48,797 nt of DNA, taken from the NCBI GenBank assembly GCA_016283175.1, contig JAEEMK010000009.1, forward strand, positions 1-48,797, read 5' to 3'. Under the pieces are notes generated by a model that made no database searches, had not been told where the DNA came from, and was given only the letters and a program-made list of their open reading frames with translations. Both the position numbers and the translations under genes were made by a program. Within the stretch, counting starts at the first letter, position 1; every line of letters starts with the position of its first letter. The stretch comes from Bacteroidales bacterium. Its GTDB lineage: Bacteria > Bacteroidota > Bacteroidia > Bacteroidales > P3. Positions 1-48,797 of this stretch are shown in pieces.

Positions 1-485
1 CTTACAAGTCCAAAGAAGATAAAGACGAGGATGTCGCCGAGGCCTTGAGAGCCGTAGGGACTTTTACCCAGGGGAGAGGGTGTGTCTGCCCATATTGCAG
101 CGGCACCAAGAATCAATACCCACCAAGGGCTGCCTGAAACCAGCACCATTGCTAGGCCGCTTATGCAGCAGGCCACCACGGTTCCGTTGATTGCGCGCCA
201 CATCTGCTTGACGGTGAGACCGCCTTCTGCCATACTGTAGTTAGGTCCTTCTCTGTCCTCGCCGTCCACGCCGCTAAGATGGTCGCCCATCTCGTTGCTA
301 AGGTTGGAAAGCACCTGCAGCAGACAGGCAGTCAGCATCACAAGGGTAAACACCAAGTCGCTGCCTCCTGGCTTATTAATAGCAAGCAAGCCTCCGCACA
401 CCACGCCTGCCAATGACAGGGGCAATGTGCGGAGGCGCATTGACTTTATCAAATTACGAATTACGATTTTTGAATTTTGAGGCAT
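1..485 (-). CDS. menA: 1,4-dihydroxy-2-naphthoate polyprenyltransferase, partial
   Basis: UbiA-family inner-membrane prenyltransferase that attaches the polyprenyl tail to 1,4-dihydroxy-2-naphthoate in menaquinone synthesis. The reading frame is open from an ATG at 485 to the window edge, so only the first 161 residues are present. An early MRLRTLPLS segment is typical of MenA, and the first substrate/Mg motif is visible as NLSNEMGDHLSGVD, followed by hydrophobic helices. A second ATG at 440 would cut off the lead-in (NLIKS) that normally precedes the RLRTLP motif, so 485 is preferred. It begins 21 bp after the end of aspS on the same strand, so it is probably co-transcribed. The C-terminal half lies outside the window. 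Confidence 0.85.
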   Translation of the reverse strand, partial: MPQNSKIVIRNLIKSMRLRTLPLSLAGVVCGGLLAINKPGGSDLVFTLVMLTACLLQVLSNLSNEMGDHLSGVDGEDREGPNYSMAEGGLTVKQMWRAINGTVVACCISGLAMVLVSGSPWWVLILGAAAIWADTPSPLGKSPYGSQGLGDILVFIFFGLV

Positions 486-506
486 AACGTGTTAGCCTTT
501 CAAAAT

Positions 507-2264
507 TCAGTTCTTAACATCCAACTTTATGCACAACTCTTCAAGCTGGGCGTCTGCGATAGGTGATGGGCTTCCGCTCATAACATCGCGGCCGCTATTG
601 TTCTTCGGGAAGGCGATGAAGTCGCGAATGCTGTCGGCACCTCCGAAGAGCGAGCAAAGACGGTCGAAACCGAAGGCCAAGCCTGCGTGAGGAGGTGCAC
701 CATAGGTGAAGGCGTCCATCAGGAAGCCGAACTGAGCCTGAGCCTGCTCGTCGGTGAAGCCAAGCGTATGGAACATCTTGTTTTGCAGTGTGCGGTCGTG
801 GATACGGATACTGCCACCGCCGACCTCGACACCGTTCATCACTATGTCGTAAGCGTTGGCGCGGATGTCGCCCCAGCGCTTCGGATCGTCGAGTAGAGCT
901 TCGTCCTCGGGTTTGGGAGCCGTGAAGGGGTGGTGCATAGCGTAGTAGCGCTGCGTTTCCTCGTCCCACTCCAGCAGCGGGAAGTCAATCACCCACAACG
1001 GAGCAAAGACCTCAGGATTGCGCAGGCCAAGCTGGTTGCCCATCTCGAGACGCAAGGCGCAGAGCTGAACACGTGTCTTCATAGCGGGACCGCAGAGTAT
1101 CAGCATCAAGTCGCCGGGCTTTGCACCAAACTTCTCGGCGATGGCCTTCTGGTCGTCCTGCGTATAGAACTTGTCGACTGAACTCTTGAACGTGCCGTCA
1201 GCATTGTATTTGATATATACCATTCCGCCGGCACCTACCTGCGGACGCTTGACGAAGTCGGTAAGTGCGTCAAGCTGCTTGCGAGTGTATTCGGCACAGC
1301 CTTCGGCACAGATACCCACAACCAGTTCAGCATTGTCAAACAGGCCGAAGCCTTTGCCTTTGGCAACGTCGTTCAGCTCCACGAACTTCATACCGAAGCG
1401 AATATCCGGCTTGTCGCTGCCGTAGAGACGCATAGCGTCGTTCCAAGTGATGCGCGGAAACTGGTCGAATTCCAGTCCTTTGACCTCCTTGAAGAGGTGC
1501 TTTGCAAGTCCCTCAAAAGTCTGCAGCACATCCTCCTGCTCCACAAACGACATCTCGCAGTCAATCTGCGTGAACTCAGGCTGACGGTCGGCGCGCAGGT
1601 CCTCGTCGCGGAAGCAGCGCACAATCTGGAAGTAGCGGTCCATACCTGCCACCATCAGCAGCTGCTTGTACTGCTGCGGGCTCTGCGGCAGAGCGTAGAA
1701 CTCGCCGGGATTCATACGCGAAGGCACTACGAAGTCGCGCGCACCTTCAGGCGTGGACTTGATAAGGAACGGAGTCTCTATTTCAAGGAAGTTGAGGTTA
1801 TTCAGGTAGTTGCGCACCAAGATCGACATACGGTGACGCAGTTCGAGGTTGCGACGCACAGGGTTGCGGCGCAAGTCCAGATAGCGGTATTTCATACGCA
1901 GGTCGTCGCCACCGTCGCTCTGGTCCTCAATGGTAAATGGAGGAGTCTTTGCCGCGTTGAGCACATTCAGTTCCTTGACATCAATTTCAATCTCGCCGGT
2001 CGGAATTTTGGTGTTCTTCGATGCGCGCTCAATGACAATGCCCTTTACCTGAAGCACATATTCGCGTCCCAGCTTGCGAGCCTTCTCGCAAAGCTCGGCG
2101 TTAGTCTCCATATTGAAGGCCAGCTGCGTTATGCCGTAGCGGTCGCGCAGGTCGATAAAAGTCATACCTCCAAGGTCACGGCTGCGCTGCAACCAGCCGC
2201 ACAGCGTCACTTCCTGACCCACGTTGTTGATATTTAATTCACCACAAGTGTTTGTTCTATACAT
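507..2264 (-). CDS. aspS: Aspartyl-tRNA synthetase
   Basis: Cytoplasmic class II aminoacyl-tRNA synthetase charging tRNA-Asp (585 residues, the usual bacterial length). An N-terminal OB-fold anticodon-binding domain comes first, then the catalytic core with motif 2 ([14 protein letters not shown], about 217-230), the bacterial-type GAD insertion, and motif 3 (GLAFGFDRL, about 528-536). The frame is open further upstream to 2327, but the extra 21 residues do not look like AspRS. The start at [10 protein letters not shown] (2264) fits the family and lies about 35 bp downstream of a good promoter -7 box. Known family: bacterial AspRS. Whether it also charges tRNA-Asn cannot be judged from sequence alone. 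Confidence 0.97.
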
Positions 2265-2298
2265 AGATATATTAATTTTATCTTTTTCTTCGAATCTG

Positions 2299-2328
2299 CA
2301 AAAATACAAAAAAAGAACCACATACAAA
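2299..2328 (-). promoter_or_regulatory. Bacteroidetes-type promoter of aspS
   Basis: On the minus strand a TATTTTTG -7 box (2306-2299, consensus TAnnTTTG) is preceded, after 18 bp, by TTTG (2328-2325). It lies about 35 bp before the chosen aspS start. The spacing is one base short of the usual 19-21. Confidence 0.5.
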
Positions 2329-2433
2329 ACAATATTTTGCTCTCTTTGTATAACAGTGTTACTCTTCGTGGTTGAATCTACACACCTTTTTTTGATTGTG
2401 ACAAAAAATAATCTCTATGTCTCGAAAAATGTG

Positions 2434-2441
2434 TATTTTTG
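2434..2441 (+). promoter_or_regulatory. Putative -7 box for the flavodoxin lipoprotein gene
   Basis: TATTTTTG matches TAnnTTTG and lies 21 bp before the ATG at 2463. I see no TTTG at the expected distance upstream, so this is a half-match only. It is back-to-back with the aspS promoter. Confidence 0.35.
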
Positions 2442-2462
2442 CAACTTGAAAAAAACACCGAA

Positions 2463-2996
2463 ATGAAAAACCTTGCATCTATTGTTGCCGCTTGTTGTCT
2501 GTTGTTCACAGCCTGCGCACAGACACCAAAAGACAAAAACCAGCAAATCCTTAAACCCTCAAACGAAATGAACAAGACATTAGTAACCTATTTCTCTGCA
2601 ACTGGCAATACCAAAGCCGCTGCCGAACGTCTGGCAAAAGAGTGCAATGCCGACCTCTTTGAGATTGCTCCCGAAGTACCCTACACCACCGCCGACCTAG
2701 ACTGGCGCGACAAACAGTCGCGTTCCACTTTGGAGATGAAAGACAGAACATCGCGTCCCGCCATCAAAGGCACCTGCGCCAACATTGCTGACTACGACAC
2801 CATATGGATTGGCTTTCCTGTGTGGTGGTACACAGCACCGACCATCATCAACACTTTTATCGAGGCTCACGACTTAAACGGCAAAGTCCTCAACGTCTTT
2901 GCAACCAGTGGCGGCAGCGACGTCAAGGGCTCTTATAATGACCTCAAGAAGGCCTATCCACAATACCAGTGGGGCGAAAGCCGCTTGATGAACTAG
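2463..2996 (+). CDS. Flavodoxin-like lipoprotein
   Basis: Exported lipoprotein carrying a flavodoxin fold (177 residues). The signal peptide ends in a lipobox LFTAC, so Cys18 would be lipidated. The flavin phosphate-binding loop is seen as TYFSATGNTK (about 42-51), and the WIGFPVWWYTAP segment is the isoalloxazine-side loop of flavodoxin_4 proteins. The start at 2463 is chosen because the signal peptide begins there; the frame reaches back to 2439 without coding signs. It would be a one- or two-electron FMN carrier on the periplasmic side of a membrane; the partner is unknown. Its stop overlaps the stop of the convergent gene within the tetranucleotide CTAG. Confidence 0.88.
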   Translation: MKNLASIVAACCLLFTACAQTPKDKNQQILKPSNEMNKTLVTYFSATGNTKAAAERLAKECNADLFEIAPEVPYTTADLDWRDKQSRSTLEMKDRTSRPAIKGTCANIADYDTIWIGFPVWWYTAPTIINTFIEAHDLNGKVLNVFATSGGSDVKGSYNDLKKAYPQYQWGESRLMN

Positions 2997-5731
2997 AACA
3001 TATATCCCATTTTGATATAGAGGTTGCTGAACTTGCCGTTGTCCTGCTTGTCGAAGGCGGTAGCCCAGTCGATAGAGAGGACAAAGTTGTCGTTCATAGC
3101 CAGTTTGAGACCACAGCCACCAGAGAGGTGTAAGTTGTGGAGTCTTGAGTCATCCCAATAACCGGTTACGGGATTATATTGGATGGGATCGGGAACTACT
3201 GATTCATCAGGCTGTACCACCATACCTGCGTCAACGAAGGGGTTGAGGCCGACATAGAACTGGTTTTTACCCACTTTAAAGCTGAAGATCTGCGTCCGCA
3301 ACTCTAGGTTGGCGAAAGCCACGCCAGGGGCAAGGATGCGGTTGCGCATAATGCCGCGCACCGAGTTGGCACCGCCCAATCCCTCATACACAACACGCTG
3401 CATATACAGCTGGTTGAGGTAGGTGTTGAGGTAGAATGGACAATCGCCGGCAAGGGTCAGCTGGGTGCCGACACGGTAGGCCAATGTCAGACGGTTGGCG
3501 ACAATCGGCAGATAATGCCTCCAAGCGGCATTGAACTTCAGATTATTGTAGTTGCTCATCGAGCCGATGCCTGCATAGTAGGTAAGGAAGGCGTCGGCGT
3601 GGATGCCACGTCTAGGATTCTGCTGACGGTCACGGGTGTCGTAGGTGATGCCGCCGTGCAGATAAGGATGGGCGCCGCCTGTGGCTTCGCCTGATCGGAT
3701 GTAGCCATAGGCGACATAACGGTCGAAGAGGGTCACCGTGTCGGGCAGCAGCTTGTCTTCGTCTTTGGTGAACTTGTTTAGGCGGTCCACATTGACCGGA
3801 CCGACACCGAAATAAAGTAGGCCGATTCCGACATTCCAAAACCAGGGTTTGTGGATTTCACCTTGCAAATCAGCCGAGAAGCGGAACAGGTCACGACGAT
3901 ACTTGTAGTATGCGCGGGTAATGTAGGTCGCGTCGTCCTGGTTTGAATATGCAGGAATGTAGTGCGACTGATATCCGTTGAAGCCATAGAAGTCGCACAT
4001 CTGGTCGGGCAGATAGGTGAGGTCGACACTCAGACGATGGTTCGGGATAAGGTATTTGGAGTCATACGAGGTCCTGAAAATACCAAACTTCTTTGTGGTG
4101 TAGGCTGCTTCGGCATAGAACGAATGCAGATACTCTGGATAGGTAGAGCCGTCGCCGAAGTAGTAGATGTTGGTCAACGCACCATACTGAAACCCCAAGT
4201 CGGCATCGAACGCCACGCTGGGCAAAACACCGAAGTTCCAACCCGTGCGGACGTGCTTTGTGGTGTCCTGCGCCGATGCGGTAGCGGCCGTTGCAAGCAG
4301 CATTGCCAACACAGCGACACCGGCAGCTTTCCGCTTTCCGCTCTCCGCTTTCCGCTCTTTAGGCTTGCGGAAAATGAACAGGGCGAATATCGCTAATGCT
4401 ACAACCATAATTCCTACTGAAATGAACGTGTTGGTGAGGCTCTGCGGAGCGAAGCCCATCAGCAGCAGCACCGGAAAACCGAATGCCAGAGCCGGAATGG
4501 TCTGGAGCACGAGGTTGTTGGCTGCCGGCGTCTCAAAGCGCGGGTCTATCTCGCGCAGCAGGATCATACCGTTCGATGCCGTGCCGGTCAGCATACCGAA
4601 CATCGAGAAGAAGGCCTCGTATTTGTAGTCGGGATAGAGCTTGCGGCAGCAGCGCAGCACATACCAGAACGTCACAAGGGCGCCCAATGTGCAGACCAAC
4701 ACCAACGGCAGCCAGATGGCGCGTAGGTTCTGGAAGTCGATGGCGGCGGTGCCGGCAACAATCATAAAGTCGAAGCAGGTGCCGGCAATGCGGTCCAGCG
4801 TATAGTTGTTGATATACTCGCGCTGCATCCAGTTGCTCTTGCGCAGACGACCGATAATCCATTTCACCAGCACGCCAAGCAGGGTGCCCCACAGGAAGTT
4901 GAAGCCCCACACCAGCGGTTTGAGCGTCTTTACTCCGAAATCGCCCAGCTCAAGTTGCTGCACACCGAACATCAGCAAAAACACCAACGCATAGACAAGC
5001 AACACAAGACACAGCTGCACCGTAAGTTTGTCGATCGACTCCGAATGCGGTATCTCGCCTTCCGACTCATAGTCCTCAAGCGTGTAGTGCTCGACGTATG
5101 TGCCGTCGTTCACTTTCAGCTTGCCTCTGCGACGAAGGACATTCATATAGACCACACCGACAAGGCTGCCCACTATGAAACCCATAGCGGCAATGCTGAG
5201 GCCGAAGTCCTTGCCGTAGAAGGTGATGCCCTGGTTTGAAGCCCAGTCGCTGAAGGTCACACCGAAGTTCAGTGCCTGTCCGGGTCCCTGGCCATAGCCC
5301 ATAGGCAGCAGCATACCGCCGGCATAGAACATATTGGAACTTCTCCACCACATAAACAGCGGAATGGTTATCAGCAGTCCGGCCAGACCTTGCAGTATGT
5401 AAGTGCTGGCGGTCACAGCACCGGTCTCGACGACCTTCATTGTGGTGGTCGAGCTCTTGATTTTCTTGTTTTTAAGAGCCATAGCCACAAAACCGAGACC
5501 CAAGGCGTGATAGGTGATAATCTCCATCACGTGACGGTCTACAAGCTCGTTGAAGAAGCCCAATGGCTTGAGGCATAGGATAAGAAGACCGGCCAGCAGC
5601 GCCGACGGCAACAGGCTGCGGCGGAACAGTGGCACATTGCAACGTACAAGGTTGGCTACAAGCAGGGCGGCGATAATGACAAACAATTGTATCAGCCAAG
5701 CCCACGACGAAATATCGGCAAAAGATGACAT
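2993..5731 (-). CDS. GltS-family symporter fused to Omp85-type outer-membrane barrel
   Basis: A single 912-residue frame joins two proteins that normally sit in different membranes. Residues 1 to about 454 form a polytopic GltS-type Na+/glutamate symporter, with GYGQGPGQAL corresponding to the glycine-rich GGHGTGAA segment of GltS. Residues 455-470 are a basic linker (RKPKERKAESGKRK...), and about 471-487 form a complete signal-peptide core ending TASA before Gln488. Residues 488-912 resemble a POTRA-less BamA/TamA surface-antigen barrel, with a VRGI motif and a terminal Phe (YIKMGYMF). The linker is encoded by a 7-bp tandem repeat. Three readings are possible: a polyprotein cut by signal peptidase, a repeat-mediated fusion, or two genes joined by a sequencing error. 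No ATG precedes the internal signal peptide. Confidence 0.8.
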   Translation of the reverse strand: MSSFADISSWAWLIQLFVIIAALLVANLVRCNVPLFRRSLLPSALLAGLLILCLKPLGFFNELVDRHVMEIITYHALGLGFVAMALKNKKIKSSTTTMKVVETGAVTASTYILQGLAGLLITIPLFMWWRSSNMFYAGGMLLPMGYGQGPGQALNFGVTFSDWASNQGITFYGKDFGLSIAAMGFIVGSLVGVVYMNVLRRRGKLKVNDGTYVEHYTLEDYESEGEIPHSESIDKLTVQLCLVLLVYALVFLLMFGVQQLELGDFGVKTLKPLVWGFNFLWGTLLGVLVKWIIGRLRKSNWMQREYINNYTLDRIAGTCFDFMIVAGTAAIDFQNLRAIWLPLVLVCTLGALVTFWYVLRCCRKLYPDYKYEAFFSMFGMLTGTASNGMILLREIDPRFETPAANNLVLQTIPALAFGFPVLLLMGFAPQSLTNTFISVGIMVVALAIFALFIFRKPKERKAESGKRKAAGVAVLAMLLATAATASAQDTTKHVRTGWNFGVLPSVAFDADLGFQYGALTNIYYFGDGSTYPEYLHSFYAEAAYTTKKFGIFRTSYDSKYLIPNHRLSVDLTYLPDQMCDFYGFNGYQSHYIPAYSNQDDATYITRAYYKYRRDLFRFSADLQGEIHKPWFWNVGIGLLYFGVGPVNVDRLNKFTKDEDKLLPDTVTLFDRYVAYGYIRSGEATGGAHPYLHGGITYDTRDRQQNPRRGIHADAFLTYYAGIGSMSNYNNLKFNAAWRHYLPIVANRLTLAYRVGTQLTLAGDCPFYLNTYLNQLYMQRVVYEGLGGANSVRGIMRNRILAPGVAFANLELRTQIFSFKVGKNQFYVGLNPFVDAGMVVQPDESVVPDPIQYNPVTGYWDDSRLHNLHLSGGCGLKLAMNDNFVLSIDWATAFDKQDNGKFSNLYIKMGYMF
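4326..4356 (-). repeat. Heptanucleotide tandem repeat AGCGGAA, about 4.4 copies
   Basis: On the minus strand the order is AGCGGAA, AGCGGAG, AGCGGAA, AGCGGAA, AGC. The repeat lies inside the coding frame exactly between the transporter part and the internal signal peptide. Because seven is not a multiple of three, gain or loss of one unit would change the reading frame between the two halves. Confidence 0.9.
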
Positions 5732-5765
5732 TGGTAATAATTTGTTTTGAATTATAAACTAAAAC

Positions 5766-5787
5766 GGGGCGCATAGGGGTGCGCCCC
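5766..5787 (-). terminator. Hairpin between the 689-residue gene and the fusion gene
   Basis: GGGGCGCA, 6-nt loop, TGCGCCCC. An 8-bp GC-rich stem follows the 5814-7883 gene on the minus strand, with GTTTTAG after it. The T-run is short, so termination may be partial and the downstream transporter gene could be reached by read-through. Confidence 0.6.
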
Positions 5788-5813
5788 GATATTATTATTT
5801 ACAAGTAGCAAAG

Positions 5814-7883
5814 TTATTCGACGGTGGTTTCAGCTACGGGAGCGGGTTCTTCGGCAGGAGCCTCGGCAGGGGTGGCTTCCGTGGCGGCCTCAGCGGGCTG
5901 CTCGACTGCCTCAGGCTGCTCTTTCTTGAAAGGCAGGCCCACATACTTCAGCGTATTGGTGAAATAGAGGGCGCAGAAGATGCCACCAAGCACGACCAAC
6001 GTGATGAGCCATTTCTTCCACCAAGCCATCTTCTTGTCGGCATAGGGGTCGGGCATCTTGACCATCGGGTATTTTGCCAAGCTGGTCAATGTAGCACCGA
6101 AAGCAGTGTTGACGCGCACCTGGGCGTTGATGGCCCAGCCGTTGGCGTTGAGCACTGGGCCCAGATTGCGGCGACGCAGCTTTGTCCAAGCAATGAACAT
6201 TGAGGGGCCGGAGACGACAATCACGATGACGGCAAGGAGAAGAATGACGTTGTACCATTTGGCCGTAAGGAAAGCGCCCAATCCGGCAAGAGCCGCCGCC
6301 AAAGCGCCCAAAGCCAAGCCGATGGCAGCAAATATACCGGCAAACTTAGCTATGTCGAACGGCGTCTTCTTCTCGACCGGAGCTTCTGCAGGAGCACCCT
6401 CGGCGGGTTTGGCAGCAAGATTGTTGGTGGCGGTGTCGGCTTTAGCGGTCAGATTGTCCATCTGCTTGGCCTCCTTCTCGGCGGCATTCTTGTTTATCTT
6501 ATCAGTGATGAACTTCCACAGTTTCTTATAGGGAGCCCAGAAAGCCTGGCGCACGCTGATAGGGTTGTCGACAATCTTGGTGACGGTTGCGTCCCAATCC
6601 TGTCCCGAACGGTCATAGAAAACGGCGTTCTTGCCAACGCGCAAATCGTCGATGTCGCCGTCGGTCAAAGCTGCGACGATGTCCATTTCAGCCGCCTTGG
6701 TCTTCGAAACACAATGGCAATAAAGCAAATAGAGACCGCTGAAGGTAGCCGATTCTGCCTGCTTTCCCATATCGGACACCTTGATGCAGAGATCCAGGCA
6801 ACGCTGGTCGATATAAAGTTGGCCACACTGGAAAACAGCCAGTTTCGCTTTGTCGCGAGTATAGAAATCAGCGAAAGTGACATAGTTTTTCAAGAGCTTG
6901 TAGAAATCGCGATAAAGGTGCAGAAACTTGTCAACCAGCTTGATATCGGCATCCTCTTCCGCAGTTTCCTTGTCGAAGTTCTCCACCTTGGCGCTCTTGT
7001 CGTCGGCCAGACTTGCAACATATGCGTCCAACTTGGAGCATACTGCGTTCCATTGTGCCTCGTCGACAGCATCGGTACCTGGATAATCGACATCGAGAGC
7101 CATCGATTTGACCTTGTCGAAAGTAGCTTGCCAAGCAGGGTTGACACCTGTCAGCCTAAGTTTCATATCCTTGTTGGGACGTGCCAGCGGATAGTCGGCA
7201 ATCTTGTCGCTGCACGTAGCCAGATTCATTTCGCTGATAGCCTGAATCTTTTCGACCGACACATCGACTGCATCGGCGCAGTTTTCGTCGAAAGCAATGA
7301 GCTTGCAGCGCATAAAATAGTCTGCAACCTTGTCTTTCAGCGCATTGACAGCAGCGATAGCATCGTCGGTATTGTCACCGTAGGGGCGTTCGTCAAAAAC
7401 AACAGCCGTAGCATCGTCCTTGGATTTAACCTTTTCGTCGAAAGCCGCTTTAGCCTCAACGACATCCGCCAAAGAAACCGAGTCGGCGTCGACACCTTTG
7501 CGAGCGAGAATACGTTTGGCAGAAGCCAAAAGAGCCGCACCGTTGTCATCGGCTTCGTTGATGTCGGCAAGCGCGATGCTGTCGGCACCATCGAGAATGC
7601 GGTCGTGGTTTTTGAGCGATCTGCAAAGCCATTGCGAAGCAGCTACGACCTCGTTGACACGGATTTTACCGTCGGAGTCGGTATCCATCAGTTGCAGCGT
7701 CGTCTCGTCGAATTCAAGGCCTTTGACCGGACAGCTGAGCACAGTCCATAGCTTCTGATCCAGTTCCGCGAGATGGGCGATGTCAGCACCCGAATTGATT
7801 GTCACGCGAGTAACCCCGCCGATAGAAGCAAAAGTCCAGTTGTAGGACCCCGCCTTGCCAGGAATGATACTTTTTTTAGCCAT
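5814..7883 (-). CDS. Uncharacterised EF-hand and multi-pass membrane protein
   Basis: A 689-residue protein I cannot assign to a characterised family. There is no signal peptide. Residues 67-78 (DTDSDGKIRVNE) are a complete canonical EF-hand loop with Asp at 1, 3 and 5, Gly at 6, Ile at 8 and Glu at 12, so calcium binding is likely. A long acidic, Ala/Asp-rich helical region follows. Near the C-terminus are a hydrophobic Gly/Ala-rich hairpin and a second helix (roughly 510-570), a basic RRRNLGP loop, a last helix (about 625-645, WWKKWLITLVVLGG), and a 44-residue tail rich in Pro, Ala and Glu. It looks like a large cytoplasmic sensor domain tethered to the inner membrane. The start at 7883 follows a TAATTTTG -7-like box. 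Confidence 0.85.
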   Translation of the reverse strand: MAKKSIIPGKAGSYNWTFASIGGVTRVTINSGADIAHLAELDQKLWTVLSCPVKGLEFDETTLQLMDTDSDGKIRVNEVVAASQWLCRSLKNHDRILDGADSIALADINEADDNGAALLASAKRILARKGVDADSVSLADVVEAKAAFDEKVKSKDDATAVVFDERPYGDNTDDAIAAVNALKDKVADYFMRCKLIAFDENCADAVDVSVEKIQAISEMNLATCSDKIADYPLARPNKDMKLRLTGVNPAWQATFDKVKSMALDVDYPGTDAVDEAQWNAVCSKLDAYVASLADDKSAKVENFDKETAEEDADIKLVDKFLHLYRDFYKLLKNYVTFADFYTRDKAKLAVFQCGQLYIDQRCLDLCIKVSDMGKQAESATFSGLYLLYCHCVSKTKAAEMDIVAALTDGDIDDLRVGKNAVFYDRSGQDWDATVTKIVDNPISVRQAFWAPYKKLWKFITDKINKNAAEKEAKQMDNLTAKADTATNNLAAKPAEGAPAEAPVEKKTPFDIAKFAGIFAAIGLALGALAAALAGLGAFLTAKWYNVILLLAVIVIVVSGPSMFIAWTKLRRRNLGPVLNANGWAINAQVRVNTAFGATLTSLAKYPMVKMPDPYADKKMAWWKKWLITLVVLGGIFCALYFTNTLKYVGLPFKKEQPEAVEQPAEAATEATPAEAPAEEPAPVAETTVE

Positions 7884-8428
7884 AATATTTTAAATTTTAA
7901 TTATTTGCACAGAATCTTCCAAAATATTCGACTGCAAAATTACTAAAAAAACCAACAATAGCAATAAAAAGATGAAAAAATAATAAACAATGAAACAATA
8001 TACAACATAAAAAAAAACATTGCAAACAAATGAACAAGAACCCTTTCTGCAAACAACGGCCTAAAAACAACATTCATTATCAGTGCATTACAAAATCTTC
8101 CAAGGCATATGTACAGTATTTGTACAGTATATGTACAGTATTTGTACGCTTCTAAAGCGTACAAATACTGTACATATACTGTACAAATACTGTACATATG
8201 CCTATGCTGGTAGGGAGGATAGCGAGGCGTGGCGAGGAGGACACAGAGGTAAAAAAAAGACAAAAAACGGACAGCGATATTGATATTTTTTTTATATTTG
8301 CAAACTGGAATACCAATGCTACAATTCTGAAAAATAGCGTTTATTTTTTTGAAAGCAAGAAATTTACAATAACAGACAAGAAATCGTCAAGACAGAATAC
8401 AACACTAAATCATCAACAATAGTAAAAT
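7884..8428. other. 545-bp intergenic region with divergent promoters and palindrome copy 1
   Basis: AT-rich region between divergent genes. It holds a TAATTTTG box for the minus gene (7942-7935), the long palindrome (8103-8203), and a TATATTTG box for the plus gene (8293-8300). Short open frames across the palindrome (repeating Tyr, Thr, Val, Cys residues) are by-products of the repeat and show no coding signs. Confidence 0.7.
8103..8203. repeat. Long palindrome, copy 1
   Basis: Two 49-nt arms (8103-8151 and 8155-8203) are perfectly complementary around a 3-nt CTA loop. Each arm contains four 11-bp units of the form TATWTGTACAG (the outermost begins CAT, the innermost ends TGTACGC). There are thus eight TGTAC cores at about one helical turn. 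It lies between two divergent genes, so it does not act as a simple terminator for either. Transcribed, it would give a near 50-bp RNA hairpin; as DNA it could form a cruciform or bind a protein at phased sites. Confidence 0.95.
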
Positions 8429-8884
8429 ATGAGACGTATCATTTTCATCATCGCCGTATTGCTCGGCATAAGCCCTGCAGTGGCGCAGAACACCCTCAAC
8501 GACAAAGCAGACAACATAGTAGGAATATACAAAGGGAAGCAAGGCGATGACAATTTCAAAGTTAAAATTGTGAAACTGACCAACGGCACATACCGTGGAC
8601 AGGTTATCTGGATTGAGCACGACCGCGACGCCAAAGGCAACAAACTGCTCGACACCAAGAATCCCGACAAAAGCCTGCGGACAACCCCAGCCGACCGAAT
8701 AGTTCTTTTCTCCGGACTGAAATACAACGAGAAAAAACACTGCTGGAACGACACTAAGATTTACGACCCCCAGCGTGGAATAAGAGCACATCTCCACATT
8801 GAATTCACCGCCGACGGACGACTGCGCGTCAAAGGCTCGTTGATGGGTATCAGCGAAAGTGTATACTGGACAAAAGAGAAATAG
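8429..8884 (+). CDS. DUF2147-family exported protein
   Basis: A 151-residue exported protein with a cleavable signal peptide (MRRIIFIIAVLLGISPAVAQ). The mature part has the DUF2147 pattern: IVGIYKGKQG, then KVKIVKLTNGTYRGQVIWIEHDRDAKGNKLLDTKNPD, and an ending around GSLMGISESVYW. The family is a small beta-barrel-like periplasmic or outer-membrane protein of unknown biochemical role. A -7-like box TATATTTG lies at 8293-8300, about 130 bp upstream. The next gene, ackA, has its own promoter, so this gene is probably monocistronic. Confidence 0.85.
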   Translation: MRRIIFIIAVLLGISPAVAQNTLNDKADNIVGIYKGKQGDDNFKVKIVKLTNGTYRGQVIWIEHDRDAKGNKLLDTKNPDKSLRTTPADRIVLFSGLKYNEKKHCWNDTKIYDPQRGIRAHLHIEFTADGRLRVKGSLMGISESVYWTKEK

Positions 8885-8970
8885 GACCATCATTCAAAAG
8901 CATAGTTCATTTATTCACCTGCACCCGTCAGGAAAAATACTGCAAAAGACAAAGTTTTTTTGTTAAAAAT

Positions 8971-9001
8971 TTTGACAATCCAGAATAGTTTTGTATTTTT
9001 G
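8971..9001 (+). promoter_or_regulatory. Bacteroidetes-type promoter of ackA
   Basis: TTTG (8971-8974), 19-bp spacer, TATTTTTG (8994-9001): a full match to the Bacteroidetes primary sigma consensus, leaving a leader of roughly 70 nt before the ackA ATG. Confidence 0.72.
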
Positions 9002-9079
9002 AAAATCAAAGTGCATTAGCACTTTACCTGTAAACACAAGAATTCTAACAAGATAAAATTAAAACAACAATACATAACG

Positions 9080-10279
9080 ATGAAAATATTAGTTCTTAAT
9101 TGCGGCAGTTCGTCTATCAAATACCAGCTGATAGATATGGCCAACAATGCCGCTGTGATGGCCAAAGGCCTGTTGGAGCGTATAGGTCTCGAAATGGGCG
9201 AGTTCACCCACAAGTTCAATGGCGAAAAGCACTATGAGCAGCTGCCTATTCCAAACCACACCGAAGGTATCAAGATTGTCCTCAAGGCTTTAACCGACCC
9301 GAAGATTGGTGTCATCAAGGATTTGAAGGAAATCGGTGCTGTCGGCAACCGCGTTGCCCACGGTGGAGAGATTTTCAAGGACAGCGCCATCGTTACCGAC
9401 AAGGTTATTGAACAAATCAAAAGCCTAGAGCACCTGGCTCCGTTGCACACTCCTGGCAACTTGGCAGGTATCTATGCTATGCGCGAAGTACTGCCTGGTG
9501 TGCCGCAGACTGTTGTCTTCGACACTGCTTTCCACAGCACCCTGCCGCCCAAGTCGTATCTCTACGGCCTGCCGTACGAATACTACGAGAAATACGGTAT
9601 CCGTCGCTACGGTTTCCACGGCACCAGCCACAAGTTTGTTGCCGAGAAAGCTGCCAAGATGATTGGCAAAGACTGGAATAACCTGAAAATCATCAGCTGC
9701 CACCTTGGTAGCGGTGCCTCCATTGCCGCTATAATGAATGGCAAGAGCTTCGACACCACTATGGGTATGACCGCACTGGAAGGTCTCATTATGGGAAGCC
9801 GTTGCGGCGACGTCGACCCCGGTGTGCTCCTATATTTGATGGATCAGGGTATGGACAGCAAGGCGCTGACCAAGCTGCTCTACAAGCAGAGCGGTCTTAT
9901 CGGCATCAGCGGTGACAAGCAGGATATGCGTGACATCCGTGCCGGACGCGATGCTGGCGACGAGCGTGCCACCTACGCTTTCGATATGTTTGCCCAGCGT
10001 GTGAAACGCTACATCGGCGGCTATATAGCCGAGATGGGCGGCTGCGACCTGCTGCTCTTCACCGGCGGCATCGGCGAGAATGCCTGGTTTATGCGTCACC
10101 CGATCCTTGAAGGCCTCGAATGCCTCGGCATCAAGGTTGATATGGAACTCAACGACAAGACGATGGGCGAGGACGTCATCATCTCGACACCCGACTCGAA
10201 GATTGCAACCGTCGTTGTCACCACCGACGAGGAGTATGTCATCGCCAGCGACACTTATCGCCTGGTAAACGGAAAATAA
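9080..10279 (+). CDS. ackA: Acetate kinase
   Basis: Cytoplasmic acetate kinase (399 residues, full length) interconverting acetyl phosphate plus ADP with acetate plus ATP, the ATP-yielding last step of acetate fermentation. It opens with the ASKHA phosphate-1 motif MKILVLNCGSSSIKYQL. RRYGFHGTSHKFV, the HLGSGAS motif and the late FTGGIGEN motif are all present. The gene has its own promoter and a strong terminator, so it is transcribed alone. The usual partner pta (phosphotransacetylase) is not adjacent and does not occur in this window. Confidence 0.97.
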   Translation: MKILVLNCGSSSIKYQLIDMANNAAVMAKGLLERIGLEMGEFTHKFNGEKHYEQLPIPNHTEGIKIVLKALTDPKIGVIKDLKEIGAVGNRVAHGGEIFKDSAIVTDKVIEQIKSLEHLAPLHTPGNLAGIYAMREVLPGVPQTVVFDTAFHSTLPPKSYLYGLPYEYYEKYGIRRYGFHGTSHKFVAEKAAKMIGKDWNNLKIISCHLGSGASIAAIMNGKSFDTTMGMTALEGLIMGSRCGDVDPGVLLYLMDQGMDSKALTKLLYKQSGLIGISGDKQDMRDIRAGRDAGDERATYAFDMFAQRVKRYIGGYIAEMGGCDLLLFTGGIGENAWFMRHPILEGLECLGIKVDMELNDKTMGEDVIISTPDSKIATVVVTTDEEYVIASDTYRLVNGK

Positions 10280-10299
10280 AACATTACTCCAATTCATAG

Positions 10300-10335
10300 A
10301 GGGTGCTCTGCGATCGGCAGAGCACCCTCTTTTTT
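10300..10335 (+). terminator. Rho-independent terminator of ackA
   Basis: A 12-bp perfect stem (AGGGTGCTCTGC / GCAGAGCACCCT, 10300-10311 and 10317-10328) with a 5-nt loop, followed by CTTTTTTT. Confidence 0.93.
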
Positions 10336-10372
10336 TGCACAATAAATGCCGGCTTCAGCCGTTATTGAGGGT

Positions 10373-12346
10373 ATGAAATTAAGGAAACATATATTGATGG
10401 TGCTTTGTCTGTTTGCCGCCGTGGCACAGGGACAGAATTACTCGACTGACAACAAGAAGGCTGTCAAGCTGTATGAGCGTGCTATGGATATGCTGTATCA
10501 AGGCAAGAACGACGCTGCAATGAACGATTTCGAGCAGGCATTGAAGGAGGACGACGGCTTTCTGGAGGCTCATATGATTCTGGCAGATATTATGTCGGAC
10601 ATAGACCGCATATCAATGGAAGAAAACGGCGAACCTTCACATCATTATCGCAACGAGGCAAAGCGCCACTACCGCGCCGTTGTTGAGAAAGACAGGGCTT
10701 TCTTTGCTCCAGCTTGGGTCAGTCTGGGCAAACTGGAATTATATGATAAAAACTTCGACGAGGCCATCAAGTGCTTCGAAACATACCTGAAATTGGACAA
10801 GAAGCAGAACGAGACCTTGCTGGATGCACAGAATTGTCTGAAGAAGGCCCGTTTCCGCAAGGAGGCTTTTGCCAACCCCGTATCCTTCAATCCGCAGAAC
10901 CTTGGAGGAACGGTGAACAGCAGGGATGACGAATACTTACCGTCGCTCACGGTAGATGGGCAAACGCTGGTCTTTACACGCCGCTTCCCTCGCAAGGCCA
11001 CTACGACCGCCGACACCAAAGAGGAGGAGGACCTATATGTAAGCACCTGGGCCGACGGCAAGTGGGGCGGAGCAACAAGAATGCCGGAGCCGGTGAACAG
11101 CAACGACAACGAGGGCGCGCAGTGCATATCGCAAGACGGTCGTATTATGTTCTTCACCGCTTGCAACCGCAAGGACGGCGGTGGGCGTTGCGACCTCTAT
11201 ATGTGCGTGAACAAGGCAGGCAAATGGAGCAAGCCCCGCAATATGGGCTCGACGGTGAACAGCGTTGCCTGGGAGGGTCAGCCGACGTTCTCGATCGACG
11301 GCAAAACGCTCTATTTTGTAAGCAACCGCAAAGGTGGATATGGCGGTATGGACATCTGGAAAACCACATTCGACAAAGGCCGCTGGACAGAGCCGATAAA
11401 CCTTGGACCAACGATAAACACAGAGTGGGACGAGATGTCGCCTTTCATCCATTTCGATGACCGGACGCTCTATTTCTCCAGCAACCGACCTGAAGGAATG
11501 GGCGGCTTCGACCTGTTTGTATCAAGCAGGATACACGATGGCGGTTCTTGGGGCACACCGGAAAACCTCGGCTACCCAATCAATACCGAAGGCGATGACA
11601 ATAACCTTATAGTCAGCGCCGACGGACGAACTGCCATATATGCCTCCAACCGTGACGGAGGCTACGGCAAGATGGACCTATATAGCTTTGAACTGCCCGT
11701 GCAAGCACGTCCGACGGTGGCAATCTGTTTCAAGGGTACCGTGACCAACGCCAAGACAGGGCAGAAGGTGGCGGCAGACATCAAGGTCGTCGATATCCAG
11801 GAAAGCCGTGTGGTAGCCAATACTTCGAGCGATGCCCAAAGCGGGCAGTACATCGTCAGCTTGCCTGCCGACGGAGTCTATGCCTTCCACGTCAGCGCCG
11901 ACGGATACCTGATGCACTCGCAGAGCGAGGTCTGGGAACGAGAGGATGACGGATATAATAATTGGAAGCCCGTTGTTGTGGACATAGCGTTGCATCCTAT
12001 CGAGAGCGGCGAGCGCATAATCTTGAACAACGTGTTCTTTGAAACGGGACGCTGGGAGGTTCTTAAAGAGTCGGAATACGAGCTGAACAAGGTTGTGGAG
12101 CTACTTGAGAAGAACCCAGCACTCAAAATCGAGCTTGGAGGCCATACAGACAATGTGGGGCGTCCGGACGACAACCAGAGGCTGTCGGAGCAGAGAGCCA
12201 AGGCGGTGTATGACTACATTGTCGGCAAAGGCATTGCAGCCGACAGGCTGACATACAAAGGATACGGAGAGACACAACCCGTTGCCACCAACGACACCGA
12301 CGAGGGCAGGGGCGAGAACAGAAGAACTGAAATTAAAGTGTTATAA
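10373..12346 (+). CDS. PorE-like TPR / beta-propeller / CRD / OmpA protein
   Basis: A 657-residue envelope protein with the domain order of the T9SS-associated PorE. After a signal peptide (MKLRKHILMVLCLFAAVAQG) come TPR repeats (about 25-145), five PD40-type propeller repeats with recurrent DGxxLYFxSNR motifs (about 175-440), a carboxypeptidase-regulatory-like domain (about 450-540), and an OmpA peptidoglycan-binding domain with GGHTDNVG and NQRLSEQRAK. Unlike PorE it lacks a lipobox Cys, so it would be soluble periplasmic or held by other contacts. The start at 10373 is chosen because the signal peptide begins there; the frame opens at 10346. The sirtuin gene follows after 2 bp. Confidence 0.88.
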   Translation: MKLRKHILMVLCLFAAVAQGQNYSTDNKKAVKLYERAMDMLYQGKNDAAMNDFEQALKEDDGFLEAHMILADIMSDIDRISMEENGEPSHHYRNEAKRHYRAVVEKDRAFFAPAWVSLGKLELYDKNFDEAIKCFETYLKLDKKQNETLLDAQNCLKKARFRKEAFANPVSFNPQNLGGTVNSRDDEYLPSLTVDGQTLVFTRRFPRKATTTADTKEEEDLYVSTWADGKWGGATRMPEPVNSNDNEGAQCISQDGRIMFFTACNRKDGGGRCDLYMCVNKAGKWSKPRNMGSTVNSVAWEGQPTFSIDGKTLYFVSNRKGGYGGMDIWKTTFDKGRWTEPINLGPTINTEWDEMSPFIHFDDRTLYFSSNRPEGMGGFDLFVSSRIHDGGSWGTPENLGYPINTEGDDNNLIVSADGRTAIYASNRDGGYGKMDLYSFELPVQARPTVAICFKGTVTNAKTGQKVAADIKVVDIQESRVVANTSSDAQSGQYIVSLPADGVYAFHVSADGYLMHSQSEVWEREDDGYNNWKPVVVDIALHPIESGERIILNNVFFETGRWEVLKESEYELNKVVELLEKNPALKIELGGHTDNVGRPDDNQRLSEQRAKAVYDYIVGKGIAADRLTYKGYGETQPVATNDTDEGRGENRRTEIKVL

Positions 12347-12348
12347 TA

Positions 12349-13035
12349 ATGAAAAAAATTGTTGTACTTACCGGCGCAGGCATCAGCGCCGAGAGCGGAA
12401 TCAGCACCTTCCGCGACAGTGATGGTCTGTGGGAACAGTATCGCGTCGAGGATGTGGCAACCCCCGAAGGCTATGCCAAAGACAAGGCATTGGTACTGGA
12501 CTTTTACAACCAACGACGTCGTCAACTGGCCACAGTGAAACCCAACGAGGGGCACAAACAGCTGGTGCGTCTGGAAGAATATTTCGATGTACAAATTGTC
12601 ACCCAGAACGTCGACAACCTGCACGAACAGGCCGGCTCGAAGAATGTCCTGCATCTGCACGGCGAGCTGACCAAGGCACGCAGCGAGCGCGACAGCAACC
12701 TTATTGTAGACATTGGCTACAACGACATACATCTTGGCGACAAGGCTCCCGACGGGGCACAGCTAAGGCCGCACATCGTATGGTTTGGCGAGGCTGTACC
12801 CAACATCGAGCCGGCAGCACAAATGTGCGAGACGTGCGACTATTTCATCGTCGTCGGTACCTCGATGAACGTCTACCCCGCCGCTGGCCTGATACACTAT
12901 GTGCCACGTACAAGCCCCTGCTATCTAGTCGACCCCAAGGCCGTAGCCGTGTCACGCAACATCAAAGTGATTCAAGAAAAAGCCGGCACTGGCGTCAAAA
13001 AAGTTGTCGACGAACTTATTGACAGCCTAAAATAA
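12349..13035 (+). CDS. cobB: Zinc-ribbon-less sirtuin, CobB type
   Basis: Cytoplasmic NAD-dependent protein deacylase (228 residues). The NAD motif GAGISAESGISTFR, TQNVDNLHE and the catalytic His104 in HLHGE are intact. Tyr53 and Arg56 in FYNQRRRQL correspond to the YxxR pair that lets CobB and SIRT5 accept succinyl- and malonyl-lysine, so desuccinylase activity is plausible. The Zn-ribbon cysteines are absent: the segment after HLHGE holds none, and the later CETC pair is not in that position. Relatives in Bacteroidetes share this loss. It starts 2 bp after the PorE-like gene and is translationally coupled to it; the functional link is unknown. Confidence 0.92.
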   Translation: MKKIVVLTGAGISAESGISTFRDSDGLWEQYRVEDVATPEGYAKDKALVLDFYNQRRRQLATVKPNEGHKQLVRLEEYFDVQIVTQNVDNLHEQAGSKNVLHLHGELTKARSERDSNLIVDIGYNDIHLGDKAPDGAQLRPHIVWFGEAVPNIEPAAQMCETCDYFIVVGTSMNVYPAAGLIHYVPRTSPCYLVDPKAVAVSRNIKVIQEKAGTGVKKVVDELIDSLK

Positions 13036-13049
13036 TTAAAACTTTTTCC

Positions 13050-13057
13050 TATTTTTG
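13050..13057 (+). promoter_or_regulatory. Putative -7 box for the T9SS cargo gene
   Basis: TATTTTTG matches TAnnTTTG and lies 27 bp before the ATG at 13085. No TTTG is seen at the right distance upstream. Confidence 0.4.
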
Positions 13058-13084
13058 CATTTCGAAAACAAAAGATTATTCATT

Positions 13085-13795
13085 ATGAAAAAAACATTAT
13101 TTTTCGCATTATTAGTCAGTTGCATCAGTTTTGCGCAAGCTCAGACTTTGAGTTTTTCGTACAACTACCAGCCCGTTGCCGAGGGCGACACGGTGATCCT
13201 GCAAGCCGGAGCCAACAATGAGTTCCAGTTTACTCCGGCAATCCACAACAACGAGCTGTTCAACCTCGTCTGCATCATCGAATGCTCCAAACTGAACACC
13301 ACAACGTCCGAAATCGTGTCTGTCTGCACTGGTATACTCTGCAAGGACGGCTACGTGTCGGCACCTTTCCAACTGGCCGGCAACACCACCTACAGCGACA
13401 CGCACATCGACTTCGACGTGCCTGCCGACGCCGCGATGGGACTGTTCAAAATCACCGTCTACGACACCAACAACCACAACAGCCAGGCCACGATGTACGT
13501 CAAGATGTACAACAAGAACGGCAATTTAGGCATCGCGCAGAGCGATAACAACGTAGCCCTTACGGCCTACCCCAACCCCGCCACCGGCGAGGTGACTGTC
13601 GACTACAGCCTCAGCAACGACCACGGCACCCTGGTACTCTACACGATGACCGGCAAAATGGTCCTTGAACAGAGCCTCAACGCCAGCGAAGGCTGCGTCC
13701 GCCTCGATGTCAGCACACTGCCCAGCGGCGTCTATATGTACGGCATTAAGAACAGCAATGGATTATACGGAATAAAAAAACTTGTCGTGAAATAA
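13085..13795 (+). CDS. T9SS-sorted exported protein (type A C-terminal domain)
   Basis: A 236-residue exported protein. The signal peptide (MKKTLFFALLVSCISFAQA) starts at 13085, although the frame is open from 13055. A beta-rich, Thr/Asn-rich region of about 130 residues follows that I do not recognise. The last 75 residues form a T9SS type A sorting domain: LTAYPNPATGEVTVDY, LYTMTGKMV, LDVSTLPSGVYMYGI and a KKLVVK end. Such proteins cross the outer membrane by T9SS, lose this domain and are usually attached to A-type LPS or released. No enzymatic motif is visible in the passenger. Confidence 0.88.
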   Translation: MKKTLFFALLVSCISFAQAQTLSFSYNYQPVAEGDTVILQAGANNEFQFTPAIHNNELFNLVCIIECSKLNTTTSEIVSVCTGILCKDGYVSAPFQLAGNTTYSDTHIDFDVPADAAMGLFKITVYDTNNHNSQATMYVKMYNKNGNLGIAQSDNNVALTAYPNPATGEVTVDYSLSNDHGTLVLYTMTGKMVLEQSLNASEGCVRLDVSTLPSGVYMYGIKNSNGLYGIKKLVVK

Positions 13796-13810
13796 AATCA
13801 GGACAGACAA

Positions 13811-13853
13811 TACAACAAGAAAGGGTGCCCGTTGGACACCCTTTCTTGTTGTA
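13811..13853. terminator. Bidirectional terminator between convergent genes
   Basis: A perfect 17-bp stem (13811-13827 and 13837-13853) around a 9-nt loop, with the GGGTG/CACCC core flanked by A-rich and T-rich runs so that it works on both strands. It lies between the T9SS cargo gene and the export lipoprotein gene. Confidence 0.9.
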
Positions 13854-13856
13854 TAA

Positions 13857-14723
13857 TCACATTTGATTCAATGTTCTGATAGTATTTAAATATGTTACGA
13901 TAATCGAACCCACACTGACACCTATTGCTATGTATCGAGGCACATCGTCGTTTCGGTCCGATCTGCGCTTCTTCGTATTACTGGGCTCGACATAGACGAT
14001 GTCGTTGTTGTGAAGATAATAGAACGGTGAATCAAGCATCTCTTTTTTCGTAAGGTCAATCTCGCCTATCTCCTGCTTGCCTCCATCGTTGCGCACTATG
14101 GTAAGGTTCTCACGCTGGCCGTAAACAGTCAGGTCGCCGCAAATGGCAATTGCTTCGAGGATTGTCAGGCGAGTACCTTGTACGTGAATCTGCTGCGGAC
14201 TATTCACCTCGCCGACAACGGTGACACGGAAATTCATCAATTTAGACGTAACAACAGGGTCATTGACATAACCGTCCTCCTTCAACCTGCGTTCTATGAG
14301 ATGGCACAAACTGTCCTGCGTAATTCCTGCCACCATTATATCGCCAAGAATAGGGAAATTGATTGTACCCTTTTCTGAAACAAAATAGCCTGTTATTTCA
14401 GCAGTGACATATTGATTGTTAGAAGAGACGACATAGCCATCCTGCTCTGTAACAGCACGGTATGTAGTATCCAACAGTTGCACCCTGTTGTTTTCAACAT
14501 ATATCTTGTGAGTTTCTTGATTGAAAGGGATTACGCTTTCGGGAGTCTGACTTTCAACATAAATATAAATCTGATCGCCCGGCATTATAGTGGCTGTATA
14601 GGTTTCCAATACAGCCTGTGCCGAATCACGCTGTGCGTCGCTGATATAAGCCAATTCCCGGCTATGGCATCCAGAAGCCAGTACCGCTGTCAGCGCAAGT
14701 ATCAATATTGTCGTATGTTTCAT
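13857..14723 (-). CDS. Polysaccharide export lipoprotein (Wza/SLBB type)
   Basis: A 288-residue outer-membrane-directed lipoprotein with lipobox LASGC (Cys19). A polysaccharide biosynthesis/export domain follows (TATIMPGDQIYIYV, then GTINFPILGDIMVAG), and an SLBB-type domain (FRVTVVGEVNSPQQIHVQG, LTILEAIAICGDL). A single hydrophobic helix near the end (RYIAIGVSVGSIIVTYL) is typical of Bacteroidetes homologues. The family forms the outer-membrane exit channel for capsule or exopolysaccharide. No wzc tyrosine kinase or glycosyltransferases are adjacent, so it is an orphan copy. It lies 59 bp behind tRNA-Ser on the same strand with no clear promoter or terminator between. Confidence 0.88.
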   Translation of the reverse strand: MKHTTILILALTAVLASGCHSRELAYISDAQRDSAQAVLETYTATIMPGDQIYIYVESQTPESVIPFNQETHKIYVENNRVQLLDTTYRAVTEQDGYVVSSNNQYVTAEITGYFVSEKGTINFPILGDIMVAGITQDSLCHLIERRLKEDGYVNDPVVTSKLMNFRVTVVGEVNSPQQIHVQGTRLTILEAIAICGDLTVYGQRENLTIVRNDGGKQEIGEIDLTKKEMLDSPFYYLHNNDIVYVEPSNTKKRRSDRNDDVPRYIAIGVSVGSIIVTYLNTIRTLNQM

Positions 14724-14782
14724 AATTCTATACCTTTGCTGATTATGAAATGGATTTCAGGACACAGCCTTTAAAGGAGCTG

Positions 14783-14867
14783 CGGAAAGAGAGGGATTCG
14801 AACCCCCGGACCCGTGAAGGTCAACGGTTTTCAAGACCGCCGCATTCGACCGCTCTGCCATCTTTCC
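14783..14867 (-). tRNA. tRNA-Ser (UGA)
   Basis: An 85-nt class II tRNA with acceptor GGAAAGA/TCTTTCC, discriminator G, anticodon loop CTTGAAA (anticodon TGA), a long variable arm and a GGTTCGAATCC T-arm. CCA is not encoded. It reads UCA-type Ser codons. Confidence 0.96.
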
Positions 14868-14925
14868 GATTGCGATATTGGAATCCAGCAAGTTGCACAG
14901 AACAACAAATTCCAATTTCGAATTG

Positions 14926-14956
14926 CAAAAATACAAACATTTTGCGAACTGACAAA
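14926..14956 (-). promoter_or_regulatory. Bacteroidetes-type promoter of tRNA-Ser
   Basis: On the minus strand TTTG (14956-14953), 19-bp spacer, TATTTTTG (14933-14926). This is a full consensus match, about 58 bp before the mature tRNA 5' end. Confidence 0.75.
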
Positions 14957-15329
14957 ATATTTGTATCATTTTTTATTTGAACTCAAGTGCAAAAGGTTAT
15001 ATCAATCTCATACTTTGGTGCAAATATCAATCTACCAATAGGGAAAACTCATATATCAGTAATAATAAAATCTGTTATTATGCGGTTAGAGAGTATTGAG
15101 TCCCTGAAAGGTAAAGGTGTTTGAAGAAAACAGTTGTAATAGGATATCTCGCGACAAGTGTTGCAAGTCGTTTTTCAGTGTTCCTTTTACATCCAATTTT
15201 TATAAAAAATAGAGGTTTAGGAATACTTTTGAAAGCATTACCAAGACTGGCATCACAACATTTCCAAATACAGACAATGCAACAAATCAAATAATTAGTA
15301 TTTGAATATAACATTTTTTGAAAAAAAAT

Positions 15330-15360
15330 TTTGCCATATCGTAAATTTAGAGTACTTTTG
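15330..15360 (+). promoter_or_regulatory. Bacteroidetes-type promoter of the tRNA-Asn pair
   Basis: TTTG (15330-15333), 19-bp spacer, TACTTTTG (15353-15360): a full consensus match, with the first tRNA starting 27 bp further on. Confidence 0.78.
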
Positions 15361-15387
15361 CAGCCGATTTCATAAGACGAAAAGCAT

Positions 15388-15461
15388 TCCTCAATAGCTC
15401 AGTTGGTTAGAGCACCTGACTGTTAATCAGGGGGTCGCAGGTTCAAGTCCTGCTTGGGGAG
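15388..15461 (+). tRNA. tRNA-Asn (GUU), copy 1
   Basis: A 74-nt tRNA with acceptor TCCTCAA/TTGGGGA, discriminator G, anticodon loop CTGTTAA (anticodon GTT) and a GGTTCAAGTCC T-arm. CCA is not encoded. Confidence 0.97.
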
Positions 15462-15518
15462 CAAAAAGCGAAGAGGTTTTCCGCAGAGATAAAGAAAAGT
15501 CCAATGGACAATTCATCT

Positions 15519-15592
15519 TCCTCAATAGCTCAGTTGGTTAGAGCACCTGACTGTTAATCAGGGGGTCGCAGGTTCAAGTCCTGCTTGGGGAG
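15519..15592 (+). tRNA. tRNA-Asn (GUU), copy 2
   Basis: Identical over all 74 nt to copy 1, which lies 131 bp upstream (57-bp spacer). Both copies are probably processed from one transcript. Confidence 0.97.
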
Positions 15593-15612
15593 CAAATAAT
15601 CAAACGATTAAT

Positions 15613-15644
15613 AAGGATGTGATGCAATATTCCATCCTTTTTTC
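15613..15644 (+). terminator. Terminator after the tRNA-Asn pair
   Basis: A 7-bp stem AAGGATG / CATCCTT (15613-15619, 15633-15639) with a 13-nt loop, followed by a T-run. The long loop makes it a moderate candidate. Confidence 0.55.
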
Positions 15645-15677
15645 GTTTTATAGTACAACCCACACACACATTTAAAA

Positions 15678-15947
15678 ATGAAGAGCATTATCGTAATAAT
15701 GATTATATCTACCCTAGTATTGCTGCTCAGCCTTGCGGGGCTTGGCATAAAAACTTTGGTGCTGCGCAATGGCGAGTTCAAGCGTCATTGTGCCAGTATG
15801 GACCCCTACAGCGGCAATCGATCGGGTTGCCACTGTGCAGCGCAGCATAGTGGAATTTGCCACGACCGTGCCAGACACCCTTACCAACCACTGGACGTAA
15901 ACAAAAACCTTATGGACGAATTGATTCCTGAGGACAAAACAAATTAA
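15678..15947 (+). CDS. Small Cys-rich single-pass membrane protein
   Basis: An 89-residue protein with an N-terminal transmembrane helix (about 4-27) followed by LRNGEFKRHCAS and a short soluble part with four cysteines (Cys38, Cys51, Cys53, Cys61), including a CHC pair. I recall a similar layout in small uncharacterised Bacteroidetes membrane proteins (GEF, CAS, CxC); the role is not known. The Cys/His spacing could bind a metal. The gene follows the tRNA-Asn pair and precedes a strong hairpin at 16071. I see no clear promoter of its own, so read-through from the tRNA transcript is possible. Confidence 0.7.
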   Translation: MKSIIVIMIISTLVLLLSLAGLGIKTLVLRNGEFKRHCASMDPYSGNRSGCHCAAQHSGICHDRARHPYQPLDVNKNLMDELIPEDKTN

Positions 15948-16070
15948 AATTATAGTTAAATCAAAACATTGCGAAGAGACTCTATATTATCTGCGCTGCT
16001 ATGTCAACAACGTTATAACGCCCAAAAAGGAGGTTGTGAAGAAATAGTTTTATAAACTTTTACTATTAAA

Positions 16071-16100
16071 AAGAAGCTCATTTTCGAGCTTCTTTTTTTT
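16071..16100 (+). terminator. Rho-independent terminator
   Basis: AAGAAGCTC, 6-nt loop ATTTTC, GAGCTTCTT, then a T-run. It lies 123 bp after the small membrane protein gene and just before the nitroreductase gene. Confidence 0.85.
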
Positions 16101-16166
16101 GTGTCCCAACAGCAAAATAAAAGCATACAAACATCGTTATTAGAATATATGCAAACAATACACAAT

Positions 16167-16913
16167 ATGAATACAATAGAACTCCTCAACAGCCACCGCA
16201 GCATACGAAGATTTCAAAGCCGTACCATAGAGCAAGACAAAATGAACCGCATCCTTGAATGCGGAATGCGCGCCTCGAACACCGGCAATATGCAGATATA
16301 CAGCATTATCGTCACACAGCAGCCTGACAACGTCGCCGCCCTGTCCAAGCTGCATTTCGGACAAGGCAGCACCGCCCCCGCATTCCTTACAATATGCGTC
16401 GATGTTAACCGCTACCACCACTGGTGCCGTCTGCGTGGCTGTGACGAACCTTACGACAACTTCCTTTGGTTGATGTCTGGCACCGTCGACGCCTCGCTTG
16501 CAGCGCAGAACATCTGTGTAGCCGCCGAAGCCGAAGGCCTGGGATTCTGCTACCTCGGCACAGTGATGTACAACACAAAAGCCATTGCCGAGCTGCTGGA
16601 GCTGCCTAAAGGCGTGGTGCCGGTCGTGACCCTCTGTATGGGCTATCCTGCCGAGCAGCCTGCCCTCAGCGAGCGCCTGCCACTGGAAGGTATTGTGCAC
16701 AATGAAAAATATCACGACTACAGTGACGACGATATCGAACGCACACACCGCATCCGCGAGGAGTTCCCTTTTAACAAAGAAATGGTACGCCAGAACGGCA
16801 CCCGCAACCTAGCCGAGATTTTCACCAAGATACGCTACCCCAAGAAAGACAACGTAGCCATCAGCAAGGCGCTGCTCGAATTCGTCGAGCAGGCTGGTAT
16901 GATGGAGCAATAA
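16167..16913 (+). CDS. Nitroreductase-family NAD(P)H oxidoreductase (NfsA/FRP-like)
   Basis: A 248-residue cytoplasmic FMN enzyme of the nitroreductase superfamily. NSHRSIRRFQ near the N-terminus binds the FMN phosphate, and NTGNMQIYSI and AEGLGFCYLG are the other typical segments. The C-terminal extension (NKEMVRQNGTRNLAEIF...) fits the NfsA/FRP branch, which uses NADPH to reduce flavins, quinones or nitro compounds; the physiological substrate is unknown. The frame opens at 16101, but the conserved start is taken as MNTIELLNSHRS at 16167. A start at 16149 is the alternative. Confidence 0.88.
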   Translation: MNTIELLNSHRSIRRFQSRTIEQDKMNRILECGMRASNTGNMQIYSIIVTQQPDNVAALSKLHFGQGSTAPAFLTICVDVNRYHHWCRLRGCDEPYDNFLWLMSGTVDASLAAQNICVAAEAEGLGFCYLGTVMYNTKAIAELLELPKGVVPVVTLCMGYPAEQPALSERLPLEGIVHNEKYHDYSDDDIERTHRIREEFPFNKEMVRQNGTRNLAEIFTKIRYPKKDNVAISKALLEFVEQAGMMEQ

Positions 16914-16931
16914 TCCCATATACACATAAAA

Positions 16932-16965
16932 AAGCGGGGCTTCTTAACGAAGTTCCGCTTTTTTA
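16932..16965. terminator. Bidirectional terminator between convergent genes
   Basis: AAGCGGGGCTTC / GAAGTTCCGCTT (16932-16943, 16949-16960) with two G-T wobble pairs, a 5-nt loop, and an A-run before and T-run after. It serves the nitroreductase gene (plus) and the PepSY-like gene (minus). Confidence 0.85.
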
Positions 16966-16978
16966 TATGTAAACCGAT

Positions 16979-18043
16979 TTACTGCACGTCTCTCGGATCG
17001 AGGGGTTGGGCAAGGAGACCAGTGAACTTGCCGGTGTTGTCGAACTCCATACGGGTGTATTTCAGCGTGTGGCCTGCGGCCTTCTGGCTGACGACTACAT
17101 AAGTGTAGGGTTTAGGCTTCTTGCCGTCCGCACCGCGATATTTGGCGTCAAACTCATAAACAACCATCTTTTCAACACGGTATTTCTCGCCTTTGTACTT
17201 CTCGTTCAAGTATTTGAGGATAGCGCTAGTATAACGTTCCTTGGCAAGAACCTTGCCAGTCTTGATAAGTTTCTCCTCACTCATACTGTAGACAGCCTCA
17301 AATTTATTCTTCTGGTTGTTGGCATAGTAGGCCACGCACTCGTCGCCCGAACGCTCATACCAATCAGGACCAGCGCTAAGGCGTGTGGCTGGATAGCGTT
17401 TTGCGAAATTGGCAGCGATGGCTTGCGACGGCTCGAAAGCTTCTATTTCAGGAACATCCTCAACTGGCTTGGGGCGTTTCTTGTTTGATTTCTTGGTCTT
17501 CGATGTCTCCTCGTCGTTGCTTACATCCTCGGGGTTTGAATGAGTATAGTAGTCCTTTTTCACTACATCAGGATCAGGAGCAGTGGAACGCTGCAGTTTT
17601 CCGCGAGTGTCAAAAATCATCTCGCAATCTGCCGAACCCAAACCCTTCTTGACAATGACCATACGATAATAATTATCGCCACTCATTTCTTCAACATATT
17701 CAGTGCTTTTGATTCGATAGCCAGGATAATTGTTGACAAAATAAGTATTCATCATTGTAGGGCATTCTTCCAGCGCAACGGGGAACGAGCTGTACTGCCA
17801 GTCGCCATTGGCGGTGAAATAGCAGCGTCCGTTCTGTCCATCAGTGACAAACTCGGCAATATACTGTCCCGGAGCCTGATACCACGTCTTGACCTTATAA
17901 GACTCATAAGTCTTTTCGAGCGACAGCAACACCGATTTTGGAACATCGGTCTCTTTCACTTTGGTCTGCGCCGCAACCAACAATGGCAGGCACATCAACA
18001 TCAAGGCTATGACTTTAGAATTACAGATTCTTAAACTTTTCAT
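16979..18043 (-). CDS. PepSY-like exported protein
   Basis: A 354-residue exported protein with a signal peptide ending LLVAAQ. The N-terminal half has the PepSY-like pattern (VPKSVLLSLEKTY, VKTWYQAPGQYIAEF, CYFTANGDWQYSS), followed by a second similar unit (TYFVNNYPGYRIKSTEYVEE). A basic, low-complexity linker (KTKKSNKKRPKP) separates this from a third unit near 205-350, which ends with a DNTGKFTGL segment. PepSY-like proteins in Bacteroidetes are periplasmic or outer-membrane associated and of unknown role. The three-unit arrangement and the central lysine-rich linker are the notable features. Confidence 0.75.
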   Translation of the reverse strand: MKSLRICNSKVIALMLMCLPLLVAAQTKVKETDVPKSVLLSLEKTYESYKVKTWYQAPGQYIAEFVTDGQNGRCYFTANGDWQYSSFPVALEECPTMMNTYFVNNYPGYRIKSTEYVEEMSGDNYYRMVIVKKGLGSADCEMIFDTRGKLQRSTAPDPDVVKKDYYTHSNPEDVSNDEETSKTKKSNKKRPKPVEDVPEIEAFEPSQAIAANFAKRYPATRLSAGPDWYERSGDECVAYYANNQKNKFEAVYSMSEEKLIKTGKVLAKERYTSAILKYLNEKYKGEKYRVEKMVVYEFDAKYRGADGKKPKPYTYVVVSQKAAGHTLKYTRMEFDNTGKFTGLLAQPLDPRDVQ

Positions 18044-18177
18044 AATCTTCTTTTTTTCGATTTAGTCTTACTTGCGGGCCGAATATTGCATCTGCCCCCT
18101 CGATTTTTTAACACTGGAAACGTTGAAATGTTAAAATTATTATACGGAGAAAAGATTATTTTGTTTCAATTTTTCGT

Positions 18178-19476
18178 TCAGGCGTTCCTGAAAAGCACAT
18201 CTTTGCGGTCAGGGCTTACCGACACAGCCATAATGCGGACACCTGTGCGCAGTTCCAGCGCCGACAGGTATGCTTGCAACTTCGCAGGCAACTCTTCATA
18301 GCTCTTGGCCTTGTTCAGTTCCTGTTTCCAACCCTCAAACGAGACAAGATTCGGTCTAATTTCCACCTCGTTGAATTCAAATGGGATTTCATCGGTCTCT
18401 TTGTCGTTGATAATGTAGCTGGTACACATCTTCACCTCATCAAAATCGTTCATCACATCAGGCTTGGTAACAATAAGATCTGTCACGCCGTTAAGCATAC
18501 AGGCATAACGCAATGCCGGGATATCAATCCATCCGCAGCGGCGTGCACGTCCGGTGGTGGCTCCGAATTCGTGACCCAATTCACAGAGCGTGTGGCCTGT
18601 AGCATCGAACAACTCGGTCGGGAACGGACCGGCACCGACACGGGTGCAGTAAGCCTTTGTGATGCCCATAACGCGTCCTATTGTCGACGGAGCGACACCG
18701 AGACCCGAGCAAACGCCGGCAGTGATGGTCGACGACGAAGTAACGAACGGATACGAGCCGAAATCAATGTCCAGCATAGAGCCCTGGGCACCTTCTGCAA
18801 GGACCTTCTTGCCTTCTTTCAAGCAGTTGTTGATGAAATATTCGCTGTTTATAAGTTTGAATTTGCGCAACGTCTCGAGCGATTCCATCCAGCGCACCTC
18901 GTACTCTTCAAGACTCATACCGTTGATACGGAACGCTTCGACATCGAACTTGAGCATTTTGGCCATCTGGATGTGCTGGAACTTGAGCAACTGGTATTTC
19001 TCTCTGAAATCGAACTCCAATATGTCACCGACACGAATGCCTGTACGGGCAATTTTGTCGGTATAAGCAGGACCGATGCCTTTCAATGTCGAGCCAATTT
19101 TGGCATTGCCCTTGGCCTGTTCGTTGGCAGCGTCGAGCAGGCGGTGCGACGGCAGTATCAAATGTGCCTTCTTTGAGATGTAGAGATTCTCGGTGGGCTC
19201 GACATTCTTCTGACGCAGTGCATCGACTTCTTCGCTGAAGATGGCAGGCTCTATGAGCACACCGTTGCCAATGACATTCAGTTTCTGCTTGTGGAATATG
19301 CCGGAAGGGATGATATGGAGCACGTGCTTGATGCCATTGAACTCAAGGGTATGGCCAGCGTTGGGGCCTCCCTGGAAACGGGCTATGACATCATAATCGG
19401 GCGTCAAAACATCGACAATCTTGCCTTTTCCTTCGTCGCCCCACTGCAAACCTAACAAAACATCTACTTTACTCAT
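18178..19476 (-). CDS. purA: Adenylosuccinate synthetase
   Basis: Cytoplasmic GTP-dependent ligase (432 residues) joining IMP and aspartate in AMP synthesis. The N-terminal GLQWGDEGKGK loop carries the catalytic Asp and GTP contacts, and GGPNAGHT carries the catalytic His. EGAQGSMLDIDFGSYPFVTSS and the guanine-binding TKPDVM segment are also present. It lies 134 bp after the PepSY-like gene's start and is transcribed in the same direction; upstream lies the 202-residue gene. No purine riboswitch is visible in the short leader. Confidence 0.97.
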   Translation of the reverse strand: MSKVDVLLGLQWGDEGKGKIVDVLTPDYDVIARFQGGPNAGHTLEFNGIKHVLHIIPSGIFHKQKLNVIGNGVLIEPAIFSEEVDALRQKNVEPTENLYISKKAHLILPSHRLLDAANEQAKGNAKIGSTLKGIGPAYTDKIARTGIRVGDILEFDFREKYQLLKFQHIQMAKMLKFDVEAFRINGMSLEEYEVRWMESLETLRKFKLINSEYFINNCLKEGKKVLAEGAQGSMLDIDFGSYPFVTSSSTITAGVCSGLGVAPSTIGRVMGITKAYCTRVGAGPFPTELFDATGHTLCELGHEFGATTGRARRCGWIDIPALRYACMLNGVTDLIVTKPDVMNDFDEVKMCTSYIINDKETDEIPFEFNEVEIRPNLVSFEGWKQELNKAKSYEELPAKLQAYLSALELRTGVRIMAVSVSPDRKDVLFRNA

Positions 19477-19612
19477 TTCAGTATTTCTTTTATATTTTAT
19501 TATTTTCTAAACACATACACGCTTCAGACGAGCACAATGGTTGTCTGAAAAACGTTACGAAGATACGAATAATTTTTGAAACAGCGGAAAATTGAAACGA
19601 AATAAAACATTA

Positions 19613-20221
19613 TTATTTGTCACGCTGCAACTTGAACCACTCTACAAACTCGGGCAGGTCGTCGAGCGGGCGGAAGCCAGCCTTGAAGGGTTCCTCGGGT
19701 ATGGCACAGGTGTCAAGATAGCCTATCAGCGTGGCGCAGTCGAATTCGCCAATCATAGCCTCGATAGTAACATAGACTCCAACCAGCTGATCATCGTCGT
19801 CTGACACAGGATTTGGCAAAGCGACACGTATGCCCAGTATGTCCGGTTCTTCTTCGCTCTCAAGCTGCATAAAATACATCTGTTTGGTTTCAAAACGGTA
19901 TTTATCGAAAGTCACCTTAAGGTCAGTGCCTTTGGGCTGTTTGAAAGCAACAAACTCCCACCAGTCGAGGTCGGGTGCATTGTCGACAAGTTCAACAACA
20001 TAGCGGAACAAATCGGTGTCGCCTTCAGCCGAAAAGGTAAGCGTGCGTCCCGACGGTGTCGGCTCGCCCATCTCGAAGGTTAAACCCTCGCAATAGGCAT
20101 CAAGCTGCCCTTGAAGATTTTCCAGAAGATTCTGCTGCTCTTTTTCTTCCAAATCGCCGAGCATCGTAAGCTGCTCGTTGTTGTCGGCAAACCATTGCCA
20201 AAATTTCTCGTAGTCGTGCAT
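19613..20221 (-). CDS. Uncharacterised acidic 202-residue protein
   Basis: I cannot name a characterised family. There is no signal peptide or membrane helix. The protein is acidic and Trp-rich at the N-terminus (YEKFWQWFADNNEQL) with a central segment DLDWWEFVAFKQPKG and a C-terminal GYLDTCAIPEEPF...LPEFVEWFKLQRDK. This gives the impression of a cytoplasmic alpha/beta protein conserved as a single domain, resembling widely distributed bacterial hypothetical proteins that contain a WWEF/KQPKG motif. It starts about 70 bp downstream (minus strand) of palindrome copy 2 and precedes purA. Confidence 0.75.
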   Translation of the reverse strand: MHDYEKFWQWFADNNEQLTMLGDLEEKEQQNLLENLQGQLDAYCEGLTFEMGEPTPSGRTLTFSAEGDTDLFRYVVELVDNAPDLDWWEFVAFKQPKGTDLKVTFDKYRFETKQMYFMQLESEEEPDILGIRVALPNPVSDDDDQLVGVYVTIEAMIGEFDCATLIGYLDTCAIPEEPFKAGFRPLDDLPEFVEWFKLQRDK

Positions 20222-20291
20222 CGTATGAAAATTTTACAAATTTACAGTATTTACAGGCATTTTCGGACATTTCCCGGCAAAACCTTCCCTC

Positions 20292-20388
20292 GCATATGTA
20301 CAGTATTTGTACAGTATATGTACAGTATATGTACGCTTCAGAAGCGTACATATACTGTACATATACTGTACAAATACTGTACATATGC
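20292..20388. repeat. Long palindrome, copy 2
   Basis: Two perfectly complementary 48-nt arms (20292-20339, 20341-20388) around a single A. The build matches copy 1 (four TATWTGTACAG-type units per arm), but the W base of the innermost unit is A in the left arm with the matching change in the right arm, so pairing is kept. It lies between murB (upstream) and the 202-residue gene on the minus strand. Confidence 0.95.
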
Positions 20389-20464
20389 CTTAGAAAGTAC
20401 TTTAAATACCTGGTTCATATATAGTTATATTATCAACCGCCAAATCACCCTAACTTTTTAATAA

Positions 20465-21493
20465 TCAAACAAATATTGCTTCACATTCCAATTTTACACC
20501 AAAATGGCTATAAACATCGGCTATGATGGCATCAGCCAATATACGTACATCTGCCCCACTGCAGCCACCAAGGTTGACAAGTACAAGTGCCTGTTTTTCG
20601 TACACTCCAGCACGACCCATAGCACGGCCCTTCCATCCACGGTGTTCTATCATCCAGCCGGCTGCCAGTTTGTAGCGTCCGTCGCCGGCAGGGAACGAAA
20701 CGATATCGGGATACTCGCTTCTTATGGTTTCATATGTTGTGCCATCGACAACAGGGTTCTTGAAGAAACTGCCTGCGCTTCCAACAGTTTTAGGATTTGG
20801 CAGTTTGGAGTTGCGCACCTCGCTTACGACGTCGGCCAGCTGTCGAGCCGTGGGCGAATCAATGCCACGCTCGGCAACAGCCGTAGCCAAAGCCTTGTAA
20901 GAAAGGTCGGGAACGAAATCGCAAGTCAGCGCAAAAACAACACGATCAATGAGAAAGCGGTCTTTCCACTCGCCTTTAAAACGCGACCATCGGTAGCCGA
21001 AGCCGCAGTCTGCAGCATCAATCCATTGTTGCACACCTTTTTGGATGTCATAACAATGCACTTGTGCCACAACATCTTTGGCCTCCCTGCCATAGGCGCC
21101 GACATTCTGCACCGGAGCGGCGCCAACACATCCGGGTATCGAAGCCAGGTTTTCGAGACCGTGCCACCCATTGTCGATGCAGCGGTCGACAAATTCTGCC
21201 CACACCTCGCCGGCACCAGCTTCAACATAAGCGACACCGTTTTCGGTACCGACCAAATGGACACCTTTGTTGTCGGGATGAACAATAATGCCGTCATAGC
21301 GGTCGGGAAGTACCACATTGCTGCCTCCCCCAAGAATGAAAAAAGGCGAATTGCGCAGCAGTTCGGACTCCATTAGTGCTACATAATCATCGTCAGAGCA
21401 GAGCCTTACAAATCCTGCCGCCACAGCAGGGATTCCGAAAGTATTGTATTTTTGCAGAGGAAACTCTGTGTCAATTTGCGGTCGGGTTGTCAT
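20465..21493 (-). CDS. murB: UDP-N-acetylmuramate dehydrogenase
   Basis: Cytoplasmic FAD enzyme (342 residues) that reduces UDP-GlcNAc-enolpyruvate to UDP-MurNAc with NADPH, the second committed step of peptidoglycan synthesis. The FAD-binding segment FFILGGGSNVVLPD, the IPGCVGAAPVQNVGAYG motif and the catalytic GSAGSFFKNP (with the proton-donor Ser) are present. The layout fits type I MurB, with its extra C-terminal loop. Its ATG overlaps the stop of the preceding NTPase-CYTH gene by 4 bp (ATGA), so translation is coupled. It is the last gene of the operon. Confidence 0.96.
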   Translation of the reverse strand: MTTRPQIDTEFPLQKYNTFGIPAVAAGFVRLCSDDDYVALMESELLRNSPFFILGGGSNVVLPDRYDGIIVHPDNKGVHLVGTENGVAYVEAGAGEVWAEFVDRCIDNGWHGLENLASIPGCVGAAPVQNVGAYGREAKDVVAQVHCYDIQKGVQQWIDAADCGFGYRWSRFKGEWKDRFLIDRVVFALTCDFVPDLSYKALATAVAERGIDSPTARQLADVVSEVRNSKLPNPKTVGSAGSFFKNPVVDGTTYETIRSEYPDIVSFPAGDGRYKLAAGWMIEHRGWKGRAMGRAGVYEKQALVLVNLGGCSGADVRILADAIIADVYSHFGVKLECEAIFV

Positions 21494-22575
21494 CTTTTGG
21501 CTATGTTTGAATTGTAATACATAGGATCTCCCGTCACATCCTTCACCACGTGCAGGAACGGCGGGAAATCAACTGCCGAAGCATCCTCGGCATCTTCTAT
21601 TTCCAGAAGCAGATGTTCAAGGCGAGGGTTAAGGAACTCGTCAAGTTCAAAATATTGATCTTTCCACAAAAAGCAGCAACGGAGTTTATGGACAGGATGT
21701 TTGTCGGGATTGGCCTCGAGCAGCAATTCTCGATATTGCTTTTCGTCAATCTGACGTTCGTGCTCGTAGTTGCGATCCTCCGAAAGACGTATTTTTGTCG
21801 TGAGGAAATAGACATTGTGACCATTTTCGCCACGCATACGCAGACGGCGTTCCTGTCCGTCGAGAGGCATCAGATAGGTTTGCACTATCTCGCTAACATT
21901 GCCGTTTGGTATTTCCGCAATCTTGTCAACCAAGTATTTACGTTCTATTTCTATTGGTTGCGGCACTCCCAAAACGTGAGCTATTTCTTTCAGCACGCGA
22001 TTCATTTTCTCTTCAAAGCCGCAGTCGTTGCTAACCACACGCAAATGGGGATGTCCCGTCCAAACGGTCATCAGGCGGTCGTCGATTTCACGAGCCTGTT
22101 CGGGTGTCTCGCTGCGCGCCGCGTTGTTGCCAAGGGTGTAGAAGCTTTCAGCGCCCTTGGCGGCCGTGGACATATGAATCACAGCCGAATAGCGGGCATC
22201 GCGCAGTTCGACAACTGTTTTCCCCATCGAATCGAGCAGTGCGTCCCACATCTCACGGCGCATATATGCTCTGATGTCCATCGTGCCACGGTCGCAGACT
22301 ATCAGCGACGGTCGGTCGCTGCACTTGGCAATGCGTTCCATACGGTCTTCCATTTCAAGCTGAAATTCCATCAACTGGCGTTCACTTTCAATAAAAAGCG
22401 ACTTGTTGGCAGTCAAGAAATCGACACCCGACTGCGAAAAAAGAGTAGCTGCCTCAGGAACGGTCAGCACATAATAGCCTATGTCCGAGAAATGTTCCAC
22501 GATGCGCGCCAGCGCCGTGGTTTTGCCGGCACAAGGGCCGCCTGTCAACACGATTTTAGTGACATCTTTGCTCAT
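21490..22575 (-). CDS. NTPase-CYTH domain fusion (TTD14-like)
   Basis: A 361-residue cytoplasmic protein. Residues 1 to about 200 are a P-loop ATPase of the AAA_28 type: Walker A GGPCAGKTT (12-20), a Walker B-like LIVCDRG (91-97). Residues 208-361 are a CYTH (triphosphate tunnel) domain opening with the hallmark IEIERKYLV (208-216) and containing ELDEFL and LEIEDAED acidic pairs. Fusions of these two domains also occur in the eukaryotic TRPL translocation defect protein 14. The CYTH tunnel hydrolyses or binds triphosphates, inorganic or organic. The gene overlaps murB by 4 bp and starts 3 bp after the MATE gene. The substrate is unknown. Confidence 0.88.
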   Translation of the reverse strand: MSKDVTKIVLTGGPCAGKTTALARIVEHFSDIGYYVLTVPEAATLFSQSGVDFLTANKSLFIESERQLMEFQLEMEDRMERIAKCSDRPSLIVCDRGTMDIRAYMRREMWDALLDSMGKTVVELRDARYSAVIHMSTAAKGAESFYTLGNNAARSETPEQAREIDDRLMTVWTGHPHLRVVSNDCGFEEKMNRVLKEIAHVLGVPQPIEIERKYLVDKIAEIPNGNVSEIVQTYLMPLDGQERRLRMRGENGHNVYFLTTKIRLSEDRNYEHERQIDEKQYRELLLEANPDKHPVHKLRCCFLWKDQYFELDEFLNPRLEHLLLEIEDAEDASAVDFPPFLHVVKDVTGDPMYYNSNIAKR

Positions 22576-22578
22576 AAT

Positions 22579-24009
22579 TCAATTTTTATCTGGTTTAGGT
22601 CCAAGTTCTTTGCGAGGTCTACGCAGCGGAGGCACGTATCCTTTGTGGAACACCTGTCTGTGTGTCAGCAGAAGCACCGTCGACAGCGCAGCCCCGAGCA
22701 GGTCGCATATAGCACACGAAAGCCAAACGCCGGTAACGCCGTCACCTCCGGCACGATGGATTATGCCGGGAAGCACCAACGATATGGGTATAAGGAATAT
22801 CACTTGCCTGGACAGGCTTGTGACAATGGCTATCCAAGGTTGATCAATGGCTTGGAACAGCTGCGAGTTAGTGATAGTATATGCTATGAACGGCGCGAAG
22901 ACCATCAGATAGCGTAATGCCGGCACACCGACAGAAAGGATCGATTCTTCGGAATTGAAAAACTGGATAATAGTGCGCGGGAAAAGTATTGACACTGCCG
23001 AGCCTATGATGCCCAATGCAACGCAGACTTTGAGCGTCAGTATGTACACCTCGCGCAGACGGTCGTTGTGGCCGGCACCATAGTTGTAGCCAGCTATGGG
23101 TTGCATTCCCTGGCAGACACCAAGGAATGTCATAACTATAAGACCAGCAGCAGAATTGACAACGCCATATACAGCCACAGCGTTGTCGCCGCCATACAAG
23201 GCCAATTGCCTGTTGAGTACAGCCACAACGGCAAAAGCCGCCACATTCATCGAGAAGGGGCTGATGCCTATTGCCAGAATATTGCGGAAGATGTATAGCT
23301 TTGGAGCCCAGGCGTGAGCCTTGAATCGTATGAAACTGTGCGGTTGCACGAAATGCGCCACCGACACCAATGCCGTCATAGCCATCGATATGGTTGTACC
23401 CCAAGCGGCACCGACAACACCCAAGCCAAAGACGCCAATGAACAAATAATCAAGAAATATGTTGAGAACAGCTCCGCTTATCATTATCCACATTGCCTTC
23501 GACGGATAGCCCGAGGCTCGTATCAGACCCGTAAGGTTGTAAGTCACTGTAACAAGGAACATTCCCGGCAGCACAATGTCCATATACTGACAGGCGAAAT
23601 CGAGTGTCTGCTGCGAAGCACCGAAGAGGGTGAGTATGGGGCGCATCCAGATATATCCGGCAGTAACAAACAGAAAACCAAAGAAAAAAGTCAAAAGCAT
23701 AGTATTGCCCAAAATCTTCTCGGCCCAGCGTACATCCTTACGACCAAGCACAATACTCATTCGCGACGAAGAACCTGCACCGACAAGCGAACCGAATGCG
23801 TGGATGATGTTCATCACTGGAAATGTGATGGCCAATGCAGCCAAATATAGTGTTCCATAACCGTCGGCACTGTGTCCCAGAAAGACACGGTCGACGATAT
23901 TATATACCGACGTTACCACCTGGCTCACCACGGCAGGAAGAGCATATTCCAGCAGCAACGCGCTTATTTTTTTGGTTTCAAGTTGTTTTGTCTTGTCTAT
24001 CTCGCCCAT
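22579..24009 (-). CDS. MATE-family multidrug/Na+ antiporter
   Basis: A 476-residue inner-membrane protein with about 12 transmembrane helices in two similar halves, of the MepA-like branch of MATE transporters. Typical segments are the first-helix LPAVVSQVVTSVYNIVDRVFLGH and, in the second half, GVCQGMQPIAGYNYGAG. The family exports cationic drugs or metabolites driven by Na+ or H+. It sits 6 bp after the M20 amidohydrolase gene and 3 bp before the NTPase-CYTH gene, so it is in the middle of an operon. The substrate cannot be inferred; envelope precursor genes nearby make an envelope-related metabolite possible. Confidence 0.93.
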   Translation of the reverse strand: MGEIDKTKQLETKKISALLLEYALPAVVSQVVTSVYNIVDRVFLGHSADGYGTLYLAALAITFPVMNIIHAFGSLVGAGSSSRMSIVLGRKDVRWAEKILGNTMLLTFFFGFLFVTAGYIWMRPILTLFGASQQTLDFACQYMDIVLPGMFLVTVTYNLTGLIRASGYPSKAMWIMISGAVLNIFLDYLFIGVFGLGVVGAAWGTTISMAMTALVSVAHFVQPHSFIRFKAHAWAPKLYIFRNILAIGISPFSMNVAAFAVVAVLNRQLALYGGDNAVAVYGVVNSAAGLIVMTFLGVCQGMQPIAGYNYGAGHNDRLREVYILTLKVCVALGIIGSAVSILFPRTIIQFFNSEESILSVGVPALRYLMVFAPFIAYTITNSQLFQAIDQPWIAIVTSLSRQVIFLIPISLVLPGIIHRAGGDGVTGVWLSCAICDLLGAALSTVLLLTHRQVFHKGYVPPLRRPRKELGPKPDKN

Positions 24010-24015
24010 TAAAAA

Positions 24016-25218
24016 CTACTGTTGTTTGATTCTGTTGTTCAATGCCATAAAGGCGTTGTATGCCACCAGGCCGTTGGCCAGTTCTATAGAGCGCTCATCG
24101 ACGATGAGGTTGGGTCGATGCAAATTGCTGAACGGCGTACCGGGTTCGTGTATTCCTATGCGGAAATAGCAGGCAGGTATCTTCTGCGCGAAGAACGCGA
24201 AATCCTCGGCAGTCATACGCATATCAAGCCATTCAACCTTGTCGCTGCCCAAAAAGGCACAGGCGTTGTCATATACCTGCTGCGTACATTCATCGTCATT
24301 GACGACATATGGATAGCCGTAATCTATAAACAAATCGCACTCGCCACCCATACTTTCAGCTATGCCGCACGATATCTTGCGAATCTTTTCGTGAGCCTCG
24401 AGGCGCCATTTCTCGTCGAAAGTGCGTATTATACCCTCCATTTTTACCTCGTCGGGGATTATGTTGGTACGGCCGCTACCAATAAATTTTCCAAAGCTCA
24501 AGGTGGTAGGCATCATCGGCGACGCGTTGCGGCTCACCACTTGCTGCAATGCAACAACGATGTGACTGGCAATAAGGATGGGATCGACACTGAGATGCGG
24601 CGTAGCGCCGTGGCCTCCCCTGCCCTTCACTGTCCAATATAGTTCATCGGTCGAAGCCATATATTTGCCTTTGCGCATTCCGACACGGCCGAAGTCCATT
24701 TCGGGCAAACAGTGGAAAGAGTATATCTCGTTGGGCATCAACTCATCGAACAACCCGTCGTCCATCATCATCCTTGCCCCGCCAGGATACATTTCCTCCG
24801 AAGGCTCGAAGATGAACATCAGAGTTCCGTTAAGTTCCTCGCGCAACTCGCAAAGAATTTTGGCCGCACCCAACAACGAGCTTGTGTGCATATCGTGACC
24901 ACAGGCGTGCATAACGCCAGGATTTTCAGAAGCAAACGGCAACCCAGTAGCCTCCTGCAAAGGCAGTGCATCGTAGTCACTGCGCAAAGCCACGCAATAG
25001 CCATCGGGGTCAATGCCACCTCGCAAAATGGCCATACAACCCGTCTTGCCTATGCCCGTGCGCGGTTCCAGCCCCATTTCACGCAGACGGTCGGCCACAT
25101 ATGCCATCGTTCCAAACTCTTGCTGCGACAAATCGGGATGGCGATGCAGCCAACGACGCCACTCTATAACTTCAGGGTTTATCCTTTTAGCGATTTCTTT
25201 TATCTTTTCAATCATCAT
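24016..25218 (-). CDS. M20-family amidohydrolase
   Basis: A 400-residue cytoplasmic zinc-dependent amidohydrolase of the IAA-amino acid hydrolase/hippuricase group. Metal-ligand motifs are visible: HACGHD, the acidic pair in FEPSEE, and MTAEDFAFF near the end. The dimerisation-domain segment GRGGHGATPHLSVDP is also present. The family splits N-acyl or N-carbamoyl amino acids or N-acetyl-diaminopimelate. Because murB and GH20 genes share the operon, cleavage of a cell-wall-derived N-acyl compound is one reading, but this is inference. The gene overlaps the end of the acyltransferase gene by 11 bp. Confidence 0.92.
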   Translation of the reverse strand: MMIEKIKEIAKRINPEVIEWRRWLHRHPDLSQQEFGTMAYVADRLREMGLEPRTGIGKTGCMAILRGGIDPDGYCVALRSDYDALPLQEATGLPFASENPGVMHACGHDMHTSSLLGAAKILCELREELNGTLMFIFEPSEEMYPGGARMMMDDGLFDELMPNEIYSFHCLPEMDFGRVGMRKGKYMASTDELYWTVKGRGGHGATPHLSVDPILIASHIVVALQQVVSRNASPMMPTTLSFGKFIGSGRTNIIPDEVKMEGIIRTFDEKWRLEAHEKIRKISCGIAESMGGECDLFIDYGYPYVVNDDECTQQVYDNACAFLGSDKVEWLDMRMTAEDFAFFAQKIPACYFRIGIHEPGTPFSNLHRPNLIVDERSIELANGLVAYNAFMALNNRIKQQ

Positions 25219-26347
25219 TCATTTGATTAAAAACAGGTTTTGCATACATTCCGAGAAAAATCTCCGTCAGTTTCTCTTTAGCCGCTTCCGAAGGGCATTT
25301 CAACGACGAATGTTCGGCATATTTTATGAACTCCTCCATCTGTGCAGTGGTGTAATAATCCACAAATTCAGCATTTTCACTCACCAAATCGGCACAGATA
25401 TAATTGGTTCTATGCAATTTATAAGACTTATGAATACGTTTGTCGATAATGCCAGCCAACGCGGCAAAACGTTCATTCTTGACCAAACGGGCACATTCAC
25501 CGACCTCTTCGGGCGTGATCGGCTTGCAGATTGACAGATGGATATCACCCTTCTTCTGCGAAATATCCATCATCATACTCAGTACGTCCTCGTGAGGTGT
25601 TTTTTCATAAATACCGGTACTAGCAGTGTACTCTGCTATACTTTTCATAAAATCACAAGGCTCATACTCATAGCTTATCGCGACAGGGACAATCCGAAGT
25701 TTGTTGAAATCATCCTCAAAGTCGCCGGTACCAGCCATCGAGAACATCTTCAGCAAGCCCTGGTCGGTACGGTCGTCACCGTTTTTGGTACGTCCGTTGC
25801 GCTGGGCAATCCACACAGAGCTGTGTTTTTCAAAAAGCACGTGGTGGATGTAGTTCGACAGGAACACCGAGTTGTTGTAGAAGTCACGGCGCGAACCGTC
25901 GCGTATGATGGTGAACATTTTGTTCAGGCGGAACAAGTCGATAATGAAATCGTTCTTCATCAAGTTGTTGCCAAAACCTATCTCCGGGGTCTTGAAGCCA
26001 TTGGAAATCAGCGCCACATCGAACAGACCTGCATCCAGCGTGATGGCACGGTGATTGGAAACGAACAGGTAGGACTGATCCTTGCTGATGTTTTCCAGGC
26101 CGTCATAAGTGAACGAAGTCGCGCTGCGCTGCACAATCTGGTGTATCAGCGGGCGCATCACCATATACTGCAATTCGTCGCACGTGGTGATACACTCCAT
26201 CATTGCCATAAAACTCCCAAAGTCGATCTTTGGGTTCATCGTCTTGACCAGACGGGCATACATCGGATTGTGCGCCAGACGCTCCAAAGCTTTCGGCACT
26301 TCGTCGTTTCCGTAGGGTTCTATGCTTGAAAAATCAAATGTTGTCAT
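25208..26347 (-). CDS. 1-acylglycerol-3-phosphate acyltransferase-like protein
   Basis: A 379-residue membrane-associated PlsC/GPAT-family acyltransferase. The acyltransferase motif I is NHRAITLDAG with His99 and Asp105 separated by five residues, one more than the usual HX4D spacing; I recall the same spacing in Bacteroidetes homologues. Later come RDGSRRD and the motif III region QRNGRTKNGDD. The substrate could be an acyl-ACP and a glycerophosphate or lipid A-type acceptor; not decided by sequence. It sits 47 bp after the GH20 gene and overlaps the M20 gene. Confidence 0.85.
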   Translation of the reverse strand: MTTFDFSSIEPYGNDEVPKALERLAHNPMYARLVKTMNPKIDFGSFMAMMECITTCDELQYMVMRPLIHQIVQRSATSFTYDGLENISKDQSYLFVSNHRAITLDAGLFDVALISNGFKTPEIGFGNNLMKNDFIIDLFRLNKMFTIIRDGSRRDFYNNSVFLSNYIHHVLFEKHSSVWIAQRNGRTKNGDDRTDQGLLKMFSMAGTGDFEDDFNKLRIVPVAISYEYEPCDFMKSIAEYTASTGIYEKTPHEDVLSMMMDISQKKGDIHLSICKPITPEEVGECARLVKNERFAALAGIIDKRIHKSYKLHRTNYICADLVSENAEFVDYYTTAQMEEFIKYAEHSSLKCPSEAAKEKLTEIFLGMYAKPVFNQMNDD

Positions 26348-26394
26348 TGTTTCTCTCCTTCAAATGTGATAAATGTTATCATTGGCAACCGTCC

Positions 26395-28260
26395 TCATTT
26401 GACCTCGAAATCGTAGGCCTTCTCCTTCAACACACCGTTGTAGAAAGACAACGTTGTGACGGTCGTTCCTTTCTTAACTTCAACAGGTTCTGTATATCGA
26501 CGGAAATGTCCGTCGCCGGTATGGTAATAGATATGGGTACCTTCAACCTCCCATTCCAGCTTGGCATAAAGCCTGCCGTCGTCGCTTTTCAGCAGCGTCA
26601 TCCACGGCTGGAACGAGCCAGTGCCGACACGATAGTCGCTGGCAACAAGTCGCACACAATGACGCGCCACACGCGAACGGAAACTCTCCCACTGACGCAC
26701 CGCCTGCGGCGACCAAAGCACCTCAGACATAGCACACAAACGAGGCAGCAGCATATATTCCGCCATTTCAGGAGTGTTGATATACTCCGTCCAAAGATTG
26801 CACTGTGCGCCCAATACGTGACGACGCTGTTCAGCACTGTGAAGGCCGGCCACGGGGTCAAAACTGTACACCTTGTGCAGAGTCACCAGCGAATTTGGCA
26901 TAGCTGGAGGCTGAAAATCGGCATTGGCCTGATAGAAATTGAAATAACAATACTCCATAGGTGTCATAATAACATCATTGCCGCGTCGCGCCGCCGTGAT
27001 GCCGCCTCGCATACCCTGCCACGACATCACCGTTGCATCGGCCGACACGCCACCGTCGAGTATCTCGTCCCATCCGATGATGTTCTTGCCCTGCCCTTTG
27101 ACATATTTCTCTATTTCCACTATCATCCAACTCTGCAACTGTTCGAAATCCTTAAGTCCCAGTTCCTTCATACGCTTCTTGCAACGCGGGCAACGCTGCC
27201 AGTTCTCCTTCACCGCCTCGTCGCCGCCAATGTGAATATAGCTGTACGGGAAAAGCGGAATAATCTCGTCCATAATGTCTTTCAGAAACGTCATCACGCT
27301 GTCGCTGCCGCCACAAAGAATGGCACGCGGAGGCCAATAAGGGCCAAATTGAACCGTGTAGGTCGTGTCGTCGCCCTCGCAGGCCAACTCGGGATAAGCC
27401 TCGAGCACAGCACAGCAATGACCAGGAATCTCTATCTCCGGCACAATGTCAATGAAACGCTCGGCAGCATAGTTCACAATCTCCTCTATTTCAGCCTTGG
27501 TATAATAGCCGCCGTTGCTGCGCGGCTCGTCTTCGCCCGCAGGGTCGGCCTCGCCCCACGGCTGGTCGTCGCGGTCCACACGCCACGAACCTATATCGTT
27601 GAGCAGCGGATACTTGGCAATCTCCACACGCCATCCGTGGTCGTCGGTCAGATGCCAATGGAACTTGTTCATCTTGTAATGCGCCATCAAGTCGAGATGC
27701 TTCTTGACCTGACTGACGCCAAAGAAATGGCGCGACACATCCAGATGGCTGCCACGCCAGCTGTACTGCGGGTAGTCCTTGATATGGCACAAAGGCAGCT
27801 GAATCTTACTGTAGCGGTTCTCGGCAATATCCTCGGGCAACATCTGCACCAGTGTCTGGAAACCGTAGAAAAGTCCACGTTCGGTGTTGGCAGCAACGAC
27901 TATGCCGTCTTTCAGGACATCGATGGTGTAGCCCTCGTCGCCGAGCTCGGCATCATAGTTCTCATTGATGAGCAGTTGCAGACAATTGGCCTCAGGGGTA
28001 CCAACCAGAACGGGATTGAAATGCCATTGGCGCAGGCGCCCCGAGATGTATTTCACCGACGGGTCGTTCTGTCCAATGTTGCCAGCATAGCAACGCGTAG
28101 ACGACGACAATGTGAAACTGCCTTTTTCAAGCTCCATTTTAACCGGTTGCGGGATGATTGCGTAGCTGTCAATCACAACTTTCTTGCCACACGAAGCAAA
28201 CAGAAACGCAGCAACAGCCACCAAACAAGCTCTATATAAATATCTTCGCATTTTTATCAT
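26395..28260 (-). CDS. GH20 beta-N-acetylhexosaminidase lipoprotein
   Basis: A 621-residue exported lipoprotein (lipobox FASC, Cys24 from the first ATG). A GH20b N-terminal domain (IIPQPVKMELEKG) precedes the catalytic barrel; the acid Asp347-Glu348 pair is in HIGGDEAVKENW. The barrel also shows KMNKFHWHLTDDHGWR and PEIEIPGH, both GH20 signatures. It releases terminal GlcNAc or GalNAc from glycans or wall fragments, using the acetamido group as nucleophile. The first gene of a tight operon with envelope functions. The start could be 28260 or the second ATG at 28251; both give a signal peptide. A TAACTTTG -7-like box lies at 28284-28277. Confidence 0.93.
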   Translation of the reverse strand: MIKMRRYLYRACLVAVAAFLFASCGKKVVIDSYAIIPQPVKMELEKGSFTLSSSTRCYAGNIGQNDPSVKYISGRLRQWHFNPVLVGTPEANCLQLLINENYDAELGDEGYTIDVLKDGIVVAANTERGLFYGFQTLVQMLPEDIAENRYSKIQLPLCHIKDYPQYSWRGSHLDVSRHFFGVSQVKKHLDLMAHYKMNKFHWHLTDDHGWRVEIAKYPLLNDIGSWRVDRDDQPWGEADPAGEDEPRSNGGYYTKAEIEEIVNYAAERFIDIVPEIEIPGHCCAVLEAYPELACEGDDTTYTVQFGPYWPPRAILCGGSDSVMTFLKDIMDEIIPLFPYSYIHIGGDEAVKENWQRCPRCKKRMKELGLKDFEQLQSWMIVEIEKYVKGQGKNIIGWDEILDGGVSADATVMSWQGMRGGITAARRGNDVIMTPMEYCYFNFYQANADFQPPAMPNSLVTLHKVYSFDPVAGLHSAEQRRHVLGAQCNLWTEYINTPEMAEYMLLPRLCAMSEVLWSPQAVRQWESFRSRVARHCVRLVASDYRVGTGSFQPWMTLLKSDDGRLYAKLEWEVEGTHIYYHTGDGHFRRYTEPVEVKKGTTVTTLSFYNGVLKEKAYDFEVK

Positions 28261-28740
28261 ATTAATTATAAAAATGCAAAGTTACCAAACATTTTTCATA
28301 TAACAGACAATCAATAGCGTTTTTATTTTTATTTAAGAAATTCCTTTCCTGTTTTTATCCATAAAAGCAAAAAACGAGGGTCATCGAAAAGCAAAAAATC
28401 GATACCATATCCACCTCATAATTCGTTCCCGAATTTGTAAAGATTTTAACATTTCAAATGTTAATTTTCCTTAAATACACCCCAATTTTTGCCATTTTTT
28501 AAGTAGCTGATTTCCAAGAACCAAATACCTATCAAAGTTTACCCAAATTCTTACTAAATTTTTACCAAATTTCAAATTAATGGAATATGATAGGAACTTC
28601 ATAGAATTAACATAAAAATTGTTAACGGAGGTGCTTCGGAGCTGTGTCAGATGTGGGGGAATGCAACAGGGCGAAAAAACTTGATTGGGGCGATATACTT
28701 TTTTATGAGTTTTTCAGTTATTGAACAAAATGACTTTGAA
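28261..28740. other. 480-bp AT-rich region between divergent genes
   Basis: No gene is apparent. The region has a -7-like box for the GH20 gene and a 19-bp palindrome at 28446-28464. Long TTACC/AAATTT runs precede the flippase gene. The plus frame is open from 28651, but the extra residues are not family-like. Confidence 0.6.
28446..28464. promoter_or_regulatory. Perfect 19-bp palindrome, possible operator
   Basis: TTAACATTT C AAATGTTAA is a perfect inverted repeat with one central base, flanked by further T-rich sequence. In an AT-rich stretch this may arise by chance. It lies about 280 bp before the flippase ATG. Confidence 0.35.
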
Positions 28741-30231
28741 ATGAGTAGCAACAAATCGCTGAAAAAACTTCTTTCGGATTCGATGATCTACGGTCTGAGC
28801 TCGATTGTGGGTCGATTTCTGAACTATCTGCTGGTACCGCTCTACACCTACACGCTGGTGAGTTCGGGCAACTACGGCGTGGTTACAAACCTTTATGCCT
28901 ACACGGCTTTGATGCTTGTGATACTGACCTTTGGAATGGAGACGACATTCTTCTATTTCGCCAATCGCGAACGCGAGCGCAGCGGCACGGTTTTTTCGAC
29001 GGCACTCTATATGGTTGGCTTCGTGTCAGCAATTTTCGTAATTCTTGTCAACCTCTTCATTGGTCCTATTTCCAACACGTTGGGCTATGCCGACCACCCC
29101 GAATACATTCGAATTATGGCCACTGTCGTGGGCTTCGATGCCTTCCAGGCCATTTTGTTTTCCTATCTGCGTTTCAATGACCGTGCCTGGAAATTTGCCT
29201 TCCTCAAGTTGCTTTTCATCATTTGCAACATCGGCATCAACCTGTTTGTCTTTGTGGCGGCGCCCCGCCTTGCCGCTTCCAACCCCGCTCTGGCCGGCTG
29301 GTACACTCCTGACAACCAAGTATTTTACATCTTTCTTATCAATCTTATCTGCACTGTTCCCATCACATTGGCTTTCATCCCCGAGCTGCGACAGATGCGC
29401 AACGGCATCGACCGCAAGCTGGTGCGGCGTATGCTGGCCTACACCTGGCCGCTGTTGCTGCTGGGACTGGCAGGAATCCTGAACCAAGTGGCCGACAAGA
29501 TATGCTACCGCTTCTTGGTGCCGGGAGCCGAGGGAGAAGCACAGTTGGGCATATACGGTGCCTGCGTGAAGATTGCTATGATAATGGCTATGATAACCCA
29601 GGCGTTCCGCTACGCATACGAACCTTTTGTCTTCGCACAAGGGTCAGGCAAGGACAGCAAGGAAAGTCAGGCGCTGGTTATGAAATACTTCGTAATGGTT
29701 ACACTGCTGGCATTTTTGGCCGTTGTGGCCTATATGGGACTGCTGAAGCACATCATCGCGCCACGCTACTGGGAAGGTTTGAGCGTAGTGCCGATAGTGA
29801 TGATGGCCGAAATATTTATGGGAATATATTTCAACCTGTCGTTCTGGTACAAGCTTATTGCCAAAACATACTGGGGTGCAATACTTTCCGCCATCGGATG
29901 TATTGTACTGTTGGTCGTAAACATAATCTTTGTGCCGCGCTACGGATATGTTGCCTGTGCCTGGGGCGGTTTCTGCGGCTACGGCATCTGTATGCTGCTT
30001 AGTTTCATAATAGGACGACACTACAACCGCGTCGACTATCCTCTCGGCGCGATAGGCGGTTACTTTGCACTAGCAATGGCACTTTTTGCCGCGATGAACT
30101 ATATTGGCAACGCCGGCGACTGGAAATCGCTAGCGCTGAACACAGTGCTTCTTTTGATATACATAGCAGCAATAGCCTTCAACGAACGTGCGATGATAGG
30201 CAAAATTGCAAAAAAGGTGTTGAGAAAATAA
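28741..30231 (+). CDS. Wzx-type polysaccharide flippase
   Basis: A 496-residue inner-membrane protein with about 12-14 helices, of the polysaccharide transporter (Wzx/RfbX) group of the MOP superfamily. It moves lipid-linked oligosaccharides from the inner to the outer leaflet. Signature parts include LVPLYTYTLVSSGNYGVVTNLYAY, and YAYEPFVFAQGSGKDSK near the middle. The start is set at 28741 (MSSNKSLKKLLSDSMIYG); the frame is open from 28651 but those 30 residues are not family-like. No glycosyltransferases or polymerase are adjacent, so it is an isolated flippase. Convergent with the small lipoprotein gene 5 bp downstream. Confidence 0.88.
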   Translation: MSSNKSLKKLLSDSMIYGLSSIVGRFLNYLLVPLYTYTLVSSGNYGVVTNLYAYTALMLVILTFGMETTFFYFANRERERSGTVFSTALYMVGFVSAIFVILVNLFIGPISNTLGYADHPEYIRIMATVVGFDAFQAILFSYLRFNDRAWKFAFLKLLFIICNIGINLFVFVAAPRLAASNPALAGWYTPDNQVFYIFLINLICTVPITLAFIPELRQMRNGIDRKLVRRMLAYTWPLLLLGLAGILNQVADKICYRFLVPGAEGEAQLGIYGACVKIAMIMAMITQAFRYAYEPFVFAQGSGKDSKESQALVMKYFVMVTLLAFLAVVAYMGLLKHIIAPRYWEGLSVVPIVMMAEIFMGIYFNLSFWYKLIAKTYWGAILSAIGCIVLLVVNIIFVPRYGYVACAWGGFCGYGICMLLSFIIGRHYNRVDYPLGAIGGYFALAMALFAAMNYIGNAGDWKSLALNTVLLLIYIAAIAFNERAMIGKIAKKVLRK

Positions 30232-30236
30232 CTCTG

Positions 30237-30443
30237 CTAAAACAAAACACGTTCGCAAAGCGAATAGGTAAGGCCGTGGTTAACAAGTTCCTTGCCTTCG
30301 CAAGTCTCGTCGTTTGCTTCAAGCTCAGCCATATCAAACTCTACAACGTCGCCGTCGTAGCGATAGCAACGGCAAGTCTTCCCGCACGAAGCTAAAAGCA
30401 GCACAGCAAGAGAGATACAAAGAAGAAATCTTTTGATTTTCAC
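30237..30443 (-). CDS. Tiny CxC lipoprotein (member C of the cluster)
   Basis: A 68-residue lipoprotein with a signal peptide and lipobox LASC (Cys20). The mature part begins CGKTCRCYRYDG and has two further cysteines (ETCEGKEL and SLCERVLF). The same layout - lipid Cys, Lys, short gap, CxC, then two single Cys - is found in two neighbouring lipoproteins (31593-31928 and 31925-32194) despite little other identity. I do not recognise the family. It lies 20 bp after the MauE-thioredoxin gene and is probably co-transcribed. A small outer-membrane-tethered metal- or disulfide-carrying protein is the simplest reading, but not shown. Confidence 0.72.
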   Translation of the reverse strand: MKIKRFLLCISLAVLLLASCGKTCRCYRYDGDVVEFDMAELEANDETCEGKELVNHGLTYSLCERVLF

Positions 30444-30463
30444 TGCACAAGGTATTTTATGGT

Positions 30464-31585
30464 TTATTGATTTAAAAAATCACGCACAAGCGCCTCGTCG
30501 ATGTTGCGATAGGCAAACGAAGCCACCGACTCGCCGTCTTCAATTAGCAGTACTATAGGGAACGACGCTCTCGTGATGCGGACAAACAACTCCTTGTCGA
30601 TGCGAGCCTCACGATAATGTGGAGAACGCGACTTACTGTAAAAATCAGAATAAGAAGCTGTATCCTTGACCTGCGGGAAGACATATGTAATCCGCGTCGT
30701 GTCAAGTTCGTAACGATTAACAATGGTCGACAGTTTCTCGGCTGCTAAACGACAATAGCCGCACTTGGGGCTGAAGAAAGCCACGATTTGACGTCCTTGG
30801 TCCAATCCAAGGCCGGAAAGAGCAGGATTCGAATTCTCGGCAATGCTGTCAATAGCAACAGAGCTGTCTGCGACAGGCGCAGAAATCTGCTCTTGGAACA
30901 GTTCTTTGTCGTAACGTTCGTCTGTGTCGTTGTAGAACCAACTGTCTGGCGGTGTGAGGATAAAAGTTGCAACAATGGGTGCCAGTATCAGCACGGCTGT
31001 AACGTACCAACGATGATAGAACGGCATTGATGCAAGCACTCCAACGCACAGCATAACAAGCATAAGAACCATTGCATAAATGTCGAGAGCGTGCAGAATG
31101 CGAACCATATATAGGAACATCAATCCTGCCGTGACGATATAGATTATGGTCACCAACCACCAACGCGGATACCATTCCTGCGGCGTCTCTTTGTAGACAA
31201 AAAGCAGGACAAGGATAAGTGCCGCGTTTTTCATTATCGACTGTACTGGTGAAAATGGCATCAAATCACCAAAACAGTGGCAGTTGTCGGTACGTCCCAC
31301 CAGGTGGGCATACGCAAGAAAGAGCACAAAACAGATTAGGAACATCAGCGACATCACCAGCGTAAAACGATGATGACGATGCGATATGAGAGAAGCACCG
31401 AGAACAAGCTCGAATGCAAGCACAAAGCGTGCAATGTAGAAGCTGACTGTCAGAGGGAAAATGCCAAAGCTGTATACATACATCTCAAAGGCATCGATGG
31501 TGACAAACTTTGCCACCGCCGAAATGAGAAACATCACTCCGACCAATATCTTAAGCACTGAGGCCGAAATACGTAAAGACTTCAT
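30464..31585 (-). CDS. MauE/DoxX-like membrane domain fused to thioredoxin
   Basis: A 373-residue inner-membrane protein. The first ~140 residues form a four-helix MauE/DoxX-type bundle with a conserved NCHCFGD motif (Cys102, Cys104). Several more hydrophobic segments follow (about 145-215). The C-terminal part (about 265-373) is a periplasmic thioredoxin-like domain with an active site SPKCGYCRL (Cys275, Cys278) and FPIVLLIEDG, near a cis-Pro. MauE proteins help form disulfides in methylamine dehydrogenase; related fusions act in periplasmic disulfide exchange. It lies between two of the three Cys-rich lipoprotein genes, 7 and 20 bp away, suggesting these are its substrates (inference). Confidence 0.85.
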   Translation of the reverse strand: MKSLRISASVLKILVGVMFLISAVAKFVTIDAFEMYVYSFGIFPLTVSFYIARFVLAFELVLGASLISHRHHRFTLVMSLMFLICFVLFLAYAHLVGRTDNCHCFGDLMPFSPVQSIMKNAALILVLLFVYKETPQEWYPRWWLVTIIYIVTAGLMFLYMVRILHALDIYAMVLMLVMLCVGVLASMPFYHRWYVTAVLILAPIVATFILTPPDSWFYNDTDERYDKELFQEQISAPVADSSVAIDSIAENSNPALSGLGLDQGRQIVAFFSPKCGYCRLAAEKLSTIVNRYELDTTRITYVFPQVKDTASYSDFYSKSRSPHYREARIDKELFVRITRASFPIVLLIEDGESVASFAYRNIDEALVRDFLNQ

Positions 31586-31592
31586 CTATTTG

Positions 31593-31928
31593 TCAGTCGT
31601 CGGTAGGATGTTCGAGGGGAATGGTGGCTACGGTGTCCATATCAAGCTCCAGGCAATCAACCTTGCGAGTGGCAGTGACATATTCTCCGTTCTTAAGTTC
31701 TTGTATACCAAGTTCAATAATATGCTCGCATTTGAATCCACGGTCGACATTGACAACCACCGTGTCGGCAACAGTATGAGTGGTGCCGTCGAGAGCTATC
31801 GATGTGTAGCTTTCGCTGATGCAGTGGCAATAGCGGCTTTTTTTGCAGGCACCGAGAGTGACGGTGACAGCCACGAGAAGAAGTATTAAAAGTATTTTCT
31901 TGGTTTTCATATTTCTATGCATTATCAT
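31593..31928 (-). CDS. Small CxC lipoprotein (member B of the cluster)
   Basis: A 111-residue lipoprotein with lipobox LGAC (Cys28 from the first ATG), followed by KKSRYCHCISES. Two later cysteines lie in FKCEHIIELG and VDCLELDMD, matching the pattern of its two neighbours. The ATG at 31928 overlaps the stop of the upstream gene (ATGA). An alternative start at 31910 (MKTKKILLI) would give a more typical signal peptide with the lipid Cys at residue 22. It lies 7 bp before the MauE-thioredoxin gene. Function unknown. Confidence 0.72.
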   Translation of the reverse strand: MIMHRNMKTKKILLILLLVAVTVTLGACKKSRYCHCISESYTSIALDGTTHTVADTVVVNVDRGFKCEHIIELGIQELKNGEYVTATRKVDCLELDMDTVATIPLEHPTDD

Positions 31929-32194
31929 TCGTTGACGTAAGGTTCAAAGTCAAAATCCGTGCAAAGGACAGAGTCCGTGCGGTCGGGATAGAGCACAGCA
32001 TCTAGGTCGAAAAGCACATAGCGCATTTCGTCGCAAGTGCCTTTGTCGATCTTGATTATACGGATTTTCTGCGGATTGGCATCCGGACCGAATACCGCGC
32101 AACGGCAGGTACGTTCTTTGCCACACGACGACAGGCAGGCCATCAAGACAAAAATTCCTGTCAAAATAAAGACTTTCTTCATATTGTGTTTCAT
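31925..32194 (-). CDS. Small CxC lipoprotein (member A of the cluster)
   Basis: An 89-residue lipoprotein with lipobox LSSC (Cys24). The mature protein begins CGKERTCRCAVFG and contains two later cysteines (KGTCDEMRY and SVLCTDFDF). An alternative start at 32182 (MKKVFILTG) is possible. First gene of the lipoprotein cluster, 60 bp after the O-methyltransferase. On the minus strand a TAATTTTG -7-like box (32224-32217) lies 23 bp before its ATG, so the cluster may have its own promoter. Confidence 0.72.
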   Translation of the reverse strand: MKHNMKKVFILTGIFVLMACLSSCGKERTCRCAVFGPDANPQKIRIIKIDKGTCDEMRYVLFDLDAVLYPDRTDSVLCTDFDFEPYVNE

Positions 32195-32216
32195 TTTTTC
32201 AACTTATTAGGAAATG

Positions 32217-32224
32217 CAAAATTA
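32217..32224 (-). promoter_or_regulatory. Putative -7 box for the lipoprotein cluster
   Basis: TAATTTTG on the minus strand matches TAnnTTTG, 23 bp before the first lipoprotein ATG. No TTTG is visible at the usual spacing, so this is a half-match. Confidence 0.4.
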
Positions 32225-32254
32225 TAACTTTTTTTTTATATAGAGAAATAATAT

Positions 32255-32899
32255 TTACAACACACTGCAAATCAACACTCCATCACGAACACTAAGCATA
32301 ATGTTCTCGACACGAGGGTCATTGTGGACGTAATTGTTGAAGTCGTCAACCGCTTTGGTGTCAGCATCGTTGTAAAGCTCTGTGTCGAGCACTTTACCGC
32401 CCCACAGGGTGTTGTCTATCACTATGATGCCACCGCTACGCATCAACGGCATAACAAGGTCGTAGAAAGTCTTGTTCTGACGTTTGCCGGCATCAATGAA
32501 GGCAAAATCAACTTTCGACTTAACGTTTTCAAAAATATCAGGCAACATTTTTTTTGCATCACCGATATGCAGCTCCACCCTTTCGGAAAGATTCGCAGCC
32601 TCAAGGTGTCTACGAATATGCTGTTCCTGTTCTTCGTTGACTTCGAATGTATACAAAATGCCATCCTTTGCGAGTCCACGGGCTATGCATATCGACGAGT
32701 ATCCGACAAATGCACCAATCTCCACGGCACATCGAGCGCCTGCAGTTCGAGCCAGCATTGTCAGCAAACGTCCTTCATACGATCCGCAAATCATCTGAGG
32801 CTGGGCGGTATGCAGATGAGACCACCGCTCAATGACGTCAAGGACATCGTCGGACGGTGTGGTCAGCGACTCGGTATACTCCTGCGCAGTCACAATCAA
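32255..32899 (-). CDS. SAM-dependent O-methyltransferase
   Basis: A 214-residue cytoplasmic methyltransferase of the caffeoyl-CoA/catechol O-methyltransferase (Methyltransf_3) family. SAM-binding motif I is CAVEIGAFVGYSSICIA; the metal-coordinating acidic region lies in DFAFIDAGKRQNKTFYD, and IIVIDNTLWGGKV follows. The usual substrate is a catechol-like hydroxyl with a divalent metal; bacterial targets are mostly unknown. Its ATG overlaps the stop of ftsK by 4 bp (ATGA), so translation is coupled. Confidence 0.9.
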   Translation of the reverse strand: MIVTAQEYTESLTTPSDDVLDVIERWSHLHTAQPQMICGSYEGRLLTMLARTAGARCAVEIGAFVGYSSICIARGLAKDGILYTFEVNEEQEQHIRRHLEAANLSERVELHIGDAKKMLPDIFENVKSKVDFAFIDAGKRQNKTFYDLVMPLMRSGGIIVIDNTLWGGKVLDTELYNDADTKAVDDFNNYVHNDPRVENIMLSVRDGVLICSVL

Positions 32900-35496
32900 A
32901 GTGATTTAAGAAGTTCTTCCAAGGTCACTTCGTCCTTAATAAGAACATCGCGTGCCTTCGAACCATTATAGGGGCCAACAATACCGGCAGCTTCAAGCTG
33001 ATCGATTATACGACCAGCACGGTTGTAGCCCAGCGACAGTTTTCGCTGCAAGAGCGATGTGCTGCCAAACTGCGAGGCCACAACCAGACGGGCTGCGTCA
33101 TTGAAAAACTCGTCCTTAGCCTTAGCATCGAACTCCTTATTGGGAGCATCATTCTCATCAAGATATTCAGGCAGGACAAAGCCTTCACCTTCGGCATAGC
33201 CACGTTGGTCGCCTATGTATTTCACCAGTTTTTCAATTTCAGGCGTGTCAATAAGGGCACACTGCAGTCGTACCAAATCCTTGCCTGCGAGCGATATAAG
33301 CATATCGCCGCGACCTATGAGCTGCTGTGCGCCACCTGTGTCGAGAATGGTCTTGCTGTCGATGCCGCTCGTCACACGGAAAGCCACACGTGCAGGGAAA
33401 TTGGCTTTGATAGTACCTGTAATGATGTTCGTTGTGGGACGTTGTGTAGCGATAATAAGGTGGATACCGACAGCACGTGCCAGCTGTGCCAGACGGCATA
33501 TTGGAAGTTCAACCTCTTTGCCTACCTGCATAATCAAGTCGCCGAACTCATCGATGACGACAACGATGTAAGGCAGGTAGCGATGACCGTGCTCAGGGTT
33601 GAGCATACGGTTGCAGAACTTCTCGTTATACTCGGTTATCTTGCGCACTTTGGCAGCTTTCAGAAGGTCATAGCGGCTATCCATCTCTATGCAAAGCGAG
33701 TTGAGTGTGCGCACCACCTTCTTAACGTCGGTAATGACAGGCTCTCGCTTGTCGGGTTCCTTTGAGACTTCGTCGGGCATCACCGCCAAATAATGGCGCT
33801 CAATCTTGGAATAGAGTGAGAACTCGACCTTTTTCGGGTCAATAAGAACCAGTTTCAGTTCTGATGGATGCTTGGTGTATAGCAATGAAGCCAATACAGC
33901 ATTCAGACCGACCGACTTACCAGTACCCGTGGCACCGGCCATAAGCAGGTGTGGCATTTTGGCCAAATCGGTCACAAAACACTCATTGCTGATGGTCTTT
34001 CCAAAAGCGACCGGAAGTTCCATTTTGGCATTGCGGAACTCCTCGCTTTCAAGCATCGTCTTCATAGCCACAATCTGCGGTTTGGCGTTTGGCACCTCAA
34101 TGCCGATGTTGCTCTCGCCGGGAATAGGTGCTATAATTCTAATGCCCAAAGCAGCAAGTGAAAGGGCTATGTCGTTTTCAAGCCCCTGTATCTTGCTGAT
34201 ACGCACACCGCGGGCAGGCTTTATTTTGTATAGTGTCACCGTCGGACCTGGCTGGGCAGATATTTCCGTAATCTCAATGCCATAGTCGCGGAGTGTCTCC
34301 ACAATGCGATCCTTGTTGGCTACCAATTCCTCCTTGGTGACCTTGGTGTTTTTCTTTTCCCAGTCTTCCAGTATGTCGGTTCCCGGCATCTGGAAATCCT
34401 TCAAGTCAAGCTTCGGGTCATACGGCTCGTCAGTGCCGAAATGCTGGCGAAAATCGTCAGGCTCCATCTCTTCGTCATCCACATCGGCAGCAGGCTTTAT
34501 GTCGTCGGCAGTTTCGTGGACTGTGAAAACGGGACCCTCATCTTGATTGCCTGGACGTCCGGCACGGCGATTGATGCGTTCAAATTCATCGTCAATGCTG
34601 AATGTCACTTCCCCATCGTCATTTGTCTCCTCCTCGTCCGTCGGTTCCCCATCGACAGGATTGCCGCGACGCTTGCTCACACGTTCAATGACAATTTCAT
34701 CCAAAGGCGAATCGGCCTCAAATTCAGCTCCGTCATTATCCTCGTTCTCCTCGTCGTCGTCTTCGTCGACGGGCTTGCCGCGATGGAATATGTGATAAAA
34801 CCAGCCTTTCTTCGGCTCATCTTCTTCCTCTTCGTCCTCCTCTTCTGCCTCGGGTTCAACCTTTTTTTCTTCGGGGTGTTCGGGGCGTTCGGGCAGATGA
34901 ATGCGTACATTGTGCACCAGCACAAGAAACATAACAGCAAGGAACAACAGCAGTATGGGCAGGCCTATGTGAAGCAAACCGTCGAGCAGACGCGCCAGTT
35001 CAGTACCTACAACACCCGATAGGGCAGCACCGACAGTATGCTGGTCGGCCTTTTCCGGATTGGCAAGCCATCCAATGGTGGTACAGAGCCACATCACCCA
35101 GAACAGCGTAGACCACAGCGTTTTGCGGAACAGCCGGTCGTCACGCCACAATGTGCGGTGCGGAGCCTTCTCCGACTTCGAAATATGATTCTTGACTATC
35201 AGGCGCAAACCATAGACAAAAAGAAGAAAACACAAACCCATCGATGCTATGCCGAACGCGCCGCTCACCAGCACCGATGCCAGCCAACCGCCGAACGTGC
35301 CGCACCAGTTGACGGTGCGCGACGGTTCAAGTCCAAGCTTGATGAACCATAGCGTATAGCTGACTATTGCCACAAAGGCATACACTGCCAGAAGCGCATA
35401 GAATGCGCCACGGCAAATAGCGAACTGAGGCGTCGAAACAAAATGCCTCAGACCGCTTTCCTTCGTGGGTTTTACTTTCTTCTTCTTTTTGGACAT
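32896..35496 (-). CDS. ftsK: DNA translocase FtsK/SpoIIIE
   Basis: An 866-residue inner-membrane DNA translocase that clears chromosome termini from the division septum and activates XerCD. Four N-terminal helices are followed by a long acidic linker (EEEDEEEEDE, DDDEENEDND), then the motor with Walker A GATGTGKSVGL (Lys527) and Walker B VVVIDEFGD. The C-terminal winged-helix gamma domain (LLQRKLSLGYNRAGRIIDQLE) recognises KOPS-type polar sequences. Length and linker are normal for Bacteroidetes. It starts 17 bp after the exported protein gene and leads into the methyltransferase and lipoprotein genes. Confidence 0.96.
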   Translation of the reverse strand: MSKKKKKVKPTKESGLRHFVSTPQFAICRGAFYALLAVYAFVAIVSYTLWFIKLGLEPSRTVNWCGTFGGWLASVLVSGAFGIASMGLCFLLFVYGLRLIVKNHISKSEKAPHRTLWRDDRLFRKTLWSTLFWVMWLCTTIGWLANPEKADQHTVGAALSGVVGTELARLLDGLLHIGLPILLLFLAVMFLVLVHNVRIHLPERPEHPEEKKVEPEAEEEDEEEEDEPKKGWFYHIFHRGKPVDEDDDEENEDNDGAEFEADSPLDEIVIERVSKRRGNPVDGEPTDEEETNDDGEVTFSIDDEFERINRRAGRPGNQDEGPVFTVHETADDIKPAADVDDEEMEPDDFRQHFGTDEPYDPKLDLKDFQMPGTDILEDWEKKNTKVTKEELVANKDRIVETLRDYGIEITEISAQPGPTVTLYKIKPARGVRISKIQGLENDIALSLAALGIRIIAPIPGESNIGIEVPNAKPQIVAMKTMLESEEFRNAKMELPVAFGKTISNECFVTDLAKMPHLLMAGATGTGKSVGLNAVLASLLYTKHPSELKLVLIDPKKVEFSLYSKIERHYLAVMPDEVSKEPDKREPVITDVKKVVRTLNSLCIEMDSRYDLLKAAKVRKITEYNEKFCNRMLNPEHGHRYLPYIVVVIDEFGDLIMQVGKEVELPICRLAQLARAVGIHLIIATQRPTTNIITGTIKANFPARVAFRVTSGIDSKTILDTGGAQQLIGRGDMLISLAGKDLVRLQCALIDTPEIEKLVKYIGDQRGYAEGEGFVLPEYLDENDAPNKEFDAKAKDEFFNDAARLVVASQFGSTSLLQRKLSLGYNRAGRIIDQLEAAGIVGPYNGSKARDVLIKDEVTLEELLKSL

Positions 35497-35513
35497 AATA
35501 AAACAGAAAAAGG

Positions 35514-36263
35514 CTATTCTTCCTGCAAATACTTCATTTCCTCACCAATCTGCTCAAAAAGCTTCTTGAACTCATCTTCCGACAGTTCTTCATAGCCGCT
35601 AGGCAGAAGCATATCAACCTCTTTCACCTTGCCTTTCTTAACCTCGGTGGCTGTGAGAGTCAGCTGACGGCCCTCGCCAAGGTCAGTCGAATATTCGAGA
35701 CCGATGCCTTTGACACCGTTGAAGAGCATATTGACATCCGGACCCATCTCATCGCTGTACCATACAACTACCGGATGGTCCGCACCTTCGTCGTCAAAAA
35801 TGTGCAAAACAGCCTTTTTTGCTGTGATGCCTGCAATAGTCTTGGTTTCTCCATCCACATACTCGATATAGTACCCTTCCGTGCAAGGAATCGTCAAACT
35901 GTCGATATTGTTCTGCGTCAGCTCGCTTTTGGCAAGAATCTTGCTCGAACCCTTGTAGTCAAGTTCAACATCATTCTGCGAAAGATACATAAAAATCATA
36001 CTCAAATCCCAGCAGGCAAACTGCTTGTGACCATCGATGAGAATACTGTTGATCATCGGCGTATTGGTAAAAACCACACTGGATGTCAGCACCTTGTCGT
36101 CATACACCTTAAGTTCGGCGGTAGCCATCTGCTCAGGCACGGTGAAAGCCGTCTCGCCAGTCGAAGTGACCGAATAGATGATGGAACCTTTGAAAGTGTT
36201 CTGGGCCAGCAGGCTTCCCATCGACAATACGGCAAAAGCCGCAATAACAAGTATTTTTTTCAT
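35514..36263 (-). CDS. Uncharacterised exported protein
   Basis: A 249-residue exported protein with a signal peptide ending GSLLAQ. The body is beta-rich with the sequence TFKGSIIYSVTSTGETAF near the N-terminus and AVLHIFDDEGADHPVVVWYSDEMG in the middle, and a charged, Glu-rich C-terminus. It recalls the DUF4412/GLPGLI-like proteins, a family of periplasmic beta-sandwich proteins in Bacteroidetes of unknown role; I have no motif that decides this. It lies between murF and ftsK on the same strand (110 and 17 bp). Confidence 0.72.
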   Translation of the reverse strand: MKKILVIAAFAVLSMGSLLAQNTFKGSIIYSVTSTGETAFTVPEQMATAELKVYDDKVLTSSVVFTNTPMINSILIDGHKQFACWDLSMIFMYLSQNDVELDYKGSSKILAKSELTQNNIDSLTIPCTEGYYIEYVDGETKTIAGITAKKAVLHIFDDEGADHPVVVWYSDEMGPDVNMLFNGVKGIGLEYSTDLGEGRQLTLTATEVKKGKVKEVDMLLPSGYEELSEDEFKKLFEQIGEEMKYLQEE

Positions 36264-36373
36264 AACAATTAAAATATTTCTTTTTGTTAATAATTGACTT
36301 TAAAAATAAATAACGCCACTTTACAGCAATTATTTTGGCACGACGAAAAAAATTTCATCTGCAGCCAAAGGCT

Positions 36374-37780
36374 TCAAAGAACCTCCTCAAGAGTCCACAT
36401 CCGGTTGGAGTTGGAACCTTTGACCAGCACCATTGCACCAATGACAGGATTCTGTTTCAACCTCTCGGCAGCCGCCTCCGTATTCTCGAACCACTCGACT
36501 CTTTCAGAGCCTTCGGCAAAGCGGAACTCGTCGCCTATCAGCATAACACGTTCAAAACCGGCACGCACTATGCGGTCGAAGAGTTCACGGTGTTCGCTGC
36601 GCGAATCGCCGCCAAGCTCTTTCATAGCACCAAGAACCACCATCTTGTTGCCACCCTTCATAGCGGCAAAATTGTCGACAGCCACACGCATACTCGACGG
36701 ATTGGCATTATAGCAGTCCAGAATCAGCGTATTGCGTTCTGTCCGAAGGCATTGCGAGCGGTTGTTCGAAGGACGGTATTCTTCAATGGCTGTCTTGATG
36801 TCGAACAGTTCAACGCCGAAATAGCGACCCACACACACGGCAGCCATCGCGTTGGAATAGTTGTAGCCGCCAACCAGCTGCGACTGGACACTGTACACCG
36901 TGTCGCCGTCTTCAAAATAGAATTTCATACAAGGATCCGACGAGACGAAAGAGCCCTTGCATTCGGCCGCTTCCGAACTGCCGTATGTCACCACCGATGC
37001 CATAGGAAGATTGACGCCGCGCGGGCAGAAATCGGCAGTATAGTCCGACGGTGTGACACCAGGAATGGATGGCACCACACCGGGCAGCACCGACGGATTG
37101 GCCGGCAGCTGCGCCATCTTCTCGGCACGCTCCATCAATATCTCGTCGTCGGCATTGACAAATATCACGCCTGCCATTGCGGCAAGATGCTTGTAAAGCT
37201 CCGTCTTGGTGCGAATCACACCCTTGAACGAGCCAAAGCCCTCCAAATGCGCCTTACCCACATTGGTGACAAGGCCAAACTCGGGATTGGCAATATTGCA
37301 CAGAAAATCAATCTCGCCGGGGTGGTTGGCGCCCATCTCCACGACAAGCATCTCGGCGTCGGCAGGCGTCGAAAGCAGCGTCAGCGGAACACCAAGGTGG
37401 TTGTTGAAATTGCCCTGAGTGCAGTGGACACGGTATTTCTTTGAAAGAACGGCATTGACCAACTCCTTTGTCGTCGTTTTGCCATTGGTTCCGGTAATTC
37501 CCACCACGGGTATCGAAAGCTGGGTGCGATGGTAACGCGCCAGCTCCTGCAGCGTCTGCAGCGAATCCTTGACAAGAATGCACCGCTCATCGACCTTGCA
37601 TTCAGGATTGTCGACCACACACAGTGCGGCACCCTTGTCGAGCGCCGACTGCGCAAAGCGGTTGCCGTCAAAATTGTCGCCCTTCAAAGCAAAAAAGATA
37701 CAGCCGTCCGTCACCTGGCGCGAATCGGTAGTCACACACCGGCTTTTTAGGTATTCGGAATATAGTTCTTCTATCGTCAT
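36374..37780 (-). CDS. murF: UDP-N-acetylmuramoyl-tripeptide--D-alanyl-D-alanine ligase
   Basis: Cytoplasmic ATP-dependent Mur ligase (468 residues) adding D-Ala-D-Ala to UDP-MurNAc-tripeptide, the last soluble step of the peptidoglycan precursor. The ATP-binding loop GITGTNGKTTTK (94-105) is intact, MLVVEMGANHPGEI holds the Mg ligand, and DCYNANPSSM is the C-terminal ligase motif. It lies about 110 bp downstream of palindrome copy 3 and precedes an exported protein gene and ftsK. It is therefore a second peptidoglycan gene in the window in addition to murB. Confidence 0.96.
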   Translation of the reverse strand: MTIEELYSEYLKSRCVTTDSRQVTDGCIFFALKGDNFDGNRFAQSALDKGAALCVVDNPECKVDERCILVKDSLQTLQELARYHRTQLSIPVVGITGTNGKTTTKELVNAVLSKKYRVHCTQGNFNNHLGVPLTLLSTPADAEMLVVEMGANHPGEIDFLCNIANPEFGLVTNVGKAHLEGFGSFKGVIRTKTELYKHLAAMAGVIFVNADDEILMERAEKMAQLPANPSVLPGVVPSIPGVTPSDYTADFCPRGVNLPMASVVTYGSSEAAECKGSFVSSDPCMKFYFEDGDTVYSVQSQLVGGYNYSNAMAAVCVGRYFGVELFDIKTAIEEYRPSNNRSQCLRTERNTLILDCYNANPSSMRVAVDNFAAMKGGNKMVVLGAMKELGGDSRSEHRELFDRIVRAGFERVMLIGDEFRFAEGSERVEWFENTEAAAERLKQNPVIGAMVLVKGSNSNRMWTLEEVL

Positions 37781-37890
37781 AACACTATTTTTTCAACAAC
37801 AACGGCATAAAGCACAAAATATTATAAAAAAGCACTGTTTTTTTCGCGCTTCCAACCACCTCCAAAGGTGGCTCCACACGGCATCAGCAT

Positions 37891-37991
37891 AGGCATATGT
37901 ACAGTATTTGTACAGTATATGTACAGTATATGTACGCTTCGTAAGCGTACAAATACTGTACATATACTGTACATATACTGTACATATGCCT
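37891..37991. repeat. Long palindrome, copy 3 (two arm mismatches)
   Basis: 49-nt arms (37891-37939, 37943-37991) around a CGT loop. The units match copies 1 and 2, but the W bases (outer to inner) read A,T,A,A in the left arm and A,A,A,T in the right arm read in the same direction, so two positions (units 2 and 4) do not pair. The immediate flanks resemble those of copy 1 in inverted orientation. Confidence 0.94.
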
Positions 37992-38092
37992 TGGAATGTA
38001 TACTGAAGAAAGAGCTTTTAACCATAGAAGTCATAAACGAAACACAGTGAAAAACAAAACTGCGTAGCGTTTTGGCAATCAAGTAAAACAAA

Positions 38093-38122
38093 AAAAAGGT
38101 TCTTCGATTGAAGAACCTTTTT
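38093..38122 (-). terminator. Rho-independent terminator of tRNA-Pro
   Basis: A perfect 13-bp stem AAAAAGGTTCTTC / GAAGAACCTTTTT with a 4-nt GATT loop, directly after the minus-strand tRNA-Pro. Confidence 0.88.
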
Positions 38123-38126
38123 CGTG

Positions 38127-38200
38127 TCGGGGCGAGAAGACTCGAACTTCCGACCCCTTGCACCCCATGCAAGTGCGCTAGCCAACTGCGCCACGCCCCG
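38127..38200 (-). tRNA. tRNA-Pro (GGG)
   Basis: A 74-nt tRNA with acceptor CGGGGCG/CGCCCCG, discriminator A, D-arm GCGC...GCGC, anticodon stem CTTGC/GCAAG around the loop ATGGGGT (anticodon GGG). The T-arm is GGAAG-TTCGAGT-CTTCT with one G-U pair. CCA is not encoded. It reads CCC/CCU codons. Confidence 0.93.
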
Positions 38201-38258
38201 AACTATCTCTGCACTATCGGTAGTTTAAAACACCTGTTTTTCTCCTCAAATGCGGTTG

Positions 38259-38290
38259 CAAAAGTACTACTTTTTGCGATACCCACCAAA
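38259..38290 (-). promoter_or_regulatory. Bacteroidetes-type promoter of tRNA-Pro
   Basis: On the minus strand TTTG (38290-38287), 20-bp spacer, TACTTTTG (38266-38259), about 58 bp before the mature tRNA. Confidence 0.68.
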
Positions 38291-38336
38291 TTTTTTTTGA
38301 CTTCAAGCGTCAAAAAACCGACAAGAAGACACCTAA

Positions 38337-41045
38337 CTACCTAAGTAACACCACAGTTCCCTTACGAATAATTTGCTCGAAAGGATAGGTTATTTTGTGG
38401 CAAGAAACCAGATATGTGTATACACCTTGAGGGCATTTTTCACCATTTTGAGCCTTTCCGTCCCACGGTTTTTCGGGGTCAAATGACTCATAAACGAGTG
38501 CACCGCGACGGTCGTAAATGAAAATATGATAGCGTTGCACGTCGTTCATTTTGACCAGGAAAGTATTGTTGGTACTTTCTTCGGGCGTGAAGGCATTGGG
38601 AATCCAGAGTGTTGTGTGGTCGACATAAACTGTCACCATCGTAGTGTCGAAGCAATCGTAGGGGTTGTAGGCCCACAGGCGTACACTGATTGAATCGACA
38701 TCGTCGGGCACAATGTAGGCGACTTCCTTCTCGGTACGGACCACGCCATCCGGAAACTCCCACTTGCGCGTGGAGGAATACTGACTGATGTCGCTGAATA
38801 CGGCTTCCATTTCGCCAAGCGAAACAGTGCGCGGCGTCACTTCACCGATGGCTATAGGCATCGGTTCGACAGAAACGGTTGTCGACTTTGAGTTGGTACA
38901 GACGCCGTTGACAGCTGTGACGGTATACATTGTCGTGCTGGAGGGATTTACTATGATGTGGCTACGGGTTTCCTGTCCGCCCAGCGACGGGTCGGGCGGT
39001 GCAGCAGTCCACGTCAAACTTTCAGCACTTGTCACGACCGACAGTTCAGCCTCTTCGCCGCCACAGACACCGCCACCGTCGTCGATGACAACGTCGGGTA
39101 TCGTATCGACGGTAATCAGCACAGAGTCTTTTCCGTAGCAGTCGGCACCATTGGTCTTGCCGAGAACAAGAATATAGCCGGTAGTGTCGGGAACAAAGGT
39201 GTGAGAAGTCTCTGAGACAAAGTTCTCGCCGCCATCCCAGGAATAGTTGGCGGCACCGATACCCGTCAACAAAGTCGACTCGCCATCGCAGATGCGTGTT
39301 GTCGAGGGAATGACGTGGACTTCAGGCAGCGGTACAACGAGGACAAGGATAGAGTCGACATCCTCCCAAATCTGCCCATTCCAGGTTACATAGGAATGGA
39401 TGTAATACTTTGTTGTTGTGTCGGGATAGACACGCACGGTGTCATTTTGCAATTCAAAAGGTATGGTTTCATTGTTGCGGAACCACACACAGCTATCCTG
39501 TAAAGTGTCGGTGGCATTGGAGAATCGCACATACAGGTCGAGAGGCTCGTTGGCACAAATCATAGTATCTCTGTAAGGGAATGCAAAACCACGGCGAATG
39601 CCGACAAGCATTGTGTCGGTCTGGCTGCTGCCGCACGAGTCGTGGACATAAAGCACCCATCTGGAATCGGTGGTGGTAGGCACATAAATCGAGTCGCCGT
39701 AACGTTCGGGAGCCTCTGGTGCAAGTAGGTTTTTCCACACAATGGATCTGTTAGGCATACCGCCTGTAATGTCGGCGTGCAGCCACGTGCTGTAAGTCGA
39801 ACTGGTCAAAGTGTCGCGGGATATTTGGGCATTCAAACCAACAATATCGATGATGTTGAACGAAACAGAATCTGGCGGGCAAGACTCGTAGACCTGGAAT
39901 GTGACCAACATTGTCTCAACGCCATTGGTACCTTCCACTTCGTTGTCCATCAAAGGCAGGATTGTATAGTTGTGAGTGGTTGTGTTGGCAGGGAAGGCAA
40001 ACGTCGTGTTTTTCCAGTCAAAGTCAACACCATTGGTGGCGGTACCGGTAAACGTTACAGCCATATTGGTCGGTGTCGGCATTGTATCAGCACGTGTCAT
40101 ATGTATTATTGCCATACACCCCTCGTATAGGTCTTCTGGATGTTCTGGATTGGAAGGGTTCTCGAATTCGAATGAGATACCATTGGATGACAAGCTGTTG
40201 GCCTGAAGGAACACTCCAGAATCAAAAGCGTGGTCGCCCACGTCGGCTATGGCAAGAACGAGGTGGTATTTTCTGCAAGGAATAACCTCCGCCCAGGCGG
40301 TAAGTATGGTGGTAAAACCGTCGTATTGGATGCTGTTCCCATTATTGTGTCTATAGTATGCAGAGTTTGTCAGTACACAAGGCTGATTGGACATACTTCC
40401 GTTAGAACCCACGGAACCGTTGTTGACCGTGTTGATTGAAACTGGAAGCGTTGTGCCGGGAATAATAGCGATATTGGAATCCACATAGTTGCCTCCATTG
40501 GGGTTAGGGCCAGAAATGAAAAAGCCGAAAATGTCGTTCACTGTGCCACAGACATACTCGTCATACTCCTCGGAAGCGAAAACATAATTGAACTTGATAG
40601 TGTCCGAACTCGGATAGAAATCAAACTCAAGTACAGCACAGTCGTTGGTGGTGCCTGAAGCAGCATTTGCTAGTGCCGAACTGTAATATGAGTTACAACC
40701 CGACACAGCGCTGCCACCACCATTGTTGTTGGGGCCGATGGCAAAAGAGACAGCTCCCGAACCCATAACAATGCCGGAATCTATACCAATGTTTGTGGCA
40801 GTAGCGCCAGTGGTGAATTTTCCAATGGCATTACAGTTGATTGTTCCCATCGAGCCGTTGAAGTAGACACTGTCAATTGTAACACCCTGTCCCACCAACA
40901 CAGACTGCACCAGCTGTTCGGGTGTCATCGACAAAGAACCACCTTGGGTTACCTGTAATTGCGCCTTTACATCGTTGCACAGCAACAATGCAAGAATCAA
41001 TGAGATACTAGAAAATACCTTATAATACAGCGTTTTTATCTTCAT
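38337..41045 (-). CDS. Choice-of-anchor L protein with T9SS type B C-terminal domain
   Basis: A secreted 902-residue surface protein. The signal peptide starts at MKIKTLYYKV (41045); an ATG at 41054 is the alternative. The N-terminal third has the choice-of-anchor L pattern (PEQLVQSVLVGQGVTI, TIKFNYVFASEEYDEYVC, NDIFGFFISGP, HLVLAIADVGDHAFDSGVFLQ). Several Ig-like/PKD-like units with few cysteines follow. The last ~85 residues are a gliding-motility-associated type B sorting domain: LWIPNAFTPEE, YHIFIYDRRGALVYES, PWDGKAQNGEKCPQGVYTYL, IRKGTVVLLR. Such proteins use T9SS and are usually kept on the cell surface. The upstream OmpA-like gene lies 65 bp away. Confidence 0.9.
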   Translation of the reverse strand: MKIKTLYYKVFSSISLILALLLCNDVKAQLQVTQGGSLSMTPEQLVQSVLVGQGVTIDSVYFNGSMGTINCNAIGKFTTGATATNIGIDSGIVMGSGAVSFAIGPNNNGGGSAVSGCNSYYSSALANAASGTTNDCAVLEFDFYPSSDTIKFNYVFASEEYDEYVCGTVNDIFGFFISGPNPNGGNYVDSNIAIIPGTTLPVSINTVNNGSVGSNGSMSNQPCVLTNSAYYRHNNGNSIQYDGFTTILTAWAEVIPCRKYHLVLAIADVGDHAFDSGVFLQANSLSSNGISFEFENPSNPEHPEDLYEGCMAIIHMTRADTMPTPTNMAVTFTGTATNGVDFDWKNTTFAFPANTTTHNYTILPLMDNEVEGTNGVETMLVTFQVYESCPPDSVSFNIIDIVGLNAQISRDTLTSSTYSTWLHADITGGMPNRSIVWKNLLAPEAPERYGDSIYVPTTTDSRWVLYVHDSCGSSQTDTMLVGIRRGFAFPYRDTMICANEPLDLYVRFSNATDTLQDSCVWFRNNETIPFELQNDTVRVYPDTTTKYYIHSYVTWNGQIWEDVDSILVLVVPLPEVHVIPSTTRICDGESTLLTGIGAANYSWDGGENFVSETSHTFVPDTTGYILVLGKTNGADCYGKDSVLITVDTIPDVVIDDGGGVCGGEEAELSVVTSAESLTWTAAPPDPSLGGQETRSHIIVNPSSTTMYTVTAVNGVCTNSKSTTVSVEPMPIAIGEVTPRTVSLGEMEAVFSDISQYSSTRKWEFPDGVVRTEKEVAYIVPDDVDSISVRLWAYNPYDCFDTTMVTVYVDHTTLWIPNAFTPEESTNNTFLVKMNDVQRYHIFIYDRRGALVYESFDPEKPWDGKAQNGEKCPQGVYTYLVSCHKITYPFEQIIRKGTVVLLR

Positions 41046-41110
41046 ATTTTGCACACTTTTTGCGATGCAAAGATACGAAGATTTTTTTAATTATCAGTTT
41101 TTTATAGAAA

Positions 41111-42604
41111 TTATCTTACAAAAACGAAATAAACCGTCCGGGACGACACCGCCGTCGACGACATCATTTCGCTATCCTCGTCCTGGCTTTCGGCACCTGC
41201 CGGCTTGACAGTCGACGTTGTTATCGACACCAGCGGCACGCCTTTGGCGACAAGATAGTCTGTAAGCGAACGCAGGCGCGAATTGTTGAGCAACGTGCAG
41301 AACGGCAAGTCGGCGCTCAGGTTGTAGGCCGACGCAATGTTCAGCTTCAGATTAGGGTTTTCCAACAGGAAACGGGCGATATCGTCCAAACGCTTTCTTC
41401 CCGATGCCGACAGTTCGCAGCTCACCGATGAGCCAAAAAGGTCATCATAGGAATAGGGCACACCGATGGCAAAAGCGTCGAGGACTATGTTGTTGCGTTC
41501 CGCACCATAAAGGCGATCTTCCTTTCTGCGTTCAAAACTGAGGCTTTGCGTGCTTACGAAATGCTCGTCAGCACGGCAGGTTAGCGTGTACTCTTCGCCA
41601 GGCTGGACAAAAAGACTGTAACGACCCTCGGAGTCAGTAATAACGCTGACATTACGGTTATCGTGCGAAGTCAAAGTCACCTTTGCATCAGCCAACAGCG
41701 CACCACCGACATCGCTGACAAGTCCAGTCACATTTATGCAGTCCATACGCCCTTTGAACGAATGGCACACTTCGACACCGGCAGTGTCGCGCGAAAGCCA
41801 TAGGCCATAGCCTTCGCCGTTGTACACAAACCCGAAATCGTCAGTTTTGGAACAGAAAGGTGCTTCAAGACTGTGCACCTCACAGCGGCCAATAGGATAC
41901 ATTTCCACAGTGTCGCCAGTCTGCTCAAGAGCCACAAGGCGTGTGGCATAGAGGTCGCTGCCACCCAAAGCGTCAGGATGTCCGTTGGAGGCAAAAACAA
42001 GGAAATCGCCATAGAGTGCCGGCATCGTTTCATCGCCCTCGCTATTGACACGGTGACCCATATTACGAGGATACTGCCACTCGCCGTTGCGCCATTCACT
42101 GTACCACAAATCAAGACCACCAAAACCAATGGGGCAGTCGGAAACAAAAACCATCGCTCTTCCATCGGAAGAGAAGACAGGATGTTCCAAAGAGAAAGAG
42201 AAGCCATAGGGTTTAACACGTCGCGTATCGAATTTACCCGGTTTTTTTTCATAGTATTCGTACAGCACCTGACGGCCTTTGCCATCATCCTTTGTGTAAA
42301 AAAGCGTCTTCGTCAAAGGATGACGCACCGCGTATGTCATCTTCGAATCGACAGCCGTCAGTGAAGTGTCTATTTCGGGGAAACCCACTTTGCCATTGTT
42401 GACGCCAACAGCGAAAAGCATATCTCCGGACGAAATATGGATCTTACCATCCACAAAACATATATCGTCAACCTTTGCTGGCAGACGCAGTTCCGGCACT
42501 TCGGCAGTCAACAGCGATTGGTTCTCACCACGCGGCCAGCTATTCTGAGCCACCATAGGCACTGCTATTGCAACAGCAAACAAAGACGTCAATAATTTCT
42601 TCAT
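41111..42604 (-). CDS. PD40 / CRD / degenerate OmpA-like exported protein
   Basis: A 497-residue exported protein. The signal peptide (MKKLLTSLFAVAIAVPMVAQ) starts at 42604; the frame opens at 42613. Propeller-like PD40 repeats (PVFSSDGRAMVFVSDCPIGFGGLDLWY, DFLVFASNGHPDALGGSDLYA) are followed by a carboxypeptidase-regulatory-like domain (VTGLVSDVGGALLADAKVTL). At the C-terminus an OmpA-like fold is recognisable (NNIVLDAFAIGV, RLRSLTDYLVAKGV), but the peptidoglycan-contacting HTD and LSxxR residues are not in place. There are no N-terminal TPRs, so it is a shorter relative of the 10373-12346 protein. It precedes the type B cargo gene. Confidence 0.82.
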   Translation of the reverse strand: MKKLLTSLFAVAIAVPMVAQNSWPRGENQSLLTAEVPELRLPAKVDDICFVDGKIHISSGDMLFAVGVNNGKVGFPEIDTSLTAVDSKMTYAVRHPLTKTLFYTKDDGKGRQVLYEYYEKKPGKFDTRRVKPYGFSFSLEHPVFSSDGRAMVFVSDCPIGFGGLDLWYSEWRNGEWQYPRNMGHRVNSEGDETMPALYGDFLVFASNGHPDALGGSDLYATRLVALEQTGDTVEMYPIGRCEVHSLEAPFCSKTDDFGFVYNGEGYGLWLSRDTAGVEVCHSFKGRMDCINVTGLVSDVGGALLADAKVTLTSHDNRNVSVITDSEGRYSLFVQPGEEYTLTCRADEHFVSTQSLSFERRKEDRLYGAERNNIVLDAFAIGVPYSYDDLFGSSVSCELSASGRKRLDDIARFLLENPNLKLNIASAYNLSADLPFCTLLNNSRLRSLTDYLVAKGVPLVSITTSTVKPAGAESQDEDSEMMSSTAVSSRTVYFVFVR

Positions 42605-42648
42605 AACAAACAATGTTGGGTACCCTACCCGATTTCGTTCTTATCTCT

Positions 42649-45090
42649 TTAAATCAATACTTGCGGCAGAACCTGCGACATTTCGGTCACGTAGTGGAAC
42701 GTAAGTCCCGACAGATAATCCTGCGTAATATCCTCCACATCGCGACGGTTGTCCTCGCAAAGCACTATGTCAGTGATACCTGCACGCTTGGCTGCAAGAA
42801 TTTTTTCACGTATGCCTCCGACCGGAGTCACTGCACCGCGCAGCGTTATTTCGCCAGTCATAGCATAGTCGGAACGCACCTTGCGGCCAGTGAAGGCACT
42901 GACCATAGCCGTGAACATCGTTATGCCAGCCGACGGGCCATCCTTTGGTGTGGCACCTTCAGGAACGTGGATATGAATGTTGCTGTTTTCAAACACATCG
43001 TTGTCAATGCCAAGTGTCGATGCATTGGCTTTGATATATTCGTATGCCAGCGTCGCCGACTCTTTCATAACATCGCCGAGGTTACCCGTCATAGTCAGGT
43101 TGCCTTTGCCCTTCGAAGTGCAGGCTTCGATAAAAAGGATAGTACCACCGACCTGAGTCCAGGCCAAGCCCGTCACCACAGCCACACGAGGCTCGTCACC
43201 ACGACGTTCGCTTTGATGCAAGGGCAACCCAAGCACAGGGCGCAACTCATCGACACCTATCTTTTTCGGAGCCTCGTCACCAGACGCAACCCTCACTGCA
43301 CGGTTGCGCACCATTTTGCCTATGGTCTTTTCAAGCTGACGCACCCCCGACTCGCGAGTGTAATCCTCAATCATACGACGCAGCACTTCGACGGAAAAGA
43401 CAAAAGAACCGCGTTTGAAGCCATTGTCGACCAATTGGCGTGGAACCAAATATTGCTTGGCAATCTGCAGTTTTTCCTCCATTATATAGCCCGGCACCTC
43501 TATTATCTCCATACGGTCTAACAAAGCAGGATGTATGCCTGCAGTGCTGTTGGCCGTAGCGATAAACAGCACGTTAGAAAGGTCATAGTCCACATCGAGA
43601 TAGTTGTCGTGAAAAGCGACATTCTGTTCTGGATCAAGCACTTCCAGCAATGCAGCCATAGGGTCGCCACTAAAATTATTGGTCTGAACTTTGTCAATCT
43701 CGTCAAGGACGAAAACAGGGTTGCTGACCCCTGCCTTAATCATACCGTTGATGATACGTCCTGGCATAGAACCCACATAGGTGCGACGGTGTCCACGAAT
43801 CTCGGCCTCGTCGTGAACACCGCCCAAGGCCACACGCACATACTCGCGACCCAATGCCGAAGCAATGGATTTGCCCAGCGAGGTCTTGCCAGTACCAGGG
43901 GCTCCGACAAGGCAAAGCACAGGCGATTTACGCTGCTCCGTCAAGTTGAGCACCGCCATCATTTCAAGGATGCGCTCCTTAACCTTCTCGAGACCAAAAT
44001 GATTGTTGTCTAACCGCTTGCGGGCCTTGGCCATATCCGAATTGAAACTGCCGCGACGTCCCCACGGCAAATCAAGCATAAGATTCAGGTAGTTAAGTTG
44101 CACACTGTAGTCAGGTGTAGCGGAATTGGTGCGTAGCAATTTATCCATCTCGTGTTTGAAATGTTCTGCCACAACATCACTCCACAACATTTTAGAAGCT
44201 CGTTCACGCAAACGCGCCACCTCTGCCTCGTTAGAAGCACCGCCCAGCTCTTCCTGTATTATGTGCATCTGCTGGTTGAGGAAATATTCACGCTGCTGCT
44301 TGTCCATTGACGCGCGTGTTTTCTCCTGTATCTCGTGGCGCAAATCTTCCATAGCGGAGAGTCCCTGCGTATGACGTATCAAAGCATAGATGCGCTCGGC
44401 AAAGGTTGCTTTCTCAAGGAGTTTCTGCTTTGAAGCAACGTCGATGTCGATATGCGACGCTATAAAGTTAACAAGCATACGCGGTCCACGTATCTCTTTG
44501 AGAGTCTTAATAGTTACATCGCCGGGATTGACTGATTTAAGATAGGCAGAATACTTGCGGGCCAATATCTTTGCCGATTCACGTTCCTCCTTGGTACATC
44601 CATCCTTCTTGTCGGCAGTATCGGCTTGCAGTTTCTCGCCCATCAAAAAAGGCTTGACACTAACAAACTCACCGAGACGGAAACTGCTGCTTCCGCGTAA
44701 AATGGCAATGACATCATTATTAGGCATATCGATAACCTTCACCACTTGGGCAAGGCTGCCAATGTCATATAAATCGTTGCGTGATGGGATGTCATTATAG
44801 TCATTGCGTTGTGTTACAACACCGATATACTCGCCACTCGCAGCCACCTTACGCAGAAGTTTGAGCGACATATCGCGCGTAATGTTGATCGGCGTAATAG
44901 TGCCAGGAAAGAGTACATTGCCCGTCATCGGCAGTATGGGAATTATGTCGGGGCAGTCAGGGTTGTTCTCAAATAGAAATTCTTCCATATTGGAGCCGTC
45001 TGTCATAGGCAGCACCTCAATCATCGCCGAGCTCAATCTGACGCTGTTTTCCACATCTTTAAATAGTTCGTCTATATAATCGTTCTTCAT
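42649..45090 (-). CDS. lon: ATP-dependent Lon protease
   Basis: A cytoplasmic AAA+ serine protease (813 residues, full length). N-terminal substrate domain, then Walker [10 protein letters not shown] (396-404), VFVLDEIDK as Walker B, and the C-terminal protease with Ser720 (GPSAGI) and Lys763 (REKILAAK), the Lon Ser-Lys dyad. It degrades misfolded and regulatory proteins. Upstream in the same direction is the L31 gene with its own terminator. Confidence 0.97.
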
Positions 45091-45198
45091 AAAAGTTTTT
45101 TTCCGTATACATCTACATATTCAACAGGCCGCACAACGCAACCCAAAACAGAATCTTTTTACGCACACAAGACGCAAAAGTTTCGTTTGTGGACAAAA

Positions 45199-45225
45199 AA
45201 AAAGCTCTTACCAGAAGAGCTTTTT
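45199..45225 (-). terminator. Rho-independent terminator of rpmE2
   Basis: AAAAAGCTCTT, 5-nt loop, AAGAGCTTTTT (45199-45209, 45215-45225), 30 bp after the L31 stop on the minus strand. Confidence 0.9.
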
Positions 45226-45255
45226 CCTAACATTTAACCTAAAACAAACTACTTA

Positions 45256-45513
45256 TTATTTTTTGTTGTATCTTTTGTACTTGCTCATAAACTTGTCAAC
45301 GCGTCCAGCGGTGTCAACCAGTTTCAGTTTACCAGTGAAGTACGGATGCGACGTGTTCGAGATTTCAAGCTTCACAACGTCATACTCATTGCCGTCGGTA
45401 TAGACGACTTTCTCTTTCGTGTTGGCGCAGCTCTTGGTGAGGATCATAGTGTCGTTAGACATATCTTTGAACACGACGAGTCTGTAGTTCGAGGGATGAA
45501 TTCCTTTTTTCAT
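45256..45513 (-). CDS. rpmE2: 50S ribosomal protein L31 type B
   Basis: An 85-residue ribosomal protein L31 of the long type B form (MKKGIHPSNYRLVVFKDMSN, ISNTSHPYFTGKLKLVDTAGRVDKFMSKY). It has a single Cys (SCANTKE) instead of the two CxxC pairs of the zinc-binding type, so it does not need Zn. In many bacteria a zinc-independent copy replaces the zinc form under scarcity; here no second copy is visible in the window and the gene may be constitutive. Monocistronic between a full promoter and a terminator. Confidence 0.95.
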   Translation of the reverse strand: MKKGIHPSNYRLVVFKDMSNDTMILTKSCANTKEKVVYTDGNEYDVVKLEISNTSHPYFTGKLKLVDTAGRVDKFMSKYKRYNKK

Positions 45514-45598
45514 TGTCTTATTTTTTTGCCGTTTTAAACAGTGGTTTTATAAACGATTGATTAAAAAATTGATTTCTTTTTTATTCGATTTGAGTTTG

Positions 45599-45629
45599 CA
45601 AAAGTACAAACATTTTTCAAACCCACAAA
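45599..45629 (-). promoter_or_regulatory. Bacteroidetes-type promoter of rpmE2
   Basis: On the minus strand TTTG (45629-45626), 19-bp spacer, TACTTTTG (45606-45599). A full consensus match, about 85 bp before the ATG. Confidence 0.75.
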
Positions 45630-45782
45630 ATATTTTTCACAACCAAAGTGGCTACAGACCATATAAATCTGATTATCAATCCTCAGAATAACGAATAATT
45701 TTTCCAATCAACCTTCTCTCGCACATTTTATCAGGATCAATTCGACAGCAGATAAGCCAAAATCGGTCCTTAAAAAAAAGCA

Positions 45783-46541
45783 CTATTCAAAGTAGGTTAT
45801 CTGGCGAGTAATGACTTCGTAAAGGTAGCCTTCCGATGGTGTCACGTGGTAGACATAAGCCTGAGTCCAGTTGCCCTGTTCATCATAATAGTAAGTATAG
45901 AGGAAAGCCTGACGCAAGGTCGTGAGATAGTACGAGCAGCGCTCGGCAATAAAGCCCTCGGTATCATATCGGTACTTCTCGGTACCACGATAAATGTTGT
46001 TTTCACCCTCGGTAAAGGTCGCAAGCGAACGATATCCGGCATTGTTATATTCATATTTGGTCGATGCCAGTTCCTTGTTGTTTTCGCTATAGACAGTAAC
46101 CTTCTGAAGCACATTGTCCTTGTCAAACTGATGCACCGTACGTTCCTCCAGCGAGTCTGCAATACCGAACATTTCTGCCGTGATAGTGCGATTCTTCTTG
46201 TCGTAGACATATGTGGTCTGCGACAACAGTTCACTGTATGGTTCGTGTGTGCGAATGTCTTTTACCAAACGGTTCTTTTTGTCATATGTAAAACCAACTA
46301 TGATGACAGGATTGCCCATAGTGTCATAGTATGTTGTCTGAGTGAAATAGCCAGCCTCATTGAAATTGTGTCGAACTGGCTGAGCAACAATGCGCCCCTG
46401 CGGCGTACGGATGGTGGTCAGCACCGATTTCACTTTGCCTTTAAGGCGCTCTTCCTTGATATCGGTACCAAAATGCTGTGCACTGGCAACATAGCCCAGC
46501 GACAGAAAAAATGCTGTAAGAATCAGTATTCTCGACTTCAT
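45783..46541 (-). CDS. YD-repeat-like exported protein
   Basis: A 252-residue exported protein with a signal peptide (MKSRILILTAFFLSLGYVASAQ) beginning at 46541; the frame opens at 46565 without coding signs. The mature part consists of short repeats of the type YDxxNRxxxDI / YEYNNAGYRSL / YRYDTEGFIAE / YYYDEQGNWTQAY, resembling RHS/YD repeats. These form a beta-sheet surface usually on the outside of the cell or in the periplasm. No toxin or anchor domain is seen. A TATTTTTG -7-like box lies at 46570-46563. Confidence 0.8.
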   Translation of the reverse strand: MKSRILILTAFFLSLGYVASAQHFGTDIKEERLKGKVKSVLTTIRTPQGRIVAQPVRHNFNEAGYFTQTTYYDTMGNPVIIVGFTYDKKNRLVKDIRTHEPYSELLSQTTYVYDKKNRTITAEMFGIADSLEERTVHQFDKDNVLQKVTVYSENNKELASTKYEYNNAGYRSLATFTEGENNIYRGTEKYRYDTEGFIAERCSYYLTTLRQAFLYTYYYDEQGNWTQAYVYHVTPSEGYLYEVITRQITYFE

Positions 46542-46895
46542 AATCCTTCTGTTTTGAAAATGCAAAAATACACTTTTTTTTTCATACAGCCGGTTTCGAT
46601 GTAAAAAAGTTGATGAAAAAAAGGAACTGATTTGGTAATGCTTCCTTATAAGGATTCACAAGTGGCACATAAAACGCCTTATCACCACTAAGTGTCGAAC
46701 AATCACAAATCATATACTCACTTTTTTTTCATACACTGTTTTTGTATTTCAAAAAGGTTTCGTATATTTGCTTTTTTGAAATGGATATCACTTTTCAGCT
46801 ATCCTGCTAAATATCAAGGCAAAACTTCGCCATATTGTTCTTACGGATAGTTAAAAAAGTTATATTATAGATATATAAGAACGAAAAACAACAAT
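46542..46895. other. 354-bp intergenic region with divergent promoters and a short repeat
   Basis: Divergent spacer holding -7 boxes for both neighbours and two similar CTTTTTTTTCATACA-like segments (about 46571-46588 and 46722-46737). No gene is evident. Confidence 0.6.
46741..46770 (+). promoter_or_regulatory. Promoter of the dNK-kdsB operon
   Basis: TTTG (46741-46744), 18-bp spacer, TATATTTG (46763-46770). The leader to the kinase ATG would be about 120 nt, which is long for a simple operon start. Confidence 0.55.
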
Positions 46896-47510
46896 ATGCA
46901 TATAGCAATAGCTGGCAACATAGGATCTGGTAAAACGACGCTGACCGACAAATTGGCGAAGCATTACGGCTACGAAGTCCTTATGGAGAAGATGGACGGC
47001 AATCCGTACATCAACAGTTTCTATGAGGATATGCGAAGGTGGAGTTTTAACCTGCAGATTTACTATCTCCACACGCGCTACAAACAGTTGCTGGAGATGA
47101 AACAGACAGGTATGGACTTTGTGCAGGATCGCACATTGTATGAGGATGCATACATTTTCGCTCCAAACCTTCAGGCTATGGGACTGATGAACACTCGCGA
47201 CTACGAGAACTACATCGCCGTTTTCGAGCTTCTCGAATCGTTTGTCCAGCCTCCTGACCTGCTGATTTACCTTCACGGCGAGGTACCGTCACTCATTAAA
47301 CAAATTCAACGCCGCGGACGCAGCTACGAAAACTCGATAAGGCTTGACTATCTGACCAATCTGAACGAGCGCTACGACCGATGGTTTGACAGTTACGACA
47401 AAGGCAAATCGATGATGATCGACATCGACGAGCTTAACTTTGCCGACAGCCGTGAGGACTTGGGCGCAGTAATCAACAAAATCGATGCAGAATTCAATGG
47501 ATTGTTTTAA
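46896..47510 (+). CDS. Deoxynucleoside kinase
   Basis: A 204-residue cytoplasmic dNK-family kinase salvaging deoxynucleosides (deoxyadenosine/deoxyguanosine type) with ATP. P-loop GNIGSGKT (7-14), the catalytic/substrate motif DRTLYEDAYIF, and the LID region QIQRRGRSYE carry the family signature. The first gene of a three-gene operon with kdsB (18 bp further) and the HU-like gene. Confidence 0.92.
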   Translation: MHIAIAGNIGSGKTTLTDKLAKHYGYEVLMEKMDGNPYINSFYEDMRRWSFNLQIYYLHTRYKQLLEMKQTGMDFVQDRTLYEDAYIFAPNLQAMGLMNTRDYENYIAVFELLESFVQPPDLLIYLHGEVPSLIKQIQRRGRSYENSIRLDYLTNLNERYDRWFDSYDKGKSMMIDIDELNFADSREDLGAVINKIDAEFNGLF

Positions 47511-47528
47511 CATTAAAACCACAATAAT

Positions 47529-48269
47529 ATGAAAATTTTAGGCATTATCCCCGCACGTTACAACTCGACCCGCTTCCCAGGCAAACCGCTTGTGAAGATT
47601 GGGGACAAGACAATGATAGAGCACGTATGGAACGGTGTATACGGCACCAAAATCGTCGACCGCGTCGTTGTTGCCACAGAAGACAAACGCATTATGGATG
47701 CTGTGGCAGCCTTCGGTGGCGAAGCCATTATGACAGGCAAGCACCATAAAAGCGGCACTGACCGTTGCGGCGAAGCAATAGAAAAGCTTGGCGAAGACAT
47801 CAACAACTACGACGTTATCATCAACATACAGGGCGACGAGCCAAAGGTAGCCGCCGAGCACCTTAAACTGGTGGTCACAGCTTTTGAAGACCCAGCCTGT
47901 CAGATTGCAACACTGAAGAAAAAGATTAAGACATTGGCCGAGCTAAATTCGACAAACACCGTCAAGGTGGTATGCGATCAGAGCGGCAAGGCACTATATT
48001 TCAGTCGTCAAGCCCTGCCTTACATACGTGGCATCGCCAAAGAGATGTGGCTGCGCACACGTCGCACCAACTATTACAAGCACATAGGAATCTACGCTTT
48101 CCGTCGCGAGGTGCTACAGCAAATTGTCAAACTGCCGCAGACACCGCTAGAGAAATGCGAATCGTTGGAACAACTGCGCTGGATGGAAAACGGCTACCAC
48201 ATTCAGGTACTTGAGACTACCAAGGAAAGCGTGGCAATCGATATGCCAGAAGACCTGCTGAAACTTTAG
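47529..48269 (+). CDS. kdsB: 3-deoxy-manno-octulosonate cytidylyltransferase
   Basis: Cytoplasmic CMP-KDO synthetase (246 residues, full length) activating KDO with CTP for LPS inner-core synthesis. ARYNSTRFPGKPL is the nucleotide-binding motif, GKHHKSGTDRCGEA and NIQGDEPKVAAEHL follow, and RTRRTNYYKHIGIYAFRRE is the KDO-binding region. It marks the organism as a diderm with LPS. It starts 18 bp after the deoxynucleoside kinase gene. Confidence 0.96.
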   Translation: MKILGIIPARYNSTRFPGKPLVKIGDKTMIEHVWNGVYGTKIVDRVVVATEDKRIMDAVAAFGGEAIMTGKHHKSGTDRCGEAIEKLGEDINNYDVIINIQGDEPKVAAEHLKLVVTAFEDPACQIATLKKKIKTLAELNSTNTVKVVCDQSGKALYFSRQALPYIRGIAKEMWLRTRRTNYYKHIGIYAFRREVLQQIVKLPQTPLEKCESLEQLRWMENGYHIQVLETTKESVAIDMPEDLLKL

Positions 48270-48336
48270 AACAACAGCCACAAAGCGGGATTCGAAAAAC
48301 CATTACTATTAAACCTTAAAATCTATAAACCCCTAA

Positions 48337-48797
48337 ATGAATATAACCGATTATTTGGTAGATTACCTCAAAGCTGGCAACGCGGTGACGATACCGCAAA
48401 TCGGCATACTGGCAATGCAAGAGGTTGAGGCCCACTTCGACAGTGCAACATCGACCTTTTATCCTACGCGGAGCACCATCCAGATGATGCCCGACGGAAC
48501 TAAATGTGCCGACTTTATTCAGCATTTGGCCGACAAAGAATGTGTGAGCAAAACAACGGCTGAAAAGATTTGGAAGAACTATGTCGACGCCCTTACTGCA
48601 AAAATTGCCTCCGAGGGACGCTGCCAATTAAGCGACCTTGGCGCCCTAGTGTCTACAGACGGACATTACGGTTTCGAACCCGCCGAAACAATAAACCTTA
48701 AAGAAACGGCTCAAAAACTCCAACCTGTCACTGTGATGCGCACCCACACCGTCGCCAGCAGCGACCCCTTCGATGCTTTTGAACAGCCTTTGAAAGA
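48337..48797 (+). CDS. HU-like (CCDC81-type) domain protein, partial
   Basis: The first 153 codons of a gene running off the window. It begins MNITDYLVDYLKAGNAVTIP followed by QIGILAMQEVEAHF, resembling the HU-fold of the prokaryotic CCDC81-like proteins that in Bacteroidetes often end in a SPOR domain. A second related segment is EGRCQLSDLGALVSTDGHYGF (around 93-113). No signal peptide. The full protein might sit at the cytoplasm-division-site interface, but the defining C-terminus is outside the window. It follows kdsB by 67 bp. Confidence 0.6.
   Translation, partial: MNITDYLVDYLKAGNAVTIPQIGILAMQEVEAHFDSATSTFYPTRSTIQMMPDGTKCADFIQHLADKECVSKTTAEKIWKNYVDALTAKIASEGRCQLSDLGALVSTDGHYGFEPAETINLKETAQKLQPVTVMRTHTVASSDPFDAFEQPLK

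Follow-up and report, generated by a model that had tools for sequence, protein, structure and literature searches.

A widely spaced, dispersed palindrome of eight phased GTAC units in several species of one Bacteroidales genus

What kind of element is the palindrome at positions 8103..8203 of the window, the whole stretch of 48,797 nucleotides that was analyzed here? The original prediction described two perfectly complementary 49-nt arms around a CTA loop, with four units of 11 bp in each arm, and offered a nucleoid or partition site, a non-autonomous mobile element, or a processed RNA hairpin as possible roles. We have now followed this palindrome through the window, its genome, and the genus.

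The palindrome in the window and in its genome

An inverted-repeat scan of the window confirmed the description of copy 1. The arms (8103-8151 and 8155-8203) are 49 nt each and 100% complementary, the loop (8152-8154, CTA) is 3 nt, and there are eight GTAC cores, four per arm. The two further copies that had been announced were recovered by the same scan. Copy 2 (20292..20388; arms 20292-20339 and 20341-20388) has 48-nt arms of 100% complementarity around a 1-nt loop, and copy 3 (37891..37991; arms 37891-37939 and 37943-37991) is imperfect, with two mismatches in its 49-nt arms (96% complementarity). Both carry eight GTAC cores, and none of the three copies is assigned to a strand. The two-unit motif TGTACAGTATWTGTAC was found 18 times in the window, six times per copy and always with 0 mismatches when up to 3 were allowed; the mean for 100 shuffled windows was 0.44, and 18 was reached by none of them. 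The cores had been expected to lie about 11 bp apart throughout, which holds inside the arms but not across the center, where the spacing is 15 bp (GTAC-GCTTNNNAAGC-GTAC).

Copies 1, 2, and 3 begin 220, 71, and 111 nt upstream of the starts of minus-strand ORFs, in agreement with the predicted range of 70-220 bp. Whether copy 1 is located between divergent genes, as was also proposed for one of the copies, hinges on whether the 162-aa ORF beside it at 8405-8893 (minus strand), which has no Pfam match, is a gene. The 202-aa protein encoded at 19613-20221 (minus strand) adjoins murB and also has no Pfam match; within the genus, 113 of 119 genomes gave a match to it.

A transcribed RNA hairpin, terminator, or attenuator would fit the position of the three window copies upstream of genes and the very stable fold of copy 1 (-56.3 kcal/mol as DNA, z -19.4). 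We consider it highly unlikely. No terminator-like site, defined as a GC-rich stem with a T-run, was found at positions 7700-8700, the region of copy 1 that was scanned, and 12 of the 82 placeable copies in the genome are located between convergent genes; the expectation that this is not a plain terminator was thus borne out. Rfam at the gathering threshold returned four tRNAs from the whole window and nothing at the copies, and arm complementarity is lost in one of the carrier species (G025, see below). At 13810-13854 there is a 21-nt inverted repeat (95% complementary, loop 3) that appears terminator-like by eye and adjoins the end of the minus-strand ORF 13857-14723.

The genome of the window (G000) is an incomplete assembly of 2.25 Mb on 111 contigs. 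The exact core occurs in it 91 times, which gives about 91 copies genome-wide, and a search with up to 3 mismatches returned 98 matches versus 6 for the reversed control. All four GTAC units are present in 171 of the 182 arms. The element is therefore dispersed, as predicted, and its copies are neither confined to the window nor frequent inside genes, two outcomes that had been named beforehand as refuting: with a crude ORF call, 2 of the 91 copies overlap a long ORF, and the copies are mostly intergenic. By the same call, 82 copies are flanked by genes on either side, and these gene pairs are divergent for 30 copies, tandem for 40, and convergent for 12; the gene context of the other 9 of 91, at the edges of the fetched stretches, could not be placed.

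A 27-mer of three units matched G000 364 times with up to 2 mismatches, or 4 x 91, a count to which imperfect copies add some matches and which variant copies may escape. This equality suggests that, among the matches listed, there are no separate ends elsewhere in the incomplete genome, and no autonomous partner sharing these ends was seen. The two-unit motif TGTACNNTANNTGTAC was not found isolated from palindromes in the 622 kb around the G000 copies. Center-deleted copies are present in the set. One copy near a contig end (G000:C34:97, L075) spans ~180 nt as a palindrome, probably a fold-back artifact of assembly.

Carriers, units, and extent of the element

Among 120 genomes of the genus, 13 matched the general unit pattern with at most 1 mismatch. 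Eight of them (G000, G025, G065, G071, G086, G116, G121, and G133) were counted as carriers, each with at least 32 matches. The named carrier MAGs, all from Bacteroidales, are UBA3724 (G065) and, from sheep and goat gut, RGIG6188, RGIG2655 (G071), and RGIG5467 (G025). Four genomes with 1-2 matches each (G002, G011, G036, and G072) were left uncounted, the G072 sequence being unrelated. G102, with 4 pattern matches, was rejected as a carrier; these probably represent one copy on a foreign contig, because this genome has two marker-gene orthologs (91% and 81%). No palindrome with arms of at least 22 nt was found in 340 kb of three non-carriers, and no such element outside the genus in a class-wide sample of 395 genomes. 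Four GTAC at an 11-bp period occurred in 4 of these 395, namely, G000 and three genomes in which they are simple tandem arrays by eye. An origin from phages or plasmids was rejected, as there was no match in plasmids, phages, or IMG/VR contigs. In G041, from another family of the order, two loci (L164 and L165) contain six-unit TGTAC arrays with units ~11 bp apart that adjoin folC-like and aspartokinase-like ORFs (named by eye); these single-arm, non-palindromic arrays have no dyad and were kept apart from the element.

Searches of the literature returned no described element of this form, and the main text of a review of prokaryotic MITEs contains neither "bacteroid" nor "immunity" (PMC10969869). 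Dispersed intergenic palindromes that form genome-level populations are described for REPs and for REPINs with their RAYTs (PMC3116915, PMC3733652, PMC2817692), and Y1_Tnp genes occur in the genus. Mobilization of a REPIN-like element through its hairpin by a RAYT (Y1/HUH transposase) is nonetheless very improbable. Among 21 genomes, PF01797 was found in 16 and is unrelated to carriage (none in carrier G086 and seven in non-carrier G001); no associated Y1 transposase emerged, and this reading was set aside because the family does not track the carriers. The units and length are also unlike those of REPs, which are described as 20-40 bp and often in regularly spaced clusters (BIMEs), whereas the present copies are single, keep apart, and are unlinked to Y1 transposases (PMC3116915).

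The plan of the element is two ends, each of four 11-bp units of the form GTACNNTANNT, placed head to head over a center of 11 bp, or of 10 bp in some G121 copies. The general motif GTACNNTANNTGTACNNTANNTGTACNNTTNNNAANNGTAC was found at 155 of the 233 fetched loci, in copies from G000, G025, G065 (UBA3724), G071, G121, G133, and RGIG6188; copies with a shortened center or cut ends partly escape it. The unit letters are TGTACAGTAT in G000, with ends that are mostly CATATG; TGTACGGTAT or TGTACGCTAT in G071, with ends of CGTTG; and TGTACAATAY in G121.

The agreement between the two arms was determined at 25 spacer and core positions. There are no mismatches in 40 of the 79 full copies of G000 and in 5 of the 9 of G071. 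The arms of G071 and G121 range from 0 to 6 mismatches, and five full copies each from G121 and G133 have 3-6. In G025, with at least 36 full copies, all 36 copies analyzed have 6-10 mismatches. The arm identity in G000 was above all 1000 shuffles at the outer six bases (0.78; shuffle mean 0.45), the outer spacer (0.78; mean 0.41), and the inner spacer (0.71; mean 0.53, maximum 0.68), and at the middle spacer it was inside the shuffle range (0.76; mean 0.70, maximum 0.80; 1000 shuffles).

The GTAC/TA register and the dyad are kept in all of the carriers that were read, a comparison outside of which the G116 copies stand. Near-perfect hairpins are kept in most carriers and lost in G025. Because the register and dyad persist in every carrier read and the hairpin does not, a protein that binds double-stranded DNA is favored as the common denominator. 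The phased, protein-site-like arrangement of the units that had been predicted is thus upheld, also in G025. The proposed processed RNA hairpin has become less likely, given the arm differences in G025 and the lack of an Rfam family at the copies, and a role for the hairpin in some species may exist beside the predicted DNA-binding protein. Partition sites of the ParR/parC type consist of 11-bp iterons in two groups that are bound by a wrapping protein. The likeness of the present element to them is one of repeat layout alone, 11-bp repeats in two groups; it differs in having about 91 chromosomal copies and in the inverted orientation of its groups.

The flanks of the palindrome were sorted into types. 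By eye, the flanks of copy 1 (8050..8102) and copy 2 (20389..20440) resemble type F4, the first without support from profile searches and both unassigned by profile, and the flank of copy 3 (37992..38080, outer limit approximate) is of type F1 and does not appear among the unassigned flanks listed; none has a strand assigned. In nhmmer searches of 0.62 Mb around the copies, 74 of 75 matches to the F1 family, all 37 to F2, and 19 of 22 to F3 were beside a palindrome. F4 remains a by-eye type, two seeds having returned 1 hit each. No family was assigned to 81 of the 182 G000 flanks, including 5 too short to judge. Type F3 flanks, for example, at L019 and L086, contain a GC-rich unit (CCGGGCTGCCACGCACAAGGCTTCTCCACGCGCTCCAC) that is found beside ~20 G000 copies and is followed by a further end of the CATATGCC type, which gives the appearance of a second, nested repeat.

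Since F1-F3 reach beyond the palindrome, the true ends of the element in G000 are uncertain. Beyond the units there is inverted sequence of the CATATGCC or CCGTTG types in G000 and ACCAAC..GTTGGT in G121, that is, terminal inverted repeats at approximate termini. By reading, the G121 element has the left end ..GTTGGTANGG and the right end ..GTTGGT(C/A)CCTTNAAGG.., and these ends are fixed relative to the asymmetric center in most intact copies; many right arms are shortened. The corresponding intergenic regions of non-carriers are shorter by 97-337 nt (median 217; 9 comparisons at 5 G000 sites). When filled and empty sequences were compared at six G000 sites in search of a target-site duplication, they could not be aligned up to the ends of the element. 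At the site shared by G000 (L079) and G071 (L172), the conserved flanks resume equidistantly, within one base, on both sides, which limits the element there to ~160 nt. These comparisons point to an insert of roughly 160-220 bp.

A short non-coding element with many intergenic copies (about 91, with a median insert of 217 nt) and terminal inverted repeats shares these features with MITEs. The nearest named Bacteroidales element that we found is BrickBuilt, a MITE of Porphyromonas gingivalis that contains a tandem minisatellite of 23 nt and is present 19 times in ATCC 33277 (PMC4596501). Both elements are short, intergenic, and multi-copy, with inner tandem units, leader/tail flanks, and a limited host range, a likeness judged on unit and copy traits, with the spacing rule of the present element outside the comparison. 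In place of the 23-nt tandem unit, the present element has about 91 copies with mirrored 11-bp units, four per arm.

Spacing between copies

The spacing in G000 was determined with 96 copies, 91 exact and 5 imperfect, the latter being those among the matches listed. The 39 gaps within contigs have a median of 14.4 kb, and the smallest is 7.6 kb. No gap is below 7.5 kb, compared with 15.7 expected from random placement with the copy number of each contig held, and the lowest number in 5000 simulations was 6. When the five imperfect copies are set aside, 36 gaps remain, none of them shorter than 7.5 kb versus 14.6 expected. The 8 gaps seen in G025 range from 8.7 to 17.9 kb, with none below 8.3 kb (P = 0.0014), and the stretches of two gaps that were first left unread contain no further copy. 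For G121, a fully read 307-kb contig and a 100-kb stretch gave 16 copies and 14 gaps with a minimum of 8.3 kb (P = 0.0046). The 14 copies of G133, on seven contigs, gave 7 gaps, the two smallest being 4.9 and 9.1 kb; 1 of the 7 is below 7.5 kb versus 3.7 expected (P = 0.04). The copies are thus wider apart than expected by chance in four species, and no gap is below 7.5 kb in G000, G025, or G121. The exclusion is strong and not absolute, because the G133 pair is only 4.9 kb apart. This pair (G133:C37:12884 and 17769, L260) is the sole one seen below 7.5 kb, and the right ends are cut or altered in both copies. We know of no minimum spacing for dispersed bacterial repeats.

The possibility that close pairs are hidden by loss during assembly was rejected, since only 7 of the 114 ends of copy-bearing contigs are within 200 bp of a copy and the rule holds on the single fully read 307-kb contig of G121. 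Hard-core exclusion of 9-10 kb comes nearest to the coefficient of variation of the G000 gaps (0.44 observed, 0.44 and 0.41 in the model); the share of gaps of 10-20 kb is 0.74 observed and 0.62 and 0.72 in the model. A needed period was also considered and is weakened by fully read contigs, on which there are gaps of 56 and 61 kb (G071, C11) and one of 60 kb, in addition to 75 kb that precede the first copy (G121, C3). The pattern is therefore one of exclusion and not of a needed period.

These results are read most economically as a non-autonomous element that has four sites at each of its two ends and excludes further copies of itself from its surroundings. In the form that we prefer, tentatively and with somewhat less than even confidence, the element is MITE-like and each of its ends holds four sites for a predicted protein, probably a transposase with target immunity like that of Mu or Tn7. 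The 11-bp units would be the binding sites of this protein, most likely supplied in trans. A copy with bound protein would ward off new insertions over several kb, as the ends of Mu and Tn7 do through an AAA+ partner, and near-saturation under such an exclusion would lead to even spacing.

The ends of Mu and Tn7 contain several protein sites each, of ~22 bp, and to our knowledge no transposon end is built of 11-bp units. The present element differs in unit length and in its small size, and its exclusion is a pattern of gaps in four species, with one 4.9-kb exception, and not the outcome of a transposition assay. For the cis-immunity of Mu in vivo, insertions are reported to climb sharply at ~5 kb and to reach the bulk level at ~7 kb; in an older study none were detected at 5 kb and no obstruction was left at 25 kb. 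New Mu insertions are thus warded off over 5-25 kb, the scale of the present gaps (PMC7350765, PMC2837660). A family with a self-spacing of at least 8 kb in several species would be the footprint of an insertion exclusion that is otherwise measured by transposition experiments. If copies keep apart in this manner, the range of exclusion would become readable from the genome sequence.

Shared sites and uniformity within species

The site of window copy 2 is occupied in G121 and G133 and empty in G065, G096, G098, and G108; that of copy 3 is empty in G098 and G108. Sites in common with G000 were counted by neighboring marker genes, with one shared flank being enough, and were found for 5 of 9 copies in G071, 5 of 14 in UBA3724 (many of whose contigs end within the palindrome), 1 of 3 in G121, 7 of 36 in G025, 0 of 3 in RGIG6188, and 0 of 1 in G133. 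Six of the seven G025 sites are one-sided. At the seventh (L150), a copy joins the left neighbor of one G000 site and the right neighbor of another, a junction that is due either to rearranged DNA or to wrong assembly across the repeat.

In 407 kb of G121, read in stretches that were picked for holding copies, the palindrome is present at 4 of the 7 G000 sites for which both neighbors are adjacent. Window copy 2 is among these four and had been seen earlier; when it is left out, the count is 3 of 6, for which P is 0.001-0.05 at an assumed chance rate of 4-15% per site. One of the empty cases (L055) corresponds to a degraded copy in G000, and one of the occupied cases (L083) has a 1.3-kb intergenic region in G121. 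At a further 11 G000 sites only one neighbor is in the G121 stretch, and the palindrome was found at 1 of them. None of the 9 comparisons that could be made in three non-carriers, which cover 5 G000 sites, showed an occupied site. Presence and absence at orthologous sites, as known from MITEs, is thus observed.

The copy at L079 and L172 was inherited, because both flanks align far above background and the element has the same position; the alignment scores are 129 (partly coding) and 64, compared with maxima of 24 and 29 for 185 other flanks. Among eight other shared pairs, both flanks of window copy 2 align with G121 (35 and 51), largely in or next to coding sequence, and at L095 one flank aligns with G071 (80) and one with G121 (98); neither flank aligns in the remaining five. 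The many sites common to G000 and G071 or G121 argue that many copies are not recent insertions. The site of window copy 2 may have been filled twice, because G065, the closest relative by one marker protein (93%), lacks the copy and because the F4-like flank is, by eye, on opposite sides of it in G000 and G121.

Identity between copies is 92-96% inside one genome and 78-83% from genome to genome. Four orthologous pairs from G000 and G071 (0.742, 0.804, 0.814, and 0.814) are not more alike than ordinary pairs (means 0.788-0.815); of 79 other G000 copies, 79, 11, 27, and 17, respectively, surpass the orthologous one in similarity. The copies of one species are therefore uniform, and they differ from those of other species even where a site has demonstrably been inherited. 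Such sites, fixed in place but with a sequence that is rewritten in each species, are a clean case of concerted evolution in bacteria and point to a predicted DNA-binding protein. With the preferred non-autonomous element, gene conversion or replacement between copies would produce the uniform set of each species. Copy number and position, the spacing, the presence and absence at shared sites, the shared GTAC/TA register, and the distinct ends in G121 support the mobile element that was among the roles first proposed.

The same observations are relevant to the nucleoid or partition site of the original prediction. An architectural protein would bind the eight phased units and anchor loops or domains of ~10-20 kb, and the copies would be set at intervals along the chromosome and evolve together with their binder. 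This would account for the phased eight-site dyad array, the even spacing in G000, and the positions shared with G121 (4 of 7 syntenic, one known beforehand) and G071 (5 of 9), and concerted sequence change within a species is expected if the preference of the binder shifts. We regard it as unlikely, though it keeps a place among the candidates. Many copies are present in only 8 of the 120 genomes, the 340 kb of non-carriers is devoid of such palindromes, the density is unequal between species, gaps of 56-61 kb occur on fully read contigs, and the G025 and G000 sites overlap little.

It is possible, rather than probable, that the whole can be described as a repeat family of a kind absent from the literature searched, an eight-site phased dyad element that in several species of a single genus keeps at least ~8-10 kb between its copies, whose own sequence is rewritten in concert at fixed positions, and which is either a natural genome-wide record of target immunity in a transposition system or the anchor of a chromosome-organizing protein.

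Breakage at the palindromes could produce both the spacing and the uniformity, and we find this doubtful. SbcCD would cleave the hairpin or cruciform, repair from other copies would homogenize them, and pairs of copies within resection range would recombine and delete the DNA between them, such that the survivors are mostly more than ~8 kb apart. The strong hairpins of the G000 copies, their arm agreement above 1000 shuffles at the outer six bases and the outer and inner spacers, the near-complementary arms of G071 and G121, the uniformity within species, and the center-deleted copies are consistent with such a process. SbcD (TIGR00619) scores above the cut-off in 6 of the 8 carriers, G000 among them, which also speaks against loss of SbcCD as the reason that the palindromes survive. 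However, the spacing is the same in G025 despite imperfect arms in all 36 copies analyzed, the middle spacer in G000 agrees no better than shuffles, and a match to SbcD is absent in carriers G086 and G116, both of which are incomplete genomes. An sbcD-like gene (G000:C72:39807-40550, L101) is located ~600 bp from the palindrome copy at C72:41163.
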